Positions 1-62,017 of a stretch of 62,017 nt of DNA are shown in pieces. The DNA is from an uncultured delta proteobacterium (lineage in GTDB: Bacteria; Desulfobacterota; Syntrophia; Syntrophales; Smithellaceae), in the NCBI GenBank assembly GCA_903907985.1, contig CAIVQG010000012.1, positions 1 to 62,017 of the forward strand, given 5' to 3'. A program made the translations under genes and the position numbers. The notes beneath the pieces are model-generated. The model made no database searches. It had not been told where the DNA came from and saw nothing but the letters and a program-made list of their open reading frames with translations. Each line of letters begins with the position of its first letter. Position 1 is the first letter of the stretch.

Positions 1-31
1 TACTGCCCATTGCGTATGCTAAAGATGTCAA
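1..31 (-). CDS. yajC: YajC (preprotein translocase subunit), first codons only
   Basis: Only about ten codons are inside the window (M-T-S-L-A-Y-A-M-G-S). The proposed start is TTG at 29-31, two bases after the tgt stop, and an excellent Shine-Dalgarno (GGAGG) lies inside the last tgt codons at the right distance. The S-L-A-Y-A-M-G opening is typical of YajC, a small single-span subunit of the SecDF-YajC complex. The order queA-tgt-yajC-secD-secF is common in proteobacteria. The identification rests on this context and ten residues, so it is probable and not certain. Confidence 0.55.
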   Translation of the reverse strand, partial: MTSLAYAMGS

Positions 32-32
32 G

Positions 33-1154
<1,122 letters not shown>

Positions 1155-1230
1155 CTATCCCCGCTAAGCGGGATAAGTGCATTAACGAAATTATTTTTTG
1201 CCAAAAAATGCAAAAATAATTTCTAATTTA

Positions 1231-2268
1231 CTAAAGAATCAGCATGCAATCGCCATAGCTGTAAAAATGATAACGACTATCGACGGCATGGCAATATGAT
1301 TTTTTTATAATATCAGTTCCGGCAAACGTACAGACAAGTATGAATAACGATGATTGCGGTAAATGAAAATTGGTTAAAAGACCGTTTACTCGCCGAAATT
1401 TGTGTCCCGGATAAATAAAGAGATTGGTAAAACCGCTTTGAGCTTGAATAAATCCTTTTTCGTCGGCAATGCTTTCCAGTGTTCGGGTAGAAGTTGTTCC
1501 CACGGCAATGACACGCCGGGCATTATTAATGATACCGGCTGTTTCGGCATTGATTTCATAGTATTCCGATTCCATGACATGATCTTCTATGCGGCTGACT
1601 TCTATGGGCAGGAAAGTGCCGTAACCTACATGTAATGTAATCGGCGCTATTTGGATACCTTTGGCCTGCAACGATTGTATAACTTCTTTAGAAAAGTGCA
1701 AACCGGCAGTGGGCGCGGCAATAGAACCGGGATTTTCGGCATAAATAGTCTGGTAACGTTCCAAATCGTCCGCTAATTGCCCATTATTGTTTTTGCGTTT
1801 AATATAAGGAGGCAGCGGCGCCCGTCCATGATTTTTTAAATAATCGTCAAAATTTCCGGCACAGTCAAAGCGCAGCAGCCATTTTTTCTCGGATACGCGG
1901 GCCAGAACCTTTGCTTCACAATCAACGCTCAATACAATGACGTCGTTCTCTCGGAGCCTTTTGGCCGGTCGTAACAGAACTTCCCATATCTGGAATGTGT
2001 CGGCACTTTCTTTTTTATTCAAAAGCAGGATTTCCAGAGATGCTCCCGTGGGCTTTTTACCGAAAAGCCGCGCAGGAATAACCCGGGAATTATTGACAAC
2101 AAGAACATCACCCTTTTGCAGAAAATCAGGTAATTGGGAAAAGATGCAATCGTTAATTTCTCCGCTCTCGCGCTGCACCATCATCATGCGGGAGCGATCC
2201 CTTTGCGTACATGGATGCTGGGCAATTAGTTCCTCCGGTAGATGATAAGAAAAATCTTTTAATTCCAT
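1231..2268 (-). CDS. queA: S-adenosylmethionine:tRNA ribosyltransferase-isomerase
   Basis: Transfers the ribosyl group of SAM to preQ1-tRNA, giving epoxyqueuosine; it acts after tgt in queuosine synthesis. The 345-residue protein shows the full QueA pattern: F-X-Y-x-L-P-E-E-L-I-A-Q-H-P at the N-terminus, the GDVLVVNNSRVIPARL block near residue 52, the PTAGLHF block near residue 185 and the TTSTRTLES block near residue 256. The upstream 240 bp separate it from DUF2065 and hold a dispersed repeat (2302-2476), so it may have its own promoter there, although no clear one was found. Confidence 0.97.
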   Translation of the reverse strand: MELKDFSYHLPEELIAQHPCTQRDRSRMMMVQRESGEINDCIFSQLPDFLQKGDVLVVNNSRVIPARLFGKKPTGASLEILLLNKKESADTFQIWEVLLRPAKRLRENDVIVLSVDCEAKVLARVSEKKWLLRFDCAGNFDDYLKNHGRAPLPPYIKRKNNNGQLADDLERYQTIYAENPGSIAAPTAGLHFSKEVIQSLQAKGIQIAPITLHVGYGTFLPIEVSRIEDHVMESEYYEINAETAGIINNARRVIAVGTTSTRTLESIADEKGFIQAQSGFTNLFIYPGHKFRRVNGLLTNFHLPQSSLFILVCTFAGTDIIKKSYCHAVDSRYHFYSYGDCMLIL

Positions 2269-2301
2269 AGCCTTTATTGTCCATCATGAAGTGGCGGCAA
2301 G

Positions 2302-2476
2302 TAAGCCGTTGTTCAAAAATAACTGTAACATTGTAATATCGTAACCGGCATAAGGGGCCGTAACGAAATGGTTAGAAATGTAATAGTATTGCCATAACCT
2401 GATAACCTAAAGGTAAAAGAACCGTATGGGTGGTCTTGCCACCCTTTAGCGGTGGTTGTTCAGTAACGGCCCCTAA
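2302..2476 (-). repeat. Dispersed intergenic repeat, copy A
   Basis: A 68-bp core (2302-2369) matches, in inverted orientation, the core at 18496-18563. The ends TAAGCCGTTGTTCAAAAA and GGCATAAGGGGCCGTAACG are nearly identical and are separated by a 23-bp variable spacer of the same length in both copies. A third shared box, GTAACGGCCCCTAA (2463-2476), closes the element and is partly complementary to the box at 2354-2365. The interior of this copy is longer (about 93 bp against about 23) and contains a small hairpin, GGGTGG/CCACCC. It has no coding capacity and looks like a MITE-like or REP-like element of unknown mobility. Confidence 0.7.
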
Positions 2477-2514
2477 TCAGAATAAGATGATTATGTCAAT
2501 TAAATTAAATTAAA

Positions 2515-2700
2515 TTACCGGCGGCCGAAGTAAAGCAGTATCAAACCGGCAATCATGGAGGATATACCTAAAAAGCGTAGAGTTCCGGGTGGCAATTCGA
2601 TAATCTTCAGCATATAGGTCTTTAGCTTTTCTGGGAACAGGAAATAAGGCAGACCTTCAATAATAAAAACAAGACCTAACACACAAAGAAAATAATCCAT
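2515..2700 (-). CDS. DUF2065 family small membrane protein
   Basis: A 61-residue protein with two hydrophobic segments (about residues 3-20 and 40-58) and the DUF2065 (YjeT) pattern: short N-terminus, F-L-G-L-V-x-x-I-E-G-L-P-Y-F, then a second helix ending in F-G-R-R. Its function is unknown; the family is integral to the inner membrane. An in-frame ATG 13 codons further upstream would lie inside mazG. I chose ATG 2698-2700 because it fits the family N-terminus and sits immediately after the mazG stop, which implies translational coupling to mazG. Confidence 0.85.
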   Translation of the reverse strand: MDYFLCVLGLVFIIEGLPYFLFPEKLKTYMLKIIELPPGTLRFLGISSMIAGLILLYFGRR

Positions 2701-2701
2701 T

Positions 2702-3502
2702 CTAAATTCCTTTTGTTTTTGTTTCTTCCCATAGCTCATCCATTTCCGAAAGTGTTGCCTGTTCCAGAGTTATTCCACGATTGGCCAATTGACCGGTGAT
2801 GTAAGCAAAACGCTGTAAAAATTTATTTGTTGTTTTTGATAGGGCAGTTTCGGAATCAACTTTAACAAAGCGGCTTAAATTGACGACAGTGAAAATTAAA
2901 TCACCTAATTCTTCTTCGATATTATTTTGATCATTGTTATTTAAGGCTGTGTAGAACTCATTTAATTCTTCCTGCAACTTTTTCAGAACATCCGAAGTCG
3001 ACGGCCAGTCAAAACCGTAGACGGCTGCCGTGGCAGTAATCTTTTGCGCCCGTTTCAAAGCGGGAAGGGAGCGTGGTATGCTGGAAAATAACCCTGTTTC
3101 ATTGCTTTTTGCATCCCGTTCGGTCTTTTTAATCTGCTGCCAGTTTTCCTTTACCTCTTCAACAGTTTTAATTTTAATATCCCCGAAAATATGGGGATGC
3201 CGCCTGATCATTTTCCCCCTGATTCCGGCCATTATCCGGTCTAAGGAATATGTCCCCGATTCTTCTCCCATTTGGGCAAGAAACAATATCTGGAATAGTA
3301 AATCACCCAGCTCTTCGGCAATAGCCTGCTGATCATTGGCTTCCAGCGATTCGATTACTTCATAGGCTTCTTCCAGAATATACTTGCCGATATCTTGTGG
3401 TTTTTGTTTTCTATCCCAGGGACAGCCGTCCGGTGCTCGCAATTTTTGTATTAATAACATCAGGGCGGTTAATTCTTGATAAATTTTATTTTCTTCAGTC
3501 AT
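2702..3502 (-). CDS. mazG: Nucleoside triphosphate pyrophosphohydrolase MazG
   Basis: Hydrolyses (d)NTPs to NMP and pyrophosphate; it acts as a house-cleaning enzyme and influences ppGpp levels in E. coli. The 266 residues contain the duplicated MazG fold. The first metal site is at E-E-A-Y-E-V-I-E-S with E-E-L-G-D-L-L-F, and the second at E-E-L-N-E-F with E-E-E-L-G-D-L-I-F-T-V-V-N. The motif C-P-W-D-R-K-Q near residue 27 is typical of full-length MazG. It is the first gene of the minus-strand block leading to DUF2065 and queA. Confidence 0.96.
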   Translation of the reverse strand: MTEENKIYQELTALMLLIQKLRAPDGCPWDRKQKPQDIGKYILEEAYEVIESLEANDQQAIAEELGDLLFQILFLAQMGEESGTYSLDRIMAGIRGKMIRRHPHIFGDIKIKTVEEVKENWQQIKKTERDAKSNETGLFSSIPRSLPALKRAQKITATAAVYGFDWPSTSDVLKKLQEELNEFYTALNNNDQNNIEEELGDLIFTVVNLSRFVKVDSETALSKTTNKFLQRFAYITGQLANRGITLEQATLSEMDELWEETKTKGI

Positions 3503-3562
3503 GATACAAATTATCCGGTAACATTAGGAAGCCTTCCCACTTATTTTTAAGTGATTAACATA

Positions 3563-3608
3563 GAAAAATAAAGCTGGCAACAACTGATCAATCACTGAGT
3601 TCGCCAGC
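3563..3608 (-). terminator. Rho-independent terminator of the phosphatase gene
   Basis: On the minus strand, GCTGGC (3603-3608) pairs with GCCAGC (3573-3578) and is followed by a T-rich run (complement of 3563-3572). It lies about 20 bp after the stop codon of the phosphatase gene and ahead of mazG, separating the two transcripts. The loop is long, so strength is uncertain. Confidence 0.55.
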
Positions 3609-3629
3609 AGGCAGACCATATCAGAAAAA

Positions 3630-4412
3630 TTATGGGCGTAAAGTAACCGGCTCCAGAAACCTTTCCTGGAGTCTGGCTACATCCGCTTTCAAGGCCTTAA
3701 TGACAAATGTATGCAGATCGCCGTGATTCTCCCGAATTTCCGTCAACGCGGCATCCAGATACTCTTTTTTAACTTCCAGCAATGGCCTGATGATTTCCCC
3801 ATTGTGTCCTTTGGAATTTATTTTGTTGATTAGTTTGGTTGTCAATGTTGCATTGTAACTGATGCTGGCTATATAATCATCGAAAATCGCATCAAATTGC
3901 ACTCCCAGAGCAGTGAGGAGAAACACGGCTGCCAGTCCTGTCCGGTCTTTGCCCGCCACGCAATGAAAAACCACGGGAAGGTGGGGACTAAAGGCCAGTT
4001 CATTTAAGAATTGGCGATATTCATTCTGATTTTCTCGAATAATTCGGCGGTAATCTTTAATCAAAACGTTTTCCAGCCCGGCGGCATCATTGCGGGCGAT
4101 GTATTCCATAGCCATCTCCCTGGCGGAATCATTGATCGCTATAGTTCGAATTTCCCGGACTGAAGGGATATCGCGATTAGGCCTTCTGACCCTCTCCCTT
4201 TCCGAACGAAAATCAATGACCATAGTGAGACCGATATTTTCTAGGACGGAGATATCGTTATCGGTTATCGCACTCAGGTCGCCGCTACGATAGATCATGC
4301 CGGACCTGGTTACGCAACCATTGCCTGCGGGCAGACCTCCAAGATCGCGAAAATTCCGTTGTCCCTCCAGAATCGGCAAGACGGAAGAATTATTGATGGT
4401 GTTTATTGTCAT
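3630..4412 (-). CDS. Tyrosine-protein phosphatase (Tyr_phosphatase3 family)
   Basis: About 260 residues. The N-terminal block N-F-R-D-L-G-G-L, the middle block V-I-D-F-R-S-E-R-E and the P-loop HCVAGKDRTG (Cys-x5-Arg) are those of the bacterial family related to dual-specificity, lipid-acting phosphatases such as LipA of Listeria. It removes phosphate through a cysteinyl intermediate; the physiological substrate is unknown. I prefer ATG 4410-4412 because an AGGA lies about nine bases upstream. A second ATG 15 codons earlier (4457) has no ribosome site. It is monocistronic and divergent from the histidine kinase at 4789. Confidence 0.85.
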   Translation of the reverse strand: MTINTINNSSVLPILEGQRNFRDLGGLPAGNGCVTRSGMIYRSGDLSAITDNDISVLENIGLTMVIDFRSERERVRRPNRDIPSVREIRTIAINDSAREMAMEYIARNDAAGLENVLIKDYRRIIRENQNEYRQFLNELAFSPHLPVVFHCVAGKDRTGLAAVFLLTALGVQFDAIFDDYIASISYNATLTTKLINKINSKGHNGEIIRPLLEVKKEYLDAALTEIRENHGDLHTFVIKALKADVARLQERFLEPVTLRP

Positions 4413-4713
4413 ATAATATTTTCCTGGAAGTAAATAAAGTTTAAGACTGGTTATCATTGAAGCGAAAAAAAATACAATGGATTTTCGTATTACCGTGCCT
4501 TACTGGTTACTCGTAATCGCGCTTTCCCGCATGGGCGGAAATATTACCTTTGCATCCGTCATCTCTCGGTAGTTTCGGATACCCTTGAAATCTTACCTCA
4601 CTTTCTGATTGACAGCCAATGGTGTTTTCCTGTAGTCAAACGAAATAAAAGAAGTTTCTTGCCAGTAATAATTTATATATTCGCGCGAGGCAAAATGAGA
4701 TAAAAGATTGAGC

Positions 4714-4744
4714 CCCGTTTTCGAAAATTGAGAACGGGTTTTTT
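4714..4744 (+). terminator. Terminator-like hairpin in the kinase 5' region
   Basis: CCCGTT (4714-4719) pairs with AACGGG (4733-4738) and is followed by six T residues (4739-4744) on the plus strand, giving a textbook intrinsic-terminator shape. It lies 45 bp before the GTG of the histidine kinase, and no plus-strand gene precedes it within this intergenic region. It could be an attenuator in the kinase leader or the end of an unannotated short RNA. Confidence 0.5.
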
Positions 4745-4788
4745 ATGTCTGGATTTTACCGGGACAATTCTGGAATGGTGGAGGAAGT

Positions 4789-7308
4789 GTGGGCAAGGAG
4801 AGGAAGGAAAATGGCAGTATTGATTATTTGGCCGCAGCAACGGTTGATGTCGATAAGAGATTAGAAATATTCGAAAGCTCAAAGATGCAGGAAGAACGGA
4901 CAGCGGAACTGGCGTCCCTCAATGCTGAACTTCTAAGGGAGCTTGCTGAGTCCAGGCAAAGGGAGATTGTCCTGAGGGAAAGTGAAAAACAATACCGTCA
5001 ATTGATAGACGATAGTCCTGTCGGACATATGATGGTTGATTTGTCGGGAAATATCCAATTTTTTAACCGGCAGATCGAGGAATATCTGGGATGTAAATGT
5101 TCCGATATGATTGGGAAAAATGCCTATGATCTTGGTTTAATTGACGATGGGACACGACAGTTACTGCGCAAGCGATTGGCCGCCAGGTTGGCAGGCGCAT
5201 CCACGCAAATTATCGGGTTTCCAATCTTACGCGACAATGGAGAGCATAGCTGGGTGGAGTTGAAAGCATCCTTCCTGATGGAAGGAGGTCTGCCGGTTTC
5301 TCTGCATTTGGCCTTTGTCGATGTGACGGAACGGAAAAAAGTAGTTGATGCTTTGCGAGATAGTGAAAAATTGTATCGCTCGGTTATCGAAAATATCAAC
5401 GATACTTTCTACCGGGCCAATACAAACGGCAAATTGATGATGGTAAGCCCGTCGGCAACAAAACTTATCGGTTATAATTCTGCCGACGACATGATCGGAT
5501 GGGATATCGCCGAATCCATCTACTACCATCCCGCAGATCGGGAAATATTTCTCCGGGAAATGAAAGAAAAGAGAGGGGTCACCGATTATGAACTAATCCT
5601 CAAACATCAAAACGGAAACCCTGTTAATGTCTCTACAAGCAGTCATTACTATCACGATGAGCAGGGAAACATCCTAGGCATTGAAGGGGTTTTACGCGAT
5701 ATTACGGAGCGCAAACAGACGGAAGATGCTCTGAAGGAAAGAGAGCAGTTTCTCCGGTTGGTTACAGACAATATTCAGGATGCCATCCGCGTCGTTGATC
5801 TCAAGACTCTACAATATACCTATTCCAATCCCTATGTCGAAAAGCTGTTTGGCCTGCGGCCTACGGACTATCAGGCTATGCCCATGGGATCTCATTTAGA
5901 TGACGATAACCGGCAAAAACTATTGCAGATAATCCAGGATGAACTTGCCCATGATGCGGAACGGGCGGCGAACCGGTCGAAATTAATCGAATTAAAAGAG
6001 AAAAACATCAAGACGGGTCAAATTGTCTGGACCGAGAACAAGGCCTCCTTTATGCGGGATGACAAGGGAGAACCCAAAGCCGTTCTGAGTATCACGCGGG
6101 ATATTACGGAGCGTAAAAAGGCGGAGGAGGAGAGAATGCGGCTGCAGGAACGCCTGCGCCGGGCGGAAAAGATGGAAGTTCTCGGAACACTGGCGGGTGG
6201 TGTCGCCCATGATCTGAACAACATGCTGGGCGGTCTGGTTGGCTATCCGGAACTGATCCTCAGGCAATTGCCCCAGGATAGTCCTTTGCGGAAGTCCATC
6301 CTCACTATGCAGAAGTCCGGCGAGAAAGCTGCTGCTGTGGTTCAGGATCTCCTGACCATGGCCAGACGCGGCGTTACCTCCATGGAAACTATTTCATTCA
6401 ATCAGGTGATCAGAGAATATCTGAAGACGCCGGAACATGAAAAAATGTGCTGTTTTCACCCGAATATCAGGGTCAATATCCAACTGGCGAATGATCTGCC
6501 GCTCATTCGGGGATCGGCCGTCCATCTTTCGAAAACGGTTATGAACCTCCTTTCCAACGCCATGGAGGCAATGCCCGAGGGAGGTGTTATTACATTGACG
6601 ACGCATAATCAATACATCGACCGGCCTGTCCATGAGTATGATGATGTGAAGGAAGGTGACTACGTAATCCTCTCCGTGGCGGATACCGGGGAGGGGATTC
6701 CCCAAGAAAATATCGAAAAAATATTTGAGCCGTTCTATACGAAAAAAATTATGGGTCGCAGCGGCACAGGTCTGGGACTCGCTGTAGTCTGGGGCACCGT
6801 GAAGGACCATGCCGGCTACATTGACGTTCAGAGCCGGGAAGGGGAGGGATCGACGTTCACACTCTTCTTTCCTGCCACCCGGGAAAAACAGCTGGATGCA
6901 TGTCATCCTCTTGCCCAGGCCGACTACAAGGGGGAGGGAGAATCCATTCTAGTGGTTGATGATGTGCCTGAACAGCGAGAGATGGCCGCGGCCATGCTTG
7001 CTAGCCTGAACTATCGAGTCACATTGGCTCCAAGCGGTGAAGCTGCCTTGGAACAGGCGAAGTTACAAAAATTTGATCTGCTTCTTCTCGATATGATCAT
7101 GAATCCCGGTCTGGATGGGCTGGAAACATACCGGCAGATCAGCGGGATCTATCCACGCCAGAAAGCCGTTATTGTCAGCGGATTTTCGGAGACGGAGCGT
7201 GTCGGCGAAGTCCAGAAACTGGGTGCAGGCGCCTACGTCAGGAAACCTTACACGCTAGAAAAGTTGGGCAAGGCCGTTCGGAAGGAACTGGTAAAAAGAG
7301 AGGCCTGA
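4789..7308 (+). CDS. Hybrid PAS-domain sensor histidine kinase with receiver domain
   Basis: The 839-residue protein has no membrane segment, so it is predicted to be cytoplasmic. It has a coiled-coil N-terminus (about 20-70), three PAS/PAC domains (about 65-185, 190-310 and 320-445, each closing with D-I-T-E-R-K), a HisKA box with the phosphoacceptor His near residue 475 (A-G-G-V-A-H-D-L-N-N), an HATPase domain (N-box near 584; D-T-G-E-G-I-P; G-T-G-L-G-L-A) and a C-terminal receiver (about 718-835, phosphoacceptor Asp near 767). The start is GTG 4789 with GGAGG five bases before it. No partner regulator is adjacent. The C-terminal receiver closely resembles the truncated protein at the right edge of the window. 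Confidence 0.93.
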   Translation: MGKERKENGSIDYLAAATVDVDKRLEIFESSKMQEERTAELASLNAELLRELAESRQREIVLRESEKQYRQLIDDSPVGHMMVDLSGNIQFFNRQIEEYLGCKCSDMIGKNAYDLGLIDDGTRQLLRKRLAARLAGASTQIIGFPILRDNGEHSWVELKASFLMEGGLPVSLHLAFVDVTERKKVVDALRDSEKLYRSVIENINDTFYRANTNGKLMMVSPSATKLIGYNSADDMIGWDIAESIYYHPADREIFLREMKEKRGVTDYELILKHQNGNPVNVSTSSHYYHDEQGNILGIEGVLRDITERKQTEDALKEREQFLRLVTDNIQDAIRVVDLKTLQYTYSNPYVEKLFGLRPTDYQAMPMGSHLDDDNRQKLLQIIQDELAHDAERAANRSKLIELKEKNIKTGQIVWTENKASFMRDDKGEPKAVLSITRDITERKKAEEERMRLQERLRRAEKMEVLGTLAGGVAHDLNNMLGGLVGYPELILRQLPQDSPLRKSILTMQKSGEKAAAVVQDLLTMARRGVTSMETISFNQVIREYLKTPEHEKMCCFHPNIRVNIQLANDLPLIRGSAVHLSKTVMNLLSNAMEAMPEGGVITLTTHNQYIDRPVHEYDDVKEGDYVILSVADTGEGIPQENIEKIFEPFYTKKIMGRSGTGLGLAVVWGTVKDHAGYIDVQSREGEGSTFTLFFPATREKQLDACHPLAQADYKGEGESILVVDDVPEQREMAAAMLASLNYRVTLAPSGEAALEQAKLQKFDLLLLDMIMNPGLDGLETYRQISGIYPRQKAVIVSGFSETERVGEVQKLGAGAYVRKPYTLEKLGKAVRKELVKREA

Positions 7309-7445
7309 TCGGGGATTACTTACGTTCTAAAGATGCCCGGTGCAGTATCTTATTTATGCTATTTACCACTTGGCATGTTGTAATTACCGGGAAGATAGCA
7401 AACCCTGCACAACGGGCCAAGCGAAAATGAAGAGCCTTTTGTCCT

Positions 7446-7775
7446 TCAGGACAGAAACAACAGATATGAGGGAAATATTCGGGACAATAAAAGCTTTACT
7501 TCTTCGCGTGCAGAATGATCACTGATCGGTTCCACTTCGCTTACGGGATTGCCTGAAATCTTATCGATTATGTGATGACGGGAAACTACAAAACCGGGTA
7601 TATGGATAACCCGTAATTCTACCGCGCCACAGCAGATGCTTCCGGCAGTTGTAATACCCTCAATATAGAGCAGCTCGCGATTGCCATAAGGCAGGTATCC
7701 TTCGGAAACCACTTTGAACATTTCATGCATTAAAATAATTTCGGTGCCGCAAGTGGCGTGAATATGTTCCGCCAT
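7446..7775 (-). CDS. Hypothetical protein, unknown family
   Basis: A 109-residue protein that I do not recognise. It starts at ATG 7773-7775 with a good GGAG six to seven bases upstream. It has three Cys (one near the start in A-T-C-G-T-E, and a C-C pair in S-I-C-C-G-A-V-E-L), several His, and a hydrophobic tail (F-P-S-Y-L-L-F-L). The Cys/His content would allow metal binding, but no known motif is complete. It stands alone, convergent with the histidine kinase and about 420 bp from csp. The ribosome site and the non-random composition favour a real gene. Confidence 0.55.
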   Translation of the reverse strand: MAEHIHATCGTEIILMHEMFKVVSEGYLPYGNRELLYIEGITTAGSICCGAVELRVIHIPGFVVSRHHIIDKISGNPVSEVEPISDHSAREEVKLLLSRIFPSYLLFLS

Positions 7776-8192
7776 AACAAACTCCCAGTGTCAAATGCCA
7801 TCCAATATCAGGGTAAACCCTATTGCATTGAGCAGCGTGCTTTGTCAATGCTATTATGCAAGATGTCAGGGGAAGAATTATCTTTCTGGAAAATCAATAA
7901 TGGCTTAATCAGGCGGGAAAAAACAAAAGCGAGAGCCGCTTATGCCGTCTTGTCTTTTTGCTGGAGTCCCTCATTTAACAGTCGGTCTTTTAAGGGTGAT
8001 AATCACCACGAAGACCCTGTAATTTTCTTTTATGTTAACATCCAGTAGAATAGACTCAATACGTGCATCGCAGCTCTCGCCGGATTAAATTGTCTTAAAG
8101 TATTATCTGCCCGGTTATAATTTCAGCAAGTTGCTTCCAAATTGCTTTAATTCCTGGTCGGTAAGTACCCATAAAACATTTGGTTACTGATC
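7776..8192. other. Gene-free stretch between the hypothetical gene and csp
   Basis: No convincing coding region, repeat or strong hairpin is visible here. An open frame on the plus strand has atypical composition and no ribosome site, so it is not called. Confidence 0.4.
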
Positions 8193-8393
8193 TTAAAGTT
8201 TGCGAACATTCTCCGCGGCCGGACCTTTTTGACCGGCGACAACGTCAAAGCTGACCCGTTCACCTTCGGCCAGAGATTTGAAACCTTCTCCCTGAATCGC
8301 GGAATGATGGACGAAAAGATCGTTGCCACCTTCCTGTTGTATAAAGCCAAACCCCTTTGAATCATTAAACCACTTCACTGTTCCTTCTGCCAT
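8193..8393 (-). CDS. Cold-shock domain protein (CspA family)
   Basis: A 66-residue single cold-shock domain, an OB-fold RNA/ssDNA chaperone. The RNP1-like K-G-F-G-F-I and RNP2-like D-L-F-V-H-H-S-A-I motifs are intact and the length is standard. The start is supported by a strong AGGAGGG seven to eight bases upstream. Its promoter candidate is at 8437-8465, giving a leader of about 37 nt that contains a GGTTCC/GGAACC hairpin. A separate hairpin-terminator unit lies further upstream (8494-8603) and may belong to a longer csp leader. Confidence 0.96.
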
Positions 8394-8436
8394 TTTCTAA
8401 CCCTCCTTCGTATTGGGTTCCTTCTGGGAACCATTT

Positions 8437-8465
8437 AAAATATCGCCGATTTATTCGGCTGCCAA
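8437..8465 (-). promoter_or_regulatory. Predicted sigma-70 promoter of csp
   Basis: On the minus strand the -35 box TTGGCA (8460-8465) is separated by exactly 17 bp from the -10 box TATTTT (8437-8442). The spacer contains a small inverted repeat, GCCGA/TCGGC. Transcription would start near 8430. Confidence 0.5.
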
Positions 8466-8493
8466 TCTGTGCGCTCAAAAAACGCACTTCCTC

Positions 8494-8603
8494 ATAAAAA
8501 TAAAAATCCCTGTCACATCGCAATGGACAGGGATGGGAGATTCATTTTTACTTCCCTACATCAGGGAGGAAACGTATTCATTTTCGAAGTCGATCACATT
8601 GTT
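8494..8603 (-). ncRNA. Candidate small RNA or attenuator leader upstream of csp
   Basis: On the minus strand a promoter-like pair (TTGATT at 8632-8637, TAAACT at 8610-8615, 16-bp spacer) is followed by about 70 nt and then an intrinsic terminator. The terminator stem is formed by 8526-8534 and 8506-8514 (ATCCCTGTC/GACAGGGAT, nine perfect pairs), and the T-rich tail is the complement of 8494-8505. Just before it, a small hairpin (TCCCT/AGGGA, 8567-8553) could re-pair with the terminator's 5' arm to form an antiterminator. No protein-coding gene precedes this terminator on the minus strand, so it either ends a roughly 105-nt RNA or controls read-through into csp. Confidence 0.35.
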
Positions 8604-8639
8604 GGTAACAGTTTACTCTAATTTCCAATAAAATCAAGG

Positions 8640-9070
8640 TATATTATACATTATTTTTAGCAGTAGATTTACTTTGTAATTGCCTAATGATTATGGACGC
8701 AAATATTAACTTACTGGTATCGCCGGCTGGGTCTCTGATGATATAAAAAATAAGTAATCATAATAATTAATTAACTCTAATATGGTGCTGTCCCGGCTGT
8801 TTTCCGGCCGGCAAATACTGCATCTGTGTCTCCAATAAGTCCCATCCGTAATATCCGCTTGGGATGAGTATTTACCGCTTTTGACCGGAAGGCAAATAAG
8901 GAATTTCTGAAGATTGAAGCAATTTAAATTATATTAGGGGCAGCTGGCAAAGCATTATTTCGGTAAGCTTCGACAATTTATGCTTGCTCATTTTTTTCAT
9001 TGACCAAATGACGTTTTCCCGATACGTTCCCGGCACAAAAAATATTAAGTATTTAAAAGGTAAACTGAAT
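8640..9070. other. Gene-free stretch upstream of the FabH-like gene
   Basis: An AT-rich region with no gene. It contains a TATAAT-like sequence on the minus strand around 8641-8650 and a weak CATCC/GGATG hairpin near 8845-8870. I cannot assign a function. Confidence 0.35.
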
Positions 9071-10210
9071 ATGTCAACAAATTCGTTCCCTAAGATCGTC
9101 ATCAGTGGTTCGGGAGTTTGGACTCCATCGAATGTCATTACCAATGAGGAGCTGGTTGCCAGCTATAATGAATATGCGGCAAAGTTCAATTCCGATCATG
9201 CAGCCCAAATAGCAGAAGGAAAAATGGCGGAAAAGCCGTTTTCCAGTGAGCGATTTATAGAGAAATCTTCCGGCATAAAAGCCCGGTATGTTTATGCCAA
9301 GGAAGGTATTCTGGATATAGAGCGCATGCGGCCGAAGTTTCCCGAAAGAAGCGAGGATGAGCTGAGCAATCAGGCGGAAATCGCGGTTTATGCAGCAAAA
9401 GAAGCAATGGCTGCCGCCGGGAAAACCGCCTCCGATATTGATGCCATTATCGTCTCCTGTGCTTATACTCAGCGGGCTTATCCGGCCATTGCCATTGAAG
9501 TTCAGCATGCACTGGGGATTGAGAATGGCTTTGGATTTGACATGCAGGTGGCGTGCTCAGCGGCGACCTTCGGTCTTCACCGGGCATATGACGCTCTTGT
9601 GTCCGGTTCGGCTAAATGTGTTTTAGCCATCAACCCGGAACTGGTTACTCCCCAGGTAAATTATTGCGACCGGGATACACATTTCATTTTTGGCGATGTA
9701 AGCACGGCCATCATCATGGAGCGGCAGGAAACCTGCACTAGCCCGAACAGTTATGAGATTTTGAGCACAAAAGCGCTGACTCGATTTTCCAATAATATAC
9801 GTTCCAATTTCGGGCATATGTCGCGGGCTACTGATGCCGAACCATATGCGTGGGACAAGCTGTTTCATCAGTCCGGGCGGAAGGTATTTGAAGAAGTCAG
9901 TCCGGTCGCCGCCGGTCTGATTAACGACCATCTGGCAAGTCTCGGATTAACGCCTAAAAACGTAAAACGGTTCTGGCTGCATCAGGCAAACATCAATATG
10001 AACAAGATGGTGATAAAACAACTTCTTGGTGAGGACGTTAAGGATGAAGATACCCCGATTATCCTCGACCGGTATGCCAATACGGCATCCGCCGGGTCAA
10101 TCATCGCTTTTCATCTGCACAATAGCGATCTAAAAAAGGATGATATCGGCGTGATCTGTTCCTTTGGAGCAGGGTATTCCGTGGGTAGTTTAGTATTGCG
10201 CAAACGGTAA
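9071..10210 (+). CDS. Beta-ketoacyl-ACP synthase III family protein (FabH-like)
   Basis: A 379-residue thiolase-fold condensing enzyme, expected to join an acyl-CoA primer to malonyl-ACP. The catalytic Cys lies in Q-V-A-C-S-A-A-T-F-G, the His in W-L-H-Q-A-N-I-N and the Asn in Y-A-N-T-A-S-A-G-S, in the correct order for FabH. It is about 50 residues longer than E. coli FabH, with an insert near residues 25-75 seen in a distinct proteobacterial subfamily of long KAS III enzymes. The start ATG 9071 fits the family N-terminus (P-K-I-V-I-S-G-S-G); an upstream in-frame ATG is ignored. A metallophosphoesterase gene follows after 15 bp. No other fatty-acid genes are near, so a special primer or a branched role is possible. 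Confidence 0.88.
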   Translation: MSTNSFPKIVISGSGVWTPSNVITNEELVASYNEYAAKFNSDHAAQIAEGKMAEKPFSSERFIEKSSGIKARYVYAKEGILDIERMRPKFPERSEDELSNQAEIAVYAAKEAMAAAGKTASDIDAIIVSCAYTQRAYPAIAIEVQHALGIENGFGFDMQVACSAATFGLHRAYDALVSGSAKCVLAINPELVTPQVNYCDRDTHFIFGDVSTAIIMERQETCTSPNSYEILSTKALTRFSNNIRSNFGHMSRATDAEPYAWDKLFHQSGRKVFEEVSPVAAGLINDHLASLGLTPKNVKRFWLHQANINMNKMVIKQLLGEDVKDEDTPIILDRYANTASAGSIIAFHLHNSDLKKDDIGVICSFGAGYSVGSLVLRKR

Positions 10211-10225
10211 TAGAGAGACTGCAAT

Positions 10226-10771
10226 ATGCGGATGGCCTTGTTTTCGGACACTCATGGCAACAAAGAGGCGATGAGGGATGCTCTGCTAAGTGAAGGTCCT
10301 TTTAACCGGATGATTCATTTGGGCGATGGCGTTGCAGACGGAATGTCCGTCAGCAACGAAGTGGGTGTAAAATTTTGCGGTGTGCGGGGGAATGAAGATT
10401 TTGCCAGTCAGCATCCGGAAGAAGTAACTTTTTCCGCGGGCAATTGGACAATAACTGCAATCCACGGCCATCAAATGGACATCAATCCTTATCATTCGCA
10501 ATTGCAGTGGCAGCAGCATTTCAACGATATGGTTAAATGGGCGATACGCAAGAGATCACAGTTATTTCTCTACGGACATTCACATTGTGCGGCTTTGCAG
10601 GAAGTCGACGGGGTAGTTATCTGCAACCCGGGAGATCAATATGTGGGTTCTGCCGGCGCACCGACATTTGCGGTAATCAATGCGGAGAATCAGCGTTTGA
10701 CCGTGCAGTTGATGGAAAGATTAGAAAAGGGCAGGTGGACTATAAAGGCCACGATGGAAAAGATTTGTTGA
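10226..10771 (+). CDS. YfcE/MJ0936-type metallophosphoesterase
   Basis: A 181-residue calcineurin-like phosphodiesterase. Metal-binding motifs appear in order: D-T-H-G-N (the usual S-D-x-H-G), H-L-G-D-G, R-G-N-E-D, I-H-G-H and Y-G-H-S-H. The family hydrolyses phosphodiester bonds such as bis-pNPP, with an uncertain natural substrate. It lies 15 bp after the FabH-like gene and is likely co-transcribed with it. The normal G-N-C-D motif reads G-N-E-D here, which keeps the essential Asn. Confidence 0.88.
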   Translation: MRMALFSDTHGNKEAMRDALLSEGPFNRMIHLGDGVADGMSVSNEVGVKFCGVRGNEDFASQHPEEVTFSAGNWTITAIHGHQMDINPYHSQLQWQQHFNDMVKWAIRKRSQLFLYGHSHCAALQEVDGVVICNPGDQYVGSAGAPTFAVINAENQRLTVQLMERLEKGRWTIKATMEKIC

Positions 10772-10871
10772 CAGACAATAGCGTATTTTCTACATTTCCT
10801 TTCCATATAACCGGATTGAGCGGCAAAGTCTCATTGTGAAAAAGCAGGGTCGAATATAAGGAAACATCATC

Positions 10872-11261
10872 ATGACGGAAAACATACATGCCCGTCTGGC
10901 AAAACACTTGGACACACTCCATATTCCCTTTCCAGCGACTGAATCGGGAGTGGAAATAAGGATTCTCCAACGATGGTTTACGGAAGAAGAGGCTGAGATC
11001 GCTTTGGCTATGAAAGGCTATCCGGAAGTTGTTTCCGCAATAGCCCAGAGGCTCGGAAAGGAACCCGAGGCATTGGCCCCCATTCTGGCGGACATGTCTA
11101 AGAAAGGCCTGATCTTCCGCGTTTCCAAGGGTGATACTCGTTTTTACAACATCGTTCCCCTGGCGGAAGGCATGTGGGAGTGGCATTTGAATACTAGCGA
11201 TCAGGAAGTCCTGCATGATCTCAGCGAGTACATGGATTACTTTATGCAAAAGGGATGGTAA
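10872..11261 (+). pseudogene. N-terminal half of a winged-helix/4Fe-4S protein, cut by an in-frame TAA
   Basis: 129 residues predicted to fold as a winged-helix-like domain (about 30-85, E-V-V-S-A-I-A-Q-R-L-G then L-A-D-M-S-K-K-G-L-I). The reading frame continues in the same phase after the TAA at 11259-11261 straight into the Fe-S half at 11319. The intervening codons (R-I-I-P-I-S-Q-S-L-D-N-D) read as normal protein that this family has at that place. Homologues known to me are single proteins of about 350 residues. The start ATG 10872 has a GGAAA-type ribosome site about eight bases upstream. A point nonsense mutation or a base-calling error explains the split best; TAA cannot encode Sec or Pyl. 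Confidence 0.7.
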
Positions 11262-11318
11262 GGGACCCCGACGACACAACACCGGATTATTCCCATTTCC
11301 CAGAGCCTCGACAACGAC

Positions 11319-11936
11319 ATGGAAATAATGCCGTATGAACAGGCCGAACAAATCATCAAAGCCCAGAAGAAAATTTCCGTAGCCCACTGCATATGCCGGA
11401 AAGAACAGCGACTGCTGGGAAAAGGGTGCGATCACCTCTCGGAGGCCTGCATGGCCTTCGGCACCGGAGCATACTTTTATATAGAAAATGGATTGGGCCG
11501 GGAGGTAACGACGGAGGAAGCTCTGAAAATTTTAAAAATCGGAATGGATTCGGGGCTTGTGCTGCAACCGGGAAACGGCCAGAAAGTCTGGAGTATCTGT
11601 ATGTGCTGCGGCTGCTGCTGCGGTTTGCTCAGGGGATTGAAAACGATGGCAAAGCCCGCTTCGGTGGCTCATACGAATTTCTATTCCCAAATTGCGGCCG
11701 ACGAGTGCATCGGTTGCGGACTTTGTGAGGAGCAATGCCCCATGGATGCTATCCGGATGGAGGGAGATACGGCCGTAGTGAACCGTGATCGCTGCATCGG
11801 TTGTGGTGTTTGTGTGGGTACATGTAGTGTCGCTGCCGTCAAACTTATGCAGAAGAGCGAACAGGAGCGTTATATTCCGCCGAAGGATGTGGTCGAAATG
11901 CAGTTGCGAATTGCCGGGGAGAGACGGCGGTCATAA
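11319..11936 (+). pseudogene. C-terminal half: cysteine-rich 4Fe-4S ferredoxin-like protein
   Basis: 205 residues. The first part carries H-C-I-C-R-K-E and the dense cluster C-M-C-C-G-C-C-C-G-L-L near residue 95. The last third is a two-cluster ferredoxin domain (C-I-G-C-G-L-C-x3-C-P and C-I-G-C-G-V-C-V-G-T-C). Such proteins are probably electron carriers in anaerobes; their partner is unknown. The reading frame is continuous with the upstream winged-helix half except for one TAA, and there is no obvious ribosome site for ATG 11319, so independent translation is doubtful. All visible Cys motifs are intact, so the nonsense change is recent or an assembly error. Confidence 0.75.
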
Positions 11937-12010
11937 TATCAAACAGCGTCGTCTAGGTCGCCAGGTTATCTGCCTCGTCATCTCGCTACCATCTTTTCCC
12001 TGATGATTTA

Positions 12011-13363
12011 TTACGTGTGATCGACGTGGGTGAGATTTTCGAAGCTGGTAAATTTTTCCAGAAAAGCAAGCTTCACAGTGCCGGTAGGACCGTTGCGCTG
12101 CTTACCGATAATAATTTCCGCAGTTCCTTTTTCCGGGTTATCGTCTGATTTATTATAAACTTCATCGCGGTAGATAAAGGCAATAACATCGGCATCCTGT
12201 TCGATGGCGCCGGATTCCCGCAAATCGGCCATTTGTGGTCGCCGGTTGGTGCGATCTTCGACTTTACGGTTAAGCTGGGAAAGGGCAATTACCGGCACTT
12301 TCAGTTCTTTGGCCAGCGCTTTTAAAGAACGGCTGATTTCCGATATTTCCTGTTCGCGATTATCGCGAAAACCGCTGGCACGCATCAGCTGAATGTAATC
12401 GACCACAATCAGACCAAGCCCGGCATCTGCTTTCAGACGGCGTGATTTAGCCTTCATTTCCAAAACAGTGATGGCCGGTGTATCATCAATGAAGAGCGGT
12501 GCTTCTGAAAGACGACCGGCGGCAGTGGTCAGTTTCGGCCAGTCGGTTTCACCTAAAAACCCTTTCCGCAAACGTTGTGAATCGACCCTGGCTTCCGAGG
12601 CCAGCAGACGAAACACCAACTGCTCTTTGGACATTTCCAGAGAAAAAACAGCGACAGGAATTTGACCTTCCAGTGCCGCAAACTGCGCTATGTTCAGGGC
12701 AAATGCGGTTTTACCCATGCTGGGACGGCCGGCAATAATGATCAAGTCTGATTTCTGCAGGCCGGAAGTTAAATCGTCAATTTTTTCAAAACCGGTAGGA
12801 ACGCCGGTAATCAACTCTTTACGGGCATAAAGGTCTTCGATGGAACGGAAACTATCTTTAACAATTTCCCGAATCGGATAAAAAGAAGGCCGTACTTTAT
12901 TTTCGGCAATTTCGAAAATGCTATGCTCAGCTCGATCGAGAACCTGGTCAACATCGGTACCTGTTTCGTAGCAACTGGTAATGATTTCCGTGGCCGAACC
13001 GATTAATCCGCGCAGGATCGCTTTCTCTTTGGCAATCTTGGCGTAGTTGGCAACATTGGCCGCAGAAGGAACATTATCTACCAGTGAAGCCAGATAGGCC
13101 GTTCCTCCGATGGAGTCCAGCAAGTTCTTGTCCCGAAGAGCATTGCTTAATGTAATAATATCGACCGGCTCGTTTTTCTCCGAAAGTTCAACCATCACGT
13201 TAAAAATCTTCCGGTGTGCTTCGCTGTAAAAGTCGCCTTTAGACATTACTTCCAGCACGCTGTTGATAGCACTGTTTTCCAGCAGAATGCTGCCGAGAAT
13301 AGATTGTTCGGCTTCGAGGTTTTGTGGCGGAACCTTATATAAAGAAGGATCAAGATCTTTCAT
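12011..13363 (-). CDS. dnaB: Replicative DNA helicase DnaB
   Basis: 450-residue hexameric 5'-3' helicase of the replication fork. The N-terminal DnaB domain (P-P-Q-N-L-E-A-E-Q-S-I-L-G) is followed by the RecA-like ATPase with Walker A G-R-P-S-M-G-K-T-A near residue 211, Walker B L-I-V-V-D-Y-I-Q-L and the arginine-finger region near the end. No intein is present. It starts two bases after the rplI stop, the common rpsF-rpsR-rplI-dnaB neighbourhood. Its last bases converge on the split Fe-S gene. Confidence 0.97.
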   Translation of the reverse strand: MKDLDPSLYKVPPQNLEAEQSILGSILLENSAINSVLEVMSKGDFYSEAHRKIFNVMVELSEKNEPVDIITLSNALRDKNLLDSIGGTAYLASLVDNVPSAANVANYAKIAKEKAILRGLIGSATEIITSCYETGTDVDQVLDRAEHSIFEIAENKVRPSFYPIREIVKDSFRSIEDLYARKELITGVPTGFEKIDDLTSGLQKSDLIIIAGRPSMGKTAFALNIAQFAALEGQIPVAVFSLEMSKEQLVFRLLASEARVDSQRLRKGFLGETDWPKLTTAAGRLSEAPLFIDDTPAITVLEMKAKSRRLKADAGLGLIVVDYIQLMRASGFRDNREQEISEISRSLKALAKELKVPVIALSQLNRKVEDRTNRRPQMADLRESGAIEQDADVIAFIYRDEVYNKSDDNPEKGTAEIIIGKQRNGPTGTVKLAFLEKFTSFENLTHVDHT

Positions 13364-13365
13364 TG

Positions 13366-13809
13366 TTATTCGCCGATAACGTTAAGTTTAATCTCTGCTT
13401 CGATGCCGCTGTGGAGTTTGATCTTTACCTTAAATTCACCGAGTGATTTTATTTGCTCATCATGGACGATCATCTTCTTGTCAATGGTAAAACCTTTTTC
13501 ATGAAGGGCCAGTTCGATATCTTTGGAAGTTACGGAACCGAATATTTTATCCTGATCACCGACTTTACGGGCAATAGTTAAAGTAACTGAAGACAGCTTG
13601 GCGGCCTGCTCCTGAGCTGCTTTTTGTTCTTTCTCTGCTCGTTGCAGAATATTCTTTTTTTCATGCTCAAAAGTTTTAATGTTTTTTTCATTGGCTTCGA
13701 TGGCCAGACCTTTGGGAATCAATAAATTGCGGGCGTATCCATCGTTGACTTTGACTAAATCACCGGCCTTGCCCAGGGAAGGAACGTTTTGTTTTAAGAT
13801 AACCTTCAT
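13366..13809 (-). CDS. rplI: 50S ribosomal protein L9
   Basis: 147 residues with the two-lobed L9 layout. The N-terminal 23S-binding lobe (M-K-V-I-L-K-Q-N-V, then G-x-x-V-x-V-N-D-G-Y-A-R-N-L-L-I-P) is joined by a long charged helix to the C-terminal lobe (about 80-147). A strong AGGAGG precedes the ATG. It is transcribed with DUF2232 upstream and dnaB downstream. Confidence 0.98.
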   Translation of the reverse strand: MKVILKQNVPSLGKAGDLVKVNDGYARNLLIPKGLAIEANEKNIKTFEHEKKNILQRAEKEQKAAQEQAAKLSSVTLTIARKVGDQDKIFGSVTSKDIELALHEKGFTIDKKMIVHDEQIKSLGEFKVKIKLHSGIEAEIKLNVIGE

Positions 13810-13849
13810 GAAAAATCCTCCTTAATTGTAAATGTATAGTAGAGTATTA

Positions 13850-14839
13850 TTAAGTAACAACTTGATTCTTTTGGATAAATCTCCTGAAGTCAACCCAGAT
13901 ATCAAATAATCCGGCAATAGCTATAGGTATCATAAGAAATTGCTGAACGGCAATTAAAAAATAAAAAAGATAGCGAAAAAAAACTGGTACATTTTTATTC
14001 TGAAAAAGAAAACTGAGTATCGCCAGACCCTGCAATAAATAGATAAAGCAGGCCAGAATAAATATGTTCAGGCTTAAAAACCGTATCTGTTCAGCGGGAA
14101 ACATGAGCAAGCCTCCAGAGATGATGAATATCCAGATAAGAAATTCGGGAGCCTTCCAGTGTGATAATCCTTCGAGTCGGGGTAGTGTAATTGTTGCCTT
14201 GCGGAGAGTGTCTCTTCCCATTAAAACATTGATCCAGACAATAATGACAGATCCGATGATTGCCAGTGCAGGAAAAATACTGGTAAAAAAACTGACAAAT
14301 ATCGGTTTGCTTTTTTTCATTAAACTGATTTCTTCCTTATCAAATGGTAATTGAGCATATAAATTTATATTCTGCTCAATGGCCTGGTCAATAAATTGTT
14401 GCACCAGTTTCCAGGGGTTTACCGATAGTTCAAAACCGGAATAAACAAAAAAGGCGCACATTGCCCCGATAATGATTAGGGCGGGATAGACTACTGTTTT
14501 TTCGATGGAATTATTTTTCGAGGCGACTGCGGATATTGTCAAACCCGTAATGCCCATAATTAAAATTACCAGATAAGGTGTGTTTAATTGCAGTAAGTGA
14601 GAAAAGAGGAAAATCAGCAGGAACGGTATCAAAAAAGCGGCGGCTGTTTTAATTTTTCCGGCAACGGTGCTGTAGAACATAGTAATCAGGGGAAGAAAAA
14701 TAAGAAAAATAAAGCCAATAGCGGGAAAAAAAGCGGCGGCTAAAACAAAAAAAGAGAGGATCAATAACATCCTGAGGAAAGGATTGTCGGGAATTAGAAT
14801 GTCAAATGTTTTCAAAGCTAATAACCTGCCTAATACCAA
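13850..14839 (-). CDS. DUF2232 (YybS-like) membrane protein
   Basis: A 329-residue polytopic inner-membrane protein with about eight to nine hydrophobic segments, including a long hydrophobic N-terminal half and a C-terminal block F-x-F-L-I-A-V-Q-Q-F. DUF2232 proteins lie between rpsR and rplI in many deltaproteobacteria and near rplI/dnaB in Firmicutes (YybS). Their function is unknown. The position here matches that conserved gene order. It is separated from rpsR by a terminator, so it should have its own promoter in 14840-15011. Confidence 0.85.
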   Translation of the reverse strand: MVLGRLLALKTFDILIPDNPFLRMLLILSFFVLAAAFFPAIGFIFLIFLPLITMFYSTVAGKIKTAAAFLIPFLLIFLFSHLLQLNTPYLVILIMGITGLTISAVASKNNSIEKTVVYPALIIIGAMCAFFVYSGFELSVNPWKLVQQFIDQAIEQNINLYAQLPFDKEEISLMKKSKPIFVSFFTSIFPALAIIGSVIIVWINVLMGRDTLRKATITLPRLEGLSHWKAPEFLIWIFIISGGLLMFPAEQIRFLSLNIFILACFIYLLQGLAILSFLFQNKNVPVFFRYLFYFLIAVQQFLMIPIAIAGLFDIWVDFRRFIQKNQVVT

Positions 14840-15011
14840 ATTGCCTTTATTTTGGGTTTCCTATATTGGCAGCCGCATATCTTTGCCTTCTGTCCAGCTA
14901 TCCGGATGAATCGCGAAGAGCACAGATAAAATTAACACTATCTTAATTATTGTAAAACAATATCCGGGCGGTGGGTAAGAGCCTCAATACAAACTGGTGT
15001 AACTGTACAGT

Positions 15012-15059
15012 GAAGATAAAAACTTGCCGGCATCTCTGCTGATTTGCAGATGCCGGCAA
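15012..15059 (-). terminator. Rho-independent terminator after rpsF-rpsR
   Basis: On the minus strand TTGCCGGCATCTGC (15046-15059) pairs with its complement at 15024-15039, with a two-base bulge, and is followed by GTTTTTAT. The stem is long and GC-rich and sits 20 bp after the rpsR stop. Confidence 0.85.
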
Positions 15060-15078
15060 TTATTTTATGGGATTATTT

Positions 15079-15348
15079 TTATCTTCCTTCAGCGGCGACA
15101 AAAGGCATAATAGCGATTGTACGGGCTCTTTTGATTGCTGCAGTAAGCTCCCTTTGATGATTGGCGCAATTACCGGTAATTCTGCGCGGCATAATCTTGC
15201 CTCTTTCGGTAACAAAACTATTAAGAATAGCCAGGCTTTTATAGTCAATCTTTATATTGGAATCCGTGCAAAAACGGCAAAACTTTTTCCGGTGAAAAAA
15301 CTTTTTCTGGGGCGGACGAGTTGGTCTGTCTCCATTAGGTATTGCCAT
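15079..15348 (-). CDS. rpsR: 30S ribosomal protein S18
   Basis: 89 residues. The C-terminal S18 block ([20 protein letters not shown]) is intact. The N-terminus carries K-F-C-R-F-C, i.e. the two-Cys, zinc-type (C+) form, although the usual partner residues are only partly visible. It follows rpsF after three bases; no ssb gene lies between them, unlike many Firmicutes and some proteobacteria. Confidence 0.97.
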
Positions 15349-15351
15349 TGT

Positions 15352-15840
15352 TTATTCTCCCCTCGTAGGTTGTTCTTCTTTGTTATAAATTTTTCTGGGT
15401 GCAGGCCGGCGGGGCGTTGTTTCGCCGGTAGTGTTGTCGCCTTGCTGAGCAGGATTATTATCTGCTGATGCTGAAGAGTTAGGTTCAATGCGGATTTGTG
15501 TCCGTTTGATTTCTACTACGGCAGTTTCCTGCTCCATCCCTTCAAGAGTAACAGCACCTTCTTTTTTCACGGTCATGAATTTCAAAATTCGATCGTCGAT
15601 TTTGAAACTTCTTTCAATTTCCGCGACTATGGGGCCATCGCCGGCAAAGTCGATCAGAAAATAGAAACCGTCTTTTTGTTTGTTGATTTCATAAGCCAGG
15701 CGTCTCTTGCCCCACTTATCGACTTTCGCTATAACGCCTTTGCGATCAGTGATAATGGCCTGACTTCGTTCGATAATGGCAGTGAGGTCATCGTCCGCCA
15801 AATCAGATTTGACAATAGCTACAACTTCGTATCTTTTCAA
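15352..15840 (-). CDS. rpsF: 30S ribosomal protein S6
   Basis: 162 residues. The S6 ferredoxin-like core spans about residues 1-100 (R-Y-E-V-V-A-I-V, W-G-K-R-R-L-A-Y-E-I-N-K and D-D-R-I-L-K-F-M). The remaining 60 residues form a low-complexity Ser/Asn/Thr/Pro tail ending in basic residues, longer than the E. coli tail. Such tails are common in deltaproteobacteria and, in E. coli, receive glutamate additions by RimK. It is the first gene of the rpsF-rpsR transcript. Confidence 0.97.
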   Translation of the reverse strand: MKRYEVVAIVKSDLADDDLTAIIERSQAIITDRKGVIAKVDKWGKRRLAYEINKQKDGFYFLIDFAGDGPIVAEIERSFKIDDRILKFMTVKKEGAVTLEGMEQETAVVEIKRTQIRIEPNSSASADNNPAQQGDNTTGETTPRRPAPRKIYNKEEQPTRGE

Positions 15841-15976
15841 AATTTTCTCCTTTCGGCTCTTAAGCCCATAGTCCTGCTACAGGCAAGGAGTCTTTAAAAA
15901 ATTAACAGGTTTGCCTTCTATATCAGACCAGGCCAGAAATCAAGATTTATTATTAAGAGATGAAAAAAATGTAAAA

Positions 15977-16360
15977 CTAAGCCCAAACATCGAGGAGTCT
16001 GCCCTTGTCCGCAGATGGCGAAAAGATGGCCGGTGCGATTTTTTCCGTTCTGTTATCCGTTTGATTTGTTTTCTGATCTTGTGAATATGCCTCAGCTTCC
16101 GCAAATTTTGTGGCTGAAGTTAATGGGGTTGATGCGTCAGATGACTGTCGGCGGGTAGAATAAGTCCTTCTGTCCATACCTGTACGTTCATCAGGTACGG
16201 CAGCATTAACCTCCGAACGCTCATAAACATCGATAATACTTTCGTTCAAATGTGTTTTAAATGACGTTCCCAGGCCACCGGAATTATTCTCTGATCCCCG
16301 CGAGGTGTCAGTCTTTGACCCGGTACCGTATTGAATAGGCAAAGAGGATTGGCTTTTCAT
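15977..16360 (-). CDS. Hypothetical, probably disordered protein
   Basis: 127 residues rich in Ser, Thr, Glu, Arg and Asn, without hydrophobic segments, predicted largely disordered. The only cohesive features are D-V-Y-E-R-S-E-V-N near residue 42 and the short C-terminal block G-R-L-L-D-V-W-A. I do not recognise the family. The ATG has an AGAG-type ribosome site (AAGAGAAG) a few bases upstream. It lies 137 bp upstream of rpsF on the same strand and is probably a separate transcript. Confidence 0.5.
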   Translation of the reverse strand: MKSQSSLPIQYGTGSKTDTSRGSENNSGGLGTSFKTHLNESIIDVYERSEVNAAVPDERTGMDRRTYSTRRQSSDASTPLTSATKFAEAEAYSQDQKTNQTDNRTEKIAPAIFSPSADKGRLLDVWA

Positions 16361-16630
16361 AACTTCTCTTTTGAAATAGTTATAAGTAGCGTTAAGATAA
16401 CTGAAGTCTAGTTTAAATTACACAATTTATCTTAAAAGTGTCAATAAATATTTCTACCAATTATTTATTAATTACCGGTCTCCAAAAAAGTTTGCCCCGG
16501 AGGACTTTCGGCTTATATAGATGGGAATAATGTATAAAATGCCAGTATTGGATATTTCGCCGGGAAATTATTTAATTGAACTCAAGCGAATTCCCCGGAT
16601 ACATAGGGTAATTTTTAGCTCAGCCCGTTT

Positions 16631-18199
16631 TTAGCTTCCCTTCTTGTCTTCTCCGGTCCGGTTTTCCTTTTGCATTTTCGCGGTGTGATCTTTTCCCAGA
16701 TAAAAATTAATCCAGGATGAAGTTTGATGCAAGTCCCAGTTACAGGGAGGGACGCAGCATTTCTCCAATTGCTCTTCCTCCCGGTGCTTTTTCAATCGGG
16801 CATATGCCCGGACATAAACGCATTTCTTCTTTCCGGGGTAAACTTCGCACCATCCCTCAAAACTGCCGCCGCAGGCCCCGTTGCGTTCATTTTTCGGGCA
16901 TTGCGATATCGGGCAGAGGTAGGCCAGGTCGATCAGGGCGCAATCACCGCAGTCCTTGCAGTCAAAGAGTACTGCTTTGGTTACGTGCTCCAGTTTGTGG
17001 AAAAGGCCTTCCATCTTTGTTCCTTCCACCGTACGGCAGATGCTTTTCATGAGTCCGTAAAGATTCTTTTGCGGTTCAAACATAAACTTATGGAAGAGCC
17101 GCGAAAATCCGTAAGTAGCTTCAATTTTAGCATCTAGTGGCCTGTATTGCCTCCCATTAGGGACATCCAGATTAAGGCCCGTCTCCGGATCACGCTCATA
17201 GTAATAAAATCCGCCGGGGATGGGATAATCGAAGTGGCGGACGAGATCGGCCCATTGGGGGGTGAGTTGCTCACCCTTGCGGATAATCTCTTCCACCTGT
17301 TCATATTTGATATTGTGCCCGCCGATATGGACTCCGGCAAAACCCATTCCTTTCATTATGGCATACATCCGGGCGGCGCGCAGAATTCTGGCACTTACTC
17401 CCTTATCCGAATCATTTCTTTCCCTTTCCAGTTCCGCCAGGAGTTTATCCGTGACGACAGAGCCAGGAAGATCGTTACGATTCATCTTTTGTGCTGCGCC
17501 GTACGGAAGAATATAAATATTTCCCATCAGTGGAATGTCGAGATCGTTTTGTTTCATGAAGAGAAGCACCTCATGAAGCTTTCGGGCATCGTATCCCAAT
17601 TGTGTCACGATGAACCGGGCGCCGGCCGCGACCTTTTTTTTCAGTTTGTAATACTGGGTCATCAGCTCCGCTTCGGTCGCCTTGAAGGGAGAGACGACAG
17701 CCCCCGGGAAGAAGTTGCCGGGTTGATGATGTACAGTTCCCTTAACTCCCGGATACGTCAGACCACGGTTCATGTCCGTTATCAATTGCAGGGTATGCAC
17801 CGGATCAAGATCGAATACCGGCGCTGGTCTCCCCTGAAAACCGGAGACGGGATAATCTCCGCTCATCACCAGCAGATTCCTGACGCCTGCGCGGTCGAGG
17901 GCGTAAAGTTCGCTTTCGATTTGGTTGCGGTTCTTGTCTTTGCAGGTAAAATGAACGAGCGGTTCGATACCAATCTGCAGAATTTCGCAGCCCATGAAAT
18001 CGGCGGACATGGCTGGTGTTCCTCCCGGATTGTCCGTAACGGTCAGGGCATGGATCTTTGCCCCGTCCTTGGCCTGCTTGGTCTGAGCCAATGCCTTTTC
18101 CTGGGCTGCTTCTCTTGCGCCTCGTCCCGGCACCAGTTCCCATGTGATACCGAACACACCGGAACTTAGTAGCGCCTCTTTAAAATTATTTTCCTGCAT
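16631..18199 (-). CDS. metF: Methylenetetrahydrofolate reductase fused to MTHFR C-terminal (MetV-like) domain
   Basis: 522 residues. Residues 1 to about 290 form the MetF TIM barrel, reducing 5,10-methylene-THF to 5-methyl-THF. Residues from about 300 to 500 are the cysteine-rich MTHFR C-terminal domain, with C-K-D-C-G-D-C, C-P-I-S-Q-C-P-K-N, G-A-C-G-G-S and C-V-Y-V-R-A-Y, probably binding zinc or Fe-S. In acetogens this second part is the separate MetV subunit; here both are one polypeptide. It may serve methionine synthesis or the methyl branch of the Wood-Ljungdahl pathway, in either direction. It appears monocistronic, with no folate genes adjacent in the window. Confidence 0.88.
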   Translation of the reverse strand: MQENNFKEALLSSGVFGITWELVPGRGAREAAQEKALAQTKQAKDGAKIHALTVTDNPGGTPAMSADFMGCEILQIGIEPLVHFTCKDKNRNQIESELYALDRAGVRNLLVMSGDYPVSGFQGRPAPVFDLDPVHTLQLITDMNRGLTYPGVKGTVHHQPGNFFPGAVVSPFKATEAELMTQYYKLKKKVAAGARFIVTQLGYDARKLHEVLLFMKQNDLDIPLMGNIYILPYGAAQKMNRNDLPGSVVTDKLLAELERERNDSDKGVSARILRAARMYAIMKGMGFAGVHIGGHNIKYEQVEEIIRKGEQLTPQWADLVRHFDYPIPGGFYYYERDPETGLNLDVPNGRQYRPLDAKIEATYGFSRLFHKFMFEPQKNLYGLMKSICRTVEGTKMEGLFHKLEHVTKAVLFDCKDCGDCALIDLAYLCPISQCPKNERNGACGGSFEGWCEVYPGKKKCVYVRAYARLKKHREEEQLEKCCVPPCNWDLHQTSSWINFYLGKDHTAKMQKENRTGEDKKGS

Positions 18200-18336
18200 A
18201 CATCAATTTTTCTTTCGGGTCATAATATTAAAGATGCCGCGATTTTCGTCTTGATTACCTGCTTTTAAAAAAGCCGGATCGTCCAGAATGAAGTGTGGAC
18301 ACCGAAAAAAATATCGCTGGCGTAAGTTATTGATTA

Positions 18337-18413
18337 TGGTGGGCGATGTGAGACTCGAACTCACGGCACCTGGCTTCGGAGGCCAGTACTCTATCCAACT
18401 GAGCTAATCGCCC
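18337..18413 (-). tRNA. tRNA-Arg (anticodon CCG)
   Basis: A complete cloverleaf on the minus strand. The acceptor arm GGGCGAT/ATCGCCC has a genome-encoded CCA. The D arm is GCTC/GAGT, and the anticodon stem CTGGC/GCCAG has loop CTCCGAA, so the anticodon is CCG. The T arm reads GTGAG-TTCGAGT-CTCAC. A TATAGT -10-like box lies just upstream (18428-18433). Confidence 0.96.
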
Positions 18414-18458
18414 TCGCGGCGGTTTGTACTATAGACTGCTGTAATACTCAATAAATAT

Positions 18459-18563
18459 TTAGGAGCCGTTACGAAATTATCTGTTATTTTTCTCTATTTC
18501 GTTACGGCTCATTATGCCATTTGCTATAATATTATGATTAGGTTGTTTTTGAACAACGGCTTA
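18459..18563 (+). repeat. Dispersed intergenic repeat, copy B
   Basis: The inverted counterpart of the repeat at 2302-2476. The 68-bp core 18496-18563 matches copy A in its two terminal boxes with 3 differences in 45 positions, and has a 23-bp spacer of equal length but only about half identity. The closing box TTAGGAGCCGTTAC (18459-18472) is also shared. Boxes 18463-18477 and 18496-18510 form a near-perfect inverted repeat (GAGCCGTTACGAAAT and its partner), so the RNA could fold into a hairpin. The copy lies 46 bp from tRNA-Arg. Confidence 0.7.
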
Positions 18564-18873
18564 TCAGGTAATTCTAATCTCCATTGCGCGCTATCTTTGC
18601 TGGTTCTAAGTCGGCTTCTTCCGTGTATGTATAAAGCGTGACATCGCGCCAACTTGAGGTGGTCGGGTTATTAGGTTATACAAGCGGTTTTAAATTGGAG
18701 TCCCATTGCCGCCGCGATTCATGCAATAAGCTTTGTAAGAAATTTATAATCATGATTTGGGCTATCCATACGGCATCCACAAAACGGGCAGTCAATATCT
18801 TTTCTATCAATTAGTTGCAGTTCCTCAATAAATTTGCTATTTTCCGTCCATAGTAAGGGGAATAAGATTCATT
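18564..18873. other. Gene-free stretch before the amidase gene
   Basis: About 310 bp without a convincing gene or RNA fold. The last 30 bp supply the ribosome site (AAGGGGAATAAG) of the amidase. I see nothing else that can be assigned. Confidence 0.4.
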
Positions 18874-20454
18874 ATGAAAATTAGATATGTTCTGATCATC
18901 CTTGGTGTAATTTTTGTATCGGCAAATATCTCCAGTGCTGCGGAAATACGTAGTGTCCGTCATTGGGCAGCACCGGATCATACAAGGGTTGTCATCGATG
19001 TCGGCAGTGAACCATCTTTTGAAATTCAGGAAGGTGAAAACTTGCTTGTTTTGAATTTCAAGGAAGGGGTGAGCGGACCGGCATTACCGGCGGAAATATT
19101 GATCAACAAACCCGGTATTAAAAAAGTCATTACCCGTGCAATACCAGGATCTGTTAAAGTTGAATTTATTCTTGATAAATATTTAAAAACCCAGGTTTTC
19201 ACATTAAAGCAATTTCAGGATAAACCGGACCGTGTGGTGGTGGATATTTTTTTACAACAAGTTTCCGCCCCAGAAATAATTAAAGAGCCATCAGCCAAAA
19301 TCAAAAAGAAAAAAATTATTGTCATCGATCCAGGGCACGGCGGTGATGATCCCGGTGCAGTCGGGAAAAAGGGAACTTATGAAAAAAACATAGTGCTCGC
19401 CATCAGCCGGGAAATTAAAAAAGCTATGAATAAGGTTCCGGGATACAGGGCAGTGCTGACCCGCGATGGTGATTACTATGTTTCCTTCAGCAAAAGGCTA
19501 CAGACAGCTAAAGATTTAAATGCCAGCCTCTTTATCAGCGTCCATGCCGATGCCGCCCGGAATCGCCAGGCCAAGGGAAGTTCCGTTTATTGTCTTTCCA
19601 CGGGAGCCGCCAGCAATGAGGCTGCCAAACTGTTGGCTAAAAATGAAAACTTATCCGACATTATAGGTGGTGTTCCTAATGGCGAAGGTAAAGCCGACTC
19701 TGATCAGATCATCTTGAATATGTTTCAGACCAACACGATAAACATGTCTAAAACTTATGCCGGTAATTTGATGCACCAATTGAATGAAGTCAACTGCCTG
19801 AAATACAAAAGCGTTCAGGAAGCTCCCTTTCGCGTATTAAAATTACCGGATATCCCGGCCGTATTGATCGAAACGGCATACATTTCCAATAGAGAAGAAG
19901 AAAGATTATTGAAAAACGGTAATTTCCAGAAAAAGCTGGCATTGGCTGTAGTCTCTTCGGCAGTGGAATACTTATCCGGTACCGCATCAATTGCTCAGGG
20001 TAGCGATGCTGTTGATGTCAGTGCTAAAAAGATTGTCCGCGGTGGGGAAAAACCACCGGAACGCGTCAACGAAGTTAAAGAGATAATTACCACTCACTAC
20101 AAAGTGAAACGGGGGGATACAATTTATTCCATAGCACAGCTTTTTAATACTAAAGTAGCTGTCCTCTTAAAATTGAATAATCAGAAAATTGACGATACTC
20201 TATTGGTGGGCCAGAAAATATTAGTGCCCGTAAATAAAAATTTGCAGGATGTTACGTCAGGCAGCAATGTCTCCAGTAATGTCGGTAAGCTTAATGAGGC
20301 CAAACGATTATCCCGGATTTACACAGTCAAAAAAGGAGACACCGTTTTTTCTTTAGCAAAGAGTAATGCTATAAAAATGGATGAATTGCTTAAACTCAAC
20401 AACATGAAAGATTCTGATCCTTTGCTATTGGGGCAGAAGATAAGATTGCCCTAG
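18874..20454 (+). CDS. amiC: N-acetylmuramoyl-L-alanine amidase (AMIN + Amidase_3 + two LysM)
   Basis: 526 residues. A signal peptide (about 1-22) leads into an AMIN domain (about 25-125) that directs AmiC-type amidases to the septum or peptidoglycan. The zinc amidase_3 domain follows (about 148-365: V-I-D-P-G-H-G-G-D-D-P-G, then S-V-H-A-D-A and L-I-E-T-A-Y-I-S-N). Two LysM modules are at about 408-452 (Y-K-V-K-R-G-D-T-I-Y-S-I-A) and 482-526. It cleaves the lactyl-amide bond of peptidoglycan in the periplasm during cell separation. The C-terminal LysM pair is a variation on E. coli AmiC, which lacks LysM. It has its own promoter region and no co-transcribed partner. Confidence 0.92.
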   Translation: MKIRYVLIILGVIFVSANISSAAEIRSVRHWAAPDHTRVVIDVGSEPSFEIQEGENLLVLNFKEGVSGPALPAEILINKPGIKKVITRAIPGSVKVEFILDKYLKTQVFTLKQFQDKPDRVVVDIFLQQVSAPEIIKEPSAKIKKKKIIVIDPGHGGDDPGAVGKKGTYEKNIVLAISREIKKAMNKVPGYRAVLTRDGDYYVSFSKRLQTAKDLNASLFISVHADAARNRQAKGSSVYCLSTGAASNEAAKLLAKNENLSDIIGGVPNGEGKADSDQIILNMFQTNTINMSKTYAGNLMHQLNEVNCLKYKSVQEAPFRVLKLPDIPAVLIETAYISNREEERLLKNGNFQKKLALAVVSSAVEYLSGTASIAQGSDAVDVSAKKIVRGGEKPPERVNEVKEIITTHYKVKRGDTIYSIAQLFNTKVAVLLKLNNQKIDDTLLVGQKILVPVNKNLQDVTSGSNVSSNVGKLNEAKRLSRIYTVKKGDTVFSLAKSNAIKMDELLKLNNMKDSDPLLLGQKIRLP

Positions 20455-20718
20455 CAGTCTGTTGACCGGGGGCACATTCTTGCATGGAGGAGCAATCATA
20501 TTTACGCATATTCCTTGCCGGAAAAAACCGAAGACTTATCTGCGGAGCCTGCCCTGAGCATAGCAAAATGGTCTGCTGCTGTTCTCGCTGCTCGATCAAC
20601 ATGTGCCTTGCAGCTAAACCTTTGCTTACCACCACCACGGCAACTTCAGGTGATTAGGGTGTTTGAACAGGGTGCAAGCCAATGGTTTTTCAACACGTCA
20701 GTAGATGGATAAAAATCT

Positions 20719-21288
20719 ATGCGATTATTTAATCCCGCTGTTGCGGGACGAGCGTTAATTAAACGTAGCTTGCGGCGATATAACGATGTTCACTTCATAC
20801 CTCGACGGCTTGCTGTGAGGTGGTTGATTAAATTAATCAGTGCATTCACCATCTTTATTTGTTTGGCCGGAATTGCTTTTGCTGATTATCCCGGCCTGGT
20901 ATTTGATTGGCAGCCATTTGTTGTCAAGAATCATCTGGAGTTGAATCAGCCCTGGGATAATATCATGCCGGAAAATTTATCTGCTTACAAAGGAATACGA
21001 GGACAATTTGATTATATAGATGACTTATCGCCCAGTGATTTAAAGACAATTAGTTATCCTTCGGAGGTAAATATTAAAAAATCTGCTCTCAGTAACATCA
21101 AGGTCACTTTTTCCCCGGTTGATTCTTTTATGCTGCCGGGCGATGAAATCTCCTCGAGAGGTAAGGATGGAAAGCTGTTTAGGGTAACTAGGACATTACC
21201 TTCCTTGTTTAGAAATCCTTCCCAGGAAATGACGCTGGAAACGATTAAATTAATTGAACCGCAAATAAACCTGGGGTTTGAATTTTAA
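20719..21288 (+). CDS. Hypothetical exported protein
   Basis: 189 residues from the first ATG, of unknown family. A typical signal peptide begins near residue 33 (V-R-W-L-I-K-L-I-S-A-F-T-I-F-I-C-L-A-G-I-A-F-A). The real start may therefore be GTG 20815, giving about 157 residues; neither start has a strong ribosome site. The mature part has no Cys and looks beta-rich. A 14-bp perfect inverted repeat follows 36 bp after the stop and probably ends the transcript. No functional clue comes from its neighbours. Confidence 0.55.
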   Translation: MRLFNPAVAGRALIKRSLRRYNDVHFIPRRLAVRWLIKLISAFTIFICLAGIAFADYPGLVFDWQPFVVKNHLELNQPWDNIMPENLSAYKGIRGQFDYIDDLSPSDLKTISYPSEVNIKKSALSNIKVTFSPVDSFMLPGDEISSRGKDGKLFRVTRTLPSLFRNPSQEMTLETIKLIEPQINLGFEF

Positions 21289-21324
21289 AAAAGAATTATT
21301 TTTTCGGCTTGATATATTTATCCC

Positions 21325-21363
21325 AGATTACGCAATAGAAATCTTATGCCTATTGCGTAATCT
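21325..21363 (+). terminator. Perfect 14-bp inverted repeat after the exported orphan
   Basis: AGATTACGCAATAG (21325-21338) and its exact complement at 21350-21363 enclose an 11-base loop. The downstream tract is only moderately T-rich (TGGTTTAAAT), so it may be a weak terminator or an RNA-stabilising hairpin. Confidence 0.5.
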
Positions 21364-21395
21364 TGGTTTAAATACAGTGCCGGAAAAATAATTGA

Positions 21396-21755
21396 ATGTC
21401 CCTTTACTCAAACAAAGTAAGTCGCCCTGCCGGCGATTCACTGACAACATGGAAGGCTATTATGGCCAGTGGTATGTGTGAAATAATGGAAACGGCTTGT
21501 CGGGGAATGCTGGATTATACGTTTCTGGGCGGCGCCCAAATTGATATGTACTGGAATTTCAACTCGACGAGAGTTGGTACCGACCATCAAAAACCGAAAG
21601 TCCGTTTTCCCGGCAGCGTCGGTGCTAACGACTTTGCTTCCTTCTGCTGGCGCATGATGGTCATGACACCGCTGGATTCCAAGCGCTTTGTAGAAAAGGT
21701 GAGTTACTGCTTGCGTGATGTTATTGATCCCTATCGTTATGTAATCGGTAGATAA
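21396..21755 (+). pseudogene. CoA-transferase subunit B (GctB-like) fragment
   Basis: 119 residues match only the middle of glutaconate/3-oxoacid CoA-transferase B subunits: D-Y-x-F-L-G-G-A-Q-I-D-x-Y, N-S-T, K-P-K-V-R-F-P-G-S-x-G-A-N-D and R-F-V-E-K-V. Full-length subunits are about 250 residues. Here the N-terminal domain is absent, the family's usual N-I-N-S-T reads N-F-N-S-T with W for G before it, and the C-terminus diverges abruptly after F-V-E-K-V. No A subunit lies nearby. It is best read as a decayed remnant of an acyl-CoA metabolism locus, matching the acyl-CoA dehydrogenase relic at 31.0-31.4 kb. Confidence 0.6.
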
Positions 21756-21781
21756 GTCAATGGAGCAGATAGTTAAAATTT

Positions 21782-21820
21782 AGAGAGCCATAGCTGGTTA
21801 ACGACTATGGCTCTCTTTTT
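21782..21820. terminator. Bidirectional terminator between the CoA-transferase relic and acuI
   Basis: AGAGAGCCATAG (21782-21793) pairs perfectly with CTATGGCTCTCT (21805-21816) and is followed by TTTTATT on the plus strand. An A-rich run (AAAATTT) on the other side serves the convergent acuI transcript less well. Confidence 0.85.
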
Positions 21821-21853
21821 ATTGAACTTGCTTACGTTTGCTTTCCGCGATGG

Positions 21854-22861
21854 TCATTTATTTAAATCAACAAGCAGACGCCCGCGAACTCTACCGGCAA
21901 CAATATCGGCTGCTGCCGCCGGTAAATCGCTAAGTGATATGGCCTTGGAATTAATTGCTTCCAGAGCTTTGGCCGGAAGATCTTTAGCCAGACGCTTCCA
22001 GGCGATTTTACGTTTCTCAATGGGGCACATAACAGAATCCACTCCGCGTAAACTGACTCCGCGCAAAATAAAGGGCATAACCGTTGTGGTTAAATCGAAC
22101 CCGCCGGCAAGTCCGCAATTGGCAATGCAACCCAGGTAATCCATTTCGGCTAGAACCCGGGAGAGGACTTTACTTCCTACGGTATCTATTGCTCCCATCC
22201 AGCGCTGGGTTTCCAGCGGTCGGGGGAGCTCATTCCACTGCGGCCCTCCCACAAATTCCGTTGCACCAAGAGAGCGCAAATAGTCGTGCGTGTTTTCCTG
22301 CCCGGGAGCAGTAAGTGCCGCAACACGATAGCCCAGCGACCCCAGAATGGCGACAGCAATACTCCCCACACCGCCGGACGCGCCGGTGACCAGAACGGTT
22401 CCTTTATCCGGGGTAATTCCTGCTTCTTCCAGGGTCATAACACAGAGCATTGCCGTAAAACCGGCTGTTCCGATCATCATCGTCATTTTTGTGTCCATCC
22501 CTTCCGGAAGGGGAACAAGCCATTCTGATTTGACGCTGGCTTTCTGTGTATAGCCGCCCCAGTAACGCTCACCGACACTCCAACCGGTCAGAACAACCTT
22601 ATCGCCTCTTTTATAAAGAGGAGATAAAGATTCCAGGACGGTTCCGGACAAATCGATTCCCGGTACCATTGGAAACTCGCGGACAATTTTACCAACGCCG
22701 GCAATAGCCATGCCGTCTTTATAATTTAAAGATGAATAATCTACCGCCACAAGAACATCCCCTTCGGGCAGATCATCAACAGTCAGGTTCTCGATGGCAT
22801 GACTGGTTTTACTATCTTCTTGTCTTAATACGAGCGCTTTGAATGTTTCTTTGGACATCAT
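21854..22861 (-). CDS. acuI: Acrylyl-CoA reductase (AcuI/YhdH family)
   Basis: 335 residues of the zinc-free MDR family, NADPH-dependent. AcuI reduces acryloyl-CoA to propionyl-CoA; YhdH is its E. coli counterpart. Marks are S-S-L-N-Y-K-D-G-M-A near residue 43, P-G-I-D-L-S-G-T-V and the Rossmann block V-L-V-T-G-A-S-G-G-V-G-S-I-A near residue 157. The start overlaps the stop of the upstream OsmC-like selenoprotein gene by four bases (ATGA), so the two are translationally coupled. This suggests a shared role in detoxifying electrophiles such as acryloyl-CoA or peroxides. Confidence 0.9.
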   Translation of the reverse strand: MMSKETFKALVLRQEDSKTSHAIENLTVDDLPEGDVLVAVDYSSLNYKDGMAIAGVGKIVREFPMVPGIDLSGTVLESLSPLYKRGDKVVLTGWSVGERYWGGYTQKASVKSEWLVPLPEGMDTKMTMMIGTAGFTAMLCVMTLEEAGITPDKGTVLVTGASGGVGSIAVAILGSLGYRVAALTAPGQENTHDYLRSLGATEFVGGPQWNELPRPLETQRWMGAIDTVGSKVLSRVLAEMDYLGCIANCGLAGGFDLTTTVMPFILRGVSLRGVDSVMCPIEKRKIAWKRLAKDLPAKALEAINSKAISLSDLPAAAADIVAGRVRGRLLVDLNK

Positions 22862-23340
22862 AATTTCTCCTTCCTGATGATATCTTCGATTACCAGATTA
22901 TCTTTAATATCAATACATCCGATTATGCTTTGTGCGGCGGGGCATAATTTTATATAAGATGAAAAAACTTCTTCTGCCTCATCGTTTTTTTCCGCCGGTA
23001 TTTTTAGATGATATGTAACTCGAATTTTTGTGATTTTCAGGACATTGCTTATATTTTCAACATCACCTTCGACATCTGCCCAGTAGCGGTCTTCAAATGT
23101 TGCAATTTTTTTCCCGGCCAGTCCCGCGGCCAGCGTTCCCATCATTCAGGCGGCCGTCGCTGCGATAATATGGTCGAGGGTAGCAGCATGTTCCACTTCC
23201 GGTTCAACCTTATAAAATTTTTTTATTCCACCGTGGACTCCATAATAGACGGGTTCATTAAATCCCTCAATTAATGCCTTTCTTGTCGGCCCCTTTTCTC
23301 GAACAATCTTAATCTTGGATACATGGACAATTTCTCCCAT
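22858..23340 (-). CDS. OsmC-family protein with in-frame UGA (predicted selenoprotein)
   Basis: Reading the TGA at 23146-23148 as selenocysteine gives one 160-residue OsmC-like protein instead of two half-ORFs of 64 and 95 residues in the same frame. The UGA codon is residue 65, in A-A-T-A-A-U-M-M-G, precisely where OsmC/Ohr proteins carry their peroxidatic Cys. The second family Cys is present as L-C-P at residue 133, with a further Cys at 142. OsmC proteins reduce organic or inorganic hydroperoxides using thiols. A bSECIS-like hairpin follows the UGA. The gene overlaps acuI by four bases. The alternative, a nonsense mutation exactly at the catalytic Cys with both halves perfectly kept, is less likely. 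Confidence 0.82.
23114..23148 (-). promoter_or_regulatory. Bacterial SECIS-like hairpin after the UGA codon
   Basis: On the minus strand, 12 nt after the UGA (23148-23146), CUGGCC (23133-23128) pairs with GGCCGG (23119-23114, one G-U). It encloses the eight-base loop GCGGGACU, which begins with G. Distance and loop fit the general bSECIS rule (apical loop roughly 16-37 nt past the UGA with a G among its first bases), which SelB recognises. Confidence 0.6.
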
Positions 23341-23469
23341 ATTGTGCCTCCCGTTGTTTTCAGGTTTAAAGGAAAGTAATTCAACGAATAAAACGCAGCC
23401 TATGCTTCTTTCCCGATAATTATAGCATGGTCAAAGGGGTAAAGACAAATAAATCTATTGTTTGTCCAA

Positions 23470-24393
23470 TTACACTGTTTTAGTTTTTCTCTGGTAATAG
23501 TAGCGAAGCGGTATAACAAGGCCGAAGAAGGGGATCACATACATAGCAGCGACCAATGGTTCCACAGGGCCGAAAAACTGCGAGGAAAAAACAATTACCA
23601 ATACATAATTCATGTTTCCCAACATGATTGTGCCGGCCACTTGATTTTCCACCGAACTTTTCCGGAAAAAGAAAATTCCAATGACATAATATATGACCGA
23701 CAGCACAATGGCCACGACAGTTGCCATAATTATAATGTGGGGTTCTTTTTTGAAAAAAGGCGCATATCGGCAGAAAACACCCAGATTGATAACGGCAAAG
23801 AGCGCTAGAGAAATGGGAAACTGCCTTTTCATTAAAGGTGCGAGCAAGCCGGGTGTCAGGCGTCGCAGTGCCTCAACAGCTAAAATGGGGACAAAAATAA
23901 CCAGCGCCAGCATGCGGATCATGCCGAAAAAAGAAATTTCCACGTGCGAAACGGTGACAATTCGAATGAGGGCAGGTAGCGTGAAGGGCGCCAGGGCCGA
24001 GGTGATGACAACAACGACAAGGACAAGAGAGCTGTTACCTTTTACCATATTAGATATAAACGGAGCCACAACGCCGGTGGATACACCTGTTAAAAGTAAG
24101 GCGGACAGAGCATAAGCCGGGGCAAAATAATTAAAAATAGAAAACAGAATGATAGGCAGAATGAGGAGTTTCATGATTGTGAACATCATAATTTGTCTGC
24201 TATGACCTTTGAGGGCATCCCAGACAGAGATTAGTTCGATGGAAAGAAAACTGAGAAAAAAATTGGCCATCAAACAGTATATGGGCAGAGTTTGGAATAA
24301 AGAACTGAAATCAGGATAAATAATGGCGATGGCCATGGAAGAAAAGATCACAATGACCAGCAGGATATCGTTTACAAGAAATGGTAGTTGCAT
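23470..24393 (-). CDS. BASS/SBF-like transporter family membrane protein
   Basis: 307 residues with about nine to ten hydrophobic segments. The middle region (L-L-L-T-G-V-S-T-G-V-V-A-P-F-I-S-N-M near residue 99, then S-A-L-A-P-F-T-L-P) matches the bile acid:sodium symporter superfamily, in which two crossed helices bind Na+ and a small organic acid. The substrate is unknown. It lies 130 bp upstream of the OsmC-like gene on the same strand and could share its transcript. Confidence 0.72.
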   Translation of the reverse strand: MQLPFLVNDILLVIVIFSSMAIAIIYPDFSSLFQTLPIYCLMANFFLSFLSIELISVWDALKGHSRQIMMFTIMKLLILPIILFSIFNYFAPAYALSALLLTGVSTGVVAPFISNMVKGNSSLVLVVVVITSALAPFTLPALIRIVTVSHVEISFFGMIRMLALVIFVPILAVEALRRLTPGLLAPLMKRQFPISLALFAVINLGVFCRYAPFFKKEPHIIIMATVVAIVLSVIYYVIGIFFFRKSSVENQVAGTIMLGNMNYVLVIVFSSQFFGPVEPLVAAMYVIPFFGLVIPLRYYYQRKTKTV

Positions 24394-24639
24394 GTCTCAG
24401 GAATAGCAGAGAGCAGTTATCTTATCAACCTGAATTTATAGCGTATTACGAAGCAGATGATTCTGCGACATCAAAAAAAAGTTTTTTGATCATTGGTGGG
24501 CGCGAAGCAACGGGAAATATTTATGCATCTTCTCGGCGATTGGGAACGGGGATTTCTCCCTGGGGTCGCCATGACTAAATAGTATTTGTTATCATTTGAC
24601 TTGATGTTCCGTAAAAAATTAATTAAAAGAATTAGCAAT

Positions 24640-26163
24640 ATGAAAAAACATGTATTATCTGCAAAAGACATCCGGCAAATTAAGGCTTCCGGCATCAGTC
24701 CTAACGGCGTGGAAAAACAACTGGCCTGCTACCGGCAAGGCGCCAATTATTTAAAACTCAACCGCCCCTGTAATGTTGGCGATGGGATTGTTTCTATTGC
24801 ACCAGCCCAAAGAAAAAAATTAATTGATCTTTATGAGAATGAATCCCGTAAATATAAATTAATCAAATTCGTGCCGGCATCCGGCGCTGCCAGCCGCATG
24901 TTTACCGATTGGTTTTCCGCAAGCGAAAAAGGCGGCTTCAGCACCAATGAGCAAGACCGGAAATTATTCCGGGATTTAAAGAAATTCCCCTTTTTCTCCC
25001 TTATTGCCGAAAATAAAACCGGCGCGGAACTGATCAAGAAAAAAGACATCGGAGGTTTGCTGAAATTTATTTTAACAGATGTGGGCTTAAATTACGGGAA
25101 TATTCCTAAGGCCTTAATCCCCTTTCACCGGTATCCGTCAGGCAAATTAAGGACTGCTCTGGAAGAGCATCTTGTAGAAGCCGCCGGATACATTAACGGC
25201 TCCGGCGGCATCAGTTCTTTGCATTTCACAATATCCGCGGAACACAAGCAGGAAATCACAAGCTGTTTGAAAAAGATAACGGCGAAACAGGAGGGTATTT
25301 GCCGGGGAAAATATAAAGTTGCTCTGTCGGTTCAGTCTGTTTCAACAAACACAATAGCTGTTGATGAAACTAATCTGCCGCTTCGCGATGCCAAGAGAGA
25401 TCTTGTTTTCCGTCCCGGCGGGCATGGTGCATTGCTTGCCAATCTGAACGATCTGAATGCCGATTTAATTTTTGTGAAAAACATTGATAATATTGTGCCC
25501 GAGCTGCTTTCCGGAAAAAATTCCCCTTTTAAGAAAATGCTGGGCGGTATGGCGCTGAAAATTACTCAAGAGAATTTTGCATTTTTGCGCAGTCTGGATG
25601 CAGGAGAGCCGGATTTGGCGGAGATTGATAAAGTTGTTGCCCACTGCTCTCAATCACTAAATATAGTTTTTCCACAAAGTTTTATTAAACAGGCAAAAAA
25701 GAAAAAAGTTCAAACGCTTTTTTCTTTATTAAACCGTCCGCTGCGTATTTGCGGGATGGTGAAAAACGATGGAGAACCAGGCGGTGGCCCCTTCTGGGTG
25801 GAAGAAAAGGACGGGACGCAAACGCTGCAAATAGTTGAAGGCGGCCATGTGGATAAACGCAAGCCGCAACAGTCGGCAATCTGGGCGCAGGCCCAATATT
25901 TTAATCCGGTGGATATGGTCTGCTGTATTAAAGATTATCAGGGGGATAAATTCATCCTGGATAATTATGTCGATAAAAATGCTTACTTGATTACAACAAA
26001 AAATGAAAAAGGAATTCAGTTCAACGCCCTGGAGGCGCCAGGCCTCTGGAATGGCGGCATGGCTTATTGGAATACAATATTTGTAGAGCTTCCGTTGATG
26101 GTTTTTAATCCAGTGAAGACTGTTTATGACCTGTTGCGTCCGGAACACAGAACAACCTCTTAA
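24640..26163 (+). CDS. DUF4301 family protein
   Basis: About 507 residues. Visible conserved blocks are K-F-V-P-A-S-G-A-A-S-R-M-F near residue 77, L-I-P-F-H-R-Y near 157, R-P-G-G-H-G-A-L-L near 258 and G-E-P-G-G-G-P-F-W-V near 374. DUF4301 resembles nucleotidyltransferase-like folds found mainly in Bacteroidetes and deltaproteobacteria; no function is established. The start ATG 24640 is chosen because the family opens near L-S-x-x-D-I-x-Q-I. A TTG start 18 codons upstream (24586) is possible but less likely. It is monocistronic. Confidence 0.85.
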   Translation: MKKHVLSAKDIRQIKASGISPNGVEKQLACYRQGANYLKLNRPCNVGDGIVSIAPAQRKKLIDLYENESRKYKLIKFVPASGAASRMFTDWFSASEKGGFSTNEQDRKLFRDLKKFPFFSLIAENKTGAELIKKKDIGGLLKFILTDVGLNYGNIPKALIPFHRYPSGKLRTALEEHLVEAAGYINGSGGISSLHFTISAEHKQEITSCLKKITAKQEGICRGKYKVALSVQSVSTNTIAVDETNLPLRDAKRDLVFRPGGHGALLANLNDLNADLIFVKNIDNIVPELLSGKNSPFKKMLGGMALKITQENFAFLRSLDAGEPDLAEIDKVVAHCSQSLNIVFPQSFIKQAKKKKVQTLFSLLNRPLRICGMVKNDGEPGGGPFWVEEKDGTQTLQIVEGGHVDKRKPQQSAIWAQAQYFNPVDMVCCIKDYQGDKFILDNYVDKNAYLITTKNEKGIQFNALEAPGLWNGGMAYWNTIFVELPLMVFNPVKTVYDLLRPEHRTTS

Positions 26164-26172
26164 AATCCCCCA

Positions 26173-26224
26173 GCCCGGCATACGCCGGGCAAACATATGC
26201 GACGCATGTCCGGCGCATGCCGGA
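26173..26224. repeat. Cluster of REP-like GC-rich hairpins after DUF4301
   Basis: A perfect hairpin GCCCGGC-ATAC-GCCGGGC (26173-26190) is followed 18 bp later by TCCGGC-GCAT-GCCGGA (26209-26224). Between them lies an ATGCG/CGCAT palindrome. There is no T-tract. The arrangement resembles REP/BIME elements in form, but a match to a known family cannot be shown from the sequence alone. Confidence 0.5.
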
Positions 26225-26518
26225 TTACCCTTCACCCTTGGGCGTTGCGGCGTATGCGAAAAATATGCCTCACTTCTCATGCTTCGCGAGCCTTGTCTCT
26301 GAAAATTTTAAGAGGTTGTTAAAGTGCAATTAAATAAAGTTTATTTGACGATAGATATAAAACTTTTTAAGCACTTCTTCTGAAGTGTTGCTTTTCTCAT
26401 TTTCCTAATCCTACAACATTTAATCGGAAATAATAGAAATATTGCTGGACTTTAATTTAACTTTTGGTAAAAGGATCAAGCTTTGTCATAAGCCCCATTA
26501 AAAGAGAGGAGAAGGATT

Positions 26519-26773
26519 ATGAGTAATATTTATAAAGTCATCGAAATTATTGGAAGCAGTAAAAAATCATGGGAAGAGGCTGCCTGCAATGCTGTGGAAT
26601 CAGCGGCAGAAAGTTTGGAAGAAATCAGGGTTGCGGAAGTAAAGGAACTCGATATCAGAGTGGAAAAAGGAAAAGTTGTGGAGTATCGGGCGAAATTAAG
26701 TTTGTCGTTCAAGTATGATAAAAAACGCGTGCTCGAAGATCGCTCCTCTATCCTGACAGGAAGAAAGCGTTAA
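26519..26773 (+). CDS. Dodecin family flavin-binding protein
   Basis: 84 residues. Dodecins are small beta-alpha-beta-beta proteins forming dodecamers that store or buffer flavins such as FMN or riboflavin; some bind CoA. The sequence shows the standard M-S-x-x-x-Y-K-V-I-E-I-I-G-S-S, W-E-E-A-A and A-E-V-K-E-L-D-I-R-V-E-K-G-K-V, followed by a slightly longer C-terminal tail (K-R-V-L-E-D-R). The strong ribosome site AGGAGAAGG is seven bases before ATG. It stands alone, and a large hairpin follows 100 bp downstream. Confidence 0.9.
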   Translation: MSNIYKVIEIIGSSKKSWEEAACNAVESAAESLEEIRVAEVKELDIRVEKGKVVEYRAKLSLSFKYDKKRVLEDRSSILTGRKR

Positions 26774-26872
26774 TAAAGAATATTATTTCACTTATATGAT
26801 TGACTAGCCTTTCCCCAGTCAAGTTTTCTGCTGCGCCAAATGAAGCACGCGGGAAGAAACATTTATGTCTAT

Positions 26873-26904
26873 AATGAGCGGCGGAATGAATTCCGCCGCT
26901 CATT
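26873..26904 (+). terminator. Large perfect hairpin downstream of dodecin
   Basis: AATGAGCGGCGGAA (26873-26886), tetraloop TGAA, and the exact complement (26891-26904) form a 14-bp stem. It lacks a proper T-tract, so it may act as a transcript 3' stabiliser or a factor-assisted terminator. The following 180 bp up to 27087 hold no gene. Confidence 0.55.
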
Positions 26905-27087
26905 CGTTTAGATATGTGCCTTGCATGACGATATTCGGCAAGACTGTATTCAGATGCTATACTCTCTTCAATTGGTAATCTTCAGTTTTTCTTGTTTTAT
27001 GAATTTATTGAATCGCAGCGTTTTCAATAATCTGAATAAGACTTAATCGGATACTTTCCTTCAAGTCAAATATTAGTTATTAACGTA

Positions 27088-28062
27088 TTAAATAATCCAC
27101 CGTTCGCCATCTTCTTTTGTTGCCGCTTTGGCCATGATTTTCGTTGATGTATCCCCCTTTTGGCAAATTACCACAGCTTCTTGGTCATCGGGCGCATCAC
27201 TGTAACGAATACACAGTGATGCCGCTATGTTCATGATTTCCTCATCACTGCCATAAGGCACCAAAACCTGTGGTCCGGGAAACTCAGCCATGAAAAGAAC
27301 AAAATCATCTTCAGTCACCCGCGCTTGTAGGGAAATGTTATCTGCTTTATTTCGCCCGACAATAATTTTGGAATTGTCGTTGACCCGGAAATGGCGGCCA
27401 TATTTGAGTAATTCGATATCACGAATATGCCGGTCTTCTTCGTGAGAAAATAAATCACGCAGGCGTTTCGTAAATATCGAATCGGTAAGCAGACAGCCTC
27501 CGGCCGGAGGTGCATAATTAGTAATACCGAAATCAACCGCCATTTGCATTTGCGGCTTACGGCCACGGCCCTGAAGTGCCAGCAACCGGGAACGGTCAAT
27601 TTTGCCTTCCCGCTCGGCTTTGACAGGATCGAGAAGTTGCGCGGAGAGCGGGCGCAAAATATAGTCAGGATAACCCGAGTTTTTGGCAACAATAAAAAGT
27701 GATTGTTTGCCCTGAGACATCGGCCGCTGGCCGAGTACTTCTCCCGTAAAAATAAAATCAGTACCGGTTTCTTCCATTTTTCGTCCGGCAAATTTCAGCA
27801 TTAAAGTATGGCAGTCAATACAGGGGTTCATGTTCTTGCCGTAGCCGTAACGCGGCGATTTAAGCATAACTAAATGATCGGCAGTGAAGTTTTCCACTAC
27901 CAGCGGCAGATTGATCTGACGGGCAGCTGCTTTGGCCTTTTCGGCACTGAAAAAAGGTGTTTCGAAAGTCAGGCATAGTACTTCGATATTTTGTCGGCGA
28001 ACTACCTCTGCCGCCAGTATACTGTCCAGTCCCCCGGAAAAAAGAGCAATTGCTTTAACCAT
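27088..28062 (-). CDS. PP-loop ATPase with NFACT-R (DUF814)-like domain, ThiI/MnmA-like
   Basis: 324 residues. The N-terminal PP-loop A-L-F-S-G-G-L-D-S (residues 6-14) binds ATP. Cys pair C-I-D-C near residue 81 and a third Cys near 189 (P-A-G-G-C-L-L) suggest an adenylation/sulfur-transfer reaction like that of MnmA/ThiI tRNA thiolases. The C-terminal part (about 215-310; H-F-R-V-N-D-N-S-K-I-I-V-G-R-N) resembles the RNA-binding NFACT-R_1 (DUF814) module. Databases often label such proteins tRNA 4-thiouridine synthase or methyltransferase. A tRNA-modification role is likely, but the exact base is unknown. It follows the LysM gene's terminator. Confidence 0.78.
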   Translation of the reverse strand: MVKAIALFSGGLDSILAAEVVRRQNIEVLCLTFETPFFSAEKAKAAARQINLPLVVENFTADHLVMLKSPRYGYGKNMNPCIDCHTLMLKFAGRKMEETGTDFIFTGEVLGQRPMSQGKQSLFIVAKNSGYPDYILRPLSAQLLDPVKAEREGKIDRSRLLALQGRGRKPQMQMAVDFGITNYAPPAGGCLLTDSIFTKRLRDLFSHEEDRHIRDIELLKYGRHFRVNDNSKIIVGRNKADNISLQARVTEDDFVLFMAEFPGPQVLVPYGSDEEIMNIAASLCIRYSDAPDDQEAVVICQKGDTSTKIMAKAATKEDGERWII

Positions 28063-28083
28063 ATTGTCTGTCCATTCGTCTGT

Positions 28084-28123
28084 TTATAAAATAAAATGCG
28101 CCCCGGTCAACAATACGGGGCGC
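28084..28123 (-). terminator. Rho-independent terminator of the LysM gene
   Basis: On the minus strand GCGCCCCG (28116-28123) pairs with CGGGGCGC (28098-28105), followed by ATTTTATTTTATAA. It lies 28 bp after the stop of the LysM gene and before the PP-loop gene. Confidence 0.85.
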
Positions 28124-28150
28124 GGAAATAAAGTCATTTTAAAAAAAATA

Positions 28151-29833
28151 TTAGTATCGGGCAAAGCTGGCCTGCCATAATTCGCCAATCAGGCTGCGCA
28201 GGCCATCATCAATGGCAAAATCAATAATGTACTGGTCTTTGTCAGTTTTAATTTTCGTGCCGTTAAAACCGAAGGTGAAAGGTGCCTGGTTTTTATCCAC
28301 GCCGGAAAAGGAAAAATAGCCGGAAGTAGAAGGAATCGCCAGGCGAGGCAAAATCTTTTCCATAATAATTTTCGGAGAGTCGGAACTGTCAATGAAAATC
28401 AAGCCGTATCCTTTTGCCTTGAATACATTAATAAATTGCTCAGGCAGATTGCGCGAATAAATAATATATTTTTTTTCAGCATTACTGATCAGTACGTCGG
28501 CTTTAATGGATAGATTGAATCCTTCTTTCGCCATGTTGAAGACTTTGACATCGGCATCTTTATTGGCGCTGAAACCCAAATGAGTAACAAGAGCATAAGA
28601 AAAATCTTTAGCCTCTGTAGCAGGGAAAACAGGTATCGGGGGCAGTGAATAAATCTCTTCCGGCTTACCGGCGAGTCCTTTTTCTCCATCTATTTCCGTT
28701 ATGATCAAGCCATTTTTCCGGGCATAGTTTTTAATTGCTTTAGGCAATAAAGAGTTGTTTTCCGGGACAAAGCGCAAAGCCTGAATTAAGGGGAGTTTCT
28801 GCTTGGAATCTGTTTTGGTAATAATCCAGTCTACGACAACTTCAACCGGCGGAATTCCGCCCGCTGATATCGGTGTATCCCTCTTCGTCATGCTGTATAC
28901 TTTGGTGGCAGCAATAATTTTTCGTAAAATCGCTATAACGTCATCTTTTTTATCTACTTTAATTATCGAGAAGTGTTTCCAGTTTTCGCGAATTATCTTT
29001 TTGAGATTATCATTGAGGCGGTTTTCCCAATCAAGAAATACTGTGGTTTTATCATCAAATTCGATGACCGGAATTTTTGCACAGTCAATTGTTACTTGTC
29101 CGGTTTTGGAAATGGGAAGATAGTAATTGCCTGAGGATGAAATGGAGGCGTTCATTTCGTTTAATATCTGCTTAATCACAGCAAGCTTTGCTGCCTGCGA
29201 CATAACTATCTTTTCTTTAATATTTGTTATTTCTCCCGGTTGAGGTTGATTTTCGGCCGAAGATACTATTGCCTTCCCAATAATTTTAGTTTCTTCCGGG
29301 GCTTGTACAAAAACAGTTTTGCCGGGTAGTTTAATAACTTGTCCGGTATAAATTTTATTCGCGTTGGCAATCCGGGGATTCATTGATTTGATTAGTTGGA
29401 GAGTTTTTTCGGTGTTAGTCTTGATATGCAATTGCTGGTGAACAATCGTGATCAGACTGTCGCCTTTTTTCACTTTATAAGTTTGCGTGCTGGCGGATAG
29501 AGTTGGCTTTGTCGAAACAGGATAGACGCTTTTGCCGGGTAGTTTGATAATTTGTCCGGCATAAAGTTTGTTAAGATTTTCTATATCGGGATTGAGTTGC
29601 TTAATAATGCGGTAATTGTCCGGGATGTCATCTTCAGTAATTCCGGGGAGCCTTCTAATGATTGCCGAAATAACATCACCTTTTTTTATTTTATAAAGAT
29701 GTACGTTTTGTTTGGAGACAGCTGTTTTTTTTAGAGATATCTGAGCCGTGTCTTCTTTAGCTAAAGCCGGTTGGCAAAAAACAGCTGCCAATATAAAAAC
29801 AGCACTTAATTCTAAAGTATAACGCTTAATCAT
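28151..29833 (-). CDS. Exported LysM-domain protein of unknown function
   Basis: 560 residues. A signal peptide (about 1-25, ending A-L-A) is followed by two LysM modules at about 46-98 (Y-K-I-K-K-G-D-V-I-S-A-I and Y-A-G-Q-I-I-K-L-P-G) and 119-172 (Y-K-V-K-K-G-D-S-L-I-T-I and Y-T-G-Q-V-I-K-L-P-G). These should anchor it to peptidoglycan. The remaining 380 residues have no recognised catalytic motif but contain repeated alternating hydrophobic segments, probably alpha/beta. Similar proteins are known in deltaproteobacteria without function. It is separate from the amidase at 18.9 kb, though both use tandem LysM. Confidence 0.8.
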   Translation of the reverse strand: MIKRYTLELSAVFILAAVFCQPALAKEDTAQISLKKTAVSKQNVHLYKIKKGDVISAIIRRLPGITEDDIPDNYRIIKQLNPDIENLNKLYAGQIIKLPGKSVYPVSTKPTLSASTQTYKVKKGDSLITIVHQQLHIKTNTEKTLQLIKSMNPRIANANKIYTGQVIKLPGKTVFVQAPEETKIIGKAIVSSAENQPQPGEITNIKEKIVMSQAAKLAVIKQILNEMNASISSSGNYYLPISKTGQVTIDCAKIPVIEFDDKTTVFLDWENRLNDNLKKIIRENWKHFSIIKVDKKDDVIAILRKIIAATKVYSMTKRDTPISAGGIPPVEVVVDWIITKTDSKQKLPLIQALRFVPENNSLLPKAIKNYARKNGLIITEIDGEKGLAGKPEEIYSLPPIPVFPATEAKDFSYALVTHLGFSANKDADVKVFNMAKEGFNLSIKADVLISNAEKKYIIYSRNLPEQFINVFKAKGYGLIFIDSSDSPKIIMEKILPRLAIPSTSGYFSFSGVDKNQAPFTFGFNGTKIKTDKDQYIIDFAIDDGLRSLIGELWQASFARY

Positions 29834-30024
29834 AGGTATTTCCTGCCTGTTAAGAAGTAAGGAGTTAAAGGTGTAATTACTTTAATTGGCAATAAAAGTC
29901 AACCACTTATATGACTAAAAGATATGGTGATGAGTGAAGTATGTAAAACAGACGGCGGTATTGGTAATACATGCCGAATAAAGGATATAGCAAATGAAGA
30001 TTGCGAAAAGAAGTCAAGTCAAAC

Positions 30025-30894
30025 TTAGACTACTTTTTTCATTGCCGCAATTGCCACTTCAATTTGATCATCCGATGGTTCCCTGGTGGTAATCTTTTGC
30101 AACATCAATCCGGGCCAGCTCAAGGCCTGCACCCATTGCCAATTGGAGTGTTTACCAGTGAAACGGATGGCTTCATAGGAAATACCGGAAACAACGGGGA
30201 GGAGGATAATTTTATAAAGTACTCGATGCAGAAAATCCGGACGGCCTAGTAGAGAAAAAACGATAATGGAAACAATCATCACAAAGAGAATAAAGCTTGT
30301 TCCGCAGCGGGGATGACGGGTGGAGAAATCCCTAACATTTTTTACTGTTAATTCCTGGCCGTTTTCCCAGGCAAAAACTGTTTTATGTTCAGCTCCATGG
30401 TACATATAGACACGTTTCATATCCTCCATGAAGAGTGTGCAGCAAAGAAAGCCGACAAACATGGCCAGCCGGATGCATCCCTCCAGGATATTCAAAAGAA
30501 TCAAACTGGAAACAAAAGGCTTCATTTTTGTAAAAAAGAAAGCAGGGACGACGACAAAGAAAAATAGGGCGACGGTGAAGCTGATGATAATGGAAAGTGT
30601 CATTTCCCAGCTTTTCGGTTTTCTTTCTTCTTCCGACAAAGCTACGTCCGCCGAAAACATCAGACATTTCATTCCGATGAACATCATTTCAAATAAAGTG
30701 ATGGTTCCCCGGACAAACATTAACCCCAGTATTTTATAACGTTGCGTCAGCGGAATATGTTCTTGTTCCTGAAATTCAATTTCTTTATCCGGTCTTCTTA
30801 CCGCCGCCGCAATTTTATTTCCGTGACGCATCATTACGCCTTCAATGAGGGCTTGCCCTCCGGCGATGTCTTCAGGATTAGGTTTGGTTGCCAT
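30025..30894 (-). CDS. DUF1385 family membrane protein (YqhQ-like)
   Basis: 289 residues. The DUF1385 signature is present: G-G-Q-A-L-I-E-G-V-M-M-R at the N-terminus, Y-H-G-A-E-H-K-T-V near residue 163 and H-P-R-C-G-T-S-F near residue 189. Four or five hydrophobic segments (about 95-120, 125-155, 205-225, 230-245) place it in the membrane. The conserved His and Cys suggest a metal site. Its function is unknown. In related genomes it sits next to prfA or rpmE; neither is visible here. Confidence 0.9.
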   Translation of the reverse strand: MATKPNPEDIAGGQALIEGVMMRHGNKIAAAVRRPDKEIEFQEQEHIPLTQRYKILGLMFVRGTITLFEMMFIGMKCLMFSADVALSEEERKPKSWEMTLSIIISFTVALFFFVVVPAFFFTKMKPFVSSLILLNILEGCIRLAMFVGFLCCTLFMEDMKRVYMYHGAEHKTVFAWENGQELTVKNVRDFSTRHPRCGTSFILFVMIVSIIVFSLLGRPDFLHRVLYKIILLPVVSGISYEAIRFTGKHSNWQWVQALSWPGLMLQKITTREPSDDQIEVAIAAMKKVV

Positions 30895-31033
30895 TATATG
30901 TGTCCTACTAAAATATGAAATTTTGTGGGGGTTACTTATAGTATTTGAACAGAGGTGTCAAACGGTGATTTGGACCCATTTGCTTTATTGGGACATTACA
31001 ATTATTAATGTGCACTTTGGAAAACATCGCGCA

Positions 31034-31387
31034 TCAGTTCCGGACGATAATCATCCGGCAAATTTCGGAAGTGCCGGTGCAGATGTCACAGAGTTTCTGA
31101 TCCAGATAATGGCGGGAGACAGCGTATTCCGAACAATAACCGCATCCACCATGGATTTGTATGGCATCGGTGGCTATCTAGGTGCCCATTTCGCCGCCGT
31201 AAAGAAGTGCTGCTGCGGCCATTCGGTCAAGGTCAGTTCCCTTGGCGCTTTTTTGCCCGAAGGTAGGTGGTATTTTATCTTCTTCATAGAGCTTTTCCAT
31301 TTGAGGTTCCAGTCAGGTTGATGCCCATCGCCATACACTTTCTTCCAACATGTTCTGCTCTTCGCAAAACTCAAAGTTCAATGACAT
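31034..31387 (-). pseudogene. Acyl-CoA dehydrogenase relic (N-terminus joined to C-terminus, with stops)
   Basis: On the minus strand the first codons (M-S-L-N-F-E-F-C-E-E-Q-N-M-L-E-E-S-V) look like an acyl-CoA dehydrogenase N-terminus. After about 25 codons the sequence jumps to the C-terminal domain: M-E-K-L-Y-E-E-D-K, A-T-D-A-I-Q-I-H-G-G-C-G-Y, H-Y-L-D-Q-K-L-C-D-I and G-T-S-E-I-C-R-M-I-I-V-R-N. Roughly 270 codons of the core are missing. An in-frame TAG stands in the C-terminal part, just before I-A-T-D-A-I-Q, and a TGA lies near the junction. The gene is dead. A GC-containing in-frame mosaic of this length is otherwise unexplained. This stretch (30895-31537) contains no other gene. Confidence 0.75.
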
Positions 31388-31537
31388 GGCAATGCTTCTC
31401 TAATATTATTTAATTCTCCCGAGGGAGAAAATATTCTGCCGTAGGTTTAAAGGAAAACGTATTATTAAAAAGAAAAAAATGCTTGATAATAAGTCATTTA
31501 TCAAACGTTAATTACAAATGTTATTTTAATTTGGTTG

Positions 31538-31565
31538 TTGCAAGATCGGGCTTCGATGATATAAT
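31538..31565 (+). promoter_or_regulatory. Predicted promoter of the 31.6-33.5 kb operon
   Basis: TTGCAA (31538-31543), 16-bp spacer, TATAAT (31560-31565). Transcription would start about 7 bp later, some 20 bp before the AAGGAGGA ribosome site of the first gene. Confidence 0.6.
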
Positions 31566-31595
31566 GCCGCAGGTTTAGAAATAAGGAGGATAAAA

Positions 31596-31817
31596 ATGGC
31601 GGCTCAGGATTTATCTGTTGCATTTATTAAGGAATATCAGGAACGGTTCGAGAAAAAACTGAAAGAAAATGAGATTGCTCTTCTGGAACACTGGAAGGGG
31701 CAATTGGATAAGATCGCAAGCACAAGACCCGATAGCATTGCCTCTCTGCAAATGCAGGTTAAAAAAACAGCGGATATGATGGCCAACCGGATTAATGTAT
31801 TAAAAAAGAAGGAATAA
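31596..31817 (+). CDS. Hypothetical small coiled-coil protein
   Basis: 73 residues, highly charged, helical throughout (E-Y-Q-E-R-F-E-K-K-L-K-E-N-E; M-Q-V-K-K-T-A-D-M-M-A-N-R-I-N-V-L-K-K-K). I do not recognise a family. A strong AAGGAGGA precedes the ATG, and the stop is followed after one base by the HD-domain gene, indicating a translationally coupled operon. It is a real gene of unknown role. Confidence 0.75.
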   Translation: MAAQDLSVAFIKEYQERFEKKLKENEIALLEHWKGQLDKIASTRPDSIASLQMQVKKTADMMANRINVLKKKE

Positions 31818-31818
31818 A

Positions 31819-32394
31819 ATGGATAGTATTGCCAATTTTTTATTTGAAGTGGGAATGCTCAGTAAAACACCCCGTAGCGGCTATCAATTTCTGGGAAGCG
31901 GCAAAGAGTCCGTAGCCGAGCATGTTTTGCGTACTATATTTGTCGGCTACGCCCTTTGCAAGATGGATCCGGCGCTAGATGAATTTCGAGTTTTGAAAAT
32001 GTGCACGCTTCATGATTTACCGGAAGCACGTACCGGCGACATGAATTACGTCAACAAAAAGTATGTTGATGTCGACGAAGAAAAAGCGGTGCGCGAATTA
32101 ACCGAGCATCTCTTTTTCGGGGATGATATCAAAGAATTCATTGATGAGTTTAATCTCAAAGAATCAAATGAAGCGCAGACAGCGCGTGATGCCGATCAAA
32201 TTGCTTTAATCCTGCAATTAAAGGAATACGGTGATTTGGGAAATAAATATGCGGAAGAATGGATCAGCTATGCAATGCAAAGACTCAGCACCGCAGCCGC
32301 AAAAGAGCTGGCCTCGAGGATCATTCAAACAGACTCATCAAACTGGTGGTTTAAAGAAAAAAGTGATTGGTGGGTGAACGGCAACAAGAAATAG
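31819..32394 (+). CDS. HD-domain hydrolase (HDDC2/YfbR-like 5'-nucleotidase family)
   Basis: 191 residues. Metal-coordinating residues of the HD_3 fold are visible: S-V-A-E-H-V near residue 35, T-L-H-D-L-P-E-A-R-T-G-D near 68 and A-R-D-A-D-Q-I near 120. Relatives dephosphorylate deoxynucleoside monophosphates, so a nucleotide-pool role is likely. It follows the coiled-coil gene by one base and precedes a lipoprotein gene. Confidence 0.85.
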   Translation: MDSIANFLFEVGMLSKTPRSGYQFLGSGKESVAEHVLRTIFVGYALCKMDPALDEFRVLKMCTLHDLPEARTGDMNYVNKKYVDVDEEKAVRELTEHLFFGDDIKEFIDEFNLKESNEAQTARDADQIALILQLKEYGDLGNKYAEEWISYAMQRLSTAAAKELASRIIQTDSSNWWFKEKSDWWVNGNKK

Positions 32395-32404
32395 TCAGAA
32401 AATA

Positions 32405-32872
32405 ATGTTAATGGATCAGATATTGATGAAATCTTCAAAAAAACATTTCTTCTTTTTGTCGCTAATTTTCATAATTATTGTTCATTTAATCTCCTGTGCA
32501 CCGCAATTCGGCCAGGTGGTTATATCCCAACCTGATGAATACAAGCACATTTATGAAGCCAATGAAAAAACCATTCTCCAGGCAACAGCCCGGATTTTCA
32601 AAGAAAAAAATATGGGCAGCAATGTCCGGATTGACCGGGAAAATAATCGAGTGGAAACGGATTATATAATCCAGGGAGACTGGCGAACCAAAAGTACCAT
32701 TAAGGTCAAAAAACTGAGTTGGAAAGAAAGGGAAGTTGTTCTGTCGGTGACAACGGAGAAAAAAACGGAAAAAGGCTGGGAAATGCGACGATTGTTGGAC
32801 AAGGAACAGTATATCAATTTATTCGATATCATTGATTTAGCAATTTATGAAGAGATGTCCAAGATCGATTAG
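32405..32872 (+). CDS. Putative lipoprotein of unknown function
   Basis: 155 residues from the first ATG. The more probable start is ATG 32426, which gives a classical lipoprotein signal (K-K-H-F-F-F-L-S-L-I-F-I-I-I-V-H ending in the lipobox L-I-S-C) and has GGA about ten bases upstream. The mature part (about 125 residues) mixes charged segments with beta-like strands and has no recognised motif. It is in the same operon as the HD hydrolase, ten bases downstream. Its role is unknown. Confidence 0.75.
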   Translation: MLMDQILMKSSKKHFFFLSLIFIIIVHLISCAPQFGQVVISQPDEYKHIYEANEKTILQATARIFKEKNMGSNVRIDRENNRVETDYIIQGDWRTKSTIKVKKLSWKEREVVLSVTTEKKTEKGWEMRRLLDKEQYINLFDIIDLAIYEEMSKID

Positions 32873-32896
32873 CCGGATCATTCCGCTGAGGAGATC

Positions 32897-33469
32897 ATGA
32901 TGTCAGCTTTCATCAATCCGCCAAAGAGTATTCCTTTTTATTTGAGGATCGGCATCTGGGTCAGCCGCAAAGTTACCGGTCGAGACCTTTTGCCAGCAAG
33001 GCTTCTGTCCTGGTATCCGAAAGTGGCGATAAGTTCCGGGATTATGGAGGCTCTTGTTGCGCATCAGGACGGTAAGCTGGATCGGCGGATACTGAAGATT
33101 GTCCGGCTGCAAACATCTTTTGCTGTGGCGTGTCCTTTTTGTATTGACATGAATTCTTATGATTATACAGATTACGGTATTACGCCAACTGAATTGATTG
33201 CTCTGCAGGGGAATGCTGGAATCGCCACTGTGAAAACATTTTCGGCAAGAGAAAAAGTTGCGATTGAATATGCCAAACTTATATCGAGGTCTCCGCTGGC
33301 TTTCTCCCCGAATTTCATTGAATCCCTGAAAGCTAATTTTACCGAGAGGGAAATTGTAATCCTGGCCAGTACCGCCGCTCAAGTCAATTACTGGGCCAGA
33401 TTGCTGCAGTCACTGGGTGTGCCGCCGGCAGGTTTTGCAGATTCCTGTGAGCTAAAAATACATCCTTGA
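32897..33469 (+). CDS. Carboxymuconolactone decarboxylase family protein (AhpD-like)
   Basis: 190 residues. The CMD/AhpD fold is marked by C-P-F-C-I-D-M near residues 79-85, whose Cys pair can form the redox disulfide used by AhpD-type thiol peroxidases. Conserved upstream charged residues are less complete than in AhpD. It is the last gene of the operon started at 31.6 kb and is followed by a hairpin terminator. An antioxidant or disulfide-reductase role is likely, but the physiological substrate is unknown. Confidence 0.85.
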   Translation: MMSAFINPPKSIPFYLRIGIWVSRKVTGRDLLPARLLSWYPKVAISSGIMEALVAHQDGKLDRRILKIVRLQTSFAVACPFCIDMNSYDYTDYGITPTELIALQGNAGIATVKTFSAREKVAIEYAKLISRSPLAFSPNFIESLKANFTEREIVILASTAAQVNYWARLLQSLGVPPAGFADSCELKIHP

Positions 33470-33541
33470 TAAGATAAGATGCTTACCGGAGATTACCAAT
33501 TGTAAAATGGTACCTTACAATCTAAATGTTATAATTTAACC

Positions 33542-33562
33542 TGTGGCTCTGCCACATTTTTT
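33542..33562 (+). terminator. Terminator after the CMD-family gene
   Basis: TGTGGC (33542-33547), loop TCT, GCCACA (33551-33556), then TTTTTT. It is short but well formed, 72 bp after the stop codon. Confidence 0.65.
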
Positions 33563-33563
33563 G

Positions 33564-33591
33564 TTGACAGTGGTTAGCCCGTCCTTATATT
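33564..33591 (+). promoter_or_regulatory. Predicted promoter of nifU-nifS
   Basis: TTGACA (33564-33569) is separated by 16 bp from TATATT (33586-33591). Transcription would start near 33598 and produce a roughly 125-nt leader that contains the nested palindrome at 33618-33681. Confidence 0.55.
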
Positions 33592-33617
33592 AAACTCCAT
33601 AAAATTATTCGGTTACA

Positions 33618-33681
33618 AAATACTATAAAAATACTTGCAATTAGAAAAGAATAATTTTAATTGTAACGCAGTATAGTATTT
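33618..33681 (+). promoter_or_regulatory. Nested palindrome in the nifU leader
   Basis: Outer arms AAATACTATA (33618-33627) and TATAGTATTT (33672-33681) are exact complements. Inner arms CAATTA (33638-33643) and TAATTG (33658-33663) are also complementary and lie within one base of the same centre. The element is AT-rich, lies downstream of the predicted promoter, and could be an operator for a dimeric repressor (for example an Rrf2-type sensor) or an RNA hairpin. Confidence 0.45.
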
Positions 33682-33722
33682 CAGAATTTTGAAAAATAGT
33701 TATTCACTTTAAGGAGTGTTTT

Positions 33723-34547
33723 ATGTGGGAATACACGGACAAAGTAAAAGATCATTTTCTCAATCCGCATAATGTCGGTGAAATTGAAAACCCGGATGGT
33801 GAGGCGGAGGTTGGTTCTCTGGCCTGCGGTGATGCCTTGAAGCTTACCTTCTCGCTCGATGAGAATAAGAGAATCAAAGAAGCAAAATTCAAAACATTCG
33901 GCTGCGCCAGTGCTATCGCTACCTCTTCGGCATTGACTGATATAATCAAAGGGATGACTCTGGAAGAGGCGCTGAAAGTAACCAATCAGGATATTGCCGA
34001 GTATCTGGGCGGTTTACCGCAGGAGAAAATGCACTGCTCTGTCATGGGTAAACAGGCGCTGGAAAAGGCCGTAGAGAATTATCGGGGTGCTCCCTCCATT
34101 GAACCGGGAACGAAAATTATTTGCGAGTGTTTTGGAGTCACTGATAAGGAAATCGAACGGGTTGTCCGGGAAAACAAACTCTCCACGGTGGAAGAGGTAA
34201 CAAATTATACCAAAGCGGGCGGCGGCTGCGGAAACTGTCATGACGCCATCCAACAGATAATTGACAGTGTGAAGAGCGAAAGCAAGTCGTCACAACAGCC
34301 ACAGCTGACCAATCTCCAGAAAATCCGCCTGATTGAAGAAACAATCGAACGGGAAATTCGGCCCTCATTGAAGCATGACGGCGGAGATATTGACCTGATT
34401 GATGTTATCGGTAACCGGGTAATCGTTGCTACCCGCGGTGCTTGCGCGACTTGCAAAGCCTCTGATATCACATTGAAGCATTTTGTGGAACATCGACTTA
34501 AGGAACTTGTTTCGCCGGACATTACGGTTGAGGAGGCAGCAAAATGA
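33723..34547 (+). CDS. nifU: Fe-S cluster assembly scaffold NifU
   Basis: 274 residues with all three NifU parts. The IscU-like scaffold (Cys in S-L-A-C-G-D, F-G-C-A-S-A and M-H-C-S-V) is followed by a BFD-like [2Fe-2S] domain (about 137-185, I-C-E-C-F-G-V and G-G-C-G-N-C-H) and a C-terminal Nfu domain (C-A-T-C-K near 239). It holds nascent clusters supplied with sulfur by NifS. Its ATG has AAGGAG upstream. It overlaps nifS by four bases. No nitrogenase gene is seen, so it is probably the general Fe-S system, as in other anaerobes. Confidence 0.96.
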   Translation: MWEYTDKVKDHFLNPHNVGEIENPDGEAEVGSLACGDALKLTFSLDENKRIKEAKFKTFGCASAIATSSALTDIIKGMTLEEALKVTNQDIAEYLGGLPQEKMHCSVMGKQALEKAVENYRGAPSIEPGTKIICECFGVTDKEIERVVRENKLSTVEEVTNYTKAGGGCGNCHDAIQQIIDSVKSESKSSQQPQLTNLQKIRLIEETIEREIRPSLKHDGGDIDLIDVIGNRVIVATRGACATCKASDITLKHFVEHRLKELVSPDITVEEAAK

Positions 34548-35725
34548 AGACGGTTTATCTCGATAACAACGCTACAACGCAGGTGGCCGAAGAAGTGCTG
34601 GATGCTATGCTTCCTTATTTTCGTGATTTATACGGCAATCCTTCCAGTATGCATACTTTTGGCGGTCAGGTAGGACAGAAAATCCGGGCGGCCCGTGAAC
34701 AGGTGGCGCAACTTATCGGCGCCAGTCCCGATGAAATAATTTTTACCAGTTGCGGGACGGAAAGCGATAACGCAGCTATCCATTCGGCGCTGGTGACGCG
34801 ACCCGATAAGAAGCACATTATCACCAGCCGGGTGGAACATCCCGCCATTCGTGCCTTAGCGGCCCATCTGGCCGGGCAAGGGTATCGGGTTACTGAACTT
34901 CCGGTGGATAAAAATGGCGTACTGGATCTGGAAAATCTGGAAAAAAGTATGACTCCTGATACGGCTGTAGTAAGCCTGATGTGGGGCAATAATGAAACCG
35001 GAGTGATATTTCCGGTGGAAGAGGCCGCGGCAATGGCCCATGAGCGGGGTATTCTTTTCCATACGGATGCCGTCCAGAGTACGGGCAAAATACCCATCAA
35101 TCTGAAAAAGAACGCTATCGACATGCTTTCCATATCCGGCCACAAGCTGAATGCACCGAAAGGAATCGGTGTGCTTTACGTTCGTAAGGGTACCAAGTTT
35201 TCGCCGTTTCTGATTGGTGGACATCAGGAAAGAGAACGCCGTGGCGGAACAGAGAATACCCCCAGCATTGTTGGTTTGGGAAAAGCCTGTGAGCTGGCCG
35301 CCCAAAATATGGAAAAAGAAAATACATATGTCAAAAATCTGCGCGATAAGCTGGAGAAGGAACTTTTGAGCAGGATTCCGCAGAGCAGGGTCAATGGTGA
35401 TACCGGCAATCGTCTGCCCAATACTACAAATATCAGCTTTGAGTTTGTCGAAGGGGAAGCAATTCTGCTTTTAATGAATGAGCAGGGTATTTGTGCTTCT
35501 TCCGGTTCAGCATGTACTTCAGGCTCATTACAGCCTTCACATGTTTTGCGGGCTATGGGTGTGCCCTTCACGATGGCGCACGGTTCCATTCGGTTTAGCC
35601 TGAGTATTTACAATACCGCAGCAGAGATAGACTTTGTGATAGATAAAATGCCGGCAATCATTGAGCGTCTGCGGGGAATGTCACCTTTCTGGAATTCAGG
35701 TCAACAGGCCTGTAAAACCCAATAA
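34544..35725 (+). CDS. nifS: Cysteine desulfurase NifS
   Basis: 393-residue PLP enzyme that moves sulfur from cysteine to NifU. Visible marks are D-N-N-A-T-T at the N-terminus, I-S-G-H-K-L-N-A-P-K-G-I-G with the PLP Lys near 202, and S-S-G-S-A-C-T-S-G with the catalytic Cys near 325 (the loop of group I enzymes). The start ATGA overlaps the nifU stop, so the pair is translationally coupled. Confidence 0.96.
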   Translation: MKTVYLDNNATTQVAEEVLDAMLPYFRDLYGNPSSMHTFGGQVGQKIRAAREQVAQLIGASPDEIIFTSCGTESDNAAIHSALVTRPDKKHIITSRVEHPAIRALAAHLAGQGYRVTELPVDKNGVLDLENLEKSMTPDTAVVSLMWGNNETGVIFPVEEAAAMAHERGILFHTDAVQSTGKIPINLKKNAIDMLSISGHKLNAPKGIGVLYVRKGTKFSPFLIGGHQERERRGGTENTPSIVGLGKACELAAQNMEKENTYVKNLRDKLEKELLSRIPQSRVNGDTGNRLPNTTNISFEFVEGEAILLLMNEQGICASSGSACTSGSLQPSHVLRAMGVPFTMAHGSIRFSLSIYNTAAEIDFVIDKMPAIIERLRGMSPFWNSGQQACKTQ

Positions 35726-35884
35726 AGGCAAGATGAAGAAGTCCCGGGACGCAGCGAAAATGGAGTATTGCTATTTATTTCATTCCATTGTCAATTCAAA
35801 GATGACGCCGCGGCCGCAAAGCCAACAAGCGTAGCGCTTGCATTGGAAGTGGAATAAAGTTGCCAATGAAGGAGTAGAGCATTA

Positions 35885-36871
35885 ATGAAAAGTCCATTAG
35901 AGAGAAGACAATGCAAAGAAAATTTAGAATCGGTTAAACATTCCCGGAAAGATATTCCAGGTATTGTGGAGAAATTAGTAGCATCCTGCAATAAAGAAGG
36001 TCGCTTTGATCATGTCAGCGCTGAACCGATACCCTATCGGGATGCTGTCATTGATGTGTTGCGGCGGGCGAGCCGCATCCTTTATCCGGGATTTTTCATC
36101 CGGACCAGACTGGATCAAACGAATGTGGGATATTATCTGGGTCAGGAAGTGACGGGATTATTTGAAGTTCTGTCCGAACAGATAATTCTGGCGATTCGTC
36201 ATGATTGCCTGCGCCACAATCTCCCTTGTGTTAAGTGCGAGGAACTGGGGCATGAGATCACTGTAAAATTTCTCCATGAATTACCGGAATTAAGAAAGAT
36301 GTTGGCCAAGGATATTCTTGCGGCTTACGAGGGCGACCCGGCGGCGAAGGGTTACGATGAAATAATCTTCAGCTATCCGGGTTTAGGCGCCATAACTGTT
36401 TACCGGATAGCCCATCAATTGCATAGCATGAATGTGCCGTTAATACCCCGGATAATGAGCGAATATGCCCACAGCCACACAGGCATTGATATTCATCCGG
36501 GGGCTGCTATCGGGGAGAGCTTTTTTATCGATCACGGTACAGGAGTAGTTATCGGTGAGACGGCGTCCATCGGCAAACATGTCCGCATCTATCAGGGTGT
36601 TACCTTGGGAGCGATCTCATTGAGTAAAGCGGAGTGCAAACGCCTGCGCAACAAGAAGCGTCATCCGACGCTGGAAGATGACGTCATCATTTATGCCAAT
36701 GCCACGATTCTCGGCGGTGAAACAGTGGTTGGCGCCCGTTCCGTTATCGGCGGCAACGTCTGGCTAACCCACTCTGTGCCTCCCGATACGGAAGTCTTTA
36801 TCAAGAAACAAGACCTGATTTTTGGCGAGAAACAATATAAGAAGCAGGCTGTGAAAAAAAGTTTCCGGTAA
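35885..36871 (+). CDS. cysE: Serine O-acetyltransferase
   Basis: 328 residues. An N-terminal extension (about 1-150) precedes a left-handed beta-helix with hexapeptide repeats (D-I-H-P-G-A-A-I-G, F-F-I-D-H-G-T-G-V-V-I-G-E-T, V-R-I-Y-Q-G-V-T-L-G-A). It makes O-acetylserine from acetyl-CoA for cysteine synthesis. It lies 159 bp after nifS and has a strong AAGGAG. Together nifU-nifS-cysE link cysteine supply to Fe-S assembly. The extension makes it longer than E. coli CysE (273 residues) and agrees with the family often found next to nifS in anaerobes. Confidence 0.92.
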   Translation: MKSPLERRQCKENLESVKHSRKDIPGIVEKLVASCNKEGRFDHVSAEPIPYRDAVIDVLRRASRILYPGFFIRTRLDQTNVGYYLGQEVTGLFEVLSEQIILAIRHDCLRHNLPCVKCEELGHEITVKFLHELPELRKMLAKDILAAYEGDPAAKGYDEIIFSYPGLGAITVYRIAHQLHSMNVPLIPRIMSEYAHSHTGIDIHPGAAIGESFFIDHGTGVVIGETASIGKHVRIYQGVTLGAISLSKAECKRLRNKKRHPTLEDDVIIYANATILGGETVVGARSVIGGNVWLTHSVPPDTEVFIKKQDLIFGEKQYKKQAVKKSFR

Positions 36872-37127
36872 GGTGCCTATTATTAATCTCGCTATACAGA
36901 AATACCGGAGCACTGGAAATTGCATTCATCATTCCTTTGATTCTGCCGAGAGGAAATCTGAGATCGTGATCTGTAATAGATGAGCCTGTACGGCAACTTT
37001 CCTTTGGTAATATTTGGAAATGATCAAGGGGAAAATAAAATATGCTTGCCATTATTACTCCGGCAAATAAACATATAACTTTACATTTGTTGTCAAGAAT
37101 ACTTCGTCCCACAGCAAACGAATCCAG

Positions 37128-37496
37128 TTATTTGCCCAGACAATCGGATTTGCCTTTTCCTCGTCCCTCCGTATCTTCTTTTTTCAGTATGCCGTTTTCA
37201 AAGGTAAGTTTATAGATAAAGTCATTATCGCCGCAGTTGTAATGCCATACTTCCGATTTCTTGCCGCACTTTTTGACTTTCTTGATCTTGCCCGCTTTAT
37301 CAGTGGTCGTATATTCCTGCCGGTTTTCACAAGATGTTTCTTTAGAGGTTGGTTTTCCGCAGGTGACCTGAACTTGGGTCTTGCTGTCGCCTGAGCTTAT
37401 CAGGCCGGAACCACAACGAAACGCCCAGCTGTTTACCGCCCAAAGAAATAAAAATGTCAAAGCTGTAAAAAATATAATTGTAATGTTTTTCTTCAT
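37128..37496 (-). CDS. DUF2845 exported protein
   Basis: 122 residues with a signal peptide (about 1-24) and the DUF2845 pattern: F-R-C-G-S-G-L-I-S-x-G-D-S-K-x-x-V, then C-G-K-P near residue 50, and a C-terminal Y-N-C-G-D-N-D-F. The four or five Cys are consistent with disulfides in the periplasm. Function is unknown. Its ATG is within one base of the methyltransferase stop, implying a coupled pair. Confidence 0.85.
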   Translation of the reverse strand: MKKNITIIFFTALTFLFLWAVNSWAFRCGSGLISSGDSKTQVQVTCGKPTSKETSCENRQEYTTTDKAGKIKKVKKCGKKSEVWHYNCGDNDFIYKLTFENGILKKEDTEGRGKGKSDCLGK

Positions 37497-38431
37497 TATT
37501 CCCCTCCTTTAATTAAAACGAGATATTCGTATTTATAGAGATCATAAACAAACTGCTGGATGATTTCCTGCTCGTCACTGAAAGGTGTTGATAAACGCAG
37601 GGCGGTGCGCACACGATCACTGCAATTTAGCGGCAAAAAATCAATAAACTGGCCGCGGATAACTTTGTAATTGTGAGCCTGGGCGAGCTGCTGAAGGTGG
37701 GAAAACTTAATGGTATATTCATCATGCTTTTTGAGAGATATTCTTTCCGGTGTAATGGTTGATGCAAAATGGATATAAGGTTTTAATGAAGGCGGCAAGG
37801 TTGCCTCACAGCTATGCTCACTTAAATAGATATACCTGAATCCGGCCAGACACAGATTGTCCAGGACTTCCAGTGCGCCGATATTAATATTTTCTTTCGG
37901 AGGCAATGTCAGGTGATACTTTTGCTGAAAATAGGTCAGTTTGTCCAGATAATGGTTTGTCGGGAAATTATCAGATTGTCCTTCTGGAGATTGGGCAACC
38001 AGGGTGGGGAAATCGCCAAGATTTTCATTCAAGATGGCCAGATCATAATGCTGTAATTCGCTGATTTTCATGCTCAGAATGTCGCGTTTCAGAAATACAA
38101 CATTACGGTCAGCTAAACAGCTTTTCTGCTTTTCGAGAAGGTAAGGAGAAATATCGAGCATAGTCACTCTCAGATGGGGAGCCAGAGTCAGGAAATCACG
38201 CATCAGATATCCGAAACCACCACCTACTTCGAGAATGTTTTTCAAACCTGTGAAATCGAACAGATCATTGAGAAAATAAAATAGTTGGCAGCCAAAAGGA
38301 CTGTCGGTCTGCAGGACTTTGCGGCAGGGGCTTTTCTCCGGCTGCAAGGCATTACATACAGTCAATTCCCAGTTCAGGGAATCCTTGTCATGCAGGTAAT
38401 ACTCATCCGTTGTGTTTAAATAATAACTCAT
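37496..38431 (-). CDS. SAM-dependent methyltransferase, probable sugar O-methyltransferase type
   Basis: About 311 residues. The Rossmann motif I (I-L-E-V-G-G-G-F-G-Y-L) near residue 66 and the following acidic V-T-M-L-D-I-S-P-Y identify a class I methyltransferase. The overall layout resembles putative sugar O-methyltransferases from polysaccharide clusters, but no glycan genes are adjacent. I chose ATG 38429-38431, which starts M-S-Y-Y-L-N-T-T. An upstream ATG would add a 38-residue non-homologous, Cys/Phe-rich stretch. The methyl acceptor is unknown. Confidence 0.72.
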   Translation of the reverse strand: MSYYLNTTDEYYLHDKDSLNWELTVCNALQPEKSPCRKVLQTDSPFGCQLFYFLNDLFDFTGLKNILEVGGGFGYLMRDFLTLAPHLRVTMLDISPYLLEKQKSCLADRNVVFLKRDILSMKISELQHYDLAILNENLGDFPTLVAQSPEGQSDNFPTNHYLDKLTYFQQKYHLTLPPKENINIGALEVLDNLCLAGFRYIYLSEHSCEATLPPSLKPYIHFASTITPERISLKKHDEYTIKFSHLQQLAQAHNYKVIRGQFIDFLPLNCSDRVRTALRLSTPFSDEQEIIQQFVYDLYKYEYLVLIKGGE

Positions 38432-38795
38432 ATGTATTGTAAAAATTAAATTATTGGTATTGTGAAAATTATGATATTCAGAATGAAGACTTAATAATTT
38501 AAAAAAGCGGAAAAAGCAACTATGAATATAACAGTCAGCAACCAAACGGAAATGTTCCGCTGGATTTTATTCGCAAGTGCGGTTTTGCCGATGCAGAATG
38601 GAAAAAACGCAGTCAGTGCTTGTTCTGAGCTCCACAATCGTGACGTCATATCTTTCTGATGAGAAGGAATTCTCTGCTTGTTACGCAAGGCTGGTTGATA
38701 TTTTAAAAAATAATTATGAAAACTGAATGCGGACGGGGTAAGCAGACAGTATTGAAATTTGTGGTTGTCAGGATTACCGGCATTTATTTTGACCG

Positions 38796-38818
38796 GCCGG
38801 ATTATGACATAATCCGGC
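38796..38818. repeat. 23-bp perfect palindrome in a gene-poor region
   Basis: GCCGGATTAT (38796-38805), GAC, ATAATCCGGC (38809-38818). It is an orphan operator- or transposon-end-like palindrome. The surrounding region 38432-39193 has no supported gene, only short uncertain frames. Confidence 0.5.
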
Positions 38819-38993
38819 AATTGCAGGAAATAATGCTGCCTATGGATAAATGAAACTCATTCAGTTCTTGGGGGCTGATCTGGGATGTTTTTCTTTCGGA
38901 ACTGTTGTTTTTCAGGTTCATATTATCCATGCAACAATACGATTGGAAATCAATAACATCCTTTCATTTAAACCCACATTGTGAAAAAAATAA

Positions 38994-39022
38994 TTGACAT
39001 ACAAGAGCAGTTTACATATATA
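38994..39022 (+). promoter_or_regulatory. Consensus sigma-70 promoter of the 3D-domain gene (copy 1 of shared module)
   Basis: TTGACA (38994-38999), 17-bp spacer starting TACAAGA, TATATA (39017-39022). About 22 bp downstream lies AAGTTCTTATTAAAA (39039-39053), which recurs at the same spacing after the promoter at 39795. Confidence 0.8.
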
Positions 39023-39038
39023 TCGTCCACCTCAAAGC

Positions 39039-39218
39039 AAGTTCTTATTAAAATTCTATTTCTTCTGACAATTTTCCTGAGCTAGATCAGTACGAGATAA
39101 TAAGAGCCAATTAGAATATTCCACTCTTCAATGAGAGTGTCTATATAGAGGAGCTACGGGTAGGCTAAGGTAGCCATAACCCAATCTGTGTAAAGAGTGA
39201 TTTTGCTCTTTCAACACA
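39039..39218 (+). promoter_or_regulatory. Structured 5' leader of the 3D-domain gene
   Basis: The predicted transcript has a leader of about 200 nt. Three hairpins are visible in series: CACTCT/AGAGTG (39122-39139), GGGT-A-GGCTA/TAGCC-ATA-ACCC (39158-39182) and TGTGT-AAAGAG/CTCTTT-CA-ACACA (39187-39218), the last ending just before the GGAGG site. The pattern fits a cis-regulatory RNA, but it matches no riboswitch consensus that I can recall. Confidence 0.45.
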
Positions 39219-39229
39219 AGGAGGTAATT

Positions 39230-39655
39230 ATGACAAGAATAAACCTATTAGTAGCAAGAGTTGTGCTTTTAGGAATTTGTATCCTGTGTATTTCATCTGT
39301 TAGTGTATGGGCAGAGGAAAGCGAAATATCAGTGACGGCGTACACATTGAAGGAATGTTACCATAATAAAGGTAAGACAGCTTCTGGAGAGATCGTTAGA
39401 AAGGGGATAGTAGCTGTTTCACCGGACTTGGAAAGTAAAGGGCTTAAAATAGGAACTAAAATCAAAATTAGTGATATGGGAACCTTTATAGTCAAAGATC
39501 GGACAAATCGCAGAAATCGTGGTAATATCGATATTTATATGCCTTCATATAAAAAGGCATTACGATTTGGAAGACAGAATTATACTTTAGTCCAAAACCA
39601 AGAAGAATTAAATCTTTTAAATGGTAAAGAAAAGTATGTCTGTATTCTAGATTAA
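39230..39655 (+). CDS. Exported 3D-domain (double-psi beta-barrel) protein
   Basis: About 141 residues with a signal peptide (about 1-28, ending V-W-A). The 3D domain, found in lytic-transglycosylase-like MltA/RlpA relatives and YabE-type cell-wall proteins, is marked by V-T-A-Y-T near residue 36, G-K-T-A-S-G, G-I-V-A-V-S-P-D and D-R-T-N-R-R-N-R-G-N-I-D-I-Y-M near 97 (the D-x-T and D-I-Y/D-V-F aspartates). Such proteins are murein-active or murein-binding. Start ATG 39230 is preceded by AAGGAGG. It is expressed from a consensus promoter through a long structured leader and ends at a strong hairpin. Confidence 0.8.
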   Translation: MTRINLLVARVVLLGICILCISSVSVWAEESEISVTAYTLKECYHNKGKTASGEIVRKGIVAVSPDLESKGLKIGTKIKISDMGTFIVKDRTNRRNRGNIDIYMPSYKKALRFGRQNYTLVQNQEELNLLNGKEKYVCILD

Positions 39656-39676
39656 TTTATGTAGATTTAAAGTAAA

Positions 39677-39717
39677 TTACCATCTAGGGGTATATGCTCC
39701 TCACCCCTAGATGGTAA
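39677..39717 (+). terminator. Strong hairpin after the 3D-domain gene
   Basis: TTACCATCTAGGGG (39677-39690) and its exact complement (39704-39717) form a 14-bp stem with a 13-base loop. The plus strand continues with AAAAAA, not T, so it is not a canonical intrinsic terminator. Confidence 0.5.
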
Positions 39718-39794
39718 AAAAACTAATCAATTGATTCCATCCCTCCGAAAACAACCATCGGTAACACCCCCCTTATTTTGTGGCTAAGATATTC

Positions 39795-39823
39795 TTGACA
39801 TACAAGATAGCGTTTCCTATACT
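39795..39823 (+). promoter_or_regulatory. Consensus sigma-70 promoter of the HD-domain gene (copy 2 of shared module)
   Basis: TTGACA (39795-39800), 17-bp spacer beginning TACAAGA, TATACT (39818-39823). AAGTTCTTATTAAAA recurs at 39839-39853, 21 bp after the start of the -10 box. Shared spacer start and downstream box indicate duplication or co-regulation with the promoter at 38994. Confidence 0.8.
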
Positions 39824-39875
39824 GCGTCGCAGAAAAGGAAGTTCTTATTAAAAAAATGTTTTTATAGGGGAAAAC

Positions 39876-40838
39876 ATGGTAGCTGCAGCTCCCGAGACTG
39901 AAATCCAAATTTCTATCCTCGTCGATCCCAATAAGCCCCGCGCCATCTTAGTGGACGCCAAGCGACTATTTCGAGCATCATACCAGAATGCCAACTTCAA
40001 ACATGTAGACAAGGTGTTTCTCCTTACGAAACGACTCTACGACGGCCGTTTCCCCGGATATTTAGCCTGTGCCGTCGAATATCATGATTTTGTTCACTGC
40101 GTGGCCGTCTTTGCCGCTACATCACGCCTCATTGACGGTTGTGAACTAGCCGGGCTTGAGTTGGGGCCAGCTCTTGCGGGGGAGGTACTCATCGCCGCTA
40201 TGCTCCATGATACAGGCTATATCCGAATGGAAAACGATACCAAAGGCACGGGAGCTCAGTACACGAAAATTCACGTGGACCGCTCTTCGGACTTCGTCCT
40301 CAGAGAAGCCGCAGCCTTCGGTCTTGGCCCCGAGAGCGCCGCTCGCATATCCCGCATAATCCTTGGTACCGATCTGGGACGCTCCTGGGATTCTCTTAGC
40401 TTCGATTCCGAAAAAGAGCAGATTGCTGCAGAAATACTTGCGAGCGCGGACCTCCTGGGCCAGATGTCCGATAGGGCATACCTCGAAAAACTACTTTTCC
40501 TTTATTATGAATTCCGCGAGGCCGGGATTGGAGCCTATGAAAGCGCCTTTGACATACTCAAGAAAACCGCCGCATTCTATGAATCCACCCAAAATAGGCT
40601 TAACGTTACCCTTGGTCGAGTATCTGGCCAAACGAAAGAGCATTTCAAGGCTCGCTATAGCTTGTCTCGTGACCTCTATCGCGAGGCTATCTCTGGTCAA
40701 ATGAACTATCTTGAAGCCATAATTGCCGATGACAGTACCAACTTCAGAAATAAGCTCAAAAGAATGGATCTAGCGGCAATAGAAAGCCGAATGGCATCGT
40801 CGCAATGTGTCTTGACCGCTATTAAAAGTACTGATTAG
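39876..40838 (+). CDS. HD-domain phosphohydrolase-like protein
   Basis: 320 residues. Metal-binding residues of an HD fold are visible: Y-H-D-F-V-H near residue 70, A-A-M-L-H-D-T-G-Y-I near 108, H near 132 (K-I-H-V-D-R-S) and L-A-S-A-D-L-L-G near 189. The first two are in the order H...HD...H...D. This suggests a metal-dependent phosphohydrolase, possibly acting on a nucleotide or cyclic nucleotide, though no GYP motif of c-di-GMP phosphodiesterases is present. It shares its promoter module with the 3D-domain gene. The AGGGG ribosome site is weak. Confidence 0.75.
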   Translation: MVAAAPETEIQISILVDPNKPRAILVDAKRLFRASYQNANFKHVDKVFLLTKRLYDGRFPGYLACAVEYHDFVHCVAVFAATSRLIDGCELAGLELGPALAGEVLIAAMLHDTGYIRMENDTKGTGAQYTKIHVDRSSDFVLREAAAFGLGPESAARISRIILGTDLGRSWDSLSFDSEKEQIAAEILASADLLGQMSDRAYLEKLLFLYYEFREAGIGAYESAFDILKKTAAFYESTQNRLNVTLGRVSGQTKEHFKARYSLSRDLYREAISGQMNYLEAIIADDSTNFRNKLKRMDLAAIESRMASSQCVLTAIKSTD

Positions 40839-40967
40839 AAGTGGCAATCAGCACCTCAATAATAAATCAAAAACACTCGACTCGAAGGTGTAACAAGTGA
40901 AACATGCCCAAAGCCGGATTATCTTTGGTAAGCAGAAAACGCGCCAGAACCTGATATGTAATAAAAC

Positions 40968-41186
40968 ATGAAATGCATCAATAAAACATCAACATACAGT
41001 GATAATATAAATAAACACTTTAATAAATATTTCCCCCTAATAGAAATCAATTTCGTCAAATTCATTGCGCAGTATGCGGTGGTGCTGGCGAGTCGGTCTG
41101 TGCGTTCGGGTCATATTTGCCAGGATTTAAACACGCTGGCCGGAAATGCCTTTTGTTGTGGAATTACCGCTAAGGAACTACCTTAA
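40968..41186 (+). pseudogene. RecD N-terminal remnant
   Basis: 72 residues. The segment Y-A-V-V-L-A-S-R-S-V-R-S-G-H-I-C-Q-D-L-N-T-L-A-G resembles the RecD N-terminal region (x-L-A-A-x-x-S-x-x-x-x-x-G-H-V-C-x-D-L-x-x-L-A-G). It then stops, with no helicase domain following. There is no clear ribosome site. It ends 18 bp before the AddB-like gene, the place where a recD could have stood beside recB/recC-type genes. It is likely a truncated relic, though a short independent protein cannot be excluded. Confidence 0.45.
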
Positions 41187-41204
41187 AATTCTCTCGGAGA
41201 TAAC

Positions 41205-43595
41205 ATGTCACAATATTCGAAAAAGTTAATCGAACTTCTGCGCAATGACCATCCCGATCTTTCCGGTTGGACGATAATTTGTGCCAGCGACAGAGCTGTT
41301 GACCCTGTCCAACATCTTGTCCATAGCGAACTAGGTGGTATTCTTCCTCAAGTGGAAGGACTTAATTCCTATATTACCAGAAAGATCAGTACAGCTTTGC
41401 ATCTGCAACCTATGCCCGGTGATAAGCAGCAGTTGCTTTACTTTATCCAGTTTGTTGCGGAAAAATTCCCCGATGAAGCATATCCCTCGCGCCGTGCCGC
41501 CTACCTTCTGCCGCTTATTGCAAAACTTGCGGAATATAATATCGGCAAGGAAACTATCTCGGGAGTAGAACGGTTTACTGAAGAGGAGTGGGGCAGGCTG
41601 GAAGAATACCTGGAAACTGCGCAGGCTTTTCGCGAGTGGCTTTCCGGAATAAATCTCTTCATGCTGGAGTTGGAAGTGGCACAGCTCAATGATATTATCC
41701 CCGGCGAAAAAGAGATATTTATCGGTCTTCCCGAGCTAACGCCGGTGACTGACCGGTTTTATCGAAAGATAAGCCCCCAAAGGTTATTCATTGATCCGCC
41801 GCTTTACGGGAGCGAGTTAGCCGGGACCGATAAGCTGCCGTTTGATTCGGCAAAGAATCTTGTCCTCTCCTTCGGTGGCGCAGTCGAGTCCTCGGCAGGT
41901 GCCGACATCGAACTGATCAGGCTGGCCGGGCTTCATGCTGTGGTCGATTTGGTCACGCTGGAGGTCTCAGAATTTCTCAAAGACAGGTCGGGTGCTGATC
42001 AGTTAATGATTTATCTGCTCGATGAGTCGCTCACAACTATGCTCTGGAACAGATCGCTGCAGCTGTTCGGTAAGGACGTCAATCTTGCTGTCTGGCTGCC
42101 CTTTTCCACAACTGCGGCCGGTAGAAGGCTTTCAGCCGAGATAGCAGAGGCGGAAAAACAGGGTCGGATACCTGACTTTAAGAACTATGCCCTCTCCTGC
42201 GCCATGGAATTGTCCAAGAATAGAGAAAATTATGTCCGCGAGGAGTGTGAGGCGCTGCAGACAGCCGTATCTTTTTCCACCCTCCTGGACGATTGGCAAG
42301 AGCGGTTGGGTTGTAATCTTCCCGCTGCGGCGAAACTGCTTCTCGAAATGAAAAAATTTTATGTCAAGGGAAGCAGGTCAGCGCCGGTGCAGGTTGTCGG
42401 TTTCGGTCATGTTTCGGGAGAAAAGTTCAGCCGGGGATTGATCTTGCCAGTAGATAGCTCAATCATGCCGTCACAGCCCTTTGAAGGGCCGTTCATCAAT
42501 CCGGTGCATGTTCCGCAGCTGCGCAAAAGCGTCTTTGAATGTGAGGATCTTCTTTTCCGGCAGATTCTGGCCCAGGGCGGCAGCATTAAAATAGCGACGG
42601 TAGACGACAAAATAAGGGAAAGAACGCCGAGTTATTATCTGAGCCTTCTTTCCCAGGAATTTGCCCAACCGATTACGGAAATTGCATTTAATAAATCGTT
42701 GCCGGAAAGACAAAGCAGTAAAGCTCCGGCAATACCGATTGACGATAATCTGCGCAGCAGGCTTCAAGAATTTACCTATTCATTCTCCAGCCTGTCTAAG
42801 ATTCTGGCCTGCCCGTTTTTGTTCTACCAGCAATATATCCTCAAACTCGAACCTCCCCTATTTATGGATGATGATGAGAAAATAAATATGCAGATGGGAA
42901 CTTTTGTTCACAAATTTCTGCAACAGCTTTCGACTGTCCGAAAAGATATGTTTGCTAATTGTGAGGAGCTTTTTGATGAACTATGGAAAAGCGATGAAAA
43001 CGCAGAAATAAGAGATATTGACGGGATTAATATCTACATGCAAAACGCAAAGATATTATTACAGGAAATATATGCAGACGAACTGGAATCAGGTCGACGA
43101 ATAATTTTTGCCGACAATGCCTTAGCGTGCGAGGAAAAATTCAGCGGCACAATCGCCGGATGCTACAAGATAACCGGACGGTCGGACAGAATGGCCAAGA
43201 TATCGGAGCGCACTGAGGTTATTGATTTCAAGTATTCAAAAAAGCAAAGCAGGTTTAATCTTCCGGGAAGAACAACCGTATTAGAGCGTTTTAAGGAAAA
43301 AGGTATTCTGCATCCGGCGGCACAGCTAATTATCTATCAGCACTTTGTTGCCGGAGTGGACGGCGCATTTTTCTATTTTCTGAAAGAATCCTCAAAAGAT
43401 CGGGTAATGGTGCTTCCCGAAGATCTGATTGCTACGGCCGATGAGCTGCTGTCTGCTATTAAGGAACGCCTTGATGCCATTATCGGAGGAAGTGAACTTG
43501 TACCTAATCATGACTCTCCCGAGTGTGAATTCTGTCTGTTTCAGGCATTGTGCGGAAGAGAAGGCTATTATAAGACTTCCCGGGGGAATAACTAA
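41205..43595 (+). CDS. AddB-like helicase-nuclease subunit (PD-(D/E)XK, 4Fe-4S)
   Basis: 796 residues. The C-terminal nuclease (from about 540) contains the four-Cys Fe-S pattern of AddB, C-P-F-L-F-Y near residue 542 and C-E-F-C-L-F-Q-A-L-C near 774-783. The nuclease core I-T-G-R-S-D-R with V-I-D-F-K-Y near 670 is intact. The N-terminal region is a degenerate helicase without a Walker A motif, as in AddB/RecC-type partners. With the next gene it forms the dsDNA end-processing enzyme that makes 3' tails for RecA. The ATG follows TCGGAGA, and the stop overlaps the start of the partner (TAATG). Confidence 0.82.
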   Translation: MSQYSKKLIELLRNDHPDLSGWTIICASDRAVDPVQHLVHSELGGILPQVEGLNSYITRKISTALHLQPMPGDKQQLLYFIQFVAEKFPDEAYPSRRAAYLLPLIAKLAEYNIGKETISGVERFTEEEWGRLEEYLETAQAFREWLSGINLFMLELEVAQLNDIIPGEKEIFIGLPELTPVTDRFYRKISPQRLFIDPPLYGSELAGTDKLPFDSAKNLVLSFGGAVESSAGADIELIRLAGLHAVVDLVTLEVSEFLKDRSGADQLMIYLLDESLTTMLWNRSLQLFGKDVNLAVWLPFSTTAAGRRLSAEIAEAEKQGRIPDFKNYALSCAMELSKNRENYVREECEALQTAVSFSTLLDDWQERLGCNLPAAAKLLLEMKKFYVKGSRSAPVQVVGFGHVSGEKFSRGLILPVDSSIMPSQPFEGPFINPVHVPQLRKSVFECEDLLFRQILAQGGSIKIATVDDKIRERTPSYYLSLLSQEFAQPITEIAFNKSLPERQSSKAPAIPIDDNLRSRLQEFTYSFSSLSKILACPFLFYQQYILKLEPPLFMDDDEKINMQMGTFVHKFLQQLSTVRKDMFANCEELFDELWKSDENAEIRDIDGINIYMQNAKILLQEIYADELESGRRIIFADNALACEEKFSGTIAGCYKITGRSDRMAKISERTEVIDFKYSKKQSRFNLPGRTTVLERFKEKGILHPAAQLIIYQHFVAGVDGAFFYFLKESSKDRVMVLPEDLIATADELLSAIKERLDAIIGGSELVPNHDSPECEFCLFQALCGREGYYKTSRGNN

Positions 43596-46384
43596 TGCAA
43601 AGTATTCTTCTGAAAGCGTCCGCTGGTTCCGGTAAAACAACAACACTCACCGATGAGGTGTTTGACAGGATATCTACCAGGGGTAAATTCATCTCGGCTC
43701 TGACATTTACCCGTGCCGCCACTGCGGAGATGCGTTCCCGCATCACGGAAAAGATCGCGTCAAAAAAAGAGATGCCGCTGCTCGATAGGCTGAGTCTTAT
43801 TATGGAGGCGGGTAGGGTAGGGTATTCGACGATAGATTCATTCTTTTACCGGCTTTTTGCCGCATCCGGTTATGCGCCGAAGATGGCAGACGAGAAGGCA
43901 CAGATAGAATTATCCGGCCAGATCGAAAGCCTTTTTCGCAACAGTGTAATGCAGAGCGGCAAGGGAAATAAGCTGATAATCGCAGCCAGGGAATTGAGAA
44001 CAGACATTGATACCCTCTTGGGTGCACTTGCCGATGAACAAACTGTTGATCGCTGTCTGATGGATATGGACAGGCTGGACGATCTTGATGATATTATAAA
44101 AGAGAATGGCATATTAAAAAATAGTCTTGAAGCATTGAGTAAAAAAGCAAATGAATTGTCGGAATTGATTCCGCCCGGTAATGTTCAAAACAGGGTTATC
44201 AATGTTATGGCTGATTATGACAGTTTTATTTCCAAGACAGTTGCCACCCATTCTGATCTGGAAAATTACACGAGCCTGGGCAAAAAGATAGCGTGGGACA
44301 AGAGCCCGTACTCTGATCTTAACAGGATTTTCCGGGAGTACAGAAAGATTGCCGAGAAGCTGTCCATTAACAAGGCTCTCCTGCGGGAGCTGGCGATTGC
44401 CTTTCTTGGCGAGATATATCTTGCTGCGGCGGATCAGGTTAAGAAGGAAAAAGGGTTGATATTTTTCTCCGATGTGCGCAAATCCCTCCTTGCCCTGGAC
44501 GGTATCGAATCGATGGAAAGACCTAAGCTCATGAGCAACTACTTTTCCCTCGGGCTGGACCGGACTGAGCATCTGCTGATTGACGAATTCCAGGATACCT
44601 CGAGAGGTGATATAGCGATATTGCTTCCCCTCATTGACGAGATATTATCCGGTCATGGCGAGCGCGGCGAAAGATCTTTCTTTGCCGTGGGTGACTGGAA
44701 ACAGATGATCTACGGATGGCGAGGCGCCAACCGCGAGGCGCTGGAAATGGCAATTGGCAGCTATCTGGAAAGCGGTATAATCGCTGAACGCTCGCTCGAA
44801 TATAACTACCGAAGCACGCCGCTGTTGATATCTTTTTTTAATAATCTTGTAGAAAATCTCTTTTCTGGAAAAGAAAGAATAGAAACACAGAAACCGCCCC
44901 CAAAAACTAACGGGTTTGACGGCGTGACCGAGGTAAGTCTATTCCAGCTGGAAAAGGATGGCAATTCGGAAGCCCTTTTCTATCCGGCTATCTTGAAGGT
45001 ATTGAAGGCGAAAAAGTTGGAGTACGGCTGTCAGTGGGGAGATATGGCGGTGCTTGCGGCTACCAATAACTATGTCCAGAAGATAGCATCTGAGCTTATC
45101 AAGGACGGTATCGGTGTTGCGGAGGTCAAGGGCAGGCAACTTCTTTCGACCCCAGAAGGTGTCGCCGTAATGCTTTTCCTGGCAGGTGTTCTCTCCCGAG
45201 AGGGTGATACTCAATTTGCTAAAACAGTGGAGCAGTCGCCCTTATGGAATGATATATTCGGAAATATAAAGGATATCAGGGACGAGTATGCCTCGAAATT
45301 TCCCCGACCTTTCGGGATAATGGCTGTAAGTTGTGCGATTGAATTATTACGCGGGAAAATGCCAGCAACAATACTTGACATCTGGCAGGAAGAGGCGCAG
45401 GAATTCTTTAGTGCCGGCGGCGCTGATGCCGACGCATTTCTTTTACGGATGTTCAATATAAGGTTTAGCGTGAAGGTGCCGGAGGCTGAGAACAGGGACA
45501 ATATTAAAATTGATACTATCCACGGAACAAAAGGGCTTCAGTTTAAACACGTTTTTATTTTCTGGAACGAGGATGAAAAAGAATTGCCATTCATTCTTCC
45601 TTCCGAGAAATGTCATGTGCAATTTTCCGGAAAAGAGTTTGATTTCTGGGCGGCAAGCGAATCGGCCATTGCCAGGGAAATAGCTGAAAATCGTGAAGCA
45701 AATCTGACGCGGATGCGCAGCGAGAAGGCAAACGTTTTCTATGTCGCCGCAACCAGAGCGATACAAACACTTGCTGTTTTTCTGCCGACAAATAAAGAAG
45801 GGAAATACAAGGAAGTCCATCAGGCTGTGCTGAATACATTTTCGCAATTTGCACCTGATGGCGCTAAAAAGGAGATTAGCTCTTCATCGCGTCCGGCAAA
45901 AGAGGATGAAAGCATCACAATATTTAATGTTCCGGGAAAACATAATAAAGAGACTGATAAGTATGGTGATATTGACCCGACGCTTATATCTGCCTATATC
46001 AAGGCTGGTATTATGCGCGGTGAACGTCTGCACCGCTGGCTGGCGAAAGTTGTTGATCAAGCACAACTGCCTCCAGCAGGAGAACTGAACAATGAGGAAT
46101 ACGATGCCGCTGTTCGTTTTGTCAAAAGAATTGATGTCTCTACTGTAATGTTCAGGTCGGGTAAGCTCTATATCGAGCAGCAGATATCGGATAAAAACAA
46201 TTTTGGTATAGTGGACAGAATGATCGTGTCCGACAATCTTATTACGATCATTGATTATAAATCGGGCTCAATGCGAGGGCTGAAGCAGAAGTACGATGAA
46301 CAGCTTAAACGCTATACTAGGATCATGGAGTTGCTCTATCCGCTAAGAAAGGTCGAATATTATATTTTATCGATAGATATTTAA
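43595..46384 (+). CDS. AddA/RecB-like UvrD-family helicase-nuclease
   Basis: 929 residues. Helicase motifs: I (A-S-A-G-S-G-K-T-T-T near residue 9), Ia (T-F-T-R-A-A-T), II (D-E-F-Q-D-T-S near 330), III (V-G-D-W-K-Q-M-I-Y-G-W-R-G-A), V (D-T-I-H-G-T-K-G-L-Q-F-K-H-V) and VI (V-A-A-T-R-A). The C-terminus has the nuclease core F-G-I-V-D-R-M with I-I-D-Y-K-S-G. The combination of helicase and nuclease in one chain, coupled to an AddB-like partner, indicates an AddAB-type enzyme. A recD remnant upstream hints that the locus once had a RecBCD-like third subunit. Confidence 0.9.
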   Translation: MQSILLKASAGSGKTTTLTDEVFDRISTRGKFISALTFTRAATAEMRSRITEKIASKKEMPLLDRLSLIMEAGRVGYSTIDSFFYRLFAASGYAPKMADEKAQIELSGQIESLFRNSVMQSGKGNKLIIAARELRTDIDTLLGALADEQTVDRCLMDMDRLDDLDDIIKENGILKNSLEALSKKANELSELIPPGNVQNRVINVMADYDSFISKTVATHSDLENYTSLGKKIAWDKSPYSDLNRIFREYRKIAEKLSINKALLRELAIAFLGEIYLAAADQVKKEKGLIFFSDVRKSLLALDGIESMERPKLMSNYFSLGLDRTEHLLIDEFQDTSRGDIAILLPLIDEILSGHGERGERSFFAVGDWKQMIYGWRGANREALEMAIGSYLESGIIAERSLEYNYRSTPLLISFFNNLVENLFSGKERIETQKPPPKTNGFDGVTEVSLFQLEKDGNSEALFYPAILKVLKAKKLEYGCQWGDMAVLAATNNYVQKIASELIKDGIGVAEVKGRQLLSTPEGVAVMLFLAGVLSREGDTQFAKTVEQSPLWNDIFGNIKDIRDEYASKFPRPFGIMAVSCAIELLRGKMPATILDIWQEEAQEFFSAGGADADAFLLRMFNIRFSVKVPEAENRDNIKIDTIHGTKGLQFKHVFIFWNEDEKELPFILPSEKCHVQFSGKEFDFWAASESAIAREIAENREANLTRMRSEKANVFYVAATRAIQTLAVFLPTNKEGKYKEVHQAVLNTFSQFAPDGAKKEISSSSRPAKEDESITIFNVPGKHNKETDKYGDIDPTLISAYIKAGIMRGERLHRWLAKVVDQAQLPPAGELNNEEYDAAVRFVKRIDVSTVMFRSGKLYIEQQISDKNNFGIVDRMIVSDNLITIIDYKSGSMRGLKQKYDEQLKRYTRIMELLYPLRKVEYYILSIDI

Positions 46385-46538
46385 GGGGTCTCAACATGTA
46401 GTTCAGGTGAAGAGGATTTATGGCTTAATGTCGTGAATTATCAGCCTATATTATTGGGCGCATTTCCCATCAATCAGAACTAGCCGGTGCCCTGAAAATA
46501 TCCAGCAGGGCAAGTATTCATTAAAAGGCAATAATATC

Positions 46539-46556
46539 AATTAGATGTATCTAATT
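46539..46556 (+). promoter_or_regulatory. 18-bp palindrome upstream of the PTS genes
   Basis: AATTAGAT-GT-ATCTAATT is a perfect operator-like palindrome, 142 bp upstream of the IIA start. A TTGACA sequence lies further downstream (around 46597). The rest of 46385-46698 contains no gene. Confidence 0.4.
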
Positions 46557-46698
46557 AGGCTTTAACAAATTGTTATTCAATTAATCGTTATAACTCTTGA
46601 CAATTATATGGCAATCCATTAGCTTACCACCTTAAATTTGCACAGTAAGATGTATATCAGATAACATTCGGTCAGATGCTTTTAAAGAGGGAGAGATA

Positions 46699-47109
46699 AT
46701 GATTGGTGTGCTTATAACGACGCACGGTAATTTGGGGAATGAACTGATCAAAGCGGCAGAGTTGATCAAGGGACCGCTCGCCGGGGTGTTGCATATTTCG
46801 ACCGATGAATCAAAAGGTGTTGAAGATTTGAAAAAGGAAATGGGCAATGCCATAAAAAAACTGGATAAAGGGAAGGGGGTTTTAATTCTTACCGACCTTT
46901 TTGGTGGAACACCGTCTAATATTTCACTATCATTTCTGAAAGAAGGAAAAGTAGAAGTAGTCACCGGGGTTAATTTGCCGATGATGATGAAATTGTCAGA
47001 TATAAAAGCTGAAACGACTTTAAGCGAATACGCCTGCATGATTAAGGAATATGGTAAAAAGAATATCTCTCTGGCCAGCGAAATATTAAGCAAAAAAGCT
47101 CTCGGGTGA
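46699..47109 (+). CDS. PTS mannose/fructose-family IIA component
   Basis: 136 residues. The phosphoacceptor His9 lies in I-T-T-H-G-N-L-G, and the block L-T-D-L-F-G-G-T-P-S-N is the ManX/EIIA-Man signature. It receives phosphate from HPr and passes it to IIB. It has a GGGAGAG ribosome site and begins the plus-strand block IIA-IIB-IIC. No HPr, EI or IID is in view. In deltaproteobacteria such partial systems often have regulatory roles beyond sugar uptake. Confidence 0.9.
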   Translation: MIGVLITTHGNLGNELIKAAELIKGPLAGVLHISTDESKGVEDLKKEMGNAIKKLDKGKGVLILTDLFGGTPSNISLSFLKEGKVEVVTGVNLPMMMKLSDIKAETTLSEYACMIKEYGKKNISLASEILSKKALG

Positions 47110-47113
47110 ACAA

Positions 47114-47629
47114 TTGACAGATAGCGCCTATGATATAGCTTTAGTTCGCATCGACAACAGGCTTGTCCACGGTCAAATTCTGGAAGCATGGGTGCCGTTC
47201 ATTAAGGCGAAATGCATCATGGTTGTCAATGACAGCGCTGCCTGTGATTTTTATTGTGAGACTGTAATTCGGATGGCTGTTCCGAGTGAAATCGAAGTGA
47301 TCATCAGCTCGGTCGAAGATTTTGCTAAAACGTATACTTATAAAGGGAATGGCGAGAAAAAGACGATTGTTTTATTTGCGACAGTTGCTGATGCCTGCAG
47401 GGCTTACAATCTGGGCTTTAGCTTTGATAAACTCAATATCGGTAATATTTATAACGAAGAATACAAACTGTGTCATGGTACCTCGGTTTTCTTGTGTGAT
47501 AATGAAATAAGAGATCTTCTAACGCTCTTAGAAAATGATGGAGTGGAGATAGGAATAAGACGCATCCCGCGGGAAAGGGCTGTAAATATTAAAGACATAT
47601 TTAAGGATTATTGCGAAATAACGCCATAA
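47114..47629 (+). CDS. PTS mannose/fructose-family IIB component
   Basis: 171 residues. The phosphoacceptor His19 lies in R-I-D-N-R-L-V-H-G-Q, the EIIB-Man signature, followed by I-L-E-A-W-V-P. It starts with TTG 47114, four bases after the IIA stop, which suggests coupling; an ATG within 20 codons is lacking. Its length matches the sorbose/mannose type IIB. Confidence 0.9.
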   Translation: MTDSAYDIALVRIDNRLVHGQILEAWVPFIKAKCIMVVNDSAACDFYCETVIRMAVPSEIEVIISSVEDFAKTYTYKGNGEKKTIVLFATVADACRAYNLGFSFDKLNIGNIYNEEYKLCHGTSVFLCDNEIRDLLTLLENDGVEIGIRRIPRERAVNIKDIFKDYCEITP

Positions 47630-47646
47630 AAAAAAGTGGTATTTAA

Positions 47647-48342
47647 TTGCTGACGAAAATTATTTTATTGTCTTTTTGCGGCGGCCTGTTTTGTCTTGAT
47701 CGAATCTTCATTCAGGTCATGATTTCCCGACCGGTTGTTGTCGCCCCGGTAATAGGGTTGCTTTTGAATAATCCTTACGCCGGTTTGATCATCGGTGTTT
47801 TGGTGGAACTACTCTGGATTGATCGCATTCCTGTTGGTACTTACATCCCTCCTAACGATACTATTGTAGCTGTATTGGCAACATCCATCGCCGTTTTAGC
47901 CGGTCAAAACCTGGGAGGAACAACTCCTCAGATCATTGCTCTTGCCATACTGCTGGCAGTACCCTTGGGAATAATTGCGAAACAGATGGAAATATTTATT
48001 ATTAATTCCAATAATGATCTTTCTGATCAGGCGCTGGAGGATGCGAAGACAGGGAATATTAAAGCCATCGAACAAAAAAATTACTTATCTTTAATTAAAG
48101 TTTATTTAATCACGGTACTCTATCTGTTCGTTGCACAATCCCTGTTAGTTCCCGCGGTTATCTGGTTCTATCCGAAGCTTTACTCCCCGATACTCAATAT
48201 GCTTTCTCTTCTTTACTATTTTCTGCCTTTATTAGGTATTGCCGTAGCAATTAATACGATTAAGCTGCGTGGCGCCATTCCAGTTTTTTGTGCCATAGTA
48301 TTAATTCTGGTTGTTGCCTGGGAATTCTTCCATGCCTCCTGA
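47647..48342 (+). CDS. PTS mannose/fructose-family IIC component
   Basis: 231 residues with five to six hydrophobic segments and the EIIC-Man motif D-R-I-F-I-Q-V-M-I-S-R-P-V-V-V-A-P near residue 19. It would form the membrane channel for the sugar, normally with IID. It begins with TTG 47647, 17 bases after the IIB stop. The expected ManZ/IID gene does not follow; rimI does, and overlaps the end of this gene by about 11 bases. Confidence 0.82.
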   Translation: MLTKIILLSFCGGLFCLDRIFIQVMISRPVVVAPVIGLLLNNPYAGLIIGVLVELLWIDRIPVGTYIPPNDTIVAVLATSIAVLAGQNLGGTTPQIIALAILLAVPLGIIAKQMEIFIINSNNDLSDQALEDAKTGNIKAIEQKNYLSLIKVYLITVLYLFVAQSLLVPAVIWFYPKLYSPILNMLSLLYYFLPLLGIAVAINTIKLRGAIPVFCAIVLILVVAWEFFHAS

Positions 48343-48805
48343 AAATAATGACATTACAGTTACCATTGACTTGATGGGTAAAAAAGATTTGCCGGAAATT
48401 ATGGCCATTGAGAAGGAGTCATTTGTGTCGCCTTGGTCGGAAGGTATGTTCGCTGATGAACTCAAAGTAAGGCATTCCCAGTGTCTGGTGGCCAGATTAT
48501 CTACGGATAAAAAAAGCATGATCGGTGGTTATCTGATATTCTGGATAGTTGCCGATGAAGCTCATTTACATAATCTGGCCGTAAAAAAAGAATTTCGTAA
48601 TCAGGGTCTGGCGTATGGTTTTATGGATGTGATGAAAGAAATATCCAGGCAGGCAGGAGTGAGGGCTCAAACGCTGGAAGTTCGCGAATCGAATTTAGAA
48701 GCAATAAAGCTTTACCGGAAATGCGGTTTTGTAGTAAAAGGCAGAAGGCCTCTATATTACACGGATACACACGAAGACGCTCTTATCATGTGGGCGGACA
48801 TATAA
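48332..48805 (+). CDS. rimI: Ribosomal protein S18-alanine N-acetyltransferase
   Basis: About 157 residues of the GNAT fold. The acetyl-CoA-binding V-K-K-E-F-R-N-Q-G-L-A-Y-G (R/Q-x-x-G-x-G/A) is near residue 88, and the RimI-type blocks I-E-K-E-S-F-V-S-P-W-S, E-V-R-E-S-N-L-E-A-I-K-L-Y-R-K-C-G-F and Y-Y-x-D-T-H-E-D-A-L-I-M are all present. It acetylates Ala-1 of S18. I chose ATG 48332 because the family usually starts just ahead of this point; an in-frame upstream ATG lies inside the IIC gene. Confidence 0.88.
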   Translation: MPPENNDITVTIDLMGKKDLPEIMAIEKESFVSPWSEGMFADELKVRHSQCLVARLSTDKKSMIGGYLIFWIVADEAHLHNLAVKKEFRNQGLAYGFMDVMKEISRQAGVRAQTLEVRESNLEAIKLYRKCGFVVKGRRPLYYTDTHEDALIMWADI

Positions 48806-48807
48806 TA

Positions 48808-48823
48808 GGCTGAAGGCTAAAGG
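48808..48823 (+). repeat. Heptad repeat GGCTGAA-GGCTAAA providing the pyrK ribosome site
   Basis: GGCTGAAGGCTAAAGG (48808-48823) is two divergent copies of a seven-base unit. The same unit recurs in 61171-61254. Its end, AAAGGA, serves as Shine-Dalgarno for pyrK five bases before ATG 48829. Confidence 0.5.
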
Positions 48824-48828
48824 ATAAG

Positions 48829-49647
48829 ATGGCTAAAAATATCTATATCGGTGAAATTCTCAAAAATGAAGGTATCCGGGAGAATTACTTTCTGATGAAA
48901 GTGAAGTTGCCTGAATCTTTTGATGATCCTAAACCAGGTCAATTTGTTATGATCAGAATTGCGGGGCTTAGCGAACCGTTTTTGGGCCGGCCAATCAGCA
49001 TCTATTCTTTCCGCCGGAGTAAATCTTCTGCGGAAATAGAACTTCTCTATCGTATTGTGGGGAAAGGAACGCAAATATTGGCGGGGTTGATTGCAGGGTC
49101 GCAGCTGGAAATTCATGGCCCGCTGGGTGGCGCCTATGCAGTTTTCCCGGAAAAAGAAAATATAGTATTTATTGCCGGTGGCATTGGTGTGGCTCCTTTA
49201 TCCCTGTTGGCGCAATATTTATGCAAAAGCGTTTGTATTGAGCCATCCCGGATGAGTTTTTACCTGGGCGCACAAACGGCAAAAGAAATTGTCGGCTTGG
49301 AAAAACTGAGTTCGCTTTGTTACAATATGCAAATCTGCACCGACGACGGATCAAAGGGACGAAAATTGTTCGTTACTCAAGCCTTTGCCGAAGACATTAA
49401 AAAATATGATCCTGTCAATACTGCTGTTTATGCCTGCGGCCCGAAGGGGATGCTGAAAGCACTTGCCGGAATAATAGGCAAGAGCGAGTTCCATTGCCAG
49501 GTGTCACTCGAAGAGAGGATGGCTTGCGGTACGGGAGCTTGCATGGGATGTGCTGTAGCCATTAAAGACAAATCAGGTGATGTTGCATATAGACGAATAT
49601 GTTCGGATGGGCCTGTGTTTAATCTCGAAGAAGTCATCTGGGAGTAA
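48829..49647 (+). CDS. pyrK: Dihydroorotate dehydrogenase B electron-transfer subunit PyrK
   Basis: 272 residues. An FAD-binding domain (R-P-I-S-I-Y-S near residue 48), an NAD-binding domain (F-I-A-G-G-I-G-V-A-P-L near 115) and a C-terminal [2Fe-2S] cluster (C-G-T-G-A-C-M-G-C-A with a fourth Cys in R-I-C-S-D-G-P-V-F) are intact. It passes electrons from PyrD to NAD+ in pyrimidine synthesis. It is directly followed by pyrD with the stop and start sites adjoining. Confidence 0.94.
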   Translation: MAKNIYIGEILKNEGIRENYFLMKVKLPESFDDPKPGQFVMIRIAGLSEPFLGRPISIYSFRRSKSSAEIELLYRIVGKGTQILAGLIAGSQLEIHGPLGGAYAVFPEKENIVFIAGGIGVAPLSLLAQYLCKSVCIEPSRMSFYLGAQTAKEIVGLEKLSSLCYNMQICTDDGSKGRKLFVTQAFAEDIKKYDPVNTAVYACGPKGMLKALAGIIGKSEFHCQVSLEERMACGTGACMGCAVAIKDKSGDVAYRRICSDGPVFNLEEVIWE

Positions 49648-49656
49648 TTGGAGCAC

Positions 49657-50595
49657 ATGAAAACAAAGACAGTTCCGAACATGGCAGTGCAATTGGGTAA
49701 GCTCAGTCTGAAGAATCCCGTAATGACGGCATCCGGCACATTCGGTTATGGTGAAGAATACGCTGATTATGTAGATTTAAACCGGTTGGGTGCAATTGTT
49801 GTGAAAGGCTTGTCGTTAAAGCCTCGTCTGGGCAACCCGCCGCCGCGAATTATGGAAACCGCCGGTGGCATGCTCAATGCTATCGGATTGCAGAATATAG
49901 GTGTTGATGCCTTTATCGAAGAGAAACTGCCTTATTTAAGAAAATATGATGTGGCTGTAATTGCCAATATCTACGGTGAATCTTACGCCGAATATCAAAA
50001 GGTAGCTAAAAAGTTAAGTGCTGCAAAAGGTGTACACGCTCTCGAAGTAAATGTTTCCTGTCCAAACGTAAAAAAAGGTGGTTTAAGTTTTGGTGCCGAT
50101 CCGGAAATTGCAGCTCAGGTAACCCGTAAAGTTAAGGAAGAAACGGATCTGCCGGTCATCATTAAACTTACTCCCAATGTTACAGATATTGCTGCTATTG
50201 CCGTGGCGGTTGAAAAGGCGGGAGCGGACGCCGTATCCTTAATCAACACTTTAACCGGTATGTCTGTTGATTTAAAAAACAGAGCACCGTATTTGAAAAA
50301 TATAACAGGGGGACTTTCTGGCCCGGCAATCAAACCGGTTGCGCTGCGCATGGTCTGGCAGGTAGTAAAGCGCGTATCCATTCCGGTTATAGGTATTGGC
50401 GGAATCATGGACGCCGGCGACGCTCTGGAATTTCTGATGTTGGGAGCCAAAGCCGTACAGGTGGGTACTGCTAATTTTATCAATCCCTATGCCACTACGG
50501 AGATCATCGAAGGAATGCAGAACTATCTTAAAAATAATAATCTTAAAGATATTAATAAAATGATCGGTACATTTAACGAAGGAGGCTCTTCATGA
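49657..50595 (+). CDS. pyrD: Dihydroorotate dehydrogenase, class IB catalytic subunit
   Basis: About 312 residues, FMN-dependent TIM barrel. Marks are [12 protein letters not shown] near the start, N-V-S-C-P-N-V with the class I catalytic Cys near residue 132, and G-I-G-G-I-M-D-A near 246. A neighbouring pyrK makes it the IB type, which uses NAD+. The ATG 49657 has GGAG immediately upstream with short spacing; a TTG at 49648 directly after the pyrK stop is an alternative. It overlaps the next gene by four bases. Confidence 0.94.
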
Positions 50596-51449
50596 TCAGG
50601 ATAATATTCGCGGTAATTTGTTGTTTTCTTGCTTTTTCCAGTAATCTCTATGCTGCCCAATCGGCAATAACGGAAGCGGAAGGATATTCCTGCGCCGGAG
50701 ACGATAAATCCAGAAAACAGACTGAACTCTCCGCAATGGCCGAGGCCAAGCGCATTGCAGTGGAATATGCGGTTTCCTATGTTAAAAGTGAAACTAAAAT
50801 TAAAGATTATCAAGTAGAAAAAGACATAGTGGAAGCTTATTCCAACGCTACGGTAAAAGTAATAGAGATCAAAGAACGCAGTTGGTATAAAGATGAACGT
50901 TCCGGCGATTGCTACAAAATAAAAATTAAAGCGGAAGTGATTCCCGATGAAAAGGCAATGATCAGCTTAGCGGCTAATCAGGCAACGGATGATGATCCGG
51001 CGCTGCCGCTTAGCGTCAAAGTCTGGACGGATAAGAAACAATATAAAAGTAAAGAACAGATTAAAATATTCTTAAAAGGTAACAAACCTTTTTACGCCCG
51101 TGTACTGTATGTGAATGTCAAAGGCGAATCTCTGCAGCTTCTGCCCAATCCGTCACGCAGCGATAATTATTTTAACGGCGGAGTAATTTATGAAATTCCC
51201 TCCGGTAACGACCGTTTCGAACTGGAAGTAAGTCCGCCTTTTGGCGAAGAGAAGATTCTTGTTTACGCCAGTTCTACGGAATTGGGTAAAATTAATGTGC
51301 AGGCCGCCGGCGCCGTTTATGAAGTTAAAACAGATGCTGAGGATGTTGGCGTTAAAACCCGCGGTATTCAACTCAAAGAAAAAACGGCAGGAAGCAAACC
51401 CACGGAGTCTTTTTTTGAGAGCAAGGTGACAATAAAAACATTGCCATGA
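50592..51449 (+). CDS. DUF4384 exported protein
   Basis: 285 residues with a signal peptide (about 1-21, ending L-Y-A-A). An N-terminal region (about 25-125; [16 protein letters not shown]) resembles the LPP20-type lipoprotein domain, and a DUF4384 domain follows (about 135-225; [17 protein letters not shown]). DUF4384 domains often occur in periplasmic parts of kinases or caspase-like proteins; function is unclear. It overlaps both pyrD and the MBL gene by four bases, so it is the middle of a coupled set. Confidence 0.85.
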
Positions 51450-52132
51450 GATTGAAAACTGAAGAAATAATTCGGGGCGTTTATTTAATCGGCGGTCCGG
51501 GTGTTACTGCCTCCAATGATGCGGCGATTTATCTGATCGCTTTTGCCGACGAGCTTGTATTAATTGATGCCGGAGCAGGAAGCAGCACTGCGCAGGTTGT
51601 TCGCAATATTGAAATGCTGGGATTAAATCCCGCCAGCATTTCTCATCTGATCCTTACTCATTGCCATATCGATCACATTGGCTCAGCACCGTATTTTCAA
51701 AAGCATTACAACACAAAAATTATTATTCATGAATTGGATGCGCCTCCCGTTGAAAAAGGTGATTCTATCCGTACGGCGGCCAACTGGTACGAAACTACCT
51801 TTCCCCCGACAAAAGTAGACAGGGAAATCAAAGGTGAGCGGGAAATATTACAATTCGGTGCCGAACAATTGCATTGTCTGCATACACCGGGGCATACACC
51901 TGGTTCGATTTCAATTTATCTGGATCGAGAAGGAAAGAGAGTTTTATTCGGGCAGGACATTCATGGTCCTTTTCACAAAGCATTTGGTTCGGATATTCAA
52001 GCCTGGAAAAAATCGATGCAGTTACTGCTTCTCCTCAAAGCCGATATCCTCTGCGAAGGCCACTTCGGCATCTACCATCCAAAAGAAAAAGTCCGTGATT
52101 ACATTGAACGGTATCTCGAAGAGTACTCTTAG
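51446..52132 (+). CDS. MBL-fold metallo-hydrolase
   Basis: 228 residues. The zinc site is complete: T-H-C-H-I-D-H near residue 70, C-L-H-T-P-G-H-T-P-G near 147-156, D near 172 (F-G-Q-D-I-H) and H near 212 (C-E-G-H-F-G-I-Y). The family includes glyoxalase II-like thioesterases and lactonases; the substrate is unknown. It overlaps DUF4384 by four bases and ends tail-to-tail with hrpA. Confidence 0.9.
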   Translation: MRLKTEEIIRGVYLIGGPGVTASNDAAIYLIAFADELVLIDAGAGSSTAQVVRNIEMLGLNPASISHLILTHCHIDHIGSAPYFQKHYNTKIIIHELDAPPVEKGDSIRTAANWYETTFPPTKVDREIKGEREILQFGAEQLHCLHTPGHTPGSISIYLDREGKRVLFGQDIHGPFHKAFGSDIQAWKKSMQLLLLLKADILCEGHFGIYHPKEKVRDYIERYLEEYS

Positions 52133-55100
52133 AATGCTTCAATTTCCTTAATTAGCTGGTCCAGCTTTTTCGGTGAAACGGGGTAGGGGGTTTTAAGTTC
52201 CTGAGCAAAGAGAGAAACCTTGTATTCTTCAATCATCCAGAGAAAATCATCAATCAGCTGTTTTTTCTCCTCTGACATAGCGGGAGAAATATCGTTTTTA
52301 AATTCTTCCAGACGATGAGAATAAACGGCAATGTTCTCGATCTTATTAAGGGCAGAGGCAAGGTTCAGGGTGCCACGCTCAGCGCGCCGAGCCAGCGCCT
52401 TTAGGTAACGGGGTAATTCTTTCATCCGGTTCGAAGAATAGCGCTCGGGGAAATTCGGGGAAACTAATCGCTGAAGTTCAGCTTGAGTATCTTTGAGGAA
52501 AGCAAGATGTGGATTGTTGCCGGAATTCTTCAAGGCAAGCTTATGCAAAAGTGAGAGTGCATCGTTGAAGGCTTGCAATACGGGCTCAATGGAAGATAGA
52601 AGATGCTGACCGGATTGCAGGATAACAGAATCAACAATATTAGCATGATTTTCGAACTCGCTCTGACTGCGCCAGGGCATGCTAAACAAATCTCTTTTAA
52701 CTCTCTGCAACAGCGATTGCTCCAGAAGTTTGGGATTACCGATTTTTGCGGCCAGTAATTTCAGCTCGCCGTTCAGGGTAAGATTTTTTTTGAGCTGTTT
52801 TAGTTTATCGGTAAAAAGAATGTTGTAAAGGGCGGCAACACCTTCGATATGATTGGCCGCACTTTCTCTTTGATCGGGGAAAAGGCGTAGATTTATTACA
52901 TCGTCTGTTGTTTGCAAAGCCAGATAAGCGTAACCGATCAGGCCATGCTGATTGTTCAGAGGTATCTTTTCCGGGAGTGTTCCGAAGTCCCATTTCGTGA
53001 TCTCGTCTTTTTCCCACGTAGAACGGATTTTATCGAGGGCGTCGAGATTAATCGAGTCGGCCAGTTCTTCCTGCAGTTGGGCTATATTCCGGCTCACTTT
53101 AACTTCTGCGCCTTTTTCATCAATCACACTATAGAGCACATTTAAATGCACCGGCATTTTTTCCAGATTCCATGCATCCAGCGGGATGGTAATCCGGTAT
53201 TTATCCTGGATAAACTGACTTAATGCTTGGGGCAGGGCTTTCTTGGAATCGGTCGTCTGGCTTACGAACTGACCGGCAATCTGTGCCGCGGCAGGTAATT
53301 TCTGGCGTATTCCTTTCGGTAAATATTTCAACAAGTGCAGAGTTTTTTCCTGCAATAAGCTGGGCAGTAAACGCTCGACATTTTCATCTGCCGCCTTCGA
53401 GATCAGGCCCAGAGGGATTTTCACGGTTACGCCGTCATTATTTCTGCCGGGCGCAAAAGAATAGGAACAGGGGAAGGCAGCATCACCAATATTTATTTTA
53501 TCCGGGTACTTGGCTATTTCATCTTCATCCGGTTCAACGGCGATAAAATCTTTTTCGCAAAAGCGCAGGAAATCGTCGCTGCCCTTATCCCTGATCAGCT
53601 TTAACAGGGTACGGATATCCGAAATAACAGGCAGTCTTTGCTCGTAGAGGCGCGCAATTGCTTCCTCATCGACGACAAGACCGCGCTTGCGCAATTTTTC
53701 TTCCATGGTCAGGGCCTTCTGCCACAGAGATAAATTATGTTCCAGGAAAGGAATCTTGCGGTTGACTTCCCCGGTAACCAGAGCTTCCCGGATGAAAATA
53801 GATTTGGCTTCCTCCGGATTGATTCTTTCGTAAGCCACCGTCCTTTTCTCGACAATGGTTAAACCGAAAAGTGTCACCTTTTCCAGAGCTACTACTTGAC
53901 CGCGGTTTTTCTCCCAATGAGCCGCCGCATAAGTATAGCGGCAATTAGCGAGGCCTACTTCTTCGAGCCATTCGCTTTTGATATTGGCGACATTGCGGGC
54001 AAACAAACGGGATGTTTGCGTAATTTCGGCGGCAACAATCCAGCTTGCGGCGCGATTAAAAAGGCCGGAGCCCGGATAAATCATTACTTCCCGGCTTTTG
54101 GCGGCCAGATAGAAGTTTTTTTCTTTCTTTAGGGCTATGTGGGAAAGATAACCGCTGAGTATACATTTATGAATTTTGTCATAAAGAATTTGATCAATTT
54201 CAATCTTGATATGTCTTTTTGTTTTTGCCGGGCTTTTATCTCCCGAAATGATTCCGGTAATTTGCTGGTAAATATCGCGCCACTCAATCATTCGCTTATA
54301 CGAAAGAAAATGTTCAAAGCAGAATTTCCTCAGTTTGTTTTGCGTCTGCAATTTTTCCCAGATATCGTGGTAATTATTCCAGATATTCAGATAAGTCAGA
54401 AAGTCGGATTCGACATGTTGGAAGAGAGCATGAGCCTTGGCTGCCTGATCGGTTTTTTCATAGGGGCGTTCGCGGGGGTCCTGGATGCTCAGGGCCGCAG
54501 CGATGATGGCTACTTCATTTACGCACTCTTCCTTTTGCGCTGCAATCAGGATACGGGAAATGCGCGGATCAAGCGGAAGCTCTGCCATCTTCTGGCCGGT
54601 CGCCGTCAGCTTGTATGTGCCCGTCTCTTCCTCCGTGATGATTTTTTCAATTGCCCCCAGGTCATTGAGAATATCCAGGCCGTCCCGGATGCTCTTCGGA
54701 TGAGGACGATCAATAAAAGGAAAGCTATGGACAGAGCCCAGATTAAGGGAGAGCATCCGCAGGATAACGCCGGCCAGATTGGAACGCATTATTTCCGGCG
54801 CGGTATAAAGCTGCCGTTCGAAATAATCATCGGCGGAGTATAAACGGATACAAATGCCATTTTGCACACGGCCGCAACGGCCTTTGCGCTGCTCGGCGCT
54901 GCTGCGGGAAATGGGCGAGATGGGCAGGCCGGTTGTCTGGCTGCGGGGATTATATTCCAGATGCCTGGCGAGTCCCGAATCGATCACATATTTAATGCCG
55001 GGAATTGTCAGAGAGGTTTCGGCAATATTGGTGGCCACAATTATTTTCTGCTGATCCAATTTATCAAAAACGAGTCTTTGCTGGCTGCCGGAAAGCCGCG

Positions 55101-56079
55101 CATATAAGGGCAACACCAAACCGGAACATCGTTTGGATAAACGTTCGCAGGTTTCCCGGATATCCTGCTCGGTCGGCATAAATATCAGGATATCATCGTA
55201 ACGTCTTTCATTTTGCAGTTTCTCCACACAGGCGATTGCTTCATCGACATAGGTAGCTTCGCCATTTTCTTCGGCAACAGGATCGACCGGCTGATAGCGG
55301 ACTTCCACCGGAAACATGCGGCCGGAAACTTCAATAATCGGAGCCTGATGAAAGGCCTCGGAGAATTTGGCCGTATCAATGGTTGCGGAGGTAATGATCA
55401 GTTTTAAATCTTTTCTGCGATCGAGCAGTGTCCGCAAAAAGCCGAGAATAAAATCAATATTGAGACTGCGTTCATGAGCTTCATCAACAATAATAGTATC
55501 GTAGGCCAGCAACAGCGGATCGCTGACCGTCTCTGCCAGAAGAATCCCGTCAGTCATAACCTTGATCAGTGGTTCGGCGGATGTCTTTTCTTCAAACCGT
55601 ATTTTATAAGCAATGGATTTGCCGCAGGGTTCGCCAAGTTCTGTGGCTATACGCGAGGCTATGCTGGTGGCGGCAATTCTCCTGGGTTGGGTGAGCCCAA
55701 TCATCCCCCGCAAGCCCCTGCCTGCCGCCAGACACATCTTAGGGATTTGCGTTGTCTTTCCGGAACCCGTTTCGCCGGTGATAATAACTACCTGACTTTC
55801 CTGGATTGCCGCTATAATTTCATTTTTCTTTATAGCTATGGGTAAGTCCTTCGGAAAGCGCAAAGGCGGAAGGCTCTGGGCTCGTCTCGAATAACGTTGC
55901 AGCGAATGGTTTACTTTTTTTTGCAGGGAAAGTATTTTTTTAAATGATAAGGCCGCCCCAGCGACATCTCTTTTGTGCTCAATTGCATCCAGAGCCCGGC
56001 TGATATAGTAATAATCCACCGCCATTGTCCGGCTGATATTTTTGTTAATTCGATGAATATATTGATTTATGGAAGGCAA
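52129..56079 (-). CDS. hrpA: ATP-dependent RNA helicase HrpA
   Basis: 1316 residues, the expected length. DEAH helicase motifs: G-E-T-G-S-G-K-T-T-Q near residue 98, D-E-A-H-E-R-S near 199, S-A-T-I near 231, and T-N-I-A-E-T-S-L-T-I and Q-R-K-G-R-C-G-R-V further on. The winged-helix/OB part and the long HrpA-specific C-terminal region (DUF3418) follow. HrpA processes mRNA and, in E. coli, rescues stalled ribosomes. It converges on the MBL gene with a few bases of overlap and is monocistronic. Its start lies 132 bp from the divergent adenylate cyclase. Confidence 0.95.
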   Translation of the reverse strand: MPSINQYIHRINKNISRTMAVDYYYISRALDAIEHKRDVAGAALSFKKILSLQKKVNHSLQRYSRRAQSLPPLRFPKDLPIAIKKNEIIAAIQESQVVIITGETGSGKTTQIPKMCLAAGRGLRGMIGLTQPRRIAATSIASRIATELGEPCGKSIAYKIRFEEKTSAEPLIKVMTDGILLAETVSDPLLLAYDTIIVDEAHERSLNIDFILGFLRTLLDRRKDLKLIITSATIDTAKFSEAFHQAPIIEVSGRMFPVEVRYQPVDPVAEENGEATYVDEAIACVEKLQNERRYDDILIFMPTEQDIRETCERLSKRCSGLVLPLYARLSGSQQRLVFDKLDQQKIIVATNIAETSLTIPGIKYVIDSGLARHLEYNPRSQTTGLPISPISRSSAEQRKGRCGRVQNGICIRLYSADDYFERQLYTAPEIMRSNLAGVILRMLSLNLGSVHSFPFIDRPHPKSIRDGLDILNDLGAIEKIITEEETGTYKLTATGQKMAELPLDPRISRILIAAQKEECVNEVAIIAAALSIQDPRERPYEKTDQAAKAHALFQHVESDFLTYLNIWNNYHDIWEKLQTQNKLRKFCFEHFLSYKRMIEWRDIYQQITGIISGDKSPAKTKRHIKIEIDQILYDKIHKCILSGYLSHIALKKEKNFYLAAKSREVMIYPGSGLFNRAASWIVAAEITQTSRLFARNVANIKSEWLEEVGLANCRYTYAAAHWEKNRGQVVALEKVTLFGLTIVEKRTVAYERINPEEAKSIFIREALVTGEVNRKIPFLEHNLSLWQKALTMEEKLRKRGLVVDEEAIARLYEQRLPVISDIRTLLKLIRDKGSDDFLRFCEKDFIAVEPDEDEIAKYPDKINIGDAAFPCSYSFAPGRNNDGVTVKIPLGLISKAADENVERLLPSLLQEKTLHLLKYLPKGIRQKLPAAAQIAGQFVSQTTDSKKALPQALSQFIQDKYRITIPLDAWNLEKMPVHLNVLYSVIDEKGAEVKVSRNIAQLQEELADSINLDALDKIRSTWEKDEITKWDFGTLPEKIPLNNQHGLIGYAYLALQTTDDVINLRLFPDQRESAANHIEGVAALYNILFTDKLKQLKKNLTLNGELKLLAAKIGNPKLLEQSLLQRVKRDLFSMPWRSQSEFENHANIVDSVILQSGQHLLSSIEPVLQAFNDALSLLHKLALKNSGNNPHLAFLKDTQAELQRLVSPNFPERYSSNRMKELPRYLKALARRAERGTLNLASALNKIENIAVYSHRLEEFKNDISPAMSEEKKQLIDDFLWMIEEYKVSLFAQELKTPYPVSPKKLDQLIKEIEAF

Positions 56080-56173
56080 AAATAACTCCTCGGTACTCTC
56101 TACTCTAATTGCGTTTATTTCATATGAATAGCTGCGCTGTCAACCTTAGTTATGACATTAATGGATAGGATAA

Positions 56174-56200
56174 TTGACTTCGCCGCTCCTCTGTTATAAT
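56174..56200 (+). promoter_or_regulatory. Predicted promoter of the class I adenylate cyclase
   Basis: TTGACT (56174-56179) and TATAAT (56195-56200) with a 15-bp spacer, slightly short. A shifted -10 would give better spacing. Confidence 0.45.
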
Positions 56201-56235
56201 ATATAGGCAGATTGAATTATGAGAGGAATATCAGC

Positions 56236-58119
56236 TTGCTTTCCATTACCTTGCAAAATAATAAGAAACGCTATCTGGCTTATAATAACTTTCGTCAGAA
56301 AATATTTCTGACGAATTCACCGAAAGACGCTCCGGTAATTATTTATATGCTACCATGGTTGTTGAGTGTTAATCGGCTTTCTGTGCCGGGTTTTATTAAG
56401 GAGTTAAAAGAACCATTTCATGTATTTAACATTGAAAACAATAAAGAAATTATCAAACAGGAAAGCCTCTTTAAGAAAACATTTGGCATCAAAGAAGAAA
56501 AATCATTAGTCCGCTATCCTTCTCAATCATCCCAAATACAGGGAATTTATACGATTGGTTCGGCCGGCACCATCAGTCAGACTTCTCATTCCGACTGCGA
56601 TATCTGGATTTGTATTGATAAATCCGCTTTTACGAGCAAAACACTGCAATATCTCAAAGAAAAAATAAATTTAATTAAAGATTGGTTGGATCATCGACTA
56701 AAAATTCCTGTTTACTTTTTTTTAAGTGATGTCGAAGACATACGGCAATGCAACTTCGGCAATATGGATTATGAAAGCAGCGGATCAGCACAAAGAAATG
56801 TTTTGAAAGAAGAATTTTATCGCACAACAATTCTCATCGAGGGCAAAATCCCTTTCTGGTGGGTTTGTTTTGAATCAGATGAATATGTTGATTATGATCA
56901 GGCTTTTAGTCAAAACGCCGGAAGTGATTTTGGTGAGCGTGACTTTATTGATATGGGCAATCTGAAAGAGGTTAAGCAGGATGAATATTTTGGAGCGTCA
57001 CTTTGGCAATTTAATAAATCTTTAACCCACGCCTTGAAATCAATCATCAAAATGCTGCAATTAAAAATGTTTCTGGAAGCACCGAAAGAGGATCTCTTGT
57101 GTCATAAATTCCGTCAGATGGTTTTAGAAGGAAAAGATAAAACAGCATTTCCCGATCCCAGTTTATTTACAATGAACACTGTGCTTGATCACTATTCGCA
57201 ACATGCCAAAGAAGAATATTTTGAATTTATTAAGAAATGTTTTTACCTGCGATACGATCTGAAACTGCTGTCGAAAACGCAGACACTGAAAGAAGAAATG
57301 GCCGGGGAAACATTTAAAAAATACAAGATTGATCGCCGCAATATATACCAGCTCAATGAATTTGAATCATGGCAATTGAGGGAGAAGATTGATTTTGGTG
57401 AGCTAATGTTCGGATTCCTCATTGATATTTATAAGGATATTGTCCGGATACAGAAGGGTAAAGGCGGGGCAATAGCGCCGCAGGATTTAACAATCATTGG
57501 ACGCAAATTATCATCTTCTCTGGAAGAAAAAAAACATAAAATTGCTATATTGCACATACCTACGGAAAATATCAAACTGCCGGTGCTTTCTTTTTCTCCA
57601 GTGGGGAAAATATGGCAGGTAAAATCGTCTGACGAGGGCACATTGCCGGTTATTGCCGATGAAAACATAGTCTTTTGTTCAGCATATATTGTTTGGAATG
57701 GTATTTTCGATCCGGTACAGACAAGAATGCTGCCTAATCAAACAGCGGTTACGATACAGGAAATTATAAATCTCGGGAAAAAGATCAGAGATGTTTTTGG
57801 TAGTTTCGATATATCCAGTGTGCATTTTGGTAATTTCCTGCAAAAAGAGACTATTTCCAAAATGCTTATTGTTGTCAGCTTTGAAAATCAAAGGATTAAT
57901 ATGGATATTTGTGATTTTTGCATTATCTATAAAAATAACTGGGAAGAACTTTTTGTGCGCAGATTTACTTCAACAGAAAAAATGAAGGTATTTTTAGGAA
58001 ATGTTGGCGCCAATTCCACTAATCTGGAAACACATTATTACATTCAGAGAAATAATATCTATTATGAAAAAATAATCGAGCGCACTAAGAATATGGTGGC
58101 TCAAATGTTGACGACCTAG
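56236..58119 (+). CDS. cyaA: Class I adenylate cyclase (CyaA-like), C-terminus shorter than in enterobacteria
   Basis: About 627 residues. The catalytic nucleotidyltransferase motif Y-T-I-G-S-A-G-T-I-S-Q-T-S-H-S-D-C-D-I-W near residue 110 is the class I cyclase signature, and F-W-W-V-C-F-E-S-D-E-Y near 210 is also typical. It makes cAMP. E. coli CyaA has 848 residues; here the C-terminal regulatory part is shorter and lacks the stretch phosphorylated by the PTS. I prefer TTG 56236 with GAGAGG nine bases upstream; a TTG at 56212 lacks such a site. The PTS block at 46.7 kb makes a link to sugar signalling conceivable. Confidence 0.85.
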   Translation: MLSITLQNNKKRYLAYNNFRQKIFLTNSPKDAPVIIYMLPWLLSVNRLSVPGFIKELKEPFHVFNIENNKEIIKQESLFKKTFGIKEEKSLVRYPSQSSQIQGIYTIGSAGTISQTSHSDCDIWICIDKSAFTSKTLQYLKEKINLIKDWLDHRLKIPVYFFLSDVEDIRQCNFGNMDYESSGSAQRNVLKEEFYRTTILIEGKIPFWWVCFESDEYVDYDQAFSQNAGSDFGERDFIDMGNLKEVKQDEYFGASLWQFNKSLTHALKSIIKMLQLKMFLEAPKEDLLCHKFRQMVLEGKDKTAFPDPSLFTMNTVLDHYSQHAKEEYFEFIKKCFYLRYDLKLLSKTQTLKEEMAGETFKKYKIDRRNIYQLNEFESWQLREKIDFGELMFGFLIDIYKDIVRIQKGKGGAIAPQDLTIIGRKLSSSLEEKKHKIAILHIPTENIKLPVLSFSPVGKIWQVKSSDEGTLPVIADENIVFCSAYIVWNGIFDPVQTRMLPNQTAVTIQEIINLGKKIRDVFGSFDISSVHFGNFLQKETISKMLIVVSFENQRINMDICDFCIIYKNNWEELFVRRFTSTEKMKVFLGNVGANSTNLETHYYIQRNNIYYEKIIERTKNMVAQMLTT

Positions 58120-58169
58120 TAAAAATCCGAGTATTCGATTTAACGTGTTTTTTCAAATGCCGGAAACAA

Positions 58170-59735
58170 TCAGCGGCGCCACCCTAAATCCAGATCCAAA
58201 TCTTTCGGTGCTTCCAGTTCTATTATATTTTGAATAGTTGTTTTCTGCCTTGCGGGTACATCAATAATCCAAACAAATTTAGAATGATCTTTTTCCAATG
58301 GTTCGGGATTCTGTTTGAATAACAGACTGATTCTTTCATCGCGAGCCTGGGGCACAGGTTCTTCAATCCGTAATTTGATGTTGTTGCTGCTGGAATTTTT
58401 TGCTTCGATTAACCATTGCCAGAGTTGAGTTTGTTTATTTTGAAAAACAGTTTTTGCACCCGCCTTATCTGCCAGGGTAGAACTTGTCACGGAAATCAAC
58501 GGGCTGGTTCCGAAGTAAAGCAATCCTTCCGTTCCGGCCAAAGCGAAATTACGCTTGCCTAAAACAGCTCCATCGATAAGGAATAAGGCCTCGCCGGAAG
58601 GTATCTCTACGGAATTGGCGAATTTTACCTGAGCGCGGACGAAAGCTTGCTGACCCAGGCTGGGACGGGCGAGAAAGAGGAAATTTGCCGGCCAGTTCTC
58701 TTCTTTGATTTTCAGGCGTTGCCGGTTGCCTGCAGGAATGTCTTTCTTGCCGATAGACCACACCGAGTATGTAGACTTAACAGTTTCCTCAATAGTGGCG
58801 TCCTGATTTTCCTCTTCAGGAGCAGATCTTTTTTCCATTGCCGCTTCTGCTGCCATAAGTTCCTTACGCATGGACTTGTAAATACGTGGAGAGCGTTTTT
58901 TAATTATCCAGTCCGGTAAATCGGGTGGCATTACGGTAACGGCCGGTTGCAGGGTGGCTAAATTTATTTGCACTTGTTTCCAGTCTTCACCTGTAGATTG
59001 CCATAATTGAGCATCCCAGGAAAAGGAAACTTTGTTTTCCGCGGGTAGCGCTTCAATCCGGTAAAGGGGAAGCCAACCGCAACCGCCAAGATTGTAATTA
59101 TAGGAAAGAACCATTTCATTTTGACTGAATCCCGAGAAGGTCATGGTTGCTTCCCAGGCTGTTTCTTTGCTGCCGGCGGCCCGATTAAGGCTATCCAGGA
59201 GTTCCTTGAGTTGTTTATCAATCTTCTCGATCTCGGTTTCGATAGTGAATTTTTCCTGGCTGGACCTTTTGACATTTCTGCCGATAGCCGCGGCTAAAGT
59301 ATCGGCGTCGGCAACGGTTTTTGTCTTAGCTTTTGTTTGCATCTGCCAGAATTGCAGCTGAACATCGAGGGCCTGCATTTTTGCCTGGAGATCTTTGCGA
59401 TCAATTTTTATTTTGCTTATTTGCTTACGTAGCTCGGAAATCCTGGCTTCATCCTGACGGTTGACTGCTTTCATCTGGATATCATCGATCTTTATCCTGC
59501 TGTTTGCAGGCATGGCCACAATAAGCGATTCCGGATCAGCCTGGGGTGGTAAAATTATAATTGCCCGGCATTTGTCATTGTTGGAGCATTGCGGATGAAC
59601 TTTCGCTGTTTCCGTTACCTTGGCAGCATTGGGAAAGATAGTTACTTCTTTGACAATGGCCTGGGCGGAAGAAGCAAAAGATAAGAAAAAGGATATTAAT
59701 ACCGACAGCAGAAAAGAATTTGGCTTAATATACAT
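58170..59735 (-). CDS. MuiA family protein (DUF4140/DUF4139)
   Basis: 521 residues with a signal peptide (about 1-27). The N-terminal DUF4140 (V-T-I-F-P-N-A-A-K-V, about 30-130), a coiled coil (about 95-185) and the C-terminal DUF4139 (about 205-515; L-S-Y-N-Y-N-L-G-G-C-G-W-L-P-L-Y) define the mucoidy-inhibitor MuiA family. These are periplasmic proteins of unknown mechanism; a first member suppresses mucoidy in E. coli. It starts 18 bp after the stop of the deaminase gene and may share its transcript. Confidence 0.85.
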   Translation of the reverse strand: MYIKPNSFLLSVLISFFLSFASSAQAIVKEVTIFPNAAKVTETAKVHPQCSNNDKCRAIIILPPQADPESLIVAMPANSRIKIDDIQMKAVNRQDEARISELRKQISKIKIDRKDLQAKMQALDVQLQFWQMQTKAKTKTVADADTLAAAIGRNVKRSSQEKFTIETEIEKIDKQLKELLDSLNRAAGSKETAWEATMTFSGFSQNEMVLSYNYNLGGCGWLPLYRIEALPAENKVSFSWDAQLWQSTGEDWKQVQINLATLQPAVTVMPPDLPDWIIKKRSPRIYKSMRKELMAAEAAMEKRSAPEEENQDATIEETVKSTYSVWSIGKKDIPAGNRQRLKIKEENWPANFLFLARPSLGQQAFVRAQVKFANSVEIPSGEALFLIDGAVLGKRNFALAGTEGLLYFGTSPLISVTSSTLADKAGAKTVFQNKQTQLWQWLIEAKNSSSNNIKLRIEEPVPQARDERISLLFKQNPEPLEKDHSKFVWIIDVPARQKTTIQNIIELEAPKDLDLDLGWRR

Positions 59736-59752
59736 AAATTTAATTAACTCCT

Positions 59753-61078
59753 TCAGGCTTGAAAGCTTTTTTTGATGTTGACGGCAATTTCTCTTACTCT
59801 TTGCATAACTTCAGTTTCATCTATAGTTAAGAGCTGCCGGTTTTCCATTACGACTTTACCATTAATGATTACCGTATCGATATCAGCACCGTTAGCCGCA
59901 TAAACAAGATGCGAATATTCATTGTAAAGCGGTGTCAGGTGCGGCTTGTTGAGGCCCATGATAATGATATCCGCTTTTTTGCCGACTTCCAGTGAGCCGG
60001 TAATTTTATCCATTCCAAGAGCTTTGGCGCCGTCAATTGTTGCCATTCGCACGACACTCTTCGCATCCATCACAGTCGGATCAAACCTCGCAACTTTATG
60101 CAGCAGGGCGGCTGTGGACATTTCTTTAATCATGTTCAGATTGTTGTTACTGGCACATCCGTCGGTGCCTAAACCTACTGTGACGCCGGCTTTGAGCATA
60201 TCCGGCACAGGCGCTATTCCGCTGGCCAGTTTCATGTTACTGGCGGGATTGTGAGAAACTTTACAGCCGGCTTCAGCAAACAGGCGCATATCGTCTGCGG
60301 AAAGACAGACACAGTGGAAAGCAATCAGTCGTTCATGGAGATAGCCGATGTCTTTTAAGAAGGAAACTGCACCCTTGCCAAATTTCTCTTCGAGTTGGCC
60401 TTGCTCCGCTTTGTTTTCCAGTAAATGAATACCCAGCGGCACGGAATAATCATCAGCCAGTTTCCCGGCAGCGGCAAGCAGGGCAGGGGAGCAGGTGTAT
60501 AAAGCGTGAGGTTCCACGATGATGTTAATCAGGGGATCGTTTTGCCATTTTTCAATAAGCATTCGGGTATAAGCCAGACCTTCTTCGGGAGATTTAACAT
60601 TGGGCGAAGGAAAATCAAAAAGGACTTCACCCAGAAGGCAGCGCAGGCCGGCTTGTTTTGCGGCCCGGGCTGTTTCATCTTCAAAAATATACATATCACA
60701 GAAGGTAGTGGTGCCTGATTTAATCATTTCAGCGGCGGCCAGCAGCGAGCCCCAGTAAGCGAGGTCTTTGTTGACATTTTTGGCTTCGGCCGGGAAGATA
60801 TAATTATTGAGCCAATCCATGAGCTCCAAATCGTCCGCCATGCCGCGAAAACAAGTCATGGCGGCGTGAGTGTGGCAATTGACAAAGCCGGGCATCACCA
60901 GAGAATCTTTGGCATTAATTGTTTTTTTTGCAGTGAATTGTTTGGTCAATTCTTCGGCTTTGCCAATAGCGATAATTTCACTGCCATTAATAGCTATGGC
61001 GGATTGATCTAATGTAGTATTGTTGGAGTCGAGAAGGAGCGCCTTGCCGCCGGTAATTAAGATGTCAATTTCCTGCAT
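59753..61078 (-). CDS. mtaD: MtaD-type amidohydrolase (methylthioadenosine/S-adenosylhomocysteine deaminase)
   Basis: About 441 residues. Zinc ligands and active-site blocks are G-F-V-N-C-H-T-H near residue 58, R-G-M-A-D-D near 70, H-L-L-E-N near 200, F-H-C-V near 237 and G-T-D-G-C-A-S-N near 291. Members deaminate 5'-methylthioadenosine, SAH or 5'-deoxyadenosine; the last is common in anaerobes using radical SAM enzymes. I chose ATG 61078, preceded by AAGGG. An upstream ATG would add 13 residues unlike the family. Confidence 0.88.
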   Translation of the reverse strand: MQEIDILITGGKALLLDSNNTTLDQSAIAINGSEIIAIGKAEELTKQFTAKKTINAKDSLVMPGFVNCHTHAAMTCFRGMADDLELMDWLNNYIFPAEAKNVNKDLAYWGSLLAAAEMIKSGTTTFCDMYIFEDETARAAKQAGLRCLLGEVLFDFPSPNVKSPEEGLAYTRMLIEKWQNDPLINIIVEPHALYTCSPALLAAAGKLADDYSVPLGIHLLENKAEQGQLEEKFGKGAVSFLKDIGYLHERLIAFHCVCLSADDMRLFAEAGCKVSHNPASNMKLASGIAPVPDMLKAGVTVGLGTDGCASNNNLNMIKEMSTAALLHKVARFDPTVMDAKSVVRMATIDGAKALGMDKITGSLEVGKKADIIIMGLNKPHLTPLYNEYSHLVYAANGADIDTVIINGKVVMENRQLLTIDETEVMQRVREIAVNIKKSFQA

Positions 61079-61170
61079 CGTATATGCCCTTTCATTTTTG
61101 TTTAATGTGCTTAACATACAAGCCGTCTAATCTTCAAGAAGCAAATCAATTAACAGGTATTTAGGCCAAA

Positions 61171-61254
61171 GACTGAAGGCTATTAGCATATTATAGTGTT
61201 CATATTCGTGCTTGCTGCTGTTAGCTTTTGACCTTCAGCCTTTAGCCTTCAGTC
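61171..61254. repeat. Heptad repeat cluster with a perfect 12-bp inverted repeat
   Basis: GACTGAAGGCTA (61171-61182) and its exact complement TAGCCTTCAGTC (61243-61254) flank about 60 bp. The right arm is preceded by more units (CCTTCAGCCTTTAGCCTTCAG), the same heptad as at 48808-48823. No gene lies in 61118-61334. Confidence 0.5.
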
Positions 61255-61334
61255 AAATATTTTCCAGCAAATCCTTGACAGCGGGTATCAAAAATAATAT
61301 AAGCCGAAGCGTTTCTACAAGTTAGTCAATCGTT

Positions 61335-61422
61335 GCCCGGGTGGCGGAACTGGTAGACGCAAGAGACTTAAAATCTCTCGCTCCTTGTGGGTGTGCCGGT
61401 TCGATTCCGGCCCCGGGCACCA
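61335..61422 (+). tRNA. tRNA-Leu (anticodon UAA)
   Basis: A class II tRNA with genome-encoded CCA. The acceptor GCCCGGG/CCCGGGC, D arm, anticodon stem AGAGA/TCTCT with loop CTTAAAA (anticodon TAA), long variable arm CGCTCCTTGTGGGTG and the T arm CCGG-TTCGATT-CCGG are all clear. Confidence 0.97.
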
Positions 61423-61471
61423 ATAAGATCAAAGGGTTGCGACTTTTAAAGTTACAGCCCTTTTTTCTTTT

Positions 61472-61861
61472 TTAAGCGGATTGTGATAAAATCGTGATAA
61501 TCGGTTTTTTGATCTCATCAATCTTTTCAATAGCAGCTCTTAGACTTTCGGTATGATGATGAGCATATCGCTGAACCATCATGCCCTTGAACTCTCGAAG
61601 GAGCAATGTCGTGTAACGCTCAGCTTTCTTCACCGCCTTCTTGCCGTTGATTTTGTAATCCGTTACAAAGTCTTTAAGGAGGTCCTCTTTCCTTTGAACC
61701 GCTACAGCTTGAACCTTTCTTTTGTTAATCAGCAATTCAGTTATCGATGCCTCACTGTTTCTTATGTAGGTGAAAGAAGCGGGGGGAGGGGAAATAAACC
61801 AATCGTAATGTGACACGTAATGCCGCAGATTACCGCCTGAGCTCATCCCTGATGGCCACAC
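61472..61861 (-). pseudogene. Tyrosine-recombinase (integrase) N-terminal remnant
   Basis: From about 61690 to 61472 on the minus strand the frame reads like the SAM-like core-binding domain of phage integrases (D-L-L-K-D-F-V-T-D-Y-K-I-N-G-K-K-A-V-K-K-A-E-R). It then ends in a TAA with no catalytic domain. The open frame continues upstream to an ATG at 61861 that overlaps the kinase gene and probably is not used. Its place 50 bp from the 3' end of tRNA-Leu is typical of an integration site. A relic of a lost element is the best reading; a catalytic half is not found. Confidence 0.5.
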
Positions 61862-62017
61862 CGATCTTTTCCATCACATAGGGCTTTTTGACATAGGCAC
61901 CGGCTCCCAGTTGCTGAGCTTTCTTGACTCGATCGGTTTCCGAAAAACCGCTGACCAGAATAGCCTTCTGCTGCGGGTTGATTTTGAGAACTCTTTGGTA
62001 GGTTTCCAGACCATCGA
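61830..62017 (-). CDS. Hybrid histidine kinase, C-terminal receiver end (partial)
   Basis: The minus-strand frame runs off the right edge and ends at TAA 61830-61832. It encodes D-G-L-E-T-Y-Q-R-V, Q-K-A-I-L-V-S-G-F-S-E-T-D-R-V, and G-A-G-A-Y-V-K-K-P-Y near the end, with the conserved receiver Lys. It aligns almost residue for residue with the last 60 residues of the kinase at 4789-7308, including S-G-F-S-E-T. The rest of the gene lies outside the window. Confidence 0.85.
   Translation of the reverse strand, partial: DGLETYQRVLKINPQQKAILVSGFSETDRVKKAQQLGAGAYVKKPYVMEKIGVAIRDELRR

Follow-up and report, generated by a model that had tools for sequence, protein, structure and literature searches.

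Predicted selenocysteine at the reactive-cysteine position of an OsmC-family protein with a UxxG motif

A 62,017-nt stretch of DNA from an uncultured delta proteobacterium of the Smithellaceae (contig CAIVQG010000012.1; hereafter, the window) carries an osmC-like gene with an in-frame UGA, and comparison of related sequences strongly supports its reading as a predicted selenoprotein gene. It is highly probable that the product is a protein of OsmC fold with selenocysteine (Sec) at the position of the reactive Cys, inserted by means of a hairpin, SelB, and tRNA-Sec, which would likely act as an enzyme of the two-Cys peroxidase type.

The gene lies on the minus strand (22858-23340), with the start codon ATG at 23340, the stop codon TGA at 22860-22858, and a likely ribosome-binding site, GGGAGG, read from the sequence at 23352-23347. 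The frame is broken only by the UGA at 23148-23146, and when this codon is read as Sec (residue 65), a product of 160 residues is obtained (...DHIIAATAAUMMGTLAAGL...LCPAAQ...). The product matched the Pfam OsmC domain PF02566 (E = 1.4e-9; 38.7 bits, cut-off 27.5), and no match to NCBIfam models was found at 0.001. The initial annotation had joined two half-frames, separated only by this TGA, into one OsmC protein of 160 residues, and its coordinates and residues were confirmed.

Conservation of the UGA was analyzed in 119 genomes, comprising the window's own genome (G000) and related genomes. The gene was present in 28 of them, as 28 full-length copies and one fragment (G076), and residue 65 was encoded by UGA in 26 of the full-length copies and by the Cys codon TGC in two. 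A scan of a genome collection yielded 157 confirmed relatives, of which the best 80 were read and the 77 weaker ones were left out; 78 of these 80 loci had UGA and two had Cys. The two sets overlap, several loci being the same contigs, and the 77 weaker relatives may include a Cys branch. The alignment of homologues proposed in the initial annotation thus gave UGA at nearly every residue 65 and Cys at the rest. Unrelated codons or decay after the UGA were named there as evidence against a selenoprotein; in these relatives, the protein is conserved on both sides of the codon. In a sample of the phylum (395 genomes), 37 genomes matched: 35 had a full-length copy with one in-frame TGA, the position of which was not verified gene by gene, G164 had two TGA-bearing pieces on separate contigs, and G305 had a broken piece. 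That the gene is chimeric or in the course of dying, with a UGA due to nonsense mutation or faulty sequencing, is extremely improbable. Gene loss does occur in the family, as seen from the broken pieces in G076, G305, and G001, but the recurrence of the same UGA in 78 of the best 80 loci with both flanks conserved, together with the single in-frame TGA in each of the 35 full-length matches from the phylum sample, refutes this reading.

At a looser limit, the next relatives in the phylum sample were five stop-free OsmC matches (E = 1e-13 to 6e-12), and all three that were fetched carry Cys. The divergent relative from G143 (37% identical) also has a single TGA, which falls in the alignment column of the other UGA codons, and its second Cys is retained. 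When the 119 genomes were searched for the OsmC domain, eight rows among the listed matches showed TGA, all belonging to the UxxG subfamily described here; the other rows had no stop, except for a partial match with TAA in G008. The titles of the best 80 loci, all of which are metagenome-assembled genomes by title, include Syntrophaceae, Desulfobacterales, 'Deltaproteobacteria', Nitrospiraceae, Acidobacteria, Actinobacteria, Dehalococcoidales, Opitutaceae, Methylomirabilota, and others. Since nearly identical genes (L089 and L098) appear under different phylum names, these titles should be taken with caution, as mis-binning or transfer may be involved. No relative of the window protein or the G143 protein was found in a plasmid collection at 1e-3.

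The position of the UGA within the OsmC family was determined by profile comparison with ten Cys-type OsmC rows taken from relatives (alignment A3; E = 6e-7, probability 92%). U65 and C133 fall on the two invariant Cys residues of these rows, which supports the claim of the initial annotation that the UGA stands at the catalytic Cys and that the second family Cys, in the L-C-P motif, is kept. Cys133 (22944-22942, minus strand) is present in every row of alignments A1 (28 rows) and A4 (9 rows). D56 faces an invariant Glu of the Cys-type rows (E48 of A3), and this Asp in place of Glu counts against the assignment. An AlphaFold2 model with Cys at residue 65 had a pLDDT of 88.9, and its top structural matches were OsmC/Ohr proteins. 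Foldseek matched 1nye with an E-value of 1.9e-6, the query TM-scores being 0.40-0.55 and the rmsd over 10 among the rows shown, and VIA-align gave a Z-score of 12.7 for 3cje (rmsd 2.3, 123 aligned residues). A sequence-only PDB search with alignment A1 returned nothing at 1e-3. Structural matches to S-adenosylmethionine synthetase (Z of approximately 7) were read as a common arrangement and not as kinship.

The predicted protein thus resembles the Ohr/OsmC thiol peroxidases (PDB 1nye, 1qwi, and 3cje) in fold and, by comparison with the Cys-type profile, in the positions of the reactive residue and the second Cys. It differs from them in the predicted Sec in place of Cys, in an additional Cys142 that is invariant in the 28-row alignment and absent in G143, and in sequence, structural alignments giving about 10-20% identity. 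Organic hydroperoxides are the substrates that OsmC and Ohr reduce. The alignment of U65 and C133, the OsmC-fold model, and the retention of U and the second Cys in G143 suggest that two-Cys peroxide reduction with Sec as the attacking residue is the likeliest chemistry. In this scheme, the hairpin 12 nt downstream would direct the insertion of Sec at the UGA through SelB and tRNA-Sec; the selenolate at residue 65 would attack its substrate, either a peroxide or some other oxidised compound; and Cys133 would then resolve the resulting selenenic acid in the manner of the two-Cys Ohr/OsmC peroxidases. The product would then be an oxidative-stress enzyme of anaerobes, its peroxidase function being assigned by analogy.

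A predicted bSECIS hairpin was located at 23133-23114 on the minus strand (5' arm 23133-23127, loop 23126-23121, 3' arm 23120-23114). It starts 12 nt after the UGA, at the spacing given in the initial annotation, and comprises seven base pairs, one more than reported there; two are G-U pairs, one of which closes the loop. The loop has six nucleotides (CGGGAC) with G at position 2, and the folding energy was -11.1 kcal/mol over 45 nt and -9.7 kcal/mol for the 20-nt stem-loop. The published bSECIS model requires a loop of 3-9 nt, a stem of 4-16 bp, G in the first two loop positions, a UGA-to-loop distance of 16-37 nt, and a minimum free energy of at most -7.5 (PMC13188914). The bSECIS prediction suggested in the initial annotation was run with a test coded here after this model, and the window hairpin fell within its limits (six-nucleotide loop with G at its second position, seven-pair stem, 19 nt from UGA to loop, -9.7 kcal/mol), as did those of 76 of 79 Sec genes (the window gene and the 78 UGA loci among the best 80). 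Because 151 of 5000 synonymous resamplings of the window sequence alone passed the same test, the hairpin by itself is modest evidence. All seven pairs were formed in 69 of the 79 Sec genes, compared with a mean of 14.8 and a maximum of 21 in 50 synonymous simulations. The codons of the stem were frozen in these genes, with CTG at Leu70 (97%), GCC at Ala71 (96%), CTG at Leu74 (92%), and GCC at Ala75 (95%), and partially at Thr69 and Gly76; in the other Ala and Leu columns compared, the top codon accounted for 35-62% and four to six codons were used. Of the stem cells in the 79 Sec genes, 97.3% were able to pair, and the consensus fold gave the same stem. Covariation was weak, three cells being changed on both sides, and is by itself insufficient to prove the stem. 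The Rfam model SECIS_1 (RF00031) had no match in the window's genome; as it was also silent in all 14 control genomes, this search was uninformative.

The initial annotation had proposed a search for selA, selB, selC, and selD, with the absence of selB or selC counting against a selenoprotein. All four genes were found in the window's genome, with scores of 77.4 bits for tRNA-Sec, 368 bits for SelB, 607 bits for SelA, and 370 bits for SelD; the selD gene has a TGA inside its frame, the place of which within SelD was not verified. Among the 119 genomes, SelB was present in all 26 with the osmC UGA and in 84 of the 93 others, a difference that is compatible with the reading and was not significant (p = 0.20). 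By score, tRNA-Sec was called in 21 of the 26 (not in G012, G046, G094, G098, and G110) and was missing in 15 of the 93 others as well; the missing calls are attributed to incomplete bins and a stricter filter.

Only two Cys genes occurred in the tree, which was built by a quick method with SH-aLRT support only and with residue 65 masked. They form one nested branch among the Sec rows and correspond to one Sec/Cys change. These genes (L069, on the contig of L033, and L074, on the contig of L045) use the Cys codon TGC, and their stem-loop is weakened (-3.9 kcal/mol, compared with a mean of -10.3). The pair is best read as a single replacement of Sec by Cys, after which the SECIS decayed. Both a Sec and a Cys copy occur in G041, although this bin is 6% contaminated. 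A stop-free OsmC-domain gene lies near each Cys copy in the opposite orientation (G022:C5:16887-17171 and G041:C92:1774-2058).

A second tRNA with the anticodon UCA was detected in the window's genome (G000:C40:42026-42118; locus L002, 1501-1593, minus strand; RF01852, 51.8 bits). Read by eye, it has U73 and an 8-pair acceptor stem with one mismatch, and its flanking genes encode a class-V aminotransferase and a TusA-DsrE protein, the latter of which we take to be YedF-like. Such tRNAs recall the selC* tRNA-Cys, reportedly the subject of a primary paper of 2017. The selC* tRNA-Cys, some with UCA, have been described for Syntrophobacterales and Desulfobacterales, and the tRNA found here resembles those of delta-proteobacteria in its tRNA-Sec-like shape, U73, and 8-pair acceptor stem (PMC7609411). 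Unlike the selC*-selB* arrangement, no second SelB was found over the cut-off in the window's genome. A further UCA tRNA was present in 23 of the 119 genomes and in 22 of 51 within the family, the window's genome included; the 23 include G012 and G014, the tRNAs of which are of another make, were not called by ARAGORN, and had their anticodon read by eye, and two of the 22 are likewise of another make. In G092 (C15:7918-9166), a second SelB-like match (8096-9166) comes directly after a UCA tRNA, as has been described for selC*-selB*. In G061 (C18; L200) and, twice, in G077 (C14; L199 and L204), tRNA-Sec-shaped tRNAs carry GCA, an anticodon for Cys.

Since the window's genome has this second, selC*-like tRNA, some UGA codons might be read as Cys there. 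That the osmC UGA of the window's genome is so read, wholly or at low selenium, is nevertheless quite unlikely. The likeness to selC* tRNA-Cys, known from Syntrophobacterales and Desulfobacterales, and the tolerance of the protein for Cys in two relatives speak for such a reading. Against it, no second UCA tRNA was found, at the limit used for the search, in 20 of the 26 genomes with the osmC UGA, and 17 genomes that lack this UGA do contain such a tRNA; it was thus seen in 6 of 26 genomes with and 17 of 93 without the osmC UGA (Fisher's exact test, p = 0.58; within the family, 0.47). Moreover, only one SelB match lies over the cut-off in the window's genome, and genes with fixed Cys use TGC and have the weakened hairpin. 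Cys insertion at this codon is a possible process that is unnecessary to explain the family. The more general proposal, that Syntrophales with both tRNA-Sec and a selC*-like UCA tRNA-Cys place Sec at residue 65 when selenium is available and Cys otherwise, is likewise unlikely.

The initial annotation also placed the gene in an osmC-acuI(-BASS) detoxification unit, a claim that the comparison did not sustain. A gene of the acrylyl-CoA reductase (YhdH/AcuI) family lies downstream of osmC (21854-22861, minus strand; TIGR02823, 434 bits, over the cut-off); its score with the AcuI equivalog model was 423.7 bits, just below the cut-off of 440. Upstream, an SBF/BASS-like transporter gene is found (23470-24393, minus strand; Pfam, 22.1 bits, below the cut-off of 24.3). 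With 4 nt (22861-22858) shared between the end of osmC and the beginning of acuI, and with all three genes in the same orientation, the arrangement would fit a dedicated unit. However, acuI and BASS were found at none of the 80 related loci (best 80 of 157), where over 500 bases were available on the downstream side in 73 and on the upstream side in 75, whereas the osmC control was found at all 80. In addition, two genomes from the same genus (G001 and G003) retain the BASS-like gene followed by acuI (89-90% identical) without osmC, and G002 has neither osmC nor a close acuI. A dedicated detoxification unit is thus very unlikely. G001 still shows a match of 73 columns (81%; window 22931-22859) that covers the 3' end of osmC and the start codon of acuI, which indicates that osmC was probably lost there and acuI kept; no osmC remnant was found at the BASS-acuI locus of G003.

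At other loci, a rubrerythrin-cluster gene lies within 55 nt 3' of osmC, a flavodoxin-cluster gene 467-680 nt downstream, and a sodium:sulfate-symporter-type gene within 123 nt upstream, each in seven loci and each with Pfam support for one representative. Upstream regulators were of the MarR type in two loci (both Pfam-confirmed) and of the Rrf2 type in three (one confirmed). The rubrerythrin, flavodoxin, MarR, and Rrf2 neighbours are consistent with redox stress and point to no substrate. At 21396-21755 on the plus strand of the window, a 119-residue open reading frame matches only positions 83-168 of a 217-position CoA-transferase model and is possibly a gene remnant.

OsmC-like selenoproteins with the motif UxxT were predicted in 2005 in the Sargasso Sea (PMC1088965), bearing out the statement in the initial annotation that surveys had predicted such proteins, and they appear again in the GOS survey of 2008 (PMC2398784) and a 2022 review (PMC9312934). 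The present proteins share with them the OsmC domain (PF02566/COG1765) and a predicted Sec at a redox position. They differ in having Gly at +3 in all 79 Sec genes and in the divergent G143 gene, and are set apart by this motif. Table 1 of a 2026 catalogue of 119 families and subfamilies has OsmC only as UxxT, and in the same source a different Sec motif within one domain is taken to define a separate subfamily (PMC13188914). No word starting with Osm occurs in the main text of a paper about marine Deltaproteobacteria (PMC8318568), and the titles and abstract beginnings from literature searches on OsmC and Syntrophus selenoproteins name no UxxG OsmC selenoprotein. The UxxG motif thus suggests a new predicted subfamily of OsmC selenoproteins. 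As no NCBIfam model matched and Table 1 of the catalogue has UxxT alone, automated annotation may truncate genes of this kind at the UGA.

In summary, the prokaryotic selenoproteome would gain a widespread subfamily with UGA in nearly all genes examined. The conversion of Sec to Cys with a weakening SECIS can be studied directly in this family, including one bin that seemingly holds both copies. Should this UGA also be decoded by the second UCA tRNA, the family would provide a natural setting in which to test whether one codon has two meanings; such a translational fallback to Cys, if true, could also facilitate subsequent conversion to a genuine Cys gene.
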